Source of the DNA: Verrucomicrobiota bacterium
Lineage (GTDB): Bacteria > Verrucomicrobiota > Verrucomicrobiia > Chthoniobacterales > JAFAMB01
DNA: 44,037 nucleotides
Direction: 5' to 3'
Assembly (NCBI GenBank): GCA_019247695.1
Contig: JAFBAP010000008.1
Span: 1-44,037, forward strand
This document shows positions 1 through 44,037 of this stretch, piece by piece; positions within the stretch are counted from its first letter, which is position 1; every line of letters starts with the position of its first letter. The translations under genes and the position numbers were made by a program. The notes under the pieces were generated by a model, which saw only the letters and a program-made list of their open reading frames with translations, searched no databases and was not told the DNA's origin.

Positions 1-1
1 C

Positions 2-292
2 AGCTTTGAAGGGCTGCTGCCGGCGGCCACCCGGGCCAAGGCGCTGCGGGCGCGGGGGCAGTTTGAACGCTTGTACCTGGTGGTCGATCAGCAGCAGCGC
101 TGGCAAAGCGCGCTGTTGCCGGTGCCGGCCTCGGTGCTGCTGGACCCGTTGCTGGTGGGCGAAAAGCGGGAGGGCTTCCGCAGCCGCTATTACCTCATTG
201 ACCAGTTTGACCTGACGCACGCCGAGGACTACCTGGCCAGCGAATTCCTCTGCGAACCGGCTGAACCCCGGCCCGCTGAAGATCGAAGTTAG
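2..292 (+). CDS. C-terminal fragment of an unrecognised protein (5' end outside window)
   Basis: An open frame enters from the left edge and ends at a TAG at 290-292, giving about 96 residues of C-terminus. The fragment reads like a compact alpha/beta protein with the stretches LYLVVDQQQRW, LLPVPASVLLDPLL and YYLIDQFDLTHAEDYLA. I see no signal peptide, membrane segment or catalytic motif, and I cannot name a family. It converges with the channel gene on the other strand (128 bp between stops). The smooth GC-rich codon use supports real coding, but the start and most of the gene lie outside the window. Confidence 0.55.
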   Translation, partial: SFEGLLPAATRAKALRARGQFERLYLVVDQQQRWQSALLPVPASVLLDPLLVGEKREGFRSRYYLIDQFDLTHAEDYLASEFLCEPAEPRPAEDRS

Positions 293-420
293 TCTTGCGG
301 GCGAGTCGCGGCCCGGATTCGCACAGTAAAACTCTATTGTGAACTGACCCGGTCGCGTTGAACCACCGGTCCGGTGCGGGTGCATGCCCCCCACGCGCCG
401 GCTTCCGGTTCGTGTCCGTG

Positions 421-1563
421 TTACTCGGCCGCGGTCCGGAGGTCGCTGTCCCCGGTCACCTCATCCCAATCGTACCCCAGGAATAGGGCGAATCCGGCCA
501 ACTCCAACTCCCAGCCGTGACGACGACGGCGGTATTCGCGCCAGCCCGCCTCCGGATCGGAAGGAAGGCGAACACCCGCACCTTTTAACCGGCGCAAGGT
601 ATCCTCGTAACGGTGACGCCAGCGCGCGGGCTCCTCGGTCGTGGGCACGCTCTCGCGGCCGGGTTCATCCTCTGCGATGGCCGTACCCCGGCCCACCCCG
701 ACGGCGACGGCGAGTTCAGAGAGCACATGGCGGCCGGTTTCCTCCAGGGTTCGCAGCTCAGGATGACGGCAAAGATCTTCGTAAGCCTGGCTGTCCAGGC
801 AGGCCCGTGTGACTGCGCAACCCTCGAGCACGAGAAAGAGCATTCGAGGCAAACTTTTGTGCACCTGCGTGGGATGGAAGTAGTGGATAAGCGGGTGCTC
901 GATGTGGCTTTCCAATAACCCTTGAAGGTCCCGGGCGGCGCTCGCAAAGAGCGATTCAAGCCCGACAAAGCGGCCGTTTACAAAATGGTGCACGAGCAGG
1001 CCGGCGACATCGGCGCCTTGGCGAGCCTGGTGATAGAAGGAAAGGGCCACCGCGCGTTTGCGTTCCAGGGCTACAGTGAGGGAGACGAGGTAGGTAACGC
1101 CCAGGGAAATAAAGGCAAAGCCGGTAAGCGCCTCACTCAGGGACAGCAGGCGCATCGCCGTCGAGCGCGGGGCGATGTCGCCGTACCCCAAGGTTGTAAA
1201 GGTGATCCCGCTGAAGTAAACGGCTTCAATCTCGCGCGAGCTTTCCGCCTTTGCACTGACGATGAAGCTCGCCGGCATGTGCGGCAGGTAAAGGAACGCA
1301 TAGCCGATGATCAGCAAGACCACCAAGCCGGTAACGAGGCCGGGTAACAGCAACGGACCTACGCCGTTAAGCAGGCGATGACGGCCGGCCCGCGAGCGGC
1401 GGAACGCCACGGCGCGCGCCAAACGCCAAATCGTGCGGGTAAGCGCTTCGCTTACAGGGCCCGAGCGGCCGCGTGCATGGAGGATGGTGCCGTAGATATC
1501 AACGGCCACCAACCCAAGCAGGCCGAAGCCGAAGGCGGTAGTGATCTGAGCAGCAACGTCCAT
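421..1563 (-). CDS. Two-TM potassium channel family protein with a long C-terminal domain
   Basis: The 380-aa protein is predicted to be an inner-membrane K+-selective channel of the Ion_trans_2 type. The selectivity-filter signature TTLGYGD lies at residues 123-129, between a hydrophobic helix at about 71-93 and a second one at about 135-165. An extra hydrophobic N-terminal helix (about 8-28) precedes them. The remaining ~210 residues are cytosolic and carry no recognisable RCK/TrkA-N Rossmann motif (no GxGxxG), so gating is not by the usual NAD-binding domain. The ATG at 1563 is followed by a hydrophobic start, as expected for a membrane protein. The gene stands alone, divergent from the next gene by about 250 bp. 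The channel pore is secure; the ion and the ligand are inferred. Confidence 0.85.
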   Translation of the reverse strand: MDVAAQITTAFGFGLLGLVAVDIYGTILHARGRSGPVSEALTRTIWRLARAVAFRRSRAGRHRLLNGVGPLLLPGLVTGLVVLLIIGYAFLYLPHMPASFIVSAKAESSREIEAVYFSGITFTTLGYGDIAPRSTAMRLLSLSEALTGFAFISLGVTYLVSLTVALERKRAVALSFYHQARQGADVAGLLVHHFVNGRFVGLESLFASAARDLQGLLESHIEHPLIHYFHPTQVHKSLPRMLFLVLEGCAVTRACLDSQAYEDLCRHPELRTLEETGRHVLSELAVAVGVGRGTAIAEDEPGRESVPTTEEPARWRHRYEDTLRRLKGAGVRLPSDPEAGWREYRRRRHGWELELAGFALFLGYDWDEVTGDSDLRTAAE

Positions 1564-1751
1564 TCCCTTTCACTGTACCTTACCGGAAACCCGGCGGCGG
1601 GGGTGCAAAAACACTTCCAGCCGCCCGGATGGCCCGACATTTCAGTTCTCCCGCAGGCGTAAAATCAGGTCAGGGCGACGCCGGCATGCGGATTTTCAAC
1701 GGCGCGCCGTGCACCCCCCTGACCGGATGGGAGTAACGGGTTGCACGCCAT

Positions 1752-1779
1752 TTGGAAACCCTTTTCTTTTAAGTACATA
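1752..1779 (+). promoter_or_regulatory. Candidate sigma-70-like promoter for the 1815 gene
   Basis: TTGGAA at 1752-1757 and TACATA at 1774-1779 are separated by 16 bp, in an unusually AT-rich patch of a GC-rich spacer. The start codon lies 35 bp downstream, preceded by GGAGTGA as ribosome-binding site. This is pattern-based only. Confidence 0.4.
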
Positions 1780-1814
1780 GAAATACCGTTCGTCTTGCGA
1801 TTGGGAGTGAAGCG

Positions 1815-2606
1815 ATGCTGCACCTGAGCGAATCTGACTTACGTTTCCTGGTAGAAACGGTGGCCACCAACCGGCGCGATTACGATCACGTGGTCGACCT
1901 CGTGCGCGGGAAGGATGATCTTCTCGAGCCGATGCTTGACGATCCGAAACTCGTGGAGCGGCTGTTTCGCGAAGAGGAAACGTTTGTCCGTGTCTCTCCG
2001 CATCTGCTTTTCTCGGTCCTTCTTCGCCAGATACGAAGGGAACTGGAAAAAGAGGTATACGTCCTCGAGGTAGACTCGAGGGGGAAACGTATCCCGGTGT
2101 TTGAGGCCCCGGCTGTCGCGGCATTGCTCGCGAACCAGGCGACGCGGGATTACCTCGCCGAAATGCTTGCCGCTTTCGCGCGAACCAGCAGCGGAGTCAT
2201 CTACTGGAAAGAGCATGGCACCTGGCATAAAAGGCGATTCAGCGACATCGACATGGACGACATGATCGAACTCGCCCGCATCATTGACCCGGAAACGCGC
2301 CCGGCGCTCTACAAGCGCATCGCCGATATCGCGTTGTTTCTAAGCGGCATCTTTCCGGACCACACGACCGCGGTGACTCGCCGGAAGGGTGCGCTCTCCG
2401 CAAAACGGACGCTCGCGGATTACGAGCAGGAGGGGATGCGCTTTTACCGGGTCGCCGCCCAGGAGACGGACCAAGGTCACTGGCGACCGGTATTCGAGAC
2501 GCTCGCGGAAAAATTTTCCCTGGCCAGGCGGGCGCTCAACACATTGAGCGATCGCTATTTCAGGACGCACCGGGCCCGGTATTTTCAGTTTGGGGGCCAG
2601 AGCTAG
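1815..2606 (+). CDS. Hypothetical cytosolic protein, mainly helical
   Basis: The gene encodes 263 aa starting at ATG 1815, with a GGAGTGA Shine-Dalgarno sequence 6-7 bases upstream. The protein is rich in charged residues and predicted mainly helical, with no signal peptide or transmembrane segment. Visible landmarks are a hydrophobic patch LLFSVLLRQIRREL (about 62-75), a WKEHGTWHKRRF segment near the middle, and a C-terminal DRYFRTHRARYFQF tail. I do not recognise the family or any catalytic residues. It has its own probable promoter and is separated from the downstream glcD-like gene by about 200 bp, so it is probably monocistronic. Confidence 0.8.
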   Translation: MLHLSESDLRFLVETVATNRRDYDHVVDLVRGKDDLLEPMLDDPKLVERLFREEETFVRVSPHLLFSVLLRQIRRELEKEVYVLEVDSRGKRIPVFEAPAVAALLANQATRDYLAEMLAAFARTSSGVIYWKEHGTWHKRRFSDIDMDDMIELARIIDPETRPALYKRIADIALFLSGIFPDHTTAVTRRKGALSAKRTLADYEQEGMRFYRVAAQETDQGHWRPVFETLAEKFSLARRALNTLSDRYFRTHRARYFQFGGQS

Positions 2607-2804
2607 CCGGGCGGCATCCGATAGAGATCATGGAAATTGCCGCCAGGCTTTACCAGAAGGCCAGGAACCTGTAGTCTCTTCGCCGGGATGACGCTCCGGC
2701 GAGGCGACGCTCATGCGCCGTCTCGCCGCGCGCATCGTTTATCCGGTTCCCCACCGCCCCCGTGCGCAGCACATCTAAAGTTCAGAAACGGACGCACCCG
2801 CTCC

Positions 2805-4178
2805 ATGCAGAAAACAGCCGCCGACCTTAGCCGACTGTTCGGCTCCGAGCGCGTCCTTTGGGAACGCGAACACCTGGCGACCTACGGGTTCGACGGCACG
2901 GCAGCCTTGTCCGGTGAACCCGGATGCGTGGTGCTGCCTAAAACCACGGATGAGGTCGTCCAGGTGGTCCGTTACGCCGCCGCAAACAGGATTCCCGTCG
3001 TCACGCGCGGCTCCGGCACCGGGCTGAGCGGCGGGAGTGTGCCGGTACCTGACTGCATCGTGCTCTGTCTGGTGCAGATGGACCGCGTTCTCGAACTCGA
3101 TCGAAAGAACCTCACCATCCGGGTTGAGAGCGGGGTGATAACCCAGAAAGTCGCTGACCTGGCGGACGCCGCCGGGCTGCTTTACCCGCCCGATCCGGGT
3201 TCGATGCGGATCTCGACCATCGGGGGCAACGTGGCGGAGAATTCGGGCGGCTTGCGTGGCCTGAAGTACGGGGTCACGCGCGATTACGTGATGGGACTCG
3301 AGGTCGTGCTGGCCAGCGGCGAGGCGGTTTCTTTCGGCAACAAATGCGTCAAAGATGTTGAGGGTTACTCGATGAAAGACGTCTTCATCGGTTCGGAAGG
3401 CACCCTGGGCATCATCACCCAGGTACTTTTGCAGCTGGTGCCGAGACCGGCGGCGAAGAAGACTTTGCTGGCCACCTTTGAGCAGATGGATGCGGCGGCG
3501 GAAACGGTATCGGCCATCATTGCCGCCAAGATCATCCCTTGCACCCTGGAGTTTCTGGACCGGATCACGATCAAGTGCGTGGAAGACTATGCCCATGTGG
3601 GTCTGCCGCTGGATGCCGAAGCGATCCTGCTCATGGAAACGGACGGTCACCCCGCGGTGGTTGAGGAGGAGACGCAACAGATGGCGGCGATCGCGCGCGA
3701 GCATGGGGCCCGGGCCGTGCAGGTGGCCGCGACCGCAGAGGAAGCCGGCCAATTGGCGACCGCACGCCGGATGGCTTTTTCGGCGCTGGCGCGGTTTTCG
3801 CCTACGACGATCCTGGAAGACGCCACCGTGCCACGCAGCGAACTGGCCAACATGATCCGTTTCATCCAGCAGACGGCTGCAAAATATAACGTGCCCGTAG
3901 GCACTTTTGGCCACATGGGCGACGGCAACCTGCACCCGACCTTTTTGACGGACGAAAAGAACGTGGACGAAATGGCACGGGTGGAAAAGGCGATGCACGA
4001 GATCTTCGAGCGTGCGGTCGAACTGGGCGGCACGATCACGGGTGAGCACGGAGTCGGATTGGCGAAAAAGGCATTTCTGCCCAAGGCGATCGGGGATGCG
4101 AGCCTGGACGTGATGCGCCGGTTAAAGCGCACGCTGGACCCGGACAACATTCTGAACCCCGGAAAAATTTTCGATTGA
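2805..4178 (+). CDS. glcD: FAD-linked 2-hydroxyacid dehydrogenase, GlcD-like
   Basis: The 457-aa product is a flavin oxidoreductase of the GlcD / D-lactate dehydrogenase group, which oxidises glycolate or D-lactate and passes electrons to an Fe-S partner. The FAD_binding_4 (PCMH) domain shows TRGSGTGLSGG at residues 68-78, then the PPDPGS and GGNVAENSGG elements. The C-terminal FAD-oxidase domain carries GHMGDGNLHP (about 368) and GEHGVGLAKK (about 412), both typical of the family. ATG 2805 is chosen because it gives the usual ~460-aa length; the in-frame upstream extension is proline/arginine-rich and unlike the family. The stop overlaps the next gene (TGATG), so the two are translationally coupled. 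No glcE is present, so glycolate and D-lactate cannot be distinguished as substrate. Confidence 0.9.
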   Translation: MQKTAADLSRLFGSERVLWEREHLATYGFDGTAALSGEPGCVVLPKTTDEVVQVVRYAAANRIPVVTRGSGTGLSGGSVPVPDCIVLCLVQMDRVLELDRKNLTIRVESGVITQKVADLADAAGLLYPPDPGSMRISTIGGNVAENSGGLRGLKYGVTRDYVMGLEVVLASGEAVSFGNKCVKDVEGYSMKDVFIGSEGTLGIITQVLLQLVPRPAAKKTLLATFEQMDAAAETVSAIIAAKIIPCTLEFLDRITIKCVEDYAHVGLPLDAEAILLMETDGHPAVVEEETQQMAAIAREHGARAVQVAATAEEAGQLATARRMAFSALARFSPTTILEDATVPRSELANMIRFIQQTAAKYNVPVGTFGHMGDGNLHPTFLTDEKNVDEMARVEKAMHEIFERAVELGGTITGEHGVGLAKKAFLPKAIGDASLDVMRRLKRTLDPDNILNPGKIFD

Positions 4179-5545
4179 TGGCTGGTCCGGAAGAGTTACA
4201 CCAGGCTGCCGTCCGGATCGGCCGGGCTAACCCGGAAGGGCGGCAGGGGCAGTCGAGGTACCTGAAGCGCCTGGACTATTCGGTGCTCCAGCAATGCATC
4301 CACTGCGGCATGTGCCTCCCGACGTGCCCGACCTACGACGAAACGAAGCTGGAACGCAACAGCCCGCGGGGCCGCATCGCCCTGATGCGCCGGATCGCAG
4401 ACGGCCGGCTCGAGGTGACGCAAGCGTTTGGCCAGGAACTCTATTTTTGCCTCGGCTGCCTGACGTGTGAGACCGTATGCCCGGCCGGGGTACGGTACGG
4501 CGAGATGTTTGAGCACGCCCGTGCCGACATCGAACAGGCGGGCGTGATGCGCAACCCCCAGCGGGACGTCGTTCGTGCGTGCACCCTGAAGTGGCTCTTT
4601 ACGCATCCGCGAGCGTTGCGGGCGATCGGCCGGCTGGTGTGGCTTTACCAGGCGAGCGGCCTGGAGTCCATGGCGCGGCGTTTGAAGATCACCTCCCTTT
4701 TGCCGGGCAGGCTGCGGATGCTCGAGCCGCTGACCCCGCGGATGCAGCGGCATTTTTCCGACCAACTCATCCACCCGGTCGAAACGCCGCCGGACCGGAG
4801 GTTCCGCGTCGGTCTGCTGACCGGCTGCGTACAGGATTTGGCTTTTTCCCATGTAAACCGGGATACCGCCGACGTCTTGCTGGCGAACGGTTGCGAGGTG
4901 GTCACCCCGCGAATGCAAGCCTGCTGCGGGTCGATCCACGCGCATAACGGCGAGCTGGAAACCGCCAGGCAAATGGCCCGGCGAACCCTGGATGCGTTCG
5001 ATCTTGAAAGCCTCGACGCGATCATTACCAATGCCGCCGGCTGCGGCACCCACCTTAAGAATTACGGTCACCTTCTTCAGGGGGATCCCGGTTACGCAGA
5101 ACGCGCCGCGAAATGGCCGGCCAAACTCCGCGACATCCACGAATGGCTGGCCGAAATCGGGATCCGGACGCCGGCGGGCTCACGGCCGCAGAAGGTCACT
5201 TATCACGAGGCCTGCCATTTATGCCACGGCCAGAAGATTACCCGTCAGCCGCGCCAAGTGCTTAAAGCCATCCCCGGACTGGAACTGGTGGAACTGCCCG
5301 AATCGACCTGGTGCTGCGGAAGCGCCGGCATCTACAACATTACCCAACCGGAGATGTCGCAGAAACTGCTCGGCCGGAAAATGCAGAACATCGAAAAGAC
5401 CGGCGCGACGACGGTAGCCTCGGCTAACCCGGGCTGCTCGGTGCAGCTGCAGGCAGGCGCGCGCCAGGCGAATAAGGGGTGGCGGATTATGCATCCCATC
5501 TCGCTTCTGGCGCAGGCCTACCGCGAGGCGGGTAACGGTCGTTGA
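4178..5545 (+). CDS. glcF: Fe-S subunit of the 2-hydroxyacid dehydrogenase, GlcF-like
   Basis: The 455-aa protein is the electron-transfer partner of the GlcD-like flavoprotein. Two 4Fe-4S motifs are visible: C40-x2-C43-x2-C46-x3-C50 followed by P, and C91-x2-C94-x2-C97-x3-C101 followed by P. The C-terminal half has the two CCG cysteine-rich repeats of heterodisulfide-reductase-type subunits (MQACCGSIHAHNG and, later, HEACHLCHGQ with STWCCGSAGIYN). ATG 4178 shares one base with the glcD stop; a TTG three bases earlier is less likely. The length and motif order match GlcF. A membrane quinone is the likely acceptor, but no membrane subunit is encoded alongside. Confidence 0.9.
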   Translation: MAGPEELHQAAVRIGRANPEGRQGQSRYLKRLDYSVLQQCIHCGMCLPTCPTYDETKLERNSPRGRIALMRRIADGRLEVTQAFGQELYFCLGCLTCETVCPAGVRYGEMFEHARADIEQAGVMRNPQRDVVRACTLKWLFTHPRALRAIGRLVWLYQASGLESMARRLKITSLLPGRLRMLEPLTPRMQRHFSDQLIHPVETPPDRRFRVGLLTGCVQDLAFSHVNRDTADVLLANGCEVVTPRMQACCGSIHAHNGELETARQMARRTLDAFDLESLDAIITNAAGCGTHLKNYGHLLQGDPGYAERAAKWPAKLRDIHEWLAEIGIRTPAGSRPQKVTYHEACHLCHGQKITRQPRQVLKAIPGLELVELPESTWCCGSAGIYNITQPEMSQKLLGRKMQNIEKTGATTVASANPGCSVQLQAGARQANKGWRIMHPISLLAQAYREAGNGR

Positions 5546-5559
5546 GTTCGGGGTTCGAT

Positions 5560-5720
5560 CACACGGCGACCACGGCAGGAATCATCCGCAGAACACGCAG
5601 AAGAACGCAGAAAAGAGGAAACCTCCACAGACTACGCAGATTAAGGACCCGTGGGGCGAGGCCGCTCCAGACCCTACTCGCCTGGGGTATGGATGCGTTC
5701 TTCTGCGTATTTTGCGGATG
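5560..5720 (+). repeat. Intergenic inverted repeat with dispersed CGCAGAA-type module
   Basis: The spacer holds a CACACGGCGACCACGG motif (5560 on), then the left arm at 5583-5609 and the right arm at 5694-5720. The arms match as reverse complements at about 25 of 27 positions, around a loop of about 84 bases. The left arm plus the following CCACAGACTACGCAGATTAAG recurs almost unchanged at 43901-43973. The right arm ends only 14 bp before the next start codon. There is no open frame or transposase, so this is a non-coding element. Confidence 0.8.
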
Positions 5721-5734
5721 TGTCGCAACCTACT

Positions 5735-6124
5735 ATGTCGGATCCCAACCAACCACCTGAACGCGAACCCCTGATCCGCGCGATCGCGATGCCCGCTGAC
5801 GCCAACCCGGCAGGCGATATTTTCGGCGGCTGGCTAATGTCACAAATGGACCTTGCCGCGGCTAACGCCGCCGCCCGTCGTTCCCGGGGCCGCTCCGTCA
5901 CCGTGGCGGTAGATGGCATGGTGTTTCATGAGCCGGTCTTTGTCGGGGACGAGGTGAGCCTTTATGCGACCGTGTTGCGAGTCGGCCGGACGTCGATGAC
6001 CATTCGAGTTGAGGCTTGGCGGCGGCGACTGGTTGCCGAGACTCAGCACAAGGTGACGGAAGCCACCTTCACCTTTGTGGCCATCGATGAAAATCGAAAA
6101 CCGCGGCCGGTACCGCCCGCGTAG
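5735..6124 (+). CDS. Acyl-CoA thioesterase, YciA-like hotdog protein
   Basis: The 129-aa single-hotdog-domain protein is predicted to hydrolyse acyl-CoA thioesters in the cytosol. The diagnostic stretch NPAGDIFGGWLMSQMD at residues 24-39 holds the conserved Asn/Asp and the hotdog helix; TVAVDGMVFHEPVFVGDEV follows, as in the acyl-CoA thioester hydrolase (YciA/BFIT-like) family. ATG 5735 gives MSDPNQPP, close to the family length. Upstream in-frame codons run through the intergenic repeat and are rejected as start. No clear Shine-Dalgarno sequence is seen because the repeat lies directly upstream. Substrate chain length cannot be read from the sequence. Confidence 0.88.
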   Translation: MSDPNQPPEREPLIRAIAMPADANPAGDIFGGWLMSQMDLAAANAAARRSRGRSVTVAVDGMVFHEPVFVGDEVSLYATVLRVGRTSMTIRVEAWRRRLVAETQHKVTEATFTFVAIDENRKPRPVPPA

Positions 6125-6217
6125 AAGTTATGGTCCGAGCGAACAATGCCGGCTGGGCCAGGCGGCTCGGCTTGCATGCAATCCTTTTTTCACCGTGTTT
6201 GCCCCCGAGAAAATTTT

Positions 6218-6523
6218 ATGAGCGTGAACGATGACCAACCGCTGCCTGTTCGGTATCCGGTGACGCAGGAAGACGCCACACGTCTTCACGAAAAGCAAGT
6301 GAAGTTCGAGGGGGTCCCCGCCGATTCCGGGCCGCAGGCAGGAACCTCCGTGTCCGGGGAAGGAACCCTGATGGTTTACAGTGACGGCCGGGAAGGCTGG
6401 GCGGAAATTCATTCCGACGCGCACCTGGGCCCCATCCCGGTCGGCCGGCAGATCATCGCCCTGGCCGAGGAAACGTTCCGGCGAATCGAGGAAACGCCCG
6501 AGGGATTGTTTTTACGAGGTTGA
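6218..6523 (+). CDS. Small hypothetical protein
   Basis: ATG 6218 opens a 101-aa frame beginning MSVNDDQPLPVRYPVT, ending 30 bp before the aldo/keto reductase on the same strand. The protein is acidic, soluble, without cysteines or membrane segments, and contains LMVYSDGREGWAEIHSD and GRQIIALAEETFRRIEE. No family is recognised. The AT-rich GAGAAAATTTT upstream is a weak ribosome-binding site at best. Codon use matches the neighbours, and it is probably cotranscribed with 6554. Confidence 0.65.
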   Translation: MSVNDDQPLPVRYPVTQEDATRLHEKQVKFEGVPADSGPQAGTSVSGEGTLMVYSDGREGWAEIHSDAHLGPIPVGRQIIALAEETFRRIEETPEGLFLRG

Positions 6524-6553
6524 ACGCGACCGCGAAAGAGGGAAGCTCCCGTT

Positions 6554-7426
6554 ATGACGGTTCCCCATGACTTTTCGTTTCCGGATGGCGCCACGGTACG
6601 GCGGCTCGGTTATGGCGCGATGCGCCTGACGGGTCAGCCGAGCAACTTCGGCCCGTATGCAGATTGGGAGCAAGGCAAGCGCCTGTTGCAGCGTGTGCTC
6701 GAACTCGGGGTCAACTTCATCGACACGGCGAGGGCGTATGGGCCGGGATGGAACGAGAAGCTGATCAGCGAGGCTTTGCATCCGTACCCGAAAGGTTTGT
6801 TCATCGCGACGAAGGGCGGTGTGGTGAAGAAATCGGTAACCGAACGGCACCTGGACGGTAGTCCGGCCGGCTTGCGCCGTGACTGTGAAGAAAGCCTCAA
6901 GAACTTGCGGGTGGATTGCATCGACTTGTACCAGTTGCATTGGGTGGATCCCCAGGTGCCTCTGGCCGAGTCGGTGCAGGGGTTGATTCAGCTCCGGGAC
7001 CAGGGCAAGATCCGGCGCCTCGGTTTGTCCAATGTCACCCTGGACCAGGTCAAGAAAATCGTCGCACTGACTCCGGTCGCGTCCGTCCAGAACCGGTTCA
7101 GCGTGGCGGAACGTGGAAGTGATCCGATCGTGGATTTTTGCGCTCAGGAAGGCATCGCCTTTTTGCCGTATGGCCCGCTGGGTGCGGACCCGATGCAGCC
7201 AGGCGCGCCCCTCGCAGCAGGTGAAGGCGCCCTTGGCGACGTCGCGGGTGAACTTAAAGCCACCCCGACGCAGGTGGCCCTTGCCTGGCTGCTTCATCGG
7301 GCGCCTAACGTTATTCCCATCGCCGGGACCCGATCCGAGCTGCACCTGCAGGAAAACGTCCGGTCGCAGGAATTAACTCTGTCTCCCGAACAATTGGAGC
7401 GGCTGTCAGGTTTGGCGCGGGGCTGA
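6554..7426 (+). CDS. Aldo/keto reductase
   Basis: The 290-aa TIM-barrel oxidoreductase is predicted to reduce aldehydes or ketones with NADPH. The catalytic tetrad is visible: D56 in NFIDTARAYG, Y62, K87 in IATKGG and H129 in LYQLHWVD. The C-terminal cofactor-binding region reads IPIAGTRSELHLQENV, matching the AKR family signature. The start ATG 6554 leads to MTVPHDFSF. The gene converges on the histidine-kinase gene with only 23 bp between stops. A GC-rich hairpin at 7418-7437 covers the stop codon and could help both transcripts end. The physiological substrate is unknown. Confidence 0.92.
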   Translation: MTVPHDFSFPDGATVRRLGYGAMRLTGQPSNFGPYADWEQGKRLLQRVLELGVNFIDTARAYGPGWNEKLISEALHPYPKGLFIATKGGVVKKSVTERHLDGSPAGLRRDCEESLKNLRVDCIDLYQLHWVDPQVPLAESVQGLIQLRDQGKIRRLGLSNVTLDQVKKIVALTPVASVQNRFSVAERGSDPIVDFCAQEGIAFLPYGPLGADPMQPGAPLAAGEGALGDVAGELKATPTQVALAWLLHRAPNVIPIAGTRSELHLQENVRSQELTLSPEQLERLSGLARG

Positions 7427-7449
7427 CCCCTGCCCCGGCCCAGACGATC

Positions 7450-9012
7450 TCAATGCTCCAGCGCTCTCTGAACGGCGCACTGCAAATCCTGTATCAGGTA
7501 AGGTTTGCGGAGCGCTCCGCGAAACCCGTTCTCGCGGTACTCGCTAAGGAGCGGCTGGTCGAAGAAACCGCTCGTGACGACCAGGCGGGCGTCGGGGTTG
7601 GCGGCCAGGATGGCGGCGGCGATTTCACGCCCGCCGATCCCTCCCCGCAAGGTGAGGTCGGTGATGACGCCATCGAACCCGTCGCCTCCGGCGTGCGCTT
7701 CGTGGTACGTCTGAATCGCCTGTTCGCCGTCATCGGCAGTGGTGACCCGGTAGCCGAGTTTGGTCAGGAGCTTGGCGGTTAGCCGCCGGACGGGCTCTTC
7801 ATCTTCCACCAGGAGGATACGCGCCAAACGAGTCCTTGCGGCAGGCAGTGGGACCGGCTCTTCCGGTGCCACCGGGTTTCCCTCTGCGGAGGGCAAAAAG
7901 AGGGTGAACGTCGAACCTGCACCCGGCGTGGACGCGACCGTCAGGAGTCCCCCGTGCTGTCGCGCGATCGAATAGCAAACGGCCAGCCCCAGGCCTTGCC
8001 CGGCGGGTTTGGTCGTATAAAACGGTTCAAAAATGCGCAACAGATCTTCCGGGGCGATGCCCGGGCCGTTATCGCTGAAATCGATCCGGACAAATTTGGT
8101 GCCCACCGTGGCGGCGAGTTCGGGCGGCAAGGGGACGTCTGCGACGACGTTGCGGCCGGAGATGCGCAGGGTGCCCCCGCTGGGCAGCACCTGCACCGCG
8201 TTCAGGGCGAGGTTCTGAACCACTTGGTTCATCTGATCCTGATCGAAGCTGACCGAGGACAGGTCCTCGTCGAGCGCAATCTCCAATCGCACGGCCGTTC
8301 CCGCCGTCGCGAGCCGGGCGACTTCTCGGACCACCTCGCCCAGCGGCTGGACGCGGCGTACCGGACTGCCGCCGCGCACGAAACGGAGCAATTGCTTCGC
8401 GGTTCCTGCCGCCGCGTGGCATGCCGCCTCGGCGTCTTTCAGCGCGGCGTGGGCGTCAGCGCTTGCCACCATCGTCCTGGCCAATTGCACGTTGCCGACG
8501 ACGGAAGTGAGAAAGTTATTGAAGTCATGGGCGATTCCGCCGGCCAGCACCGTGAGAGGCTCAAGCCGCTGCAGCTTGCCGAGCTCCTGCTCGTGTTGCT
8601 GGCGCCAGCTTTCGTCGTGAAGAATCAAGATGACGTCCGCGGTACCTTCCTGGCCGGCATCGACCGGGATGATCCGATAACTCACCCACCGCTCCCGCCC
8701 ATCCCCATCGACGATGCAGCCCGACTTGGGCGTTTCCACCGGTCCGCCGCTCCATGGGAAACGGACGGGCCTGCGGTCCGGCACCGAGAGGAGCCGTACC
8801 AGTTCGTCAACGGGCAGGCCAAGGGCAGGCTGATGAGTGATCTGGAACCATTCCTGGGCGGACCGGTTCACCGCGCGGGTAAGTCCGTCACGGCCCACCA
8901 TCAGCGCGGCGTCCCAGACGTGGTCAAAGGCGATGGAAAACCAGCGTTCCCGTTCGGAAATGCGGGGGTGAAACTCTTCGCGACCAGGGTGAATAGCGAA
9001 AGCAGAACTCAT
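7450..9012 (-). CDS. Hybrid sensor histidine kinase (PAS - kinase - receiver)
   Basis: A 520-aa signalling protein. Order: an N-terminal PAS-like sensor (about 20-145) with WFSIAFDHVWDAALMVGRDG; a HisKA-type dimerisation helix with GGIAHDFNN, the phospho-accepting H162; an HATPase domain with the N box (NLALNAVQ), the G1 box (DNGPGIAPEDLLRIFEPFYTT) and G2 (GQGLGLAVCYSIA); and a C-terminal receiver domain with the acidic pair VEDEE and phospho-acceptor D452 in VITDLTL. There is no transmembrane helix, so it is probably cytosolic. The H-box style (HDFNN) belongs to the NtrB-like/HPK4 group. ATG 9012 is preferred; an in-frame GTG six codons upstream is possible, and neither has a clear ribosome-binding site. 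No output regulator is adjacent. Confidence 0.92.
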   Translation of the reverse strand: MSSAFAIHPGREEFHPRISERERWFSIAFDHVWDAALMVGRDGLTRAVNRSAQEWFQITHQPALGLPVDELVRLLSVPDRRPVRFPWSGGPVETPKSGCIVDGDGRERWVSYRIIPVDAGQEGTADVILILHDESWRQQHEQELGKLQRLEPLTVLAGGIAHDFNNFLTSVVGNVQLARTMVASADAHAALKDAEAACHAAAGTAKQLLRFVRGGSPVRRVQPLGEVVREVARLATAGTAVRLEIALDEDLSSVSFDQDQMNQVVQNLALNAVQVLPSGGTLRISGRNVVADVPLPPELAATVGTKFVRIDFSDNGPGIAPEDLLRIFEPFYTTKPAGQGLGLAVCYSIARQHGGLLTVASTPGAGSTFTLFLPSAEGNPVAPEEPVPLPAARTRLARILLVEDEEPVRRLTAKLLTKLGYRVTTADDGEQAIQTYHEAHAGGDGFDGVITDLTLRGGIGGREIAAAILAANPDARLVVTSGFFDQPLLSEYRENGFRGALRKPYLIQDLQCAVQRALEH

Positions 9013-9260
9013 AGCATAGGACGCTGGCACGATTTACGAGCGGTCCATGCGGCGGTGCCGGTAGCGGCACCAAAGGTTCCAACGGTCGTTCTCACGGATG
9101 CCAGTATCGACCGGAGCGAAGGCCGATTAAATTTCTCAGACGATGAAGTACGCGGAAATGACAGCGTAGCGGAGCTCACCCCTTTCGAGCCTGCGTAAGG
9201 ACTTGCCCGGGCGGGGTCGGGTGTGCACGCACGAGCGTTGCGGAAATCAACCCGGGTAAA

Positions 9261-9557
9261 TCATCCCAGGTATAACACCTTTCCGGCTGCATCCAGGACC
9301 GACACGGCGTTTCTGGGGTCGATCAGGGTAAACGAGACGCTCGAACCGTCCTCGAGGCGTAGTTCCAGTTCACCGTCGCCATCTGCCGCCTGCATCACCC
9401 TAGCTCCGGAAGGCACCTCTCTCACGGGTGCACCCGTTGCCCTGACGCGCATCAGCGTCCCGTCCTGGAAGCGAATCGTCACCGTGCCGTTGGCATTCTC
9501 GAAATCAGCGGCGGGCAGTCCTTGAATCACGTCAGTAAGCTTCTGGTTTGAGGTCAT
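9261..9557 (-). CDS. Small hypothetical beta-rich protein
   Basis: A 98-aa protein starts at ATG 9557 with AGGAA seven bases upstream; an in-frame longer form from 9614 lacks this signal. The sequence alternates beta-like strands (TVTIRFQDGTLMRVRATG, ELELRLEDGSSVSFTLID, AVSVLDAAGKVLYLG), suggesting a small beta-sandwich or barrel. No signal peptide, cysteine or known motif is visible and I do not recognise the family. It lies between the tRNA and the kinase, on the same strand as both. Confidence 0.65.
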   Translation of the reverse strand: MTSNQKLTDVIQGLPAADFENANGTVTIRFQDGTLMRVRATGAPVREVPSGARVMQAADGDGELELRLEDGSSVSFTLIDPRNAVSVLDAAGKVLYLG

Positions 9558-9745
9558 CGCAACGTTCCTAAGTTCGGGTTCGGTTCGCAGGCAAGCCACG
9601 ATTTGCGCGTGCATTCGGTGACAAGCGCAAGGGTACTTGATTTATAGCTCAATTGCTTCATCCGGTCCGAACGCTTGCACGGGGGGTTTTTCAGAATGGC
9701 CCACGTGATATCCCCTGTAGATCGCGCGACCCGAGCAGGTCAAGA

Positions 9746-9822
9746 TGGTTGCGGGGGCGGGATTTGAACCCGCGGCCTTCAGGTTATGAGCCTGACGAGC
9801 TACCAGGCTGCTCCACCCCGCG
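9746..9822 (-). tRNA. Initiator tRNA-fMet (CAU), CCA encoded
   Basis: The 77-nt gene folds into a full cloverleaf read from 9822 to 9746 and ends in genomic CCA. The mispaired C1-A72 at the acceptor end and the loop CTCATAA with anticodon CAU identify it as the initiator rather than elongator tRNA. It aligns base for base with the E. coli initiator through the D arm (GGAGCAGCCTGGTAGCTCGT). The anticodon stem is TCAGG/CCTGA, so the first of the three conserved G-C pairs is A29-U41 here. Confidence 0.96.
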
Positions 9823-9834
9823 CTTAAAGAGGAG

Positions 9835-9865
9835 GATATATCCACGGTCCAAGCCGGAGCTGCAA
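9835..9865 (-). promoter_or_regulatory. Candidate promoter of the initiator tRNA
   Basis: Read on the minus strand, TTGCAG (9865-9860) and TATATC (9840-9835) are 19 bp apart, and the -10 lies 12 bp before the tRNA 5' end. The spacing is on the long side. It sits just downstream of the hairpin/T-run at 9867-9911. Confidence 0.35.
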
Positions 9866-9866
9866 C

Positions 9867-9911
9867 AAAAAAATCGGCGCCGGTGTAATTTTCCTTCCGC
9901 AACCGGCGCCG
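9867..9911 (-). terminator. Strong hairpin and T-run upstream of the tRNA
   Basis: A perfect 10-bp stem (9875-9884 with 9902-9911, CGGCGCCGGT) has a 17-base loop and, on the minus strand, is followed by seven T residues. It looks like a rho-independent terminator, yet no minus-strand gene ends here: the tRNA begins 45 bp further on. It may block antisense transcription from the pdxY side or insulate the tRNA promoter. Confidence 0.65.
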
Positions 9912-10005
9912 CGTCGGCCGAGGGTAAAACGCCTTTCCTGAGAACCGCTCGGGTAAGGCCGGCCAATACCCACCTTCCCGATATTCCGCCTGAATTCCAT
10001 CCGCC

Positions 10006-10875
10006 ATGCCCATCTCTATTCCGTTCCATCTGCTATCGGTCCAATCGAGTGTCGCGTACGGCCACGTCGGCAACAACGCCGCCGTTTTTCCTTTGCAACT
10101 TCTCGGCGCGGAGGTCTGGCCGGTGAATACCGTGCACTTCTCCAACCACACCGGCTATGGGGCCTGGCGCGGCATCATCCTGCCGCTCGAGGCGGTTTCC
10201 GAGATCCTGCGTGGGATCGAGGAACGCGGGGTGTTTCCCCAATGCGCGGGCGTGCTGAGCGGTTACCTGGGTGACGCCTCGTTGGGGGAAGCGATCCTGG
10301 CAACGCTGGCGCGCATTCGGCAGTACAACCCTCACGCCGCGTATTGCTGCGATCCGGTCATGGGTGATGTCGGCCGCGGCTTTTTCGTCCGCCCGGGGAT
10401 TCCGGAATTCATGCGGGACCGCGCCGTGCCGTCGGCGACCATGACAACGCCCAACCAATTCGAGCTGGAATTTCTGACGGGGGCTCGGGTAACTACCCTG
10501 GCATCGGCGCTGGAGGCCGTGCAAGGCCTGCGCCCGCGCGGCCCAGCGATTGTGCTGGTCAAGAGCCTTCGCCATGCGGACACGCCAGGGAATGAGATCG
10601 AAATGCTGGCGGTCGGGCCGGGCGAGGCTTACCTGGTGGCTACGCCGCTGCTGCCGATTCAGGTTAACGGCGCCGGAGACGCCACCGCCGCGCTTTTTTT
10701 CGCGCATTACCTCCTGACGGGATCGATCAAGGGCGCGCTGGAAGCCACCGCCAACAGTATTTTTGCGGTCCTGGAGAAGACGGTTGAGATGCAGACGCGC
10801 GAAATTCAGCTGGTGGCGGCGCAGTCGGCGATCGTGGCTCCTCCGCGACGCTTCCACGCTCGGCGGGTGGCGTGA
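10006..10875 (+). CDS. pdxY: Pyridoxal kinase
   Basis: A 289-aa ribokinase-fold enzyme that phosphorylates pyridoxal (vitamin B6 salvage) with ATP. The N-terminal [16 protein letters not shown] followed by HFSNHTGYG is diagnostic of PdxY/PdxK. The middle holds [16 protein letters not shown] (substrate and ATP contacts) and [12 protein letters not shown]. The C-terminal [17 protein letters not shown] has the catalytic aspartate and anion hole. Length matches PdxY (~287 aa). It is followed 21 bp later by a dehydrogenase on the same strand, probably in one transcript. PdxY versus PdxK cannot be settled by sight. Confidence 0.93.
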
Positions 10876-10896
10876 AAGCCCGGCACGGTTTTGCGT

Positions 10897-11748
10897 ATGC
10901 GTTCCATCGTCATTACGGGAGTCTCCACCGGGATCGGCTTCGCCGCGGCCGAACTGCTGGTCCGCCGCGGGTTCCGCATCTTCGGAAGCGTCCGGAACGG
11001 AGAGGACGAGGAGCGTTTGCAACGGCAGCTCGGGCCCGGGTTCAGGCCACTCCGGTTTGACGTGACCGACGAGGGCGCCGTGCGCGCCGCGGCGTCCCGC
11101 ACAAGCGAGGAACTCTCCGGCGAACCGCTTTTCGCGCTGATCAACAATGCCGGCATCTGCGTCGTGGGCCCGCTCACCCACGTCCCCCTTGCCCGGTTCC
11201 GGGAACAAATGGAAGTGAATTTGATCGGGGTCTTGTCGGTAACCCAAGCGTTTCTTCCGCTCATGCTGCATCCGGACCACGCGCACGGTCACCGCCCGCG
11301 GCCGTGCGTCGTCAACGTCGGATCAATTGCGGGTAAAGTGGCCTCCCCCTTCGCGGGCCCCTACTCCGCATCCAAATTCGGGCTCGAAGGCTTTTCTGAC
11401 AGCCTGCGCCGGGAGTTGATGCTTTTTGGCATCGACGTCGTCCTGCTGCAGCCCGGTCCGGTGGTCACACCGATCTGGGACAAGGCTGAAGCGCGCGTGC
11501 TCGACGATTATCCAGGGACCCCCTACGAACGGCCTTTGGAGAAATTCCGTAGCGTCTCGATGCTGGAAGCGAAGCACGCGTTTGCCCCTGCGCTCGTGGC
11601 GGAAAGGATCTACCGCTTGCTGCATCGGCGGCGGCGGCGCGCGCGCTACGCGATCGTGCCGAATCGCCTGATCAACTGGACGCTTCCGAGATGCTTGCCG
11701 GATAAAGCGCTGGATTTCTGTATCGGGAAGTTTTTCGGTCTGATCTGA
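10897..11748 (+). CDS. Short-chain dehydrogenase/reductase
   Basis: A 283-aa classical SDR. The glycine-rich NAD(P) motif TGVSTGIG lies at residues 7-14, the NNAG motif follows at about 86, the serine is in VNVGSIAG, and the catalytic pair Y156-x3-K160 lies in PYSASKFG. GPVVTPIW follows, as in the family. The basic residues after the first strand (SVRNGEDEERL) suggest NADPH rather than NADH. ATG 10897 is chosen over a TTG two codons upstream. The C-terminus carries an arginine run (LLHRRRRRARYAI) and ends hydrophobic, which may touch the membrane. Substrate unknown; it follows pdxY closely. Confidence 0.9.
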   Translation: MRSIVITGVSTGIGFAAAELLVRRGFRIFGSVRNGEDEERLQRQLGPGFRPLRFDVTDEGAVRAAASRTSEELSGEPLFALINNAGICVVGPLTHVPLARFREQMEVNLIGVLSVTQAFLPLMLHPDHAHGHRPRPCVVNVGSIAGKVASPFAGPYSASKFGLEGFSDSLRRELMLFGIDVVLLQPGPVVTPIWDKAEARVLDDYPGTPYERPLEKFRSVSMLEAKHAFAPALVAERIYRLLHRRRRRARYAIVPNRLINWTLPRCLPDKALDFCIGKFFGLI

Positions 11749-11870
11749 TCAAAATGATCCGCGCGAGTCCGACGGCGCGGGCCCGCCCGCACACGCGTGC
11801 GAGGCAAGCCGGCGTTGGCAAACCCGGCAGGTGCTGTTAGGGTAAGGGCCTCGCAGTCGTAAATCTTGTC

Positions 11871-13163
11871 ATGACGCATCGGCTCCAAAGTTATCTCGGC
11901 TATTCGTACCCGGCGCAACTTGCGGAATTCGTAAAGCGGGAGTGGCCGGAGCAGGCCCGTAAAGCCCAGCCGAGCGACGTTCACCTTCGACAGTTGCTCG
12001 ATGCTGCTTACCACGCCAGCCTGTTGCGCGAGGAACAGCGGCCCGTCACCTTTCGCCTGCTTTTCGGCGGTCCGGACGAACTGCCCGTGGATGCCGGTCC
12101 GCCAACGGGCCTTTTGCCGATCAAACTTGACCGGCCCCGCCCGTTCAATGAACAGGAAGTGCGCCGTATCTCAGTGGCAGCGGATTTTTTCCGATCGCTC
12201 ATCGCGGTATCGGCCGATCCGGATAATGAGCTGCGCATCTGGGGCATTCTGGTTTCGGGCACGCGATGGGTCAACCAAGTGGACGGAGGCCGATTCATTG
12301 ACGGGATATTGCCGCTTCGCTTGGTGGTGCAGGCGCCTGCCCCCGGTCGCTTGACGGTTTGCCTTGGCCAGCAACGGATCGCGGCGTTGACCGGCGGACG
12401 CATGCAGGGCTTGGCGTTTGACCTTTTCCAATCGCAGTGGCTCGTCGACGCCTTTGCCAACGTCAGGAAAAACGCGCTCCGGTCGTTCTTCGACAAAACG
12501 AGCGGCTACCCGCCCGTGCCGCCCAACAGCGATTTCATGCGGGTAATGTCGCAGAACGTGCTGCGCCGTGCGCTAAGCGTGGTGCGCAATTCCAAACACG
12601 GCGGCACTCTGGTTTTCATCGAACCCGAGGAGGAAGCTGAGCTCAAGCGTGAGAACGGTCCGCTTCGCTTCAAGTACCGCATTGCCGATACGGGGGCGCG
12701 GACGCGTTACCAAGCCCTGTTAAGGCAGGCCGTCATTCGTCTGCAGGAACTGGTTCACCAGGAAAAGCTGCGCGAGATCAGCTGGGCTGAATACCAACGC
12801 GTTCCGGATGAGGAATTGAACCGGCTGGACGAGGCGTTTTTTGAATTCGCGCACTTCCTCGCTGACCTGATGGCAGTGGATGGCGCCCTGGTGGTCACGA
12901 AACGCATGGAACTCGTCGGTTTCGGCGCCGAGTTGCGCGCGGAAGCGCCGGGCCTGGCCAGCGTGCGCCGCGCCCTCGACGTGGAGGCAACCTTGTGGGC
13001 CAAAGAAGCGCTGGACGACGTCGGCACGCGTCACCGCGCTGTCTACCGCCTCTGTGAGGAACATTCAAACTGCGTCGCGATCGTGATCTCCCAGGACGCG
13101 GCCGTTCGCTTCGTCAAAAACCACAACGGTGCGGTGACGTACTGGAACCAGCTATCGTGGTGA
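11871..13163 (+). CDS. Protein with C-terminal diadenylate-cyclase-like (DAC) domain
   Basis: A 430-aa cytosolic protein. The first ~300 residues are unfamiliar, with a beta-rich part (about 130-180) that could bind a ligand. Residues ~290-430 resemble the DisA_N/DAC fold: FLADLMAVDGALVVTKRMELVGFGAEL places a DGA motif at 337-339, and VGTRHRAVYRLCEE places T386-R387-H388-R389. VAIVISQDAAVRFVKNHNG then matches the strand that in CdaA reads VAIVVSEETG. In true cyclases DGA and RHR hold ATP and metal. DAC-derived non-catalytic sensor domains are also known, so activity is open. No transmembrane helix is seen, unlike CdaA. The stop is followed at once by the GGGTAACG repeat. The gene has a 122-bp leader after the SDR. 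Confidence 0.7.
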   Translation: MTHRLQSYLGYSYPAQLAEFVKREWPEQARKAQPSDVHLRQLLDAAYHASLLREEQRPVTFRLLFGGPDELPVDAGPPTGLLPIKLDRPRPFNEQEVRRISVAADFFRSLIAVSADPDNELRIWGILVSGTRWVNQVDGGRFIDGILPLRLVVQAPAPGRLTVCLGQQRIAALTGGRMQGLAFDLFQSQWLVDAFANVRKNALRSFFDKTSGYPPVPPNSDFMRVMSQNVLRRALSVVRNSKHGGTLVFIEPEEEAELKRENGPLRFKYRIADTGARTRYQALLRQAVIRLQELVHQEKLREISWAEYQRVPDEELNRLDEAFFEFAHFLADLMAVDGALVVTKRMELVGFGAELRAEAPGLASVRRALDVEATLWAKEALDDVGTRHRAVYRLCEEHSNCVAIVISQDAAVRFVKNHNGAVTYWNQLSW

Positions 13164-13486
13164 ACGGGTAACGGGTAACGGGTAGCGGGTAGCGGGTAGC
13201 GGGTAGCGGGTAACGGGTAACGGGTGGCGGGTGACCGGCGGGTGCATTTGCCGAGGTTGCTTGCACCTGTTCTCAGGACGGTTGAGCTGTCGTTGCCCCG
13301 GAGGGATCGCCGGGACAAAAATAGCTCAACAAACTTGAAAACCGGTGTAGGCAGCGGCGCTGCCCGAACGATTGTTGTTCCTCCCATTTCAAGAAAGGTT
13401 GCGAACGCCGTCAACGCGTTACCCGTTACCCGTTACGCGCTACCCGTTACCTGTTACCCGATTTGACGCTGGGAGCCTATGCTCCC
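13164..13486 (+). repeat. Paired GGGTAACG/CGTTACCC repeat filling the carA upstream spacer
   Basis: No gene lies between 13164 and 13500. From the first base after the upstream stop, a short tandem of GGGTAACG/GGGTAGCG units runs to about 13232. Its reverse complement, a CGTTACCC/CGCTACCC tandem, occupies 13415-13460, so the two arms can pair around about 180 bases. Inside the loop lie smaller stems (GTTGAGCT near 13281 with AGCTCAAC near 13321). After the right arm, GGGAGC-CTAT-GCTCCC at 13471-13486 forms another hairpin 14 bp before carA. The unit recurs at 29305-29439. Confidence 0.85.
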
Positions 13487-13500
13487 ATATTGCGGCCCGA

Positions 13501-14676
13501 ATGAAACCAGCCCTCGTAGCGCTTGAGGATGGACGGGTCTTCCAGGGTGAAGCGTTCGGCACCCATGGAACGACGGCCGGAGAGATTTGTTTCAACACCT
13601 CAATGACCGGGTATCAGGAATTGCTGACGGATCCTTCTTACCGGGGTCAGATCGTCACGATGACCTATCCCCTGATCGGGAACTACGGGGTGAATGATTT
13701 TGACGACGAGAGCAGCCAGCCGCACGTACGCGGTTTCGTGATTGGCGAGTTGTCGCCCGTGGCGAGCAACTGGCGGGCAGGCGCTTCCCTGGAGGATTAC
13801 CTGCGCAAATGGAACATGTGCGGGATCCAGGGAGTGGACACCCGTGCGCTGACCAAGCATTTGCGGGTGCGCGGGGCGATGCGGGCCTGCCTGACGCATG
13901 AGCTTACGGCGGCGGAGGCCATCGCACGCGCGCAGGAAACCCCCTCGATGATCGGATCTGATTTCGTCAAAGAGGTGACGACGCTGCATAGTTATGATTG
14001 GGATCCTGAGGACCGGCTGAGCCGTGCATGGAGCATCGTGAAAGGCAATCCGGACCAGGTTGACGAGGTCACCGAGAATGGCCAGGTTTTTAAGAAGCTG
14101 CCGCCCGTCAAGCATCGGGTGGTGGCTTATGATTTCGGCATCAAACGCAACATCCTGCGCCGCCTCCGGCAACACGGTTTCAAGGTGACCGTCGTGCCGG
14201 CAACCGCCAAAGCGGAGGACGTGCTGGCGCTGAAACCCGAAGGATTGTTTCTGTCCAATGGTCCCGGCGATCCGGCTTCCCTGACGTATGCGCACGAAGA
14301 ATTGCGAAAGCTGATCGGCAAGGTGCCGATTTTTGGAATCTGCCTGGGCCACCAGTTGCTCGGTTTTGCCTATGGCGGCCGGACATTCAAGCTGAAATTC
14401 GGCCATCGGGGAGCCAACCAGCCCGTCCAGGATCTGGCGACCGGGAAGGTGGCCATCACCTCTCAGAACCACGGGTTTGCCGTCGATTCCGATTCACTAC
14501 CCGCAAACGTGGAAATCTCGCACGTCAATCTGAACGACGGCACGGTTGAGGGAATGCGGCACCGCGACTTTCCGATTTTCAGTGTGCAATACCATCCCGA
14601 AGCAGCGCCGGGCCCAAACGATGCCAGCTACTTCTTTGATGCGTTTGTCCGTTTGGTTGAGACCGGCCGCCCGTAA
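13501..14676 (+). CDS. carA: Carbamoyl-phosphate synthase small (glutaminase) subunit
   Basis: The 391-aa subunit releases ammonia from glutamine and delivers it to CarB for carbamoyl phosphate, feeding pyrimidine and arginine synthesis. The N-terminal CPSase small-chain domain starts at MKPALVALEDGRVFQG, with FNTSMTGYQE typical of the family. The class-I glutamine amidotransferase triad is complete: C281 in FGICLGHQLLG, H365 and E367 in QYHPEAAPGP. ATG 13501 is preferred: the longer in-frame reading passes through the CGTTACCC repeat. A hairpin lies immediately upstream and there is no clear ribosome-binding site. carB is not adjacent, so the two subunits are encoded separately. Confidence 0.96.
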   Translation: MKPALVALEDGRVFQGEAFGTHGTTAGEICFNTSMTGYQELLTDPSYRGQIVTMTYPLIGNYGVNDFDDESSQPHVRGFVIGELSPVASNWRAGASLEDYLRKWNMCGIQGVDTRALTKHLRVRGAMRACLTHELTAAEAIARAQETPSMIGSDFVKEVTTLHSYDWDPEDRLSRAWSIVKGNPDQVDEVTENGQVFKKLPPVKHRVVAYDFGIKRNILRRLRQHGFKVTVVPATAKAEDVLALKPEGLFLSNGPGDPASLTYAHEELRKLIGKVPIFGICLGHQLLGFAYGGRTFKLKFGHRGANQPVQDLATGKVAITSQNHGFAVDSDSLPANVEISHVNLNDGTVEGMRHRDFPIFSVQYHPEAAPGPNDASYFFDAFVRLVETGRP

Positions 14677-14793
14677 ACGGGAGGGTCCCCACGGCCATTC
14701 AGTTAAGGGCGGTGGGCCGGGCGTGGCCTTCGTTCTGGAGGAACGGCTGATCCTATACCATTCAGGCAGCGATCTCGGTAGAATGCCGGCTGG

Positions 14794-14846
14794 ACCCGGC
14801 CCGTTGGGCCTAGACCGTTTATACGGTCTGATAGGTGTAAAGCCGG
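14794..14846 (+). repeat. 53-nt hairpin module shared with the rplU upstream region
   Basis: GGCCCGTTGGGCC and GACCGTTTATACGGTC are two consecutive small hairpins in this module. The reverse complement of the whole 53-nt stretch occurs at 30615-30667 with about 49 matching positions. It sits in the 395-bp gene-free spacer between carA and infA (14677-15071). In the rest of that spacer I see only a GGGCTGAACCCTGGGCAAAG stretch (about 14966-14985), which resembles the inverse of 30470-30488. Confidence 0.8.
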
Positions 14847-15071
14847 CTGGGCACCTCAACCCTTGGGGGAACGCCCGCACAGCGCCTGGAGCCCCTGCCT
14901 ACGATCAGCTGTCCCCCCGGGACCAAAGCAATACCCGGCCTTGTATCCTTAACTAAATGCCCGTGGGCTGAACCCTGGGCAAAGTTTTGCCGGGGCCGAA
15001 AAGGCTCGGGTGCGGTCCCGGCGGTGATTGGGAAACGTTGCGCACGGTAGGCTCTCGGGTCACAGTTGGGC

Positions 15072-15290
15072 ATGGCGAAAGAAGAGCCATTGATCGCGCA
15101 AGGAGTGATTTCAGAGGTGCTGCCGAATACCATGTTTCGTGTGTCGCTGCCGAACGGCCAAAAAGTTCTTGCGCATATCAGTGGTAAAATGCGCAAACAT
15201 TTTATCCGCATTGTGCCTGGGGACAGGGTGGAGGTTGAGCTTTCGCCCTATGATCTGACCAAGGCACGCATTATCTTTCGCGAAACCTGA
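15072..15290 (+). CDS. infA: Translation initiation factor IF-1
   Basis: The 72-aa OB-fold protein binds the ribosomal A site during initiation together with IF-2 and IF-3. The whole sequence is canonical: [20 protein letters not shown], then [20 protein letters not shown], then [20 protein letters not shown], ending [12 protein letters not shown] 15072 is chosen over a TTG two codons earlier because IF-1 begins MAKE. It is not in the secY/rpmJ ribosomal cluster where infA is often found, so it appears relocated. The upstream spacer holds the shared hairpin module about 225 bp away. Confidence 0.98.
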
Positions 15291-15394
15291 TCCTGAACTC
15301 ACCCTAGGGGATGACGCAGACCTTGATTTCTCAAAAAGCAAACGAGAGAGTGCCGCCGATTCGCCCGGATGCGATCAATGAAGAAAGGTAGATT

Positions 15395-15832
15395 ATGAGC
15401 GAACAGACCAATCCAGAGCAGCCTGGTTACCCGGGCTCGGGTACAACCCCGGAAGCAGCCGGCAGTGCAGGAGGGGCGCCCGGAGCGCCGGGACAACCTG
15501 GCTATTCGGCGCCGCCGCCCAACGCGGGACAGTCGGCAGACGCGGCCAAAGACCACGTTCAAGCCGCAGCTGATGATTTCAAGGCCGCGGCATCCGCCAA
15601 AGCCGACGAAATCCGGCGGGCAGCGGAACAGAAGGCTGAGCAGCTTCGTTCTCAGGCCGAGGCACGCGCCCGTGAGTTCCGGGACACGGCCCAACAAACC
15701 TGGGGCGATGCGCGCAGCAAGGCAAAGACGTGGCAGACGGAAGGCGAAGCATACGTAAGGGACCACCCCGCCCAGGCGGTGCTTGCGGCCCTCGGGGCAG
15801 GATTCGTTTTAGGTTTGCTACTGCGTAAATAG
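15395..15832 (+). CDS. DUF883/YqjD-like membrane-anchored protein
   Basis: A 145-aa protein with three parts. A flexible Gly/Pro/Ala-rich N-terminus (1-50) comes first. A long amphipathic coiled coil follows (about 51-118, full of Ala, Lys and Glu, as in KADEIRRAAEQKAEQLRSQA). The end is a C-terminal membrane helix, VRDHPAQAVLAALGAGFVLGLLLRK, with the DHP-to-GxxxGLL pattern of the DUF883 family. In E. coli the relatives YqjD and ElaB are inner-membrane, ribosome-associated stationary-phase proteins. ATG 15395 has GAAAGG upstream. It is the first of three close membrane genes, 2 bp before the next. Confidence 0.85.
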   Translation: MSEQTNPEQPGYPGSGTTPEAAGSAGGAPGAPGQPGYSAPPPNAGQSADAAKDHVQAAADDFKAAASAKADEIRRAAEQKAEQLRSQAEARAREFRDTAQQTWGDARSKAKTWQTEGEAYVRDHPAQAVLAALGAGFVLGLLLRK

Positions 15833-15834
15833 CC

Positions 15835-16257
15835 ATGACGTCGATCCCTGCGTCGGAGCCCGGACCTGCCACCAGGGTGTCGGCCGGCGAGGCCATGCGG
15901 GAATGGCTCGCTTCGGTTCTGAAGTTTCTCGAGCTCAAGCTGCAGTTGCTTGGGTTTGAAGGGCGCGAAGCCGGTGTCCACCTACTGATCCTGGCGGTGT
16001 TGATCGCCAGTACCCTCGCCTTATTGGTGATGGCGCTGATTTTCCTGGCCGTATTTTTACTGTTCATCATCGTCAAGATCACCGGCTGGGAGTGGGGCTG
16101 GGCAGCGCTGCTTACGGCGGTGATCCTGATGGTTTTGAGCGGCGTGACCGCTTTCATGGTTCGTACCAGGATCACCAAGCCTTTGTTCACTCTTACCCTT
16201 GCCGAGCTTAGAAAAGACCGCGAATGGCTAAGACAGACGCGCGAAAGCAGCAAATAG
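15835..16257 (+). CDS. Holin-superfamily-like membrane protein (YqjE type)
   Basis: The 140-aa protein has two membrane helices (about 43-66 and 72-102), with the N-terminal EWLASVLKFLELKLQLLGFEGREAG amphipathic segment and a C-terminal TLTLAELRKDREWLRQ tail. This is the layout of the YqjE / Phage_holin_3_6 family, normally found next to YqjD. Despite the family name, a lytic role is not implied. ATG 15835 follows the previous stop by 2 bp, and its end overlaps the next gene by 34 bp, so all three are cotranscribed. Confidence 0.85.
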   Translation: MTSIPASEPGPATRVSAGEAMREWLASVLKFLELKLQLLGFEGREAGVHLLILAVLIASTLALLVMALIFLAVFLLFIIVKITGWEWGWAALLTAVILMVLSGVTAFMVRTRITKPLFTLTLAELRKDREWLRQTRESSK

Positions 16258-16619
16258 TTGAGGAATTGGCTCAGGTGCGGAGCCGGTTAGCTACTGAGAC
16301 GCACGTGGTGGCCGAAAAGCTGAACGTGTCACGGCATCTGGCAACTTCGTTGCACAGACACTCGTTTCGCTGGGCCGGTGCCGCGGCGCTGTTCGGCTGG
16401 ATTCTATCGCGGTTGCCTGCCAGAAAACAGCGCGTTTATCTGGAAACCGGCAGAGACGGTGAGGTGCGCCGTAAGCGGACCAAGGAGGTGGGCTTTGCGG
16501 CTGCGCTGATGGCGGTCGCCTGGAAGGGGATCTGGTCAGTCGCCAAACCGATGCTGACGGCTTATCTTTCCAGCCGGATTGCAGGACGAACCGTGAAACC
16601 CGAGGCGCGCGCGAGCTGA
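16224..16619 (+). CDS. Third gene of the YqjD/E-like operon, hypothetical membrane-associated protein
   Basis: A 131-aa basic protein starting MAKTDARKQQIVEELAQVRSRLA, an amphipathic helix like the start of DUF3618/YqjK proteins. A hydrophobic stretch WAGAAALFGWILSRL (about 50-65) and a second one, AALMAVAWKGIWSVAKPMLTAYL (about 92-115), follow. The start lies inside the previous gene (34-bp overlap, different frame). Position and size correspond to YqjK in the E. coli yqjDEK cluster, but direct sequence similarity is weak, so the function is inferred only from context. Confidence 0.75.
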   Translation: MAKTDARKQQIVEELAQVRSRLATETHVVAEKLNVSRHLATSLHRHSFRWAGAAALFGWILSRLPARKQRVYLETGRDGEVRRKRTKEVGFAAALMAVAWKGIWSVAKPMLTAYLSSRIAGRTVKPEARAS

Positions 16620-16640
16620 GGAGTTCCTCCGTTTTTGGCC

Positions 16641-16680
16641 GACGGCCGCCTGCCCGTCTGCGGAGGCGGCCGTCATGTTT
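16641..16680 (+). terminator. Hairpin between converging operon and mutL
   Basis: GACGGCCGCCT at 16641-16651 pairs perfectly with AGGCGGCCGTC at 16664-16674 (11 bp, 12-base loop), followed on the plus strand by ATGTTTTG. It reaches into the last codon of mutL on the opposite strand. The T-run is short, so termination is probable rather than certain. Confidence 0.5.
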
Positions 16681-18568
16681 TGCGTCCGAATTTCTTCTCC
16701 AGCTCCAGGTAGGAAATCTGGATCAGGGTAGGCCTCCCGTGCGGGCAGCAGTACGGAAGGTCGCAGGCCAGCAGATCACGAACCAGCTGCTGAATTTCCG
16801 GCGGCCGCAGCTCGTCGTTGGCTTTCACGGCGTGGCGGCAGACAGTTTTCGCGATGACGTCTTCGCCGATGCGCAACCGCGAGGTGGACGCGGTCATTGA
16901 CCGCAACTCGTCGACGAGCCGGCGCATCGCGCCCGCGGGGTCGGCAACTTTAAAGAATTGGGGAACCGCGTCAATCTTGAGGGTCGCTTCACCAAACGGT
17001 TCCAGGGCGAACCCCATCCGGCTGAGGGACTCCAGGTTCAAACGAATCCAATCATAATCCTTCGGCGTGATCTGGACGGTGATGGGGATTAACAAGCGCT
17101 GGCTTGGCACGCCTTCGCTTTCAATCTGGCGGCGTAACCGCTCAAACAGGATACGCTCGTGCGCCGCGTGCTGGTCCAGCAGCACAAGGCCATCGTTGTT
17201 TTCCATCAGCACATACAGCTTGCCCAGAACGCCGAGCACCTTCGGCACTGCGACGTGAACCGGCGGGCCGGAAGACGGAACCGCGACGGGGGCGGTTTCG
17301 GATCGCCGGCCGGGCTCCGGGCCGGGTTCGTCTTCAACCGGGGCCGGGCAGGCCGCCGCTGCGGTTTCCGGCGCCGCTGAAGCCGGGACTTCCGGGGCTT
17401 CACCCGGCGGTTGGTGCGGGCGGGAAGGAAGTTGGGCCCAGTCTTTTCGTAAGGAGAATTGTTCGGCAGGCGGGATCAGCGGTTGCGACTCGGACCCCGG
17501 TCGCGGGGCCGGCGGAGGCTCACTTGCCGGCGCCGCGGCCCGTTCGGGAGGCGTGAACGCGGCTGACCAGCGGGGCCGATCCGCCTCCAGGGTCTTCCGG
17601 ACGGCGTTGGCGATTACGTTCCGGACGGTCATGGGGTCCCGGAACCGCACTTCGCGTTTGGCGGGATGCACGTTAACGTCAACGTCTGTCGCGCTCAATT
17701 CAAGGAAGAGAAACGTCACCGGGTATTGTCCCTTCATCAGGGCGGTGTGGTAGCCTTCGCGCAAACCCTGGTTAATGACCGAATTCTCCACGGGGCGTCC
17801 GTTGACGAAAATGATCTGTTCGACGCGAGTCGCCCGGCTCACCCCCGGCTTCCCCAGGTAACCCCTTACCGCCAGCCCGCCTTCTTCATACGCCTCGATC
17901 TCGAGCAATTGGCTGACGATTTCACTCCCGCGCAGGTCACGGATCCGATCAACCAGTGCCCGTGCCGGCGGCGCCTGGAAAACGAGCGCCTGGTCACGTA
18001 CGTACACGAAGCCGGCCTGGAAATGGCCGATGGCCTGAAGCAGCAACTGGTGCTGCACGTGATGAGCTTCCGTGGCCTCGCTCCGTAAGAACTTGCGTCG
18101 GGCGGGCAGATTGTAGAACAGCGACCGCACCTCCACGGTGGTGCCCGGCGCTTCCCCGCTAACCCTGACCGACTCGATTTTGCCGGCATTCACGATTATT
18201 TCCGTGCCTTCCAGAGTGCCGGGAGGCCGTGTAACCAGCCGAAAGCGCGCGACGCTGGCGATGCTCGGCAACGCTTCTCCCCGAAACCCGAGCGTTGAAA
18301 TCCGGGCCAGGTCCGCGCCCGACCGGATCTTGCTGGTGGCATGGCGTTCGAGCGAGAGAAGGGCATCATCCCGGTCCATGCCGGCCCCGTTATCCACAAC
18401 CCGGATCAGGGATGCGCCCCCCCGGCCGATGGCTACCTCAATGCGATCAGCGCCGGCATCGAGGCTGTTCTCAACCAGTTCCTTGACCACCGAGGCAGGA
18501 CGTTCCACGACTTCGCCGGCCGCCACTTGGCTGGCCACCTCATCCGGCAAAAGCGCAATCTTACCCAT
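16673..18568 (-). CDS. mutL: DNA mismatch repair protein MutL (with endonuclease motif)
   Basis: The 631-aa GHKL ATPase couples MutS mismatch recognition to strand excision. The N-terminal ATPase domain shows E33-N34 in ELVENSLDAGA, then DNGAGM, and GFRGEALPSI. FVNGRPVENSVINQ and DVNVHPAKREVRF mark the transducer domain. A Pro/Ala-rich linker (about 350-430) separates the C-terminal dimerisation domain. There D465-Q-H-A-x2-E471-x4-E476 is the metal-binding nuclease motif, supported by CRHAVKAND and the CPHGRP motif near the end. This predicts a nicking MutL, as in bacteria without MutH. ATG 18568 (MGKIALLPDEV) fits the family; the 20-residue in-frame extension does not. Confidence 0.96.
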   Translation of the reverse strand: MGKIALLPDEVASQVAAGEVVERPASVVKELVENSLDAGADRIEVAIGRGGASLIRVVDNGAGMDRDDALLSLERHATSKIRSGADLARISTLGFRGEALPSIASVARFRLVTRPPGTLEGTEIIVNAGKIESVRVSGEAPGTTVEVRSLFYNLPARRKFLRSEATEAHHVQHQLLLQAIGHFQAGFVYVRDQALVFQAPPARALVDRIRDLRGSEIVSQLLEIEAYEEGGLAVRGYLGKPGVSRATRVEQIIFVNGRPVENSVINQGLREGYHTALMKGQYPVTFLFLELSATDVDVNVHPAKREVRFRDPMTVRNVIANAVRKTLEADRPRWSAAFTPPERAAAPASEPPPAPRPGSESQPLIPPAEQFSLRKDWAQLPSRPHQPPGEAPEVPASAAPETAAAACPAPVEDEPGPEPGRRSETAPVAVPSSGPPVHVAVPKVLGVLGKLYVLMENNDGLVLLDQHAAHERILFERLRRQIESEGVPSQRLLIPITVQITPKDYDWIRLNLESLSRMGFALEPFGEATLKIDAVPQFFKVADPAGAMRRLVDELRSMTASTSRLRIGEDVIAKTVCRHAVKANDELRPPEIQQLVRDLLACDLPYCCPHGRPTLIQISYLELEKKFGRKT

Positions 18569-18674
18569 CAATCCGGCTCGTCGCAGCCGCCCCAGTCTGC
18601 CACCAAAGCCCGGTGAACGCAATGTCACTCACGCCCGCGTTGACGGGTCCGGGCCTTCGCGGTTAAATGGTAAC

Positions 18675-19013
18675 GTGCTTATTACAGTTTCTGACGCGGC
18701 CATTCAACAAATCCGGGTTATGCTGGCGGAAACGCCGGAATACCAGGGATGCGGATTGCGCATTTCGGTGGAGAAGGGCGGCTGCGCCGGCATGCAGTAT
18801 GAGATGCACTTTGATCGTGCCAGCGAAACCGACTATCGTTATACTCGCGACGATGTCGATGTGATCGTCGATCCGGAAAGTGCCCCTTACCTCGACGGCT
18901 CAGGCGTCGACTATGTAGAGGGATTGACGGGGGCGGGATTTCGGATTGTGAATCCGAACGCGGTACGCAGCTGCGGTTGCGGCAGCTCTTTTGAGGCAAT
19001 GCGTACCGCGTAA
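18675..19013 (+). CDS. A-type iron-sulfur carrier (HesB/IscA/ErpA family)
   Basis: A 112-aa Fe-S carrier or scaffold predicted to deliver clusters to apoproteins. The three family cysteines are present: C in EKGGCAGMQYEM and the pair in SCGCGSSF near the C-terminus. The frame is open far upstream, but homology begins at ITVSDAAIQQIRVML, so GTG 18675 is taken as start; no convincing Shine-Dalgarno sequence is visible. The gene diverges from mutL by 106 bp and is not in an isc or suf operon, so the subtype (IscA, ErpA or SufA) is open. Its C-terminus extends slightly past the CxC motif (EAMRTA). Confidence 0.9.
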   Translation: MLITVSDAAIQQIRVMLAETPEYQGCGLRISVEKGGCAGMQYEMHFDRASETDYRYTRDDVDVIVDPESAPYLDGSGVDYVEGLTGAGFRIVNPNAVRSCGCGSSFEAMRTA

Positions 19014-19049
19014 GCTGTCCTCTGGCACCAGCGTGGTCTGACAACGTTC

Positions 19050-20648
19050 ATGAAAACAGCAGAGGTGGGTCGTTCTACAAAGCGGGTGGTTGCTCCTCCG
19101 CCGGAGAACGGCAGTCTTTTCGGCTGGACAGTCTTTATCCTGTTACTTTGCGGCGGCGCGGTGGCGTGCTGGATCGGCACGTTCTACGTTTTCAGCCACC
19201 CCGAGCAACCGTTCAGTTACCGGCTCCTGGCCAAGCTGCACAAACTTGACCCGCCGAAACGCTTTACGCTGACCGCGGCCCCGGCGGGCGAATTTCTCGG
19301 CCCGGAACGGCTTCTGGAACGGTATGGCGCCATGTCGCAAAACGAAATCACCGACCAGAGCGACAACCTCCAGCGGAGTTACCTCCGCAACTACGACCAC
19401 CAAACGTATAAAGTTCCGTATCTGATCGGAAAATACACGGTTCTCGATGCGTATCCGTTGGCCAACTCCAAATATTTCAGCTCGGGCATGGCCGTGGTCG
19501 CCCAGTCGGTGGAGGTGCCGAACATTTTTATCGAACACGTTTTCCCGGCGGATAAAATGCACATGGCGGCTATGCAGCGCATCCTGGCGACGGGCCTGAT
19601 CATTGAATTCCGGCGTTCCTATGACCTGTCGGCCATCGTGCACGTCGCAAACCTGGGCAACGGACGCCTCCTCTTCACCTGCGTCCCGCTGCTGTACGGG
19701 CCGTACGGTACGACCCAGAACGGCGCAGGGTTTCAGCTTGATCCGCCCAAGGAACTAAACGTCCAGGCCGGGTTACCGACGGTAAACCTGGTGCAGATTG
19801 AGAATGCGGAACGCAAGCTGGCCGAGTACCGGCGAGTGGCGGGCACCAGGGTCGCGGCAACGGCCGAGACGCCCGACAAGGCTCCGAAGAGCTTGACCGG
19901 CACGCCTGAACTGGCCTTGAACGGCGGCAGCGGCACGCAGGCAGCAAATAGTGGCGCTGCGGGACAGGCCCAGGCGAACGCGGCTCCGGCTCAAGCGGTC
20001 GCTTCACCTGCGGTGCCGGCGGCCTCGCCGGCGCCCGCCCTTGTACGGGTCGCCAAAGCGCTCCCCATAACCACGCCGTCCTCGCCCGAGACGATGCCTT
20101 CGGCTCCCAAGGCGACCCTGGTGAAAGCGGCTCCGGTCGCCCTGGTCACCAACACCGGCGGGGCTCTCCCCGTGACTGTTCCGCCGGCGCCCAAAGCTCT
20201 GCCCGTGACAGCCGCCCCACCCGCCGTGCCTGCGGCTCAGCCGGTCCTGACCACATCGCCGCCGCCCGACACCACCGGGCAAGTCGGCACCTGGGCAACG
20301 TACCGGCCGGGGCAAATGCCGCGCGGCCGGCTCCTGGATGTGCAACAAACGTCGGAATTGGCTGAACGCGGCGTTGGGGTGGAACCGATGTACCTGCGGG
20401 GCGACTTCTCCGTTACTGCCGCTCGGGAAAACCGGGCGGTTTTACGGCCTAAGCAGTCCTTGGCAGAACGAATGCTGGGCCGCGGTAATGCTCGCATCAT
20501 CGTGGAGTACCCGCGAGGGTTGGCCGCCCCGGCGGAAGGCGAGTCGTTTCAACGCGGCTCGGAGCGCCCTTTCCAGGTGGTCGACGTCCGGCGCGGCGCA
20601 GACGGCCAGGTTAACATCTACGTCCGCGAGGTAACCACCGCGGAGTAA
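19050..20648 (+). CDS. Large hypothetical single-pass membrane protein with Pro/Ala-rich linker
   Basis: A 532-aa protein. A short basic cytosolic N-terminus leads into one transmembrane helix, GWTVFILLLCGGAVACWIGTFYVF (about 25-48). An extracytoplasmic globular region of ~220 residues follows (FLGPERLLERYGAM, KVPYLIGKYTVLDAYPLAN, VPNIFIEHVFPADKMHM). Residues ~275-420 are a Pro/Ala/Thr/Val linker with loose repeats such as ALPVTAAPPAVP. A final folded part (about 425-532) ends VVDVRRGADGQVNIYVREV. No known domain is recognised. The topology suggests an envelope protein spanning the periplasm. It follows the Fe-S carrier by 36 bp. Confidence 0.8.
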   Translation: MKTAEVGRSTKRVVAPPPENGSLFGWTVFILLLCGGAVACWIGTFYVFSHPEQPFSYRLLAKLHKLDPPKRFTLTAAPAGEFLGPERLLERYGAMSQNEITDQSDNLQRSYLRNYDHQTYKVPYLIGKYTVLDAYPLANSKYFSSGMAVVAQSVEVPNIFIEHVFPADKMHMAAMQRILATGLIIEFRRSYDLSAIVHVANLGNGRLLFTCVPLLYGPYGTTQNGAGFQLDPPKELNVQAGLPTVNLVQIENAERKLAEYRRVAGTRVAATAETPDKAPKSLTGTPELALNGGSGTQAANSGAAGQAQANAAPAQAVASPAVPAASPAPALVRVAKALPITTPSSPETMPSAPKATLVKAAPVALVTNTGGALPVTVPPAPKALPVTAAPPAVPAAQPVLTTSPPPDTTGQVGTWATYRPGQMPRGRLLDVQQTSELAERGVGVEPMYLRGDFSVTAARENRAVLRPKQSLAERMLGRGNARIIVEYPRGLAAPAEGESFQRGSERPFQVVDVRRGADGQVNIYVREVTTAE

Positions 20649-20716
20649 GCGAAGGTGTCGAGTGTCGAGTATCGGGTTTTGCCCCGGGACTTCCGCTTTC
20701 TCAGGTCCCCACCCGC

Positions 20717-21859
20717 TCAGTACACGTCCCGCTTGTAACGCTTCTCTTTACGTAACCGCTCGATGTAGGCGGCAGCATCCTCAACGCTTTTTCCGCCTTG
20801 CTCTTCGACGATCTTGTGAAGAGCGACGTCCACATCCTTCGCCATGCGGGCGGCGTCACCGCACACGTAGAAATGCGCGCCGTCCTGGAGCCAACCGTAG
20901 AGTTCTTTGGCCTGCTCCAACATGCGGTGCTGCACGTAAATCTTATGAGCCTGGTCGCGCGAGAACGCCGTATCAAATCGGGTCAACACCCCTTTTGCCT
21001 GCCACTGCGCGAATTCTTCTTCATAGAAGAAATCGCACTTCGACCGTTGCTCACCAAAGAACAGCCAGTTCTTGCCTGGCGCGCCAATCGCGGCGCGCTC
21101 CTGCAGGTACGCCCGAAACGGCGCAACCCCGGTGCCGGGACCGACCATGATGATGGGCACACTCGGATCTTCGGGCAGACGGAACCCTTTCGCGACGTGG
21201 ACAAACATGGAAACGGGTTCACCAGCCGGCACCCGGTCCGCCAGAAACGAAGAGGCCACCCCGGCACGCACGCGCCCATGGCTTTCATACCGCACGGTGG
21301 CGATCACCAGGTCCACTTGCTCCGGCCGGGCTTTCAGGCTTGAACCGATGGAATAGAGCCGCGGCTGGAGCTTTCTCAACGTCGCCACAAACTCCTCAGG
21401 GCTGAATCGTACCGACGGGTTATCGAGCAGAAAATCGATGAGTTCGAGGCCCCAGAGGTAATGCTCCAGGTCCTCCTTGCGATCGGGGTGCAGCAATTCC
21501 TTGAGGTCGGTCGTCCCATCGGACTTCTGCACGATGGCGTCAAGAAACTGCTTCGACGGCTGGGTGATCTGGTAGTACCTGATCAGCCCTTCCCGCAACG
21601 AAAACGTCTCGGCCTCCTTGGTCGTGACCGGTTCTTCACCGCTGAGGTGCAGAGCGTGAAGAATCTCCTCGACCAGTTTCGGGTCATTTTTCGGGAACAC
21701 ACCCATCGAGTCGCCCACCTCGTAATGCATCCCGGACCCGGCCAGTGAGAATTCATAGTGCCGGGTTTCCTTCTCCGAGCCTTGCCGGTTGAGTTTTCGG
21801 TTGACCAGAAGTCTTGCAGGAAATGGATTTTTCCGGTTGTAAACCGAAATCGTCGACAT
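20717..21859 (-). CDS. CysJ-like NADPH flavin reductase lacking the flavodoxin domain
   Basis: A 380-aa FAD/NADPH oxidoreductase equivalent to the C-terminal two thirds of sulfite reductase alpha subunit or cytochrome P450 reductase. The FAD-binding motif RLYSIGSS is at 167-174 and GVASSFL at 200-206. The NADP pyrophosphate motif GPGTGVAPFRAYLQERA begins at 240, and the LFFGEQRSKCDFFYEEE and FYVCGDAARMAKDVD elements follow. The C-terminus KRYKRDVY is the same kind of ending as CysJ. There is no FMN flavodoxin domain, and no cysI or flavodoxin gene lies beside it. ATG 21859 gives MSTISVYNRKNPF. The direct acceptor could be a separate flavodoxin, ferredoxin or sulfite reductase. Confidence 0.88.
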   Translation of the reverse strand: MSTISVYNRKNPFPARLLVNRKLNRQGSEKETRHYEFSLAGSGMHYEVGDSMGVFPKNDPKLVEEILHALHLSGEEPVTTKEAETFSLREGLIRYYQITQPSKQFLDAIVQKSDGTTDLKELLHPDRKEDLEHYLWGLELIDFLLDNPSVRFSPEEFVATLRKLQPRLYSIGSSLKARPEQVDLVIATVRYESHGRVRAGVASSFLADRVPAGEPVSMFVHVAKGFRLPEDPSVPIIMVGPGTGVAPFRAYLQERAAIGAPGKNWLFFGEQRSKCDFFYEEEFAQWQAKGVLTRFDTAFSRDQAHKIYVQHRMLEQAKELYGWLQDGAHFYVCGDAARMAKDVDVALHKIVEEQGGKSVEDAAAYIERLRKEKRYKRDVY

Positions 21860-21963
21860 AAGGGCAGCAGGATACCGACGCGGCCGTCGGGTTCAACCGA
21901 AATTGATAAACCGCCGCGAAGCCACAAGCGGATATCATTTGTGGCCCTTGCGGCATTCCTTTC

Positions 21964-22947
21964 TCACGTGCGAAGGGTCCGGCTCTGCGGGGCGGGCGTT
22001 TCGGTTCCGGTGACGCGAACCAAGGGGTTCAGGAGGTTATACAGGCTGACGACGCCGACCGCACTGCCTTGCTCATTCACGACCAGAGCGAAGTGCTGCG
22101 GCGTCGCCCGCAATCTGCGCATGGCGCGTGACGCTTGTTCGTCAGCCCGTACCTGGACGATTCTGCGGACGTAAAAACTAACGGGCCGCTTGGGTGACCG
22201 GTCGACCACGAGATCAATGGTGTTCACCAGGCCGATGATCCGCCCGTCACGTCTGAGGACGGGAAACCGCTCGGTCTTGGTACGGTGCGACAGGTTCACC
22301 ACTTCTTCGACGGTGGCCTCGGCGCTTACGCAGGTCGTCTGGGCAAGGGGCACCATAACGTCGGTGACCTTGACCGTGCGGAAGTCGACCGCGTTGTGAA
22401 TCATCTGGCGTTCGAAACTTGTCAGGGTGCCCAGGCGCTCGCTCTGGGTGACGATGTACTTCAGGTCTTCGCGCGCGACGAAGATCTCCCGGGCCGGCCG
22501 GTGCCGCAGGATCAGTTTCGCCACGGGCCGGGAGAGAACCACGAACGGCCAAAGGAGCATCGAGACGACTTCCAGCGGAAGCGCCAGCGCGGCCAGGGCA
22601 CGATAGCCGAGGCGACGAAAGATCGACTTTGCGCAGAATTCGATGACCAGGAGGAAAAACGGCAGGGCCAAGACCAGCGTCAGGGCGTAGCCCCAGGGAC
22701 CAAACCGCTCCACCAGGTGGTTGGCGGTGATGACGATGGCCGAGATATTCATGAGGCTGGTCACTACCAGGACCGTCACAAACACCTGGGCCGGACCGTG
22801 CAGAATCCTCTGGAGCCGCACCGCCGCAGGGTCACCCTGGCGGGCCAGGTGACGCAACCGGACCCGGTTGAGCGACAATAAGCCGGCTTCAACCCCGGAG
22901 AACACGAATGAGAGGGCGAGGCAGACCAGGACCAGCACCCAGCTCAT
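21964..22947 (-). CDS. CNNM-type DUF21/CBS membrane protein (short form)
   Basis: A 327-aa inner-membrane protein with a DUF21 domain of three to four helices (about 1-145, starting LVLVCLALSFVFSGVEAGLLSLN) and a CBS pair (about 190-310, with VTDVMVPLAQTTCVSAEATVEEV and ERFPVLRRDGRIIGLVNTID). Relatives (CorB/CNNM, YhdP, MpfA) act in Mg2+ or other divalent-cation export and homeostasis. It lacks the C-terminal CorC_HlyC domain that its neighbour has. Its ATG overlaps the upstream stop by four bases (ATGA), so the two probably form a hetero-pair. Confidence 0.88.
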   Translation of the reverse strand: MSWVLVLVCLALSFVFSGVEAGLLSLNRVRLRHLARQGDPAAVRLQRILHGPAQVFVTVLVVTSLMNISAIVITANHLVERFGPWGYALTLVLALPFFLLVIEFCAKSIFRRLGYRALAALALPLEVVSMLLWPFVVLSRPVAKLILRHRPAREIFVAREDLKYIVTQSERLGTLTSFERQMIHNAVDFRTVKVTDVMVPLAQTTCVSAEATVEEVVNLSHRTKTERFPVLRRDGRIIGLVNTIDLVVDRSPKRPVSFYVRRIVQVRADEQASRAMRRLRATPQHFALVVNEQGSAVGVVSLYNLLNPLVRVTGTETPAPQSRTLRT

Positions 22948-24206
22948 TGTCCCTGCCCGGCTTTCAGGCTGTTCAAGCGTTGGACCCTGACTTCAAGGAT
23001 GCGTTTGCGGCTGGCTTCCCGAATCTCAAATTCGAGGGGTGGAATCTCGACGCGCGTCCCCGGTTTGGGCAGGTAACCAAGCCGGTTGAAGATCAGGCCG
23101 CTGATCGTATCGATGCCGTCATGGACCAGATCGACCGAGGTCACTTCGCTTAAATCGTCCAGGCGAGCGCTTCCGCTGGCCAGCCAGCGTCCGTCACCCG
23201 CGTCCTCGATGTAAAGGGCCTCGTCGGAACGCGGTCCCGTATCGCCGAGGATCTCCTCGACCAGATCATTAAAGGTCACCACCCCCTCGGTCCCGCCGAA
23301 CTCATCGAGAATGATGGCCAGCCGCTGCGGGTGCGTGAGAAAAGCCCGGAGCAACTCGACGGCGCGCATCGTTTCCGGCACGAAGGACGGCGGTTCAAGG
23401 AACTCCGTGTAATGCCGGCCTGGATCGAGCAGAAATGCTTTGACGTCCAGAATCCCGAGGATCTCATCGGGACTCTCGCCGTACACCGGTACCCGGCCGT
23501 GGCGGCGCAGCCGCAGTTCGCGGATCGCTTCTTTATTAGCGAGCGTATCCGGAATGGTGAACGCGTCGACCCGGGGCGTCATGCAATCCCGGACGACCTT
23601 GTTGCCGAGCTTGATGATCGCCTCGATCATTTCGCGTTCGTCATCACTGAGCTCTCCTTCTTCCGCGCTCAGCTCAACGAGGGTGAGCAATTCCTCGTCC
23701 CCGAGCGGTTCGCTCCCCTCACCCGGCACCCGGGCGAAAAGGTCCGCGATCCGCAGCGAAACCCGCTCCAGCGCGCGCGAAACCGGGGCAAACGCGGGCA
23801 ACATTCTCGGGAGCACGGACACGGCGGTATGGACGAAGCGAAAGGGATCCGCCAGCGCGAAAAGCTTGGGCAACAGGTCGCAAACCACGACGATCAATCC
23901 GAATATGCCCAGCGTCTCCAGCCAGTTCGGGACCGGGGTCGAGAGGTAATTGGCCAGCGCCAGGGAGAGCACGATGAGCGGGATGTTGACCGCCGTATCG
24001 GTGAGCAGGATTACGCTCAACACCGTGCGCGGCTTGCTCATCAGCCGCTCAAACTGCGCCGCGGTTTCCGGATCCCGCTTCCGCCATCGGTTCAGGTAAA
24101 GCTTGTTGAGGGAAAAGAGCGCCGTTTCCATTCCGGAAAAGAAAGCCGACGCCGTCGCGAGTACGGATACCATCAGCACGGCAACCAAAAACAGCTCAGT
24201 CGACAT
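22944..24206 (-). CDS. CNNM/CorC-type DUF21-CBS-CorC protein (full form)
   Basis: The 420-aa protein has a DUF21 membrane domain (1-150; SAFFSGMETALFSLNK at the start is the classic motif), two CBS repeats (about 200-320; RDCMTPRVDAFTIPDTL and GRVPVYGESPDEILGILD), and the C-terminal CorC_HlyC domain (about 340-410). ILDEFGGTEGVVTFNDLVEE is the family signature between CBS2 and CorC. Its predicted role is divalent-cation efflux with adenosine-nucleotide sensing by the CBS pair. It is the first gene of a two-gene unit with the short paralogue; the similar DUF21 start suggests duplication followed by loss of the CorC domain. Confidence 0.92.
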   Translation of the reverse strand: MSTELFLVAVLMVSVLATASAFFSGMETALFSLNKLYLNRWRKRDPETAAQFERLMSKPRTVLSVILLTDTAVNIPLIVLSLALANYLSTPVPNWLETLGIFGLIVVVCDLLPKLFALADPFRFVHTAVSVLPRMLPAFAPVSRALERVSLRIADLFARVPGEGSEPLGDEELLTLVELSAEEGELSDDEREMIEAIIKLGNKVVRDCMTPRVDAFTIPDTLANKEAIRELRLRRHGRVPVYGESPDEILGILDVKAFLLDPGRHYTEFLEPPSFVPETMRAVELLRAFLTHPQRLAIILDEFGGTEGVVTFNDLVEEILGDTGPRSDEALYIEDAGDGRWLASGSARLDDLSEVTSVDLVHDGIDTISGLIFNRLGYLPKPGTRVEIPPLEFEIREASRKRILEVRVQRLNSLKAGQGQ

Positions 24207-24409
24207 CGTCTCGAATTGGGAACCGAAGCCTCACTGGCCTCACTGTTATGACGCGCGTGGCCGGGAGATGCAAGTTCCCAAAGCACCGCCACCGCCGCAC
24301 CGGCGGAAAAGTCTTCACCCGGACATTGCGTCGCACAGCGCCGTCACCGAAAATCAAATAATTCCATTGCGGCACAAAAAACAATGCCGGATTCAGCAGC
24401 CGGGACAGT

Positions 24410-24904
24410 ATGGCGTCGAACCGAGAACCAGACGGAAGGAAAAAAGGGGACCGGGTACGGATTCTCCTGCAGAACCTCAGCGGGCCGGTAAACCCGGAAC
24501 AGGACCCATTGTACCTTGGCTACTTCTGGTTGTTTAATGAGCGAAAGTACTACGAGGCGCACGACATCCTCGAGCACCTGTGGCTCAATACCTCCGGCGT
24601 TTCCCACCGTTATTTCAAGGGATTAATCCAGTTTGCGGGTGCGTTTGTGCACTTGAAAAAGCATTATGAACGGCCGGATCACCCCGTCGACAAACGCCGG
24701 CTTGCCCCTGCCTGGCGCCTTTTTCGCCTTGCCCAGACGAATCTGCGGCCATACGCACCGGCTTACCTCGGATTCGACGTGCGTGCGGCGCTGAGTCTGG
24801 CTCAGACCTACAGGACGCTGCTGGAAGTTTCACAATTCCAGGAGAATCCCTGGGATCCGAAGCATCCGCCCCAGCTCGAGCCTCCCGCCCAGGTCCGGCG
24901 GTGA
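24410..24904 (+). CDS. DUF309 family protein
   Basis: A 164-aa helical protein with the DUF309 core. FNERKYYEAHDILEHLWL (about 43-60) contains the EAHE-like signature and HRYFKGLIQFAGAFVHLKKH (about 66-85) is the second conserved helix. DUF309 proteins are small all-helical proteins of unknown function in many bacteria and archaea. ATG 24410 adds about 30 residues of charged N-terminus before the conserved part, so the true start may be later. It is followed 52 bp later by the carboxypeptidase gene on the same strand. Confidence 0.82.
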   Translation: MASNREPDGRKKGDRVRILLQNLSGPVNPEQDPLYLGYFWLFNERKYYEAHDILEHLWLNTSGVSHRYFKGLIQFAGAFVHLKKHYERPDHPVDKRRLAPAWRLFRLAQTNLRPYAPAYLGFDVRAALSLAQTYRTLLEVSQFQENPWDPKHPPQLEPPAQVRR

Positions 24905-24956
24905 GATCCCCATTTGCCTTACCGGCGAAGCACAATACACTGTGCGCGGTTCGACC

Positions 24957-25907
24957 ATGCGCAAATTTTTCAAGCTCTCGTTCCTGGCCGCGGTTCTCAC
25001 TCTGGTTGCGGTGCCTGCGCGCGCCCAAATGGCGGTTGCGGCGTACGTCCTGGAGGACCATGCAACCGGTTACATCCTCGAATCGTACAAAGGCGACCAA
25101 AAACGTCCGATCGCCAGTTTGACCAAGATTGCCACCACGAAGATCGTCCTGGACTGGGCGCAGCGGACCAATACCGATCTTTCCCAGCAGGTGATTGTGC
25201 CCGTTCAGGCCATGGGTCCGGGCCTGACGAGCCCCGTCGGGCTGGTGCCGAACGATCTGGCGAGCTACCGCGACCTGATCTACGCGGCGTTGCTGCAGTC
25301 CGACAACATTGCCGCATCGACCCTCGCTTTCTATGTGGGTTCAGCCCTGCGCGCGCAGGGGGGCCCGGAACTGCGGGATCTGGCCGCCATCGACGCCTTT
25401 GTGGCCCAGATGAACGCCTTGGCCCGGGAACTCGGCATGGAGCGCACGCTCTTCGTAAATCCTCACGGGCTGGAGCCGCCGCGGGGCTTGCAACCTTATT
25501 CAACGGCGCTCGATCTGGGCAAGCTTACCATCTACGCCATGCGTGATGCGGCCTTCCGTTTCTACGTCTCCCAGCGGGAGCGTAAGGTTGCAGTCACCCG
25601 TAACGGGCAGGTTCTGCAATTCGTGTTGCGCAACACCAATGAGCTTGTCGGGACGGCCGGGGTGGACGGGGTCAAAACCGGGACCACGGCCAAAGCGGGC
25701 AACTGCCTGATTTTATCCTCGCAACACGATCCCGAGGTCAAGCAGCAGGGTGCCACCACGCTGGTAACGCCACGCCGGGTAAACGTCGTTGTCCTGAGTG
25801 CCGCAGACCGGTTCGGGACGGGTAGCCAGCTCCTCGCGCGCGCATGGTTGTTGTACGACCAATGGGCGGCGGCGGGCCGCCCGGCGGCCCAGCCCTCTCC
25901 GCGTTAA
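24957..25907 (+). CDS. D-alanyl-D-alanine carboxypeptidase (penicillin-binding protein, S11)
   Basis: A 316-aa exported serine peptidase that trims the terminal D-alanine of peptidoglycan stem peptides. The signal peptide is residues 1-23 (basic start, hydrophobic core, ARA cut before Q24). The three PBP motifs are in order: S54-L-T-K57 (SxxK), S115-D-N117 (SxN) and K240-T-G242. There is no clear C-terminal amphipathic anchor or PBP5_C domain, so it is a short DacA-type enzyme, possibly soluble in the periplasm. ATG 24957 is chosen because it opens the signal peptide; a GTG 15 bases upstream is less likely. Confidence 0.93.
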   Translation: MRKFFKLSFLAAVLTLVAVPARAQMAVAAYVLEDHATGYILESYKGDQKRPIASLTKIATTKIVLDWAQRTNTDLSQQVIVPVQAMGPGLTSPVGLVPNDLASYRDLIYAALLQSDNIAASTLAFYVGSALRAQGGPELRDLAAIDAFVAQMNALARELGMERTLFVNPHGLEPPRGLQPYSTALDLGKLTIYAMRDAAFRFYVSQRERKVAVTRNGQVLQFVLRNTNELVGTAGVDGVKTGTTAKAGNCLILSSQHDPEVKQQGATTLVTPRRVNVVVLSAADRFGTGSQLLARAWLLYDQWAAAGRPAAQPSPR

Positions 25908-26122
25908 AGACCGTTAATTTCGGTCATAAGGTAACGCTATATGTACAAAATGTGGCTCCGCGTGATAATCTGCGCCGATTAACGCATGGCAACAACCGGC
26001 AAACATCCGTCTGCGGCCGCTTTCGTCAGCACCCGGTTTGCCGCCACGGCGGCCACCCGTTGAGGCGTGGCCCGGAGTCTCCCCGGCAACGCCGCGTTGC
26101 ACCCTGCCACCTACACCTTACC

Positions 26123-26602
26123 ATGGATCCTCTGCTCGAATTGCTGCACCAAAACGCGAAGCTAAGTCGCGAAGATCTCGGTCGAATGTTGAAGTTGTCG
26201 CCCGCCGAGATCGACGAACGGATCCACCGTTACGAGGCTGACGGCTGGATTCTGGGCTACCAGGCCGTGATCGATCCCGAGAAGGTGGATGCCGATGCCG
26301 TCACCGCTTTCATCGAAGTGAGCATCACTCCGGAACGCGGCGGCGGTTTCGATCGTCTCGCGGAACGCATCGCAAGGTTTGATGAGGTCAAGACCTGCTG
26401 GCTCATGAGCGGTGGCTACGATCTGGCCGTCATGGTCGAGGGGGATAACCTGCGTGAGATTGCCCGGTTTGTCTCGGAGAAATTAAGCACGGTTGAAGGC
26501 GTGATCTCGACCGCCACGCGGTTCCGGCTCAAAACGTACAAGCAGAACGGAATGCTGCTCAGCCGCGGGGAACGCGCGGAACGTCTGGCGGTTGCACCCT
26601 GA
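26123..26602 (+). CDS. Lrp/AsnC family regulator (AlaR-like)
   Basis: The 159-aa regulator has an N-terminal winged helix-turn-helix (about 1-45; LLELLHQNAKLSREDLGRML then LSPAEIDERIHRYEADGWI) and a C-terminal RAM/AsnC ligand-binding ferredoxin-like domain (AFIEVSITPERGGGFD, CWLMSGGYDLAVMVEGD). ATG 26123 matches the start of the HTH; the longer in-frame reading has no homology. It lies 23 bp before an aminotransferase on the same strand. This is the order of the B. subtilis alaR-alaT pair, in which the Lrp protein activates the alanine transaminase gene. A 215-bp spacer upstream, with no recognised operator, would hold its promoter. Confidence 0.9.
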   Translation: MDPLLELLHQNAKLSREDLGRMLKLSPAEIDERIHRYEADGWILGYQAVIDPEKVDADAVTAFIEVSITPERGGGFDRLAERIARFDEVKTCWLMSGGYDLAVMVEGDNLREIARFVSEKLSTVEGVISTATRFRLKTYKQNGMLLSRGERAERLAVAP

Positions 26603-26625
26603 CGCGCGAAATCGCGAAATCGATT

Positions 26626-27810
26626 ATGAATACCGCTCTTGATCCCGCGCGTTTTGTTGCCGAGCACGTTAAAAACATCCCTCGCTCGGGTATCCGCGAT
26701 TTTTTTGAGATCGTCCAGTCGATGTCTGATGTCATTTCGCTCGGCATCGGCGAACCGGATTACGTCACCCCGTGGCGGATCCGTGAGGCTGCAATCTTTG
26801 CATTGGAGAAAGGCAGGACCGGTTACACCTCCAACCTTGGGTTGCCGCGACTGCGCCAGGTGATTTCACGCTACCTGGAACGTCGCTACGATCTTTGCTA
26901 CCAGCCGGACGCTGAAATCCTCGTCTCGGTGGGTGTGTCGGAGGCCCTCGATGTGGCGCTGCGCGCCACGCTGAACCGCGGCGATGAGGTCATTTACCAC
27001 GAGCCAAGTTACGTTTCGTACCGTCCGAGCATCGCGCTGGCAGGGGCCACGGCCGTCCCCGTGCAGACGCGGGCGGAAGACGCGTTTCGTCTGCGCGGGG
27101 AGGCGTTGCGGGCCAGCCTTACCCCCCGGACCAAAGCGCTGCTGCTGAGTTTTCCGACCAATCCAACCGGCGGCGTGCTCGAGCGCGACGACCTGGCGGC
27201 GATTGCGGAAGTTTGTACCGAGCATGACCTCCTGGTTTTTGCCGACGAGATCTATTGCGAACTCGTCTACGACGGGGTTCAACACGTCTCAATCGCATCC
27301 TTGCCGGGCATGCGGGATCGCACGGTGGTTCTCAACGGCTGCTCCAAATCGTATGCCATGACCGGGTTCCGCGTTGGGTATGCGTGCGCGCCCAGCGCGC
27401 TCATCGAGGCGATGATGAAAGTGCACCAGTACGCGATCATGTGCGCGACCAGTATTTCGCAGGAGGCGGCCATTGAAGCGCTTGAGAATTGCGACCGCGA
27501 AGTCGCCGCAATGCGGGACGATTACGAGCGGCGCCGCAATTATGTGGTCGGCCGGCTGAATGCCATGGGATTGCCGTGCCACGCCCCGAAGGGCACATTT
27601 TATGTCTTTCCTGAAATTGCGCCCACCGGACTGAGCAGCCGCGACTTTTCGTTGCAACTGTTGAAGAAGCACAAGGTGGCCGTGGTTCCCGGTATGGCTT
27701 TCGGTACCAGCGGGGAAGGATTTGTGCGGTGCTGCTTCGCGACCGGGCTCGACCAGCTGCGCGAGGCGATGGACCGGATGGAGAGGTTCGTCCAAGACGC
27801 CCGCGCCTGA
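26626..27810 (+). CDS. Class I/II aminotransferase (AlaT-like)
   Basis: A 394-aa PLP enzyme of fold type I. Visible: GIGEPDYVTPWRIREAA at the N-terminus, the substrate/PLP loop LLSFPTNPTGGVLERDDL with the conserved NP-TG, LLVFADEIYCELVYDG with the PLP aspartate, and the Schiff-base lysine in LNGCSKSYAMTGFRVGYA. The arginine that binds the substrate carboxylate lies in EGFVRCCFATG. The sub-family includes aspartate, alanine and aromatic aminotransferases. The Lrp partner immediately upstream favours the AlaT-type (glutamate-pyruvate) role, as an inference from gene order. ATG 26626. Confidence 0.9.
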   Translation: MNTALDPARFVAEHVKNIPRSGIRDFFEIVQSMSDVISLGIGEPDYVTPWRIREAAIFALEKGRTGYTSNLGLPRLRQVISRYLERRYDLCYQPDAEILVSVGVSEALDVALRATLNRGDEVIYHEPSYVSYRPSIALAGATAVPVQTRAEDAFRLRGEALRASLTPRTKALLLSFPTNPTGGVLERDDLAAIAEVCTEHDLLVFADEIYCELVYDGVQHVSIASLPGMRDRTVVLNGCSKSYAMTGFRVGYACAPSALIEAMMKVHQYAIMCATSISQEAAIEALENCDREVAAMRDDYERRRNYVVGRLNAMGLPCHAPKGTFYVFPEIAPTGLSSRDFSLQLLKKHKVAVVPGMAFGTSGEGFVRCCFATGLDQLREAMDRMERFVQDARA

Positions 27811-27846
27811 TCAGGCGGCAACACCGGCGCGAACGGAAAGATCTTC

Positions 27847-28599
27847 ATGGACCCAGTCCCTGACCCTATCACCCGTGCAGTCATCCTGGCCGCCGGACGA
27901 GGCACGCGCATGCGGGAACTCACTCACGAGGTGCCGAAACCGATGGTGCGCGTGGCCGGTCGGCCGGTCCTCGAGCACATCGTGACCGGCCTCGCCTCAG
28001 CCGGGATCAACCAGATCCTGGTGGTGGTCGGCTATCGCAAGGAGGTCATCACGGACTATTTCGGCAACGGGTCGCCGTTCCGGGTCCGCATTGATTACGT
28101 CGAGCAGGTGACCCAGGATGGCACCGGCCGGGTGGTGGCGCTGGCGCGCGCGTTCGCCGGAAGCGCGCCGTTTCTGCTGAGCTACGGCGATATCCTCGTC
28201 AATGCCTCATTTTACCCGCAGCTGCTCCAACTCGATGATGCCGAGATGCTGCTGTCGGTGCGCCGGTCGACCGATGTTTCCAAGGGCGGAGCGGTCTACC
28301 TCAATGGCGCGATGGAGCTTACCGACCTGAAGGAGAAACCTAAACCGGGAGAAGCGGCCACGCCGTGGTATAACGCCGGGATCTATACCTTTCGGGAAAG
28401 CATTTTCGCCTACGTGGCCCGACTGCAGCCCAGCCCCCGCGGCGAATACGAGCTTACCGACGCCATTCGCTCAATCGCACAGGCCGGCCGGAAGGTCCGG
28501 GCCATTGAGGTGACCGGTGACTGGGTGGACGTGCGCGACCCGGAAGTACTGGCCGAGTTGAATCGACGGCACGCGCAGGGCCGCCGCGAGCCGCCCTGA
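27847..28599 (+). CDS. Sugar-phosphate nucleotidyltransferase (RmlA/MurU-like)
   Basis: A 250-aa NTP_transferase enzyme that joins a sugar-1-phosphate to a nucleotide. The signature AVILAAGRGTRMRELTHEVPKPMVRVAGRPV (from about residue 10) holds the GxGTRM nucleotide loop and the catalytic lysine of PKPM. FLLSYGDILVN gives the metal aspartate, followed by LTDLKEKPKPGE and WYNAGIYTFRESIF. There is no C-terminal left-handed beta-helix, so it is the short type (MurU, glucose-1-phosphate thymidylyl- or mannose-1-phosphate guanylyl-like). The exact sugar and nucleotide cannot be read. It follows the aminotransferase by 36 bp. Confidence 0.88.
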   Translation: MDPVPDPITRAVILAAGRGTRMRELTHEVPKPMVRVAGRPVLEHIVTGLASAGINQILVVVGYRKEVITDYFGNGSPFRVRIDYVEQVTQDGTGRVVALARAFAGSAPFLLSYGDILVNASFYPQLLQLDDAEMLLSVRRSTDVSKGGAVYLNGAMELTDLKEKPKPGEAATPWYNAGIYTFRESIFAYVARLQPSPRGEYELTDAIRSIAQAGRKVRAIEVTGDWVDVRDPEVLAELNRRHAQGRREPP

Positions 28600-28619
28600 T
28601 CTGCATTCAACCTGGCCTC

Positions 28620-29297
28620 ATGCCGACCTCAATCGCCGTCGAGCGGCGTTCCTCAGCCCACCCTTTCGTCGTTCCGTTCGGGATCTTTGCGGCGTTCCTC
28701 ATCCTGAACCAACTCCTCGAGACCGCCTGGCCCGACGCAAGATTTCTGGTTTACCCCCTGCAGACCCTCGTCTGCGGCTATGCCTTGTGGCATTACCGCC
28801 TGGCCTACGGACCGCTTCGGGCCCGCGGCCTGGGGTTCGGGGCCATCACCGGTGTTCTCGTTCTCTGCTTCTGGGTGGCGCCCCAGCTCTTCGGCTTTGC
28901 GCCGCCCCGCACCGGCGGGTTTAATCCTGAGCGCCTGGCCGCCTTTCCCGGTCTTTATGCTCTGACGCTGGCAGTCCGCTTCTTGCGGCTGGTCATCGTG
29001 GTGCCGATTCTGGAGGAAGTCTTCTGGCGGGCGTGCGTCCTGCGCATCCTGATCCGGCCGGATCTTTCGAGTGTTCCATTCGGCGCTTTCAGCTGGAGCA
29101 GTTGCCTGGCAACGGCGGGCCTGTTCGCCATTGAACATCAACCACCCGATTGGCCGGCCGGCTTTCTGGCCGGCCTGTTGTACAACGCCGTCGCTTACCG
29201 GACCCGGAACCTGGGCGCTTGCATCTTTGGCCACGCGCTGACCAACCTGGGCCTGGGCATTTACATCTGCGCTACCCGCCAGTGGGGCTTCTGGTGA
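28620..29297 (+). CDS. CPBP (CAAX/bacteriocin-processing) family membrane protease
   Basis: A 225-aa polytopic membrane protein with about six hydrophobic helices. The glutamate-type intramembrane protease motifs are all present: EEVFWRA (EExxxR), FAIEH (FxxxH), and HALTN (HxxxN/B). The start, FVVPFGIFAAFLILNQLLE, and the general length resemble the CAAX-protease-related family seen with PEP-CTERM/exosortase systems, though that assignment is from memory and no exosortase is in the window. Its job could be cleavage of a membrane protein. ATG 28620, 20 bp after the nucleotidyltransferase. Confidence 0.85.
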   Translation: MPTSIAVERRSSAHPFVVPFGIFAAFLILNQLLETAWPDARFLVYPLQTLVCGYALWHYRLAYGPLRARGLGFGAITGVLVLCFWVAPQLFGFAPPRTGGFNPERLAAFPGLYALTLAVRFLRLVIVVPILEEVFWRACVLRILIRPDLSSVPFGAFSWSSCLATAGLFAIEHQPPDWPAGFLAGLLYNAVAYRTRNLGACIFGHALTNLGLGIYICATRQWGFW

Positions 29298-29304
29298 GAA
29301 AACC

Positions 29305-29439
29305 GGTGACGCGTAATGGGTAACGTGTAACGAGTAACGAGTAACGCGTAATAGTTGCCGCCATTATCCTGGTGGGTTACACGACGCCGTAGCCCATTAC
29401 CCGCTACCCGCTACTCGTTACCCGCTCCTCGTTACTCTC
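29305..29439 (+). repeat. Inverted GTAACG repeat directly before ispA
   Basis: The left arm at about 29305-29353 is built from GTAACG-type units (GGTGACGCGTAATGGGTAACG... GAGTAACGAGTAACGCGTAAT). The right arm at about 29391-29439 is the inverse (CCCATTACCCGCTACCCGCTACTCGTTACCCG...). The arms bracket about 37 bases. The unit is the same as in the element at 13164-13460. The right arm ends one base before the ispA ATG, leaving no Shine-Dalgarno sequence. Confidence 0.82.
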
Positions 29440-29440
29440 C

Positions 29441-30316
29441 ATGAAAGAATACCTTTTTGCCCGGCAGAAAATGGTCGATGCGGCTCTCGACCGTTTCCTG
29501 CCCAAGGCCAGCGTGAAGCCTGCAACCATTCACAAGGCCATGCGCTACAGCGTGTTTGCCGGAGGCAAACGCCTGCGTCCGATCCTTTGCCTCGCGGCCG
29601 CGGAATGTTGCGGCGGCGATCCGGCGGAAGCGTTGCCCCTGGCTTGCGCGGTGGAATGCATCCACACCTATTCTTTGATTCATGATGACCTGCCCTGCAT
29701 GGACGACGACGATTTCCGTCGCGGCATGCCGACGTCCCACAAGGTTTTCGGAGAGGGCATCGCCGTATTGGCGGGAGACGCCCTGCTTACGTATGCGTTC
29801 GAACTTGCTTCCCAGGTGCCGGGGTGGCCCCGGTACTCGCCTCGTGACGTGATCCGGGAACTGGCCGTCGCGAGCGGGAGCCGCCACCTGATTGCCGGCC
29901 AGGTGATTGATCTGGAGAGCGAAGGCAAGAAGGTTCCTTTGCCGTTGCTGAAGTTCATCCACGAGTCCAAGACCGCCGCGCTTCTCCGTTGTTCCCTGCG
30001 GCTGGGGGCCATGAGCGCCAACGCGGGCCCGGCCAGGCTCCAGCGTTTATCGGATTTCGGCCAGGCTTTGGGCCTCGCCTTCCAGGTGATCGACGACATC
30101 CTGGATGTAACCCAGACCACGGAAAAGCTCGGAAAGAGCGCCGGCAAGGATCTTGCCTCTGAAAAGGCCACTTACCCCGCCCTGGTTGGGCTCGACAAAT
30201 CGCGCCGGACCGCACGGCAACTGACCGAACAAGCGCGCGAGGCGCTCAAACCGATCGGCAAACCGGCCGCCGACCTCCTTGCGCTGGCCGATCACCTGCT
30301 CCAGCGGGATTTCTGA
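29441..30316 (+). CDS. ispA: Polyprenyl synthase (farnesyl/geranylgeranyl diphosphate synthase)
   Basis: A 291-aa all-helical prenyltransferase that condenses isopentenyl diphosphate with allylic diphosphates. GGKRLRP gives the conserved KR, the first aspartate-rich motif is DDLPCMDDDDFRRG, and the second is DDILDVTQTTEKLGKSAGKD with the catalytic DDxxD. The chain length before the first DDxxD and the total size fit FPP synthase (IspA), but GGPP synthase is also possible. No dxs or xseB is adjacent, unlike the E. coli operon. The start ATG 29441 lies against the repeat. The substrate is fixed by motifs; the product length is inferred. Confidence 0.93.
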   Translation: MKEYLFARQKMVDAALDRFLPKASVKPATIHKAMRYSVFAGGKRLRPILCLAAAECCGGDPAEALPLACAVECIHTYSLIHDDLPCMDDDDFRRGMPTSHKVFGEGIAVLAGDALLTYAFELASQVPGWPRYSPRDVIRELAVASGSRHLIAGQVIDLESEGKKVPLPLLKFIHESKTAALLRCSLRLGAMSANAGPARLQRLSDFGQALGLAFQVIDDILDVTQTTEKLGKSAGKDLASEKATYPALVGLDKSRRTARQLTEQAREALKPIGKPAADLLALADHLLQRDF

Positions 30317-30319
30317 GAA

Positions 30320-30895
30320 GAAAATGCCGCAAATGACGGAGCGGCTTACGCCGGTTCCCGAAGGGAGCCCTCCTCGAAGCCTTCCTTAGACCCCTGAGCT
30401 TTACCCGCATTTTTTGAGGGCGGCGCGGGGACGGCCGTGACCGTCTTACGGCCCGAAGGGCCAAGGGAACTTAGCCCAGGGTAAACCCCTCGACCTGATC
30501 CGCGATTCTGCCAGCATCAGGCAAGACCCGGCACGCGCCACGCGTCCGCTCTTCTCTCTATACCGTTTCGACGGCTATGGAGGTAAAATTTTGTCTTCCT
30601 TCCCAGGTGCCCTGCCGGCGTTACACCTATTAGACCGTATAAACGGTCCAGGCCCAACGGGCCGGGAGGCGGTTTGATGGCCTGAAGGGCCGTAAGACGG
30701 TCACGGCCGTCCCCGCGCTGCCCTCAAAAAATGCGGGTAAAGCTCAGCCTTAGGCAGAGCGTGGTTAAAGCCGGACGCTGAAGTGGCCGGTCGAAGATCG
30801 CTCGCGGACATTCCGGGGCAAAGAACGACGTCCGGTACTCGCCACGGCGTTCCATCATTTGCGGCATTTTTCCGGTTGTGGCATTCGTGGCATTT
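30320..30895 (+). repeat. Large nested inverted repeat in the ispA-rplU spacer
   Basis: The gene-free stretch 30317-30956 is mostly one imperfect cruciform. The outer arms are 30320-30340 and 30851-30872 (GAAAATGCCGCAAATGACGGA with its inverse). The middle arms are 69 nt each at 30394-30462 and 30679-30747, matching at about 65 positions. The core holds the 53-nt hairpin module also found near infA (30615-30667), and a CTTAGCCCAGGGTAAACCC stretch. A block at 30856-30895 resembles the sequence just before folP (38373-38413). There is no coding potential. Confidence 0.85.
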
Positions 30896-30956
30896 TGCGC
30901 TTGTCATCCCTGGACAACCGTGGCACTTTGGCCTCCTTTTTTAACTACCAGTGACC

Positions 30957-31271
30957 ATGGCGTACGCAATCATTCGAACAGGGAGTAAACAATACCGGGT
31001 CAGCCCTGGCGATACCATCGCGGTGGAAAAGCTGCCGGCCGAATCCGGTGCCAAGGTAACCTTTAGCGAAGTGGTGTTGCACGTCGAAGGCACGGAGGTC
31101 AGGACCGGTACCCCGTTCCTGAACGGGGCAAAGGTCACCGGTGAGGTTTTGGAACAGTTCAAGGACAAAAAGGTGATTGCATACAAGTTCAAACGGCGGA
31201 AAGGTTACCACCGTACCGTGGGCCACCGCCGCCGGTTGACGCGCGTGCGGATCGAGTCGATCGAACTTTAG
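30957..31271 (+). CDS. rplU: 50S ribosomal protein L21
   Basis: The 104-aa large-subunit protein binds 23S rRNA next to L20. The sequence is canonical: MAYAIIRTGSKQYRVSPGDT, then GAKVTGEVLEQFKDKKVIAYKFKRRKGYHRTVGHRR. ATG 30957 is preferred to a GTG two codons upstream. It is followed 49 bp later by rpmA, the usual pairing (rplU-rpmA). The usual obgE is not next; a terminator follows rpmA. Transcription probably begins between the inverted repeat and the start, but no clear promoter is seen. Confidence 0.98.
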   Translation: MAYAIIRTGSKQYRVSPGDTIAVEKLPAESGAKVTFSEVVLHVEGTEVRTGTPFLNGAKVTGEVLEQFKDKKVIAYKFKRRKGYHRTVGHRRRLTRVRIESIEL

Positions 31272-31320
31272 AGTCCTTCCAGGGGTTTTGGCGGTTTTAA
31301 TTTAGTCTAAGTTTTCCTTT

Positions 31321-31593
31321 ATGGCGCATAAGAAAGGCCAGGGCAGCGTCAAGAACGGGCGTGACAGTGCCAGCAAACGTCTTGGTGTGAAGAAATTTGG
31401 CAGTGAGCAGGTTGTTGCGGGTAACATCATTATCCGCCAACGGGGCACCAAGTTCTTGCCGGGTAAAAACGTGGGGTTGGGGCGCGACTACACAATCTAC
31501 GCTTTGGTGGACGGCATCGTACGGTTTGACCGTGAAGGTCGCCGCGTGAATGTCGATCCCGTAGCGGAGGCGCTAGTGAGCTCGCAAAGTTGA
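31321..31593 (+). CDS. rpmA: 50S ribosomal protein L27
   Basis: The 90-aa protein reaches the peptidyl-transferase centre with its N-terminus. [20 protein letters not shown] is the standard start, with no N-terminal cleavage extension of the kind seen in Firmicutes. [28 protein letters not shown] is diagnostic. It is the second gene after rplU and is followed 30 bp later by a strong terminator, so the unit is a two-gene operon. Confidence 0.98.
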
Positions 31594-31622
31594 TACCGGC
31601 TATAAAAATTCCCTCCCGACGG

Positions 31623-31655
31623 AAAAGCGCCTCAAATCCCGAGGCGCTTTTTTTA
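31623..31655 (+). terminator. Rho-independent terminator after rpmA
   Basis: AAAAGCGCCTC at 31623-31633 pairs with GAGGCGCTTTT at 31641-31651 around AAATCCC, followed by a run of T. It is a textbook terminator for the rplU-rpmA transcript, and the A-run before the stem would give a T-run on the other strand too. Confidence 0.92.
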
Positions 31656-31665
31656 TTTATCGCGT

Positions 31666-32127
31666 ATGTTTAACGTCGTCCTTGTCGAACCTGAAATACC
31701 GCCTAACACGGGCAGCGTGGCCCGGCTTTGCCTGGCCACGGGCAGCACGCTTCACCTTGTGAGGCCGCTCGGTTTTTCCACAGACGATCGTTACCTGCGC
31801 CGGGCCGGCATGGATTACTGGACGCAGGTCCGGCTGTATTACTGGGAATCGCTCGCGCAGTTCCTTGACGAAACCGCGTCGGCCCCGGGGCGTTACTTTC
31901 TCACGACCAAGGCAACCCGCCGGTACTGGGAGACCCGTTACCGGCCCGAGGATTTCCTGGTGTTCGGCCGGGAAACGAAAGGCTTGCCCGAGACACTCTT
32001 GCAAGCGCAACCGGACCATTGTTTCAGGATCCCGATGCGGCCGGAAGCACGGAGCTTGAATCTGGCGACCGCGGTCGCCATCGTACTGTTTGAAGCCGTC
32101 AGGCAAACCCAAACCTGTGATTTCTGA
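31666..32127 (+). CDS. trmL: tRNA (cytidine/uridine-2'-O-)-methyltransferase TrmL
   Basis: The 153-aa SpoU-class (SPOUT) methyltransferase modifies the wobble nucleotide of tRNA-Leu. The three motifs are clear: PEIPPNTGSVARLCLATG (motif 1), VFGRETKGLPETLL (motif 2) and IPMRPEARSLNLATAVAIVLFE (motif 3, the knotted SAM site). Length fits TrmL (~157). The ATG lies just after the rpmA terminator, and its end overlaps the ABC ATPase gene by 11 bases. Confidence 0.95.
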   Translation: MFNVVLVEPEIPPNTGSVARLCLATGSTLHLVRPLGFSTDDRYLRRAGMDYWTQVRLYYWESLAQFLDETASAPGRYFLTTKATRRYWETRYRPEDFLVFGRETKGLPETLLQAQPDHCFRIPMRPEARSLNLATAVAIVLFEAVRQTQTCDF

Positions 32128-32821
32128 ACCTCAACTTGTCGCGCGCGATCTGCGCCGTTCGTTTCGGATCGGTTCGCGCCGGATCGAGGTGCTGCGAGGC
32201 ATCAGCCTGACGGCCATGCGCGGTGAAGTCATTTTCCTGTGCGGCGCCTCGGGGGCAGGCAAAACAACCCTGCTGTACTCGCTGGCTGGCCTGGAGCGGC
32301 CGGAAGCCGGGGAAGTCCACTTCGAAGGCAAGCCGCTCTACCGCAATTCCTTTGAGGACGCCAGGTTGCGCAACCGCAAGATGGGCTTTGTCTTTCAAAG
32401 CTACTTTCTGCTGCCCGAGTTAACGGCCCTTGAGAACGTCCGGCTGCCATCCCTGATCCGGAGCCGCTCGCAGGACAACCTGGCCGCGTCCTACCTGGAG
32501 CGGGTGGGCCTGGCGGACCGGATGCATCACCTGCCGAGCGAGATGTCCGGCGGCGAACAGCAGCGGGTCGCAATCGCACGAGCCCTGGTGAACGATCCTG
32601 CCATCCTCTTTGCCGACGAACCGACGGGCAACCTGGACTCGGCCAGCGGCCGGGCCGTCATGGAGCTGCTCCTGGAACTGGCGCGGGAAAAACAGCGCAC
32701 CCTTTTGGTCGTAACCCACGACCGGCAACTCGCCGGTCTGGGAGACCGGCAGATTTTTATCCGCGACGGCCTCCTGGTCCACCAACCCGCCGCACCCGTC
32801 CTCTCAACCTCATCGTCCTGA
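32117..32821 (+). CDS. lolD: ABC transporter ATPase, LolD-like
   Basis: A 234-aa ATPase of the LolD/MacB group. The Walker A GASGAGKT is at 43-50; FVFQSYFLLPELTALENV contains the Q-loop; MSGGEQQRVAIARAL is the signature and ILFADEPTGNLD the Walker B with catalytic Glu; VVTHD is the H-loop. In diderms LolD with LolC/E extracts outer-membrane-bound lipoproteins, but MacB-, FtsE- or drug-export partners look alike, and no permease lies beside it. GTG 32117, overlapping the trmL stop, is taken as start since the homology begins there; an upstream TTG would add nine residues. Confidence 0.85.
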   Translation: MISEPQLVARDLRRSFRIGSRRIEVLRGISLTAMRGEVIFLCGASGAGKTTLLYSLAGLERPEAGEVHFEGKPLYRNSFEDARLRNRKMGFVFQSYFLLPELTALENVRLPSLIRSRSQDNLAASYLERVGLADRMHHLPSEMSGGEQQRVAIARALVNDPAILFADEPTGNLDSASGRAVMELLLELAREKQRTLLVVTHDRQLAGLGDRQIFIRDGLLVHQPAAPVLSTSSS

Positions 32822-32823
32822 AC

Positions 32824-33702
32824 ATGAACCTCAAAATTTATCTCGACGGAAGCTTCTATGACCAGGCGGAAGCAAAGATTTCCGTTTTCGATCACGGCCT
32901 GCTTTACGGCGATGGCGTCTTCGAGGGGATCAGGTTCTATCATGGCCGGGTATTTCGCCTGGAGGAACACATGGAGCGTTTGTACGACTCAGCGCGAGCG
33001 ATTGCCCTGCAGATACCGATTTCAGCCGGCGAGATGATCGCGGCCACGCTTGAAACGGTGCGCCAGAACAACCTGCACGACGGGTACATCCGCCTGATCG
33101 TCACCCGCGGCGTCGGTTCCCTTGGTCTCAGCCCGGACAGTTGCCGTCGGGCCAGCGTCATTATCATCGCCGCGTCGATCGCCCTTTATCCCGAGGAACT
33201 GTACGAAAACGGCCTGACGATGATCACGTGCGCGACCCGGCGCATTTCGCCCGCGGCGTTGAGCCCGCGAATCAAAAGCCTGAACTACCTTAACAATGTC
33301 ATGGCCAAAATCGAAGCGCAGCACGCAGGCGCGGCTGAAGGGGTCATGCTGAACGATCAGGGGTACGTGGGGGAGTGTACCGGTGATAACCTGTTTATCG
33401 TCAAACACGGCCAAATCTGGACGCCCCCCCTTAACGCAGGCCTGCTGAACGGGATCACGCGCACCGTGGTCTTTGAACTTGCCCGAGAATTAAACCTGCC
33501 CATCGGCGAACGTGAACTCACCGTTTACGACCTTTACACCGCGGACGAATGTTTCCTGACCGGTACGGCCGCCGAGGTCATTCCCGCCGTGGAACTGGAT
33601 CGCCGTCCCATCGGTAACGGCCGTCCCGGACCCATTACCTTACGCCTGATTGCGGGCTTCCGTGATTTGACACGTTCCTCGGGCACCCCGATTTATGTTT
33701 GA
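32824..33702 (+). CDS. ilvE: Branched-chain amino acid aminotransferase
   Basis: The 292-aa fold-IV PLP enzyme makes the last step of valine, leucine and isoleucine synthesis. SVFDHGLLYGDGVFEGIRFY (about 20-40) is the family start. K151 in RIKSLNYLNNVMAK is the Schiff-base lysine; GECTGDNLFIVK contains the PLP-phosphate glutamate; LTGTAAEVIPAVELDRRPIGNG completes the site. Length and sequence fit the short IlvE type; a D-amino-acid transaminase is less likely. It begins 2 bp after the ABC ATPase stop, so probably cotranscribed with trmL-lolD. Confidence 0.92.
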   Translation: MNLKIYLDGSFYDQAEAKISVFDHGLLYGDGVFEGIRFYHGRVFRLEEHMERLYDSARAIALQIPISAGEMIAATLETVRQNNLHDGYIRLIVTRGVGSLGLSPDSCRRASVIIIAASIALYPEELYENGLTMITCATRRISPAALSPRIKSLNYLNNVMAKIEAQHAGAAEGVMLNDQGYVGECTGDNLFIVKHGQIWTPPLNAGLLNGITRTVVFELARELNLPIGERELTVYDLYTADECFLTGTAAEVIPAVELDRRPIGNGRPGPITLRLIAGFRDLTRSSGTPIYV

Positions 33703-33873
33703 TCGAGACAAAGGACCCCACTTGAACGGCGCTGGCCGGACCGCGCGCGCGGCAGCCCGTAACGGCTGCTGCAACGCAGCAATCCGCTACAAACGTCCTC
33801 GCCTGTATTTTGTGTTTGAGTCGACTTTGTTTCAAGTCACCAACCCATTATCCGTCTGAAAGGAGAGAGGTGT

Positions 33874-34359
33874 ATGACGTGTGATGTTTGTAAAACCAAC
33901 ACCGCCACGGTTTACCTGACGCAGATCGTCGACGGGAACATGAAAAAGATTAATCTCTGTGAATCGTGTTCCAAAGAAAAGGGCGTGTCAGATCCGACCG
34001 GCTTCGCGCTTGCCGACCTGTTGCTTGGCCTCGGCGAATCTCAGCAGGTGGAGCCGGCACCGGCCGCCGAACAGTGCCCGGTCTGCGGGTTCACTCAGGC
34101 TGACCTGAAAAAGACGGGTCGTCTCGGCTGCAGCGAGTGTTACCGGACGTTTTCCGAAGGGCTCGCCTCTCTGATCAAGGCGATGCACAAGGGCACACGA
34201 CACACCGGCAAGATTCCGGCTCGTCTTTACCGCAACCTCGCCCGTTCTGACCGGTTACACGAACTTCGGCAGAACCTGCAGGAAGCGGTTCTCAAGGAAG
34301 ATTACGAATCGGCGGCGTCGATCCGAGACGAAATCCGCCAATTGGAAATGGAGACATGA
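33874..34359 (+). CDS. mcsA: McsA-like zinc-finger activator of protein arginine kinase
   Basis: A 161-aa protein that in Firmicutes activates the arginine kinase McsB and helps the ClpC pathway. Two double-CxxC zinc modules are visible: CDVC and CESC near residues 3-30, and CPVC followed by CSEC about 69-89. A C-terminal UVR-like helix pair follows (LHELRQNLQEAVLKEDYESAASIRDEIRQLE), as in McsA/UvrB. ATG 33874 has a strong GGAGAGAGG ribosome-binding site. Its stop overlaps mcsB (ATGA). The upstream 171-bp spacer contains no ctsR; a TTGAG/CTTTGTTTCAAG patch is the only notable sequence. Confidence 0.93.
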   Translation: MTCDVCKTNTATVYLTQIVDGNMKKINLCESCSKEKGVSDPTGFALADLLLGLGESQQVEPAPAAEQCPVCGFTQADLKKTGRLGCSECYRTFSEGLASLIKAMHKGTRHTGKIPARLYRNLARSDRLHELRQNLQEAVLKEDYESAASIRDEIRQLEMET

Positions 34360-35473
34360 GCGCAAAAATTGCATCCATTCTGGCCGCGCCGGGAGACTGG
34401 TTAGCGCCGGATGCCGGCCATCACCCGATCGTCATCAGCAGCCGGGTCCGCCTGGCCCGCAATCTGGCCAAGGTACCTTTTCCGGGTTGGGCCAAAAAGG
34501 CGGAACGCATCCGGATCCTGGATGAGATCAAGCCGGGCGTTGAAACGCTGACGGCAATGCGGGGCGCCTTTTCTGAACAACTGAATGACCTGTCGGCAAC
34601 CGAAAAGCAGGTGCTGGTGGAACGGCACCTGATCAGCCGTGAGCATGCCGCCAAAGGGATGGGCAGCGGCGTGGTAATCAACCCCGCGCAGACGCTCAGC
34701 ATCATGATCAACGAAGAGGATCACCTGCGCATGCAGGCGATCACCTGCGGGCTGGAGTTGATGAAAACCTTTCAGATGGTCGATGAGGCAGATACCTCCC
34801 TTGAATCGCATCTCGATTTCGCGTTTGACCCCGCCCTCGGGTACCTGACGGCGTGCCCGACAAACGTGGGGACCGGCATGCGGGCCTCGGCGATGGTGCA
34901 TCTGCCGGGTCTGGTCCTGAGTGAGCAGATCAACCAGGTGATCAATTCGGTAAACAAGATCGGCCTGGCCGTCCGGGGCCTCTACGGTGAGGGCACCGAG
35001 GCGATGGGCAATCTGTTCCAGGTCTCCAATCAGACGACCCTGGGCGAAAAGGAGGAACAGATCATCGAGCGGCTCACCAAGGTCATCGAAACGCTGGTGC
35101 AACGGGAAAATCAGGCGCGCGAGAACCTGATGGCAACCCGGGAACGTATGCTCATGGACCAGGTAGGCCGGGCGTACGGGATCCTGACGCATGCCTTTTC
35201 GATCGCCTCCAAGGAGGCATTGAACCTGCTCTCCGTGCTGCGACTCGGAATTGACTTGGGGTTTTTCCCCGAACCGTGCCGGGCGCAGATTAACCAATTG
35301 CTCATGGACACGCAGCCCGCACACCTGCAACACCTGTCGAAACAGAAACTGGCACCCGAGGATCGAGACTGCTTGCGGGCGGACATCGTCCGCGAAAAGT
35401 TGAAAAATTTCCCTAATCCACCTAGTAATAAGACGCCGGGTGACAGAGCGGCAGACCCGGCCTCGGAATCGCA

Positions 35474-35477
<4 letters not shown>
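34356..35477 (+). CDS. mcsB: Protein arginine kinase McsB
   Basis: A 373-aa kinase that phosphorylates arginine residues, marking proteins for ClpCP. It is related to creatine/arginine kinases. S28-S29-R30-V31-R32-L-A-R-N (ATP site), [22 protein letters not shown] (catalytic loop) and [21 protein letters not shown] are the family signatures. The C-terminal ~25 residues ([20 protein letters not shown]) are a flexible tail beyond the domain. It overlaps mcsA by 4 bp and clpC by 4 bp, so the three are translationally coupled. A classical phosphagen kinase is excluded by the length and neighbours. Confidence 0.95.
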
Positions 35478-37945
<2,468 letters not shown>

Positions 37946-37988
37946 TTAATTACTTACTAAAGCAACCAACCTTAATCGTCAGATACGG

Positions 37989-38019
37989 AAAGGCCGGCGA
38001 AATGCCGGCCTTTCTTTTT
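37989..38019 (+). terminator. Rho-independent terminator after clpC
   Basis: AAAGGCCGGC (37989-37998) pairs with GCCGGCCTTT (38004-38013) around a five-base loop GAAAT, followed by CTTTTT. Strong plus-strand terminator for mcsA-mcsB-clpC. Confidence 0.93.
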
Positions 38020-38033
38020 AATTGCCACAAATT

Positions 38034-38413
38034 AAGAAGTGGCGGGTAACGGGTGCCGAGTGCCGGTCACACCGCGGGCACAACGTAAGAGTTCACACGG
38101 CGAACACGGCGGGAAGACAAGATTATCCAGCAGCCGACGTTCGGCTCTCAGCAAGGATTACGCCGTCTTTGTCCCGGAGCGGCGGTAGCCTGGAACTTTA
38201 ATGCCGAGCACGCTCGCCGCTCCGGGGCAAAGACGGCGTAGATTCTCGGCGTGCCTGACCAGCCCACCGTCACTCCTGGCATTCGTCTTCCCGCCGTGTT
38301 CGCCGTGGCCCGCCGTGTTCGCCGTGTGAACTCTTACGCTGTGCCCGCGGTGTGACCGACACCCGCCACTTCTTCGTTTGTGGCATTTTTCCGCTTGTGG
38401 CATTTGTGGCATT
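38034..38413 (+). repeat. Nested giant palindrome in the clpC-folP spacer
   Basis: The gene-free region holds at least three concentric inverted arms. Outermost: AAGAAGTGGCGGGT at 38034-38047 with 38361-38374, perfect. Next: 38062-38113 with 38310-38359, ~50 nt carrying GTAAGAGTTCACACGGCGAACACGG, nearly perfect. Innermost: 38159-38184 with 38215-38240 (TACGCCGTCTTTGTCCCGGAGCGGCG, one mismatch). A partial second copy of the CCCGCCGTGTTCGCCGTG unit sits on the right (38291-38308). A tail of GTGGCATTT units (38379-38413) runs up to the folP start. Confidence 0.88.
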
Positions 38414-38415
38414 CC

Positions 38416-39261
38416 ATGGAGTGGCAGATGCGCGGATCGAGCCTCGATTTCACCAGGTCGGGCCAGCTCATGGGCATCCTTAACGTTACGCCCGACTCGT
38501 TTTCGGACTCCGGTAGCTTTCTTGATTTTGCCGCCGCCATGGCTCACGCGCGACGGCTGATCGCGGAGGGCGCGGCGGTGATCGACGTCGGCGGCGAATC
38601 CTCCCGGCCGGGCTCCGATCCGGTCAGCCTCGAGGAGGAACTCCGGCGCGTCCTCCCGGTGATACGCGCCCTGCACGGGGAGTACCCTCACCAGCTCATC
38701 TCCATCGACACGTACAAGGCGGAGACAGCCCGGCAGGCGTTGGACGCTGGTGCCTCCATCGTCAACGATATTTCAGCCCTGCGCGCCGATCCCCAAATGG
38801 CAGCGGTGGTGCGCCGTTATGGTGCCGGGGTGATTTTGATGCACATGCAGGGCACACCGAAAACCATGCAGCGTGCGCCGCGCTACGATGACGTGGTGAG
38901 CGAGGTCATCCGCTTTCTCCGGGAGCGCCGGGACGGCGCGATCGCGGCCGGAATCGAACCTGGCTGCATCGCACTCGATCCGGGTTTTGGATTCGGCAAA
39001 AACCTGGCGCATAACCTTGCCCTGCTCCGGTCAGCCGGCCAGCTCCGGTCGCTGGACCGGCCGTTGGTAGCCGGCATTTCCAAAAAGTCAACGCTGGCTC
39101 GTTTGCTGGGCGATCCGGGCCTGGCAATGTCTGAACGCGTCTGGCCTGGCGTTGCTTTTACCAGCTACCTGCGAGAACATGGGATAAAACTCCTGCGGGT
39201 CCACGAGATCAAACCACACCTCGAAGCCTTGCGGATGACGGAGGCCATCCTTGCCGGTTAA
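38416..39261 (+). CDS. folP: Dihydropteroate synthase
   Basis: The 281-aa TIM-barrel enzyme joins pterin pyrophosphate and p-aminobenzoate in folate synthesis; it is the sulfonamide target. MGILNVTPDSFSDSG (about 25-40) is the signature, followed by VIDVGGESSRPGS, ISIDTYKAETARQAL, GASIVNDISAL, ILMHMQGTPKTM, ALDPGFGFGKN and VAGISKKSTLARLLG. ATG 38416 directly follows a repeat and has no ribosome-binding site; ATG 38428 (MRGSSLDF) is an alternative. The stop shares a base with cdaA (TAATG). Confidence 0.95.
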   Translation: MEWQMRGSSLDFTRSGQLMGILNVTPDSFSDSGSFLDFAAAMAHARRLIAEGAAVIDVGGESSRPGSDPVSLEEELRRVLPVIRALHGEYPHQLISIDTYKAETARQALDAGASIVNDISALRADPQMAAVVRRYGAGVILMHMQGTPKTMQRAPRYDDVVSEVIRFLRERRDGAIAAGIEPGCIALDPGFGFGKNLAHNLALLRSAGQLRSLDRPLVAGISKKSTLARLLGDPGLAMSERVWPGVAFTSYLREHGIKLLRVHEIKPHLEALRMTEAILAG

Positions 39262-40085
39262 TGGATTTAATCACAACTTTCATCCGGAATAATTGGAACG
39301 GCGGGATCGAGATCCTGCTGCTGACCGTTGCCATTTATTATGCCTACCTTTATTTCCGAGGCACTCGCGGCGCGCGGATCCTGACCGGGGTGGCGATCGT
39401 CTTCATCGTCCTTACCCTTGTCTCACAACTCCTGAACCTGACGGTGATCAGCTGGCTGCTGCGCAGCCTTTCAGCGTTCATCGCGATCGCCCTTGTCGTG
39501 ATTTTCCAACCTGAACTGCGCCGGGTGATGACGGAACTGGGGAGTGGCCGGCTGTTCTTTACGTCTGCGACGCAGAAAAAGGAAACCATCGACATCATCA
39601 CCGAAACGGTCTTCGAATTGTCCAACCGCCAGGTCGGCGCCTTGATCGCGATTGAGCGTGACACCGGCATCCGGAGCTTTGCCGAGAGCGGGGTGAACCT
39701 CGACAGCGAAATCTCACAGGAATTGCTTCTGACGATTTTCTACCCTAAAACCCCGCTGCACGATGGCGGCGTAATCATCCGCGAGGAACGAATCCAGGCC
39801 GCGGCTTGCGTTTTCCCGGTGAGCCAGCGCGAGGACCTTGACCGTACGTTCGGCCTGCGCCACCGCGCCGGGCTCGGCATCTCCGAAGAGTCGGATGCCG
39901 TCGCTATTGTCGTTTCGGAGGAGACCGGGCATATTTCCCTTTGTTACCGTGGCCGGATCGAACGCGGCTTCAAAGTCGGCCAATTTGAAAAGAGGCTCTC
40001 CGAGCTTCTCCTGCAGGTCGACGATCAAACCGAAACAGGTTCGGAAAAGACGCTCTCCCATACGGAGGCCGGTCCGGTCGACTGA
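39261..40085 (+). CDS. cdaA: Membrane diadenylate cyclase CdaA
   Basis: The 274-aa enzyme makes c-di-AMP from two ATP. Three N-terminal membrane helices lie at about 16-34, 38-60 and 64-84. The DAC domain (about 100-255) has FELSNRQVGALIAIERDTGI, LHDGGVIIREERIQAAACVFPVS and VAIVVSEETGHISLCYRGR. The ATP motifs differ slightly from the textbook: D168-G169-G170 instead of DGA, and L199-R200-H201-R202-A-G in place of TRHRAA. The RHR triad and DG are intact, so activity is expected. It is followed by the cdaR-like stub with a TGATG junction, and then by glmM, the standard operon. Confidence 0.95.
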   Translation: MDLITTFIRNNWNGGIEILLLTVAIYYAYLYFRGTRGARILTGVAIVFIVLTLVSQLLNLTVISWLLRSLSAFIAIALVVIFQPELRRVMTELGSGRLFFTSATQKKETIDIITETVFELSNRQVGALIAIERDTGIRSFAESGVNLDSEISQELLLTIFYPKTPLHDGGVIIREERIQAAACVFPVSQREDLDRTFGLRHRAGLGISEESDAVAIVVSEETGHISLCYRGRIERGFKVGQFEKRLSELLLQVDDQTETGSEKTLSHTEAGPVD

Positions 40086-40246
40086 TGCAGCCCATGAAGC
40101 GTCTCTTTTTCGATAACTGGCAGGCAAAGTTGATGTGTTTGATCGTCGCAACGGCGGTTTGGTATCTCATAAAGAAGAACGTGGATTCGGTCTCCGAACA
40201 GATTCAGCCGGAGCGCCGGGCGATCCTCCCGGCTCCGGGCCGGTAA
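40085..40246 (+). CDS. 53-aa CdaR/YbbR-like membrane stub
   Basis: ATG 40085 overlaps the cdaA stop (TGATG) and runs to TAA 40244-40246. The peptide starts MQPMKRLFFDNWQAKLMCL, then IVATAVWYLIKKNVDSVSEQ, one membrane helix (about 14-28). The RLFxDNWxxKLxxLxxAxxxW pattern equals the N-terminal anchor of CdaR/YbbR proteins, which regulate CdaA, but the YbbR beta domains are absent. The position between cdaA and glmM is exactly where cdaR belongs. The ending PGR* lies 110 bp before glmM with no further YbbR-like coding seen. It may be a functional minimal regulator or a remnant. Confidence 0.8.
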   Translation: MQPMKRLFFDNWQAKLMCLIVATAVWYLIKKNVDSVSEQIQPERRAILPAPGR

Positions 40247-40356
40247 CTGCTCGTCGCATTGCGGTTGAACGGGACGCGAGAACGGGCGGGAATCGGAGCG
40301 CCGGGGCGGGGAGAGTTTTGCGTTGACCCGCAGGCGATTCCGGCCATGCTCACGCG

Positions 40357-41721
40357 GTGCGTACGCGCATGTTTGGAACCGATGGCATCCGGGGTTTGGC
40401 AAACCGGGAACCGATCACGCCGTTATCGGCCGTGAAAGTCGCGATGGCGGCGGCTGCGGTTCTGGTCGCGCCGAAGCCGTGGAGCACGCGTCCCCACGTG
40501 GTCATCGGCAGAGATACCCGCGCTTCCGGCGAATACCTCGAACAGGCGCTCGGGGCTGGTTTGGCGGCGGCCGGCGTGGATGTTCTCACGGCCGGGGTGA
40601 TTCCCACGCCGGCCGTCGCTTACCTGACGCGCGATTCTGGGGCCGCCTTTGGCGTGGTCGTTTCGGCATCGCACAACCCTTTTGACGATAATGGGATCAA
40701 GTTCTTTGCCGGCTCCGGTTATAAGCTGACGGACGCTGAAGAATGGGCGATTGAAAATGCATTCGACGAAGTCGTGCCGGGTTCACCGCTGCCCGTCGGC
40801 GCAGGCGTCGGCCGGATCCGATCGTATCCGAGTGCCGCCGGTCAATACGCCGGCTTTGCGGTTTCGACGGTGCCTCAGAACGTCTCGCTCGCGGGCCGGC
40901 GCGTCGTCCTGGACTGCGCCAACGGGGCCGCGTATCACACCACGCCTTTGGCGCTGCGGACCCTCGGCATCGAAGTCGAGCTGGCGCACGCCGAGCCCGA
41001 CGGCTACAACATCAATGCCGGGTGCGGGAGCATGCATCCGGAGGTCATTGCTGAGCGGGTCAAGGCACGGCCGGGTGCAGTCGGGATCGCCCATGACGGT
41101 GACGCCGACCGCGTGCTGTTCTGCGACGAAAATGGCGAGATCGTGGACGGCGACGAACTTCTCGCGCTCGCGGCCGCCGACTTGCTGGCTCAGGGGCGGC
41201 TCCGCGAGAACACACTCGTTGCGACTGTGATGAGCAATTATGGGCTCGATGCCGCCCTCGCCGGGCGTGGCGCTAAAGTGTTGCGCACCGGGGTCGGCGA
41301 TCGGCATGTGATCGAGGCAATGGTCGAGCGAGACTTGAATCTCGGCGGCGAACAGAGCGGCCACCTCATCTTTCGCGATTACGTGACCACCGGCGATGGT
41401 CTCGTCGCCGCATTGCAGGTACTCGCGACGATGGCCTCGACCGGCCGGCCTTTGTGCGAGCTGCGTAAAACCCTGCGAAAATACCCGCAGGTTCAGCGAA
41501 ATGTTCGCGTCCGCGAGAAAGTGCCCTTCGGCGAGGTCGTCCCGGTTCAGACGGCCCTCAATGCTGCGGAGGCGCAGCTGGCGGGTTGCGGACGCGTGCT
41601 GCTGCGCTACTCGGGAACCGAGCCGAAAGCGCGTCTTTTGTTGGAAGGCCCTGACCAGGGCCAGCTTCTGCGGCTTGCGGACACGCTGGAAGCCGCGTTG
41701 CGCTCCAGCCTTGGGGCATGA
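40357..41721 (+). CDS. glmM: Phosphoglucosamine mutase
   Basis: The 454-aa enzyme interconverts glucosamine-6-P and glucosamine-1-P on the way to UDP-GlcNAc. FGTDGIRGLAN at the start; the phosphoserine loop VVSASHNPFDDNGIKFF (S105); the metal loop DGDADR; the sugar loop GGEQSGHL; and the phosphate-binding RYSGTEPKARLL. GTG 40357 places FGTDG at residue 6, as in most GlmM; ATG 40369 is an alternative start. In other bacteria c-di-AMP and CdaR bind or affect GlmM, consistent with this operon. Overlaps bioD by 4 bp (ATGA). Confidence 0.96.
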   Translation: MRTRMFGTDGIRGLANREPITPLSAVKVAMAAAAVLVAPKPWSTRPHVVIGRDTRASGEYLEQALGAGLAAAGVDVLTAGVIPTPAVAYLTRDSGAAFGVVVSASHNPFDDNGIKFFAGSGYKLTDAEEWAIENAFDEVVPGSPLPVGAGVGRIRSYPSAAGQYAGFAVSTVPQNVSLAGRRVVLDCANGAAYHTTPLALRTLGIEVELAHAEPDGYNINAGCGSMHPEVIAERVKARPGAVGIAHDGDADRVLFCDENGEIVDGDELLALAAADLLAQGRLRENTLVATVMSNYGLDAALAGRGAKVLRTGVGDRHVIEAMVERDLNLGGEQSGHLIFRDYVTTGDGLVAALQVLATMASTGRPLCELRKTLRKYPQVQRNVRVREKVPFGEVVPVQTALNAAEAQLAGCGRVLLRYSGTEPKARLLLEGPDQGQLLRLADTLEAALRSSLGA

Positions 41722-42362
41722 AGGCCCTCGTAACCGGAACGGACACAAACGTCGGGAAAACCTACGTGACTGCAGGCCTGACCCGCACGGGCCGCCGCGC
41801 CGGACACGACGTCATTGCGGCCAAGCCGTTTTGCACCGGGCCGGCCACGGATGTGGCCGCTTTACATGCCGCCAACGAGACCTGCGAGCCTGAGCATGCC
41901 ATCAATCCGGCCTGGTTCCATACTCCCCTCGCCCCGTTTGCCGCCGCAATGATCGAGGATCGGCACATCGACCTGGGGCGGGTGCACGAGGTGCTGAGGG
42001 AACTCGCGTCGCGTCATGATCACCTCCTCGTCGAAGGCGCCGGCGGCCTCGCGGTGCCTATCCTTCGTGACTACGATTTCCGGGACTTGGCGGAAGACCT
42101 GGAGCTTGAAGTCGTTCTCGTGGCGGCAAACCGGCTCGGCGTCATGAACCATGTGCGCCTGACCCTGGAAGCCTTAAATCATCGCCGCCTCCATTGCCGG
42201 GCGGTGGTGCTCAACGCGGTAAGCGCCCCTGCCCCTGAACCCGATCTCGCCGAAAGCACCAACCCCGCCATCCTTGAACAACTCATTGACGTGCCGCTCT
42301 TCCAGGTCGCCCACGGGCAGACCGATTTCAGCGCACTTGTAAATCATCTTCTAGCCGGTTGA
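41718..42362 (+). CDS. bioD: Dethiobiotin synthetase
   Basis: The 214-aa ATP-dependent carboxylase forms the ureido ring of dethiobiotin. GTDTNVGKTYVTAGL is the P-loop at the N-terminus; AAKPFCTGPATDVAAL and LLVEGAGGLAVPIL give the substrate and Mg2+ sites; VVLVAANRLGVMNHVRLTLEAL completes the fold. ATG 41718 overlaps the glmM stop. No other bio gene is in the window, so biotin synthesis genes are scattered. The pair with glmM is unusual in function and probably reflects chance operon joining. Confidence 0.94.
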   Translation: MKALVTGTDTNVGKTYVTAGLTRTGRRAGHDVIAAKPFCTGPATDVAALHAANETCEPEHAINPAWFHTPLAPFAAAMIEDRHIDLGRVHEVLRELASRHDHLLVEGAGGLAVPILRDYDFRDLAEDLELEVVLVAANRLGVMNHVRLTLEALNHRRLHCRAVVLNAVSAPAPEPDLAESTNPAILEQLIDVPLFQVAHGQTDFSALVNHLLAG

Positions 42363-42369
42363 AGCACGT

Positions 42370-42540
42370 TCAGCGGCCGGGAACTAACGCGAGCTTTCCC
42401 GTGGTGCGGCGCGACACGAGGTGGCGGTGCGCTTTCGCCGCCTGATCCAAATCGAACTGCGCCGGTTGACCGAGCTTCAGCCAGCGCTGCTGCAGCCCTG
42501 CAAACACCCCGGCGGCTCTTTGTTCCAAACTACGGTGGAA
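42370..42540 (-). pseudogene. C-terminal remnant of a zinc-type quinone oxidoreductase
   Basis: Read on the minus strand, a 56-codon frame after an in-frame TAG gives LEQRAAGVFAGLQQRWLKLG, then FDLDQAAKAHRHLVSRRTTGKLALVPGR and a TGA at 42372-42370. This matches the C-terminal end of quinone oxidoreductase/zinc-binding dehydrogenases (the AHRxLxSRRTTGKLxLxP pattern). No start codon or N-terminal Rossmann part is present upstream in the minus direction, so the gene is a decayed fragment converging on bioD (8 bp between stops). Confidence 0.65.
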
Positions 42541-42820
42541 CTACCCGCCTGGCCCGAATCCGATGCGCCAGGCGAACCCACACGGGAACCGGGGACTGCA
42601 AGTTAACGCTGAACCGCTCGCCACACGCAAAAAGCGGCCGTTCGCACGCCCTCAGCCGAACTGCTTGGGACGGTGACGGCGCTCAAACGCTTACGCGCGC
42701 AGGGATGCACAGGAAACGCAGTTAAAGATGCCGCAGTGATCGAGGCAATCAGGACGTGAACGGGCCGGACGGCGTGGCCGGCGTTCACTCGTCGCCGTGC
42801 CGGGGTTTTTGGAGACCGCC
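42541..42820. other. Gene-free stretch before cheB
   Basis: With the remnant, 42363-42820 has no intact gene. On the plus strand a short frame ends SAELLGTVTALKRLRAQG... EAIRT at 42757-42759, without a credible start. It may be another fragment or chance; I see no hairpin, promoter or repeat except a faint GTTCACTCGTCGCCGTGCC near 42783. Confidence 0.4.
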
Positions 42821-43855
42821 ATGCTGAACAAAAACATCATTGTGATCGGGACGTCCACCGGCGGCATTGAAGCGCTGAAGGTACTCGTCGGCAGGTTACC
42901 GCCCGACCTGAACGCCTCCATTTTTATTGTCCTGCACATGGGCCCTGACGGTCTGGGCCTCCTGCCCGAGATTCTGGAGCGGTCCGGGCCTTTGCCTGCC
43001 TCGAATGCCCGGCAGGGCGAAGCCATCCAGCTCGGGCGCATCTGCGTGGCTCCGCCCGACCACCACCTGCTTCTGGAGTCCACCGGCCATGTGCGGCTCA
43101 GCCGTGGTCCGAAGGAGAACCGCTTCCGGCCGGCCGTCGATCCGCTGTTCCGTTCAGCCGCCTATGCTTTCGGTCCGCGCGTCGTCGGCGTGGTGCTCAC
43201 CGGTTTTCTGGATGACGGCACCGCCGGGCTCTGGGCCATCAAGGAGCGCGGCGGCACGGCCGTCGTGCAAAATCCCGAGGAAGCACTGGCGCCCTCCATG
43301 CCCCGCAGCGCCCTTCAGCACGTGCCCGTCGATCACTGCGTCTCCTTGGAAGATGTCGCACCCCTGCTCGTCCAGCTGGCGCGTACGCCCGTAATGCAGA
43401 AAGGAGCCCTACCTGTGCCTAAACGACTGGAAACCGAAGTCAAAATCGCCAAGGAAAATAATGCTTTGGAGGCAGGCATCATCCAGTGGGGCGAGCCGTC
43501 GCTGTACGCCTGCCCGGAATGCCACGGTGTGTTGTTGGAACTCAAAGAAGGCAGCAACGTGCGCTTTCGCTGCCACACCGGTCACGCGTATTCGCTGGAA
43601 GTCCTGATGGCCGAATTCACCGAGCGGACTGAAGAAACGTTGTGGAACGCGATCCGCTCGATGGAAGAAACGCTGCTGCTGCTGCGGCGAATGGCGACAC
43701 AGCTGAGCGCGCACGGGCATGACCAGGCCGCGGCTGCGCTGGAGCAAAAGATGCGGGAAGCCAAGCAGCGGGCCGACCTGGTTCGCCAAGCCGTGATGCA
43801 GCACGAGAAATTCACTCACACGGCGGGCACAGCGGGGGAGACGGGCACGACGTAA
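42821..43855 (+). CDS. Stand-alone CheB-type methylesterase with C-terminal zinc-ribbon-like region
   Basis: A 344-aa protein. Residues 1-190 are a CheB methylesterase domain with the catalytic triad S12 (IGTSTGG), H39 (IVLHMGPDG) and D132 (LTGFLDDGTAG). There is no N-terminal receiver domain. After a linker, residues ~225-262 hold CPECHG and FRCHTGHAYS, a Cys/His zinc-ribbon-like part known from similar stand-alone CheB proteins, followed by a coiled coil (about 265-330). The last ~12 residues are encoded by the start of a repeat. ATG 42821 has GGAGA six bases upstream; a GTG at 42797 is less likely. No CheR or receptor is adjacent. Confidence 0.88.
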   Translation: MLNKNIIVIGTSTGGIEALKVLVGRLPPDLNASIFIVLHMGPDGLGLLPEILERSGPLPASNARQGEAIQLGRICVAPPDHHLLLESTGHVRLSRGPKENRFRPAVDPLFRSAAYAFGPRVVGVVLTGFLDDGTAGLWAIKERGGTAVVQNPEEALAPSMPRSALQHVPVDHCVSLEDVAPLLVQLARTPVMQKGALPVPKRLETEVKIAKENNALEAGIIQWGEPSLYACPECHGVLLELKEGSNVRFRCHTGHAYSLEVLMAEFTERTEETLWNAIRSMEETLLLLRRMATQLSAHGHDQAAAALEQKMREAKQRADLVRQAVMQHEKFTHTAGTAGETGTT

Positions 43856-43973
43856 GAGTTCACACGGCGGACCACGGCGACCACGGCGAGAAGATTAAAT
43901 CATCCGCAGAACACGCAGAAGAACGCAGAAAAGAGAAAACATCCACAGATTACACAGATTGACGCAGATTAAG
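43852..43973 (+). repeat. Composite repeat GTAAGAGTTCACACGGCGG... CGCAGATTAAG
   Basis: Two modules stand side by side: GTAAGAGTTCACACGGCGGACCACGGCGACCACGGCGAG (43852-43890), like 38085-38113 and its inverse, and CATCCGCAGAACACGCAGAAGAACGCAG... CAGATTGACGCAGATTAAG (43901-43973), like 5583-5644. The stop of the preceding gene lies inside the first module. No inverse arm is seen before the window ends, so it may be completed outside. Confidence 0.8.
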
Positions 43974-44037
43974 AGGACCTGGCGGCAACCCTAAGCTTCT
44001 CGCATCTACCCCCAGGATGCAGCTCCGAACTCCGAAC

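Follow-up and report, generated by a model that had tools for sequence, protein, structure and literature searches.

A soluble DACNV-DAC protein of Verrucomicrobiota is a putative second diadenylate cyclase and appears to be kept in a genus without the usual CdaA

Domain organization of the DACNV-DAC protein

Within the window, which denotes the whole 44,037-nucleotide stretch of DNA analysed here, an open reading frame with an ATG start at positions 11871–13163 of the forward (+) strand encodes a soluble putative diadenylate cyclase of 430 amino acids, referred to below as the DACNV-DAC protein. Residues 30–127 (11958–12251, +) were identified by Pfam as PF21751, described as "Probable sensor domain DACNV", with a score of 90.4 bits (E = 9e-26; cut-off, 27). 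Towards the carboxy-terminus, residues 365–417 (12963–13121, +) match the DAC domain PF02457 with 27.8 bits, just above the cut-off of 27 (E = 2e-6); this match spans the second half of the model only, and the chain ends 13 residues past it (430 versus 417). It is the second DAC match of the genome, the first being CdaA.

The DGA motif is located at residues 337–339 (12879–12887, +), GTRHRA at residues 385–390 (13023–13040, +) and SQD at residues 407–409 (13089–13097, +), exactly where a preliminary description had read DGA, GTRHRA and an S-x-D strand. Both DGA and RHR are needed by DAC enzymes, in which they bind the ligand (PMC8573169). The highest 19-residue Kyte–Doolittle mean was 1.44 for the DACNV-DAC protein, compared with 2.52 for the CdaA of the window, indicating the absence of a membrane segment. 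Together, the intact motifs, the DACNV match and the low peak hydropathy agree with the preliminary description, which had proposed a soluble DAC-like protein without membrane segment, equipped with its own amino-terminal input domain and distinct from CdaA; the HMM comparison that it had suggested returned the above-cut-off DAC match. Its account of the first ~300 residues as unfamiliar did not hold, as residues 30–127 correspond to DACNV and the DAC core probably begins at ~222.

Extent of the DAC core

Searching the solved structures with the family profile yielded a CdaS-type DAC (PDB 2fb5) as the top match, with an insignificant E-value of 0.28 and no structure matched below this value; the amino-terminal domain of this protein differs from that of the DACNV-DAC protein. 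The alignment is in register at the HGG segment (residue 243 onwards) and at the GTRHRA segment. As both are aligned in the right order, we place the DAC core at residues ~222–418, its start thus probably lying near residue 222 rather than 290. This start would comprise a helix and the HGGTLVFIE strand (residues 222–250; 12534–12620, +), where the 2fb5 alignment is weak (3.0 bits) and where R239 and G244 are invariant in an alignment of 22 sequences. The spacing between the HGG strand and DGA would amount to ~93 residues versus ~42 in CdaA, and in the alignments residues 251–330 (12621–12860, +), harbouring the invariant K268-Y269, form a stretch ~50 residues longer than its CdaA counterpart. 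An hhalign comparison of the DACNV-DAC profile with CdaA aligned 27–60 columns, confined to the motif segments and with low probability, and the AlphaFold2 models were unusable, with a mean pLDDT of 36 (single-sequence) and 41 (7-sequence).

The weakly matched first half of the DAC domain counts against a cyclase. Such a divergent domain, with its ~50-residue extra stretch and its marginal Pfam match, would also suit a DAC-derived sensor of nucleotides or c-di-AMP, which would preserve the fold and the ligand pocket but no longer catalyse, binding instead causing a change in the DACNV region; the retained motifs could also be there merely to bind a nucleotide or c-di-AMP. The conservation pattern described below and the gene content of one genus speak against this alternative, which we regard as unlikely, albeit the strongest of those considered.

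Conservation and distribution of the family

Full-length homologues on two Hymenobacter plasmids are named "putative sensor domain DACNV-containing protein" by NCBI, and the name DACNV was reportedly introduced, probably, in Galperin's 2023 article in J Bacteriol, 'All DACs in a row'. The preliminary description had considered a possible new DAC class, for which the divergent core and the lack of a solved-structure match at E <0.28 could be adduced. However, as Pfam (PF21751) and NCBI already have names for it, the architecture is known, and we consider a genuinely new class very improbable: judged by its domains, the DACNV-DAC protein is a member of an already named family. We found no functional study of any DACNV-DAC protein in the literature searched.

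For the conservation analysis we aligned 22 sequences from one Verrucomicrobiota class, with identities down to 32%; Pfam matched DACNV in all 22 of these members and DAC in 17. V336-D337-G338, G352, E354, G385-T386-R387-H388-R389, Y392-R393 and S407-Q408-D409 are invariant, as is the K268-Y269 pair, so that the DG and GTRHR motifs, whose loss among relatives would have spoken against the DAC assignment, are kept throughout. The third letter of DGA varies between A, C and V within the family, V being found in one sequence. The invariance of the key D, G, R, H and R residues in all 22 sequences argues against a sensor devoid of catalysis. Furthermore, comparison with the closest relative over residues 147–430 (NG86) gave a dN of 0.135 and a dS of 0.854, corresponding to a dN/dS of ~0.16 and indicating purifying selection on the gene. 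The Hymenobacter (Bacteroidota) plasmid members share 35–37% identity with the window protein across nearly the full length, and one plasmid copy retains VDGA, GTRHRA and SQD as well.

The window belongs to a Verrucomicrobiota genome, its closest named relatives being metagenome-assembled genomes of this phylum. Regarding the phylogenetic spread of the amino-terminal region, a phylum-wide sample of 388 genomes contained 10 with DACNV, all belonging to the class of the window, and 372 with DAC; DACNV additionally occurs on the Hymenobacter plasmids. Each sampled genome of the window's family contains at least one DACNV copy and often two or three matches, including some fragments; a single copy is present in the genome of the window. 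In the tree, the window copy falls among its family's main copies; a second paralogue group, the family f54 copies and those of the wider class lie outside this group, with moderate support for the deeper forks.

The second paralogue group of the window's family (L043–L048, L051) carries DGC in place of DGA with GTRHR and SQD intact, and a very distant paralogue (L050, genome G391) with DGL and GMRHR is a candidate for lost catalysis. Both the DGC group and this distant paralogue can be cited in favour of the catalytically inactive sensor. On a Hymenobacter volaticus plasmid (L104, 12004–13246) the DACNV-DAC protein is annotated as two adjacent genes, and this copy may therefore be split or frameshifted.

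Genomic neighbourhood

Downstream of the DACNV-DAC gene lies carA, an arrangement common to the window's family only. The flanking genes of ~20 members otherwise vary, including heparinase-like, M3 peptidase, P-type ATPase, subtilase and other genes, and no conserved operon was found apart from downstream carA, in the family of the window, and an AlkZ-like gene that some relatives carry. Likewise, the neighbours of these ~20 members revealed no conserved signalling partner, and a search of the window's own genome found no c-di-AMP-class riboswitch.

The AlkZ-like DNA glycosylase gene is located between DACNV-DAC and carA in L003 (5588–6859), L004 (7272–8546), L005 (7287–8546), L063 and L065, starting at or just past the DACNV-DAC stop, with some candidate start codons overlapping it; at the matching place in the window it is missing. 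Here, intergenic arrays of the 7-base units CGGGTAA/CGGGTAG are found at 13165–13232 (+) and 13413–13460 (−), facing each other in opposite orientation between the DACNV-DAC gene and carA, as well as at 29314–29420. The units have 19 matches in the window compared with 0 expected.

DAC genes are linked to CBASS in some genomes, and mutating one such DAC abolished defence (PMC13092281). Together with the two copies on Hymenobacter plasmids, this could point to a cyclase that shares the fold but produces a di- or oligonucleotide other than c-di-AMP and serves a different pathway, for example defence. However, none of the 22 members matched a defence family in PADLOC, the neighbours of ~20 members included no cGAS-like cyclase or CBASS effector and no conserved defence gene, and the patatin beside one Hymenobacter copy has an Omp85 domain and thus looks like an outer-membrane protein. 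A different product is therefore improbable, also in view of the c-di-AMP-type phosphodiesterase retained in the CdaA-less genus described below. A defence role as such was rejected, based on the absence of PADLOC matches (22 members), of CBASS neighbours and of a phage homologue of the Hymenobacter copy.

The CdaA of the window

The window's CdaA (39261–40085, +; CdaA_N and DAC by Pfam) lies in a normal folP-cdaA-glmM locus. In place of DGA and GTRHR it carries DGG (39762–39770) and GLRHR (39852–39866). The preliminary description had stressed that the DACNV-DAC protein keeps residues that this CdaA has altered. As a functional argument this fails, because DGG and GLRHR are found in 30 of the 30 CdaA sequences collected from the order, including those of genomes free of DACNV (G417, G407, G420, G414, G429, G432, G314 and G422). 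A decaying CdaA rescued by the DACNV-DAC gene was rejected for this reason; the substitutions represent a lineage trait rather than compensated decay.

A genus without detected CdaA

Three genomes of genus g109 (family f54), namely G258, G423 and G433, contain DACNV-DAC at completeness values of 97, 89 and 92%, respectively. No CdaA match was found in any of them, these being metagenome-assembled genomes in which absence is never certain. G258 gave no Pfam DAC match at all at E 0.001, because its DACNV-DAC protein scores below this threshold. The gene order points in the same direction: in G258 (L106) folP at 185–1015 is followed directly by glmM from ~1037, with no cdaA, and in G433 (L132) folP ends at 6089 and glmM starts near 6198, running off the contig, again with no cdaA in between. 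In G423, neither folP nor cdaA is located upstream of glmM. In the genomes G409 and G404 of the sister genus, cdaA lies between folP and glmM.

A PgpH-type 7TMR-HD phosphodiesterase is kept in G258, G423 and G433 and is also present in the window's genome. PgpH was detected in 14 of 15 genomes with CdaA versus 7 of 15 without a DAC match (Fisher p = 0.014, uncorrected for phylogeny), showing that it tends to disappear along with DAC genes. With CdaA missing and both DACNV-DAC and PgpH kept in g109, active c-di-AMP synthesis is the best explanation, and the simplest reading is that the c-di-AMP of this genus is supplied by DACNV-DAC. A pure sensor would not explain why the only detected DAC-like gene of g109 is retained together with PgpH. 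The preliminary description had left the choice between a second c-di-AMP source and a nucleotide sensor; based on g109 and PgpH, the former gains and the latter loses support.

Discussion

Based on these data, we propose that the DACNV-DAC protein is a soluble, DACNV-regulated cyclase making c-di-AMP beside CdaA, a reading to which we assign a probability of roughly two in three. The protein would carry a DACNV input domain at its amino-terminus, followed by a middle region and, at the carboxy-terminus, a divergent DAC domain. The latter would bind two ATP molecules through DGA and RHR in a head-to-head dimer and convert them to c-di-AMP, its activity depending on what the DACNV region may sense. 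It would thereby constitute a second, regulated c-di-AMP source alongside the membrane-bound CdaA, with turnover presumably carried out by the PgpH-type phosphodiesterase of the genome, while in genus g109 it appears to be the sole remaining c-di-AMP synthase. Between an enzyme and a catalytically dead sensor, the evidence favours the enzyme.

With other DACNV-DAC proteins (PF21751 and PF02457) the window protein shares the domain order, the length of 400–450 residues, the DGA/GTRHR/SQD motifs and the soluble character, and no feature distinguishes it from this family. CdaA (DacA) resembles it in that its DAC domain contains DG and RHR motifs, but has an amino-terminal membrane domain and a fixed folP-cdaA-glmM locus, whereas the DACNV-DAC protein is soluble, carries DACNV, has a longer DAC core and lacks fixed neighbours. 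Consistent with this, Pfam and hydropathy analysis found in this protein neither a CdaA_N match nor a hydrophobic segment, and its score for the TIGR00159 equivalog was 10.9 bits versus a cut-off of 188.8. Like the DACNV-DAC protein, DisA is soluble, features a DGA without preceding His and has SQ rather than SE after RHR. Unlike DisA, the DACNV-DAC protein lacks a carboxy-terminal DNA-binding module, as Pfam gave no match to a DisA-type DNA-binding domain after DAC in the 430 residues.

The new point, and the part worth following, is genus g109, which appears to be without the usual CdaA and to have kept DACNV-DAC as its only detected DAC-like gene. That DACNV-DAC is a functional soluble c-di-AMP synthase with a core ~50 residues larger, replacing CdaA as the only diadenylate cyclase of g109, is a proposition for which we see even odds. 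If true, a cytosolic sensor-cyclase would have taken over the control of c-di-AMP in this genus from the membrane-bound enzyme encoded at the glmM locus. The CdaA-less genus offers a clean natural test of whether divergent DAC proteins can make c-di-AMP and replace a CdaA that is conserved elsewhere, and of the signal to which a cytosolic sensor-cyclase answers.
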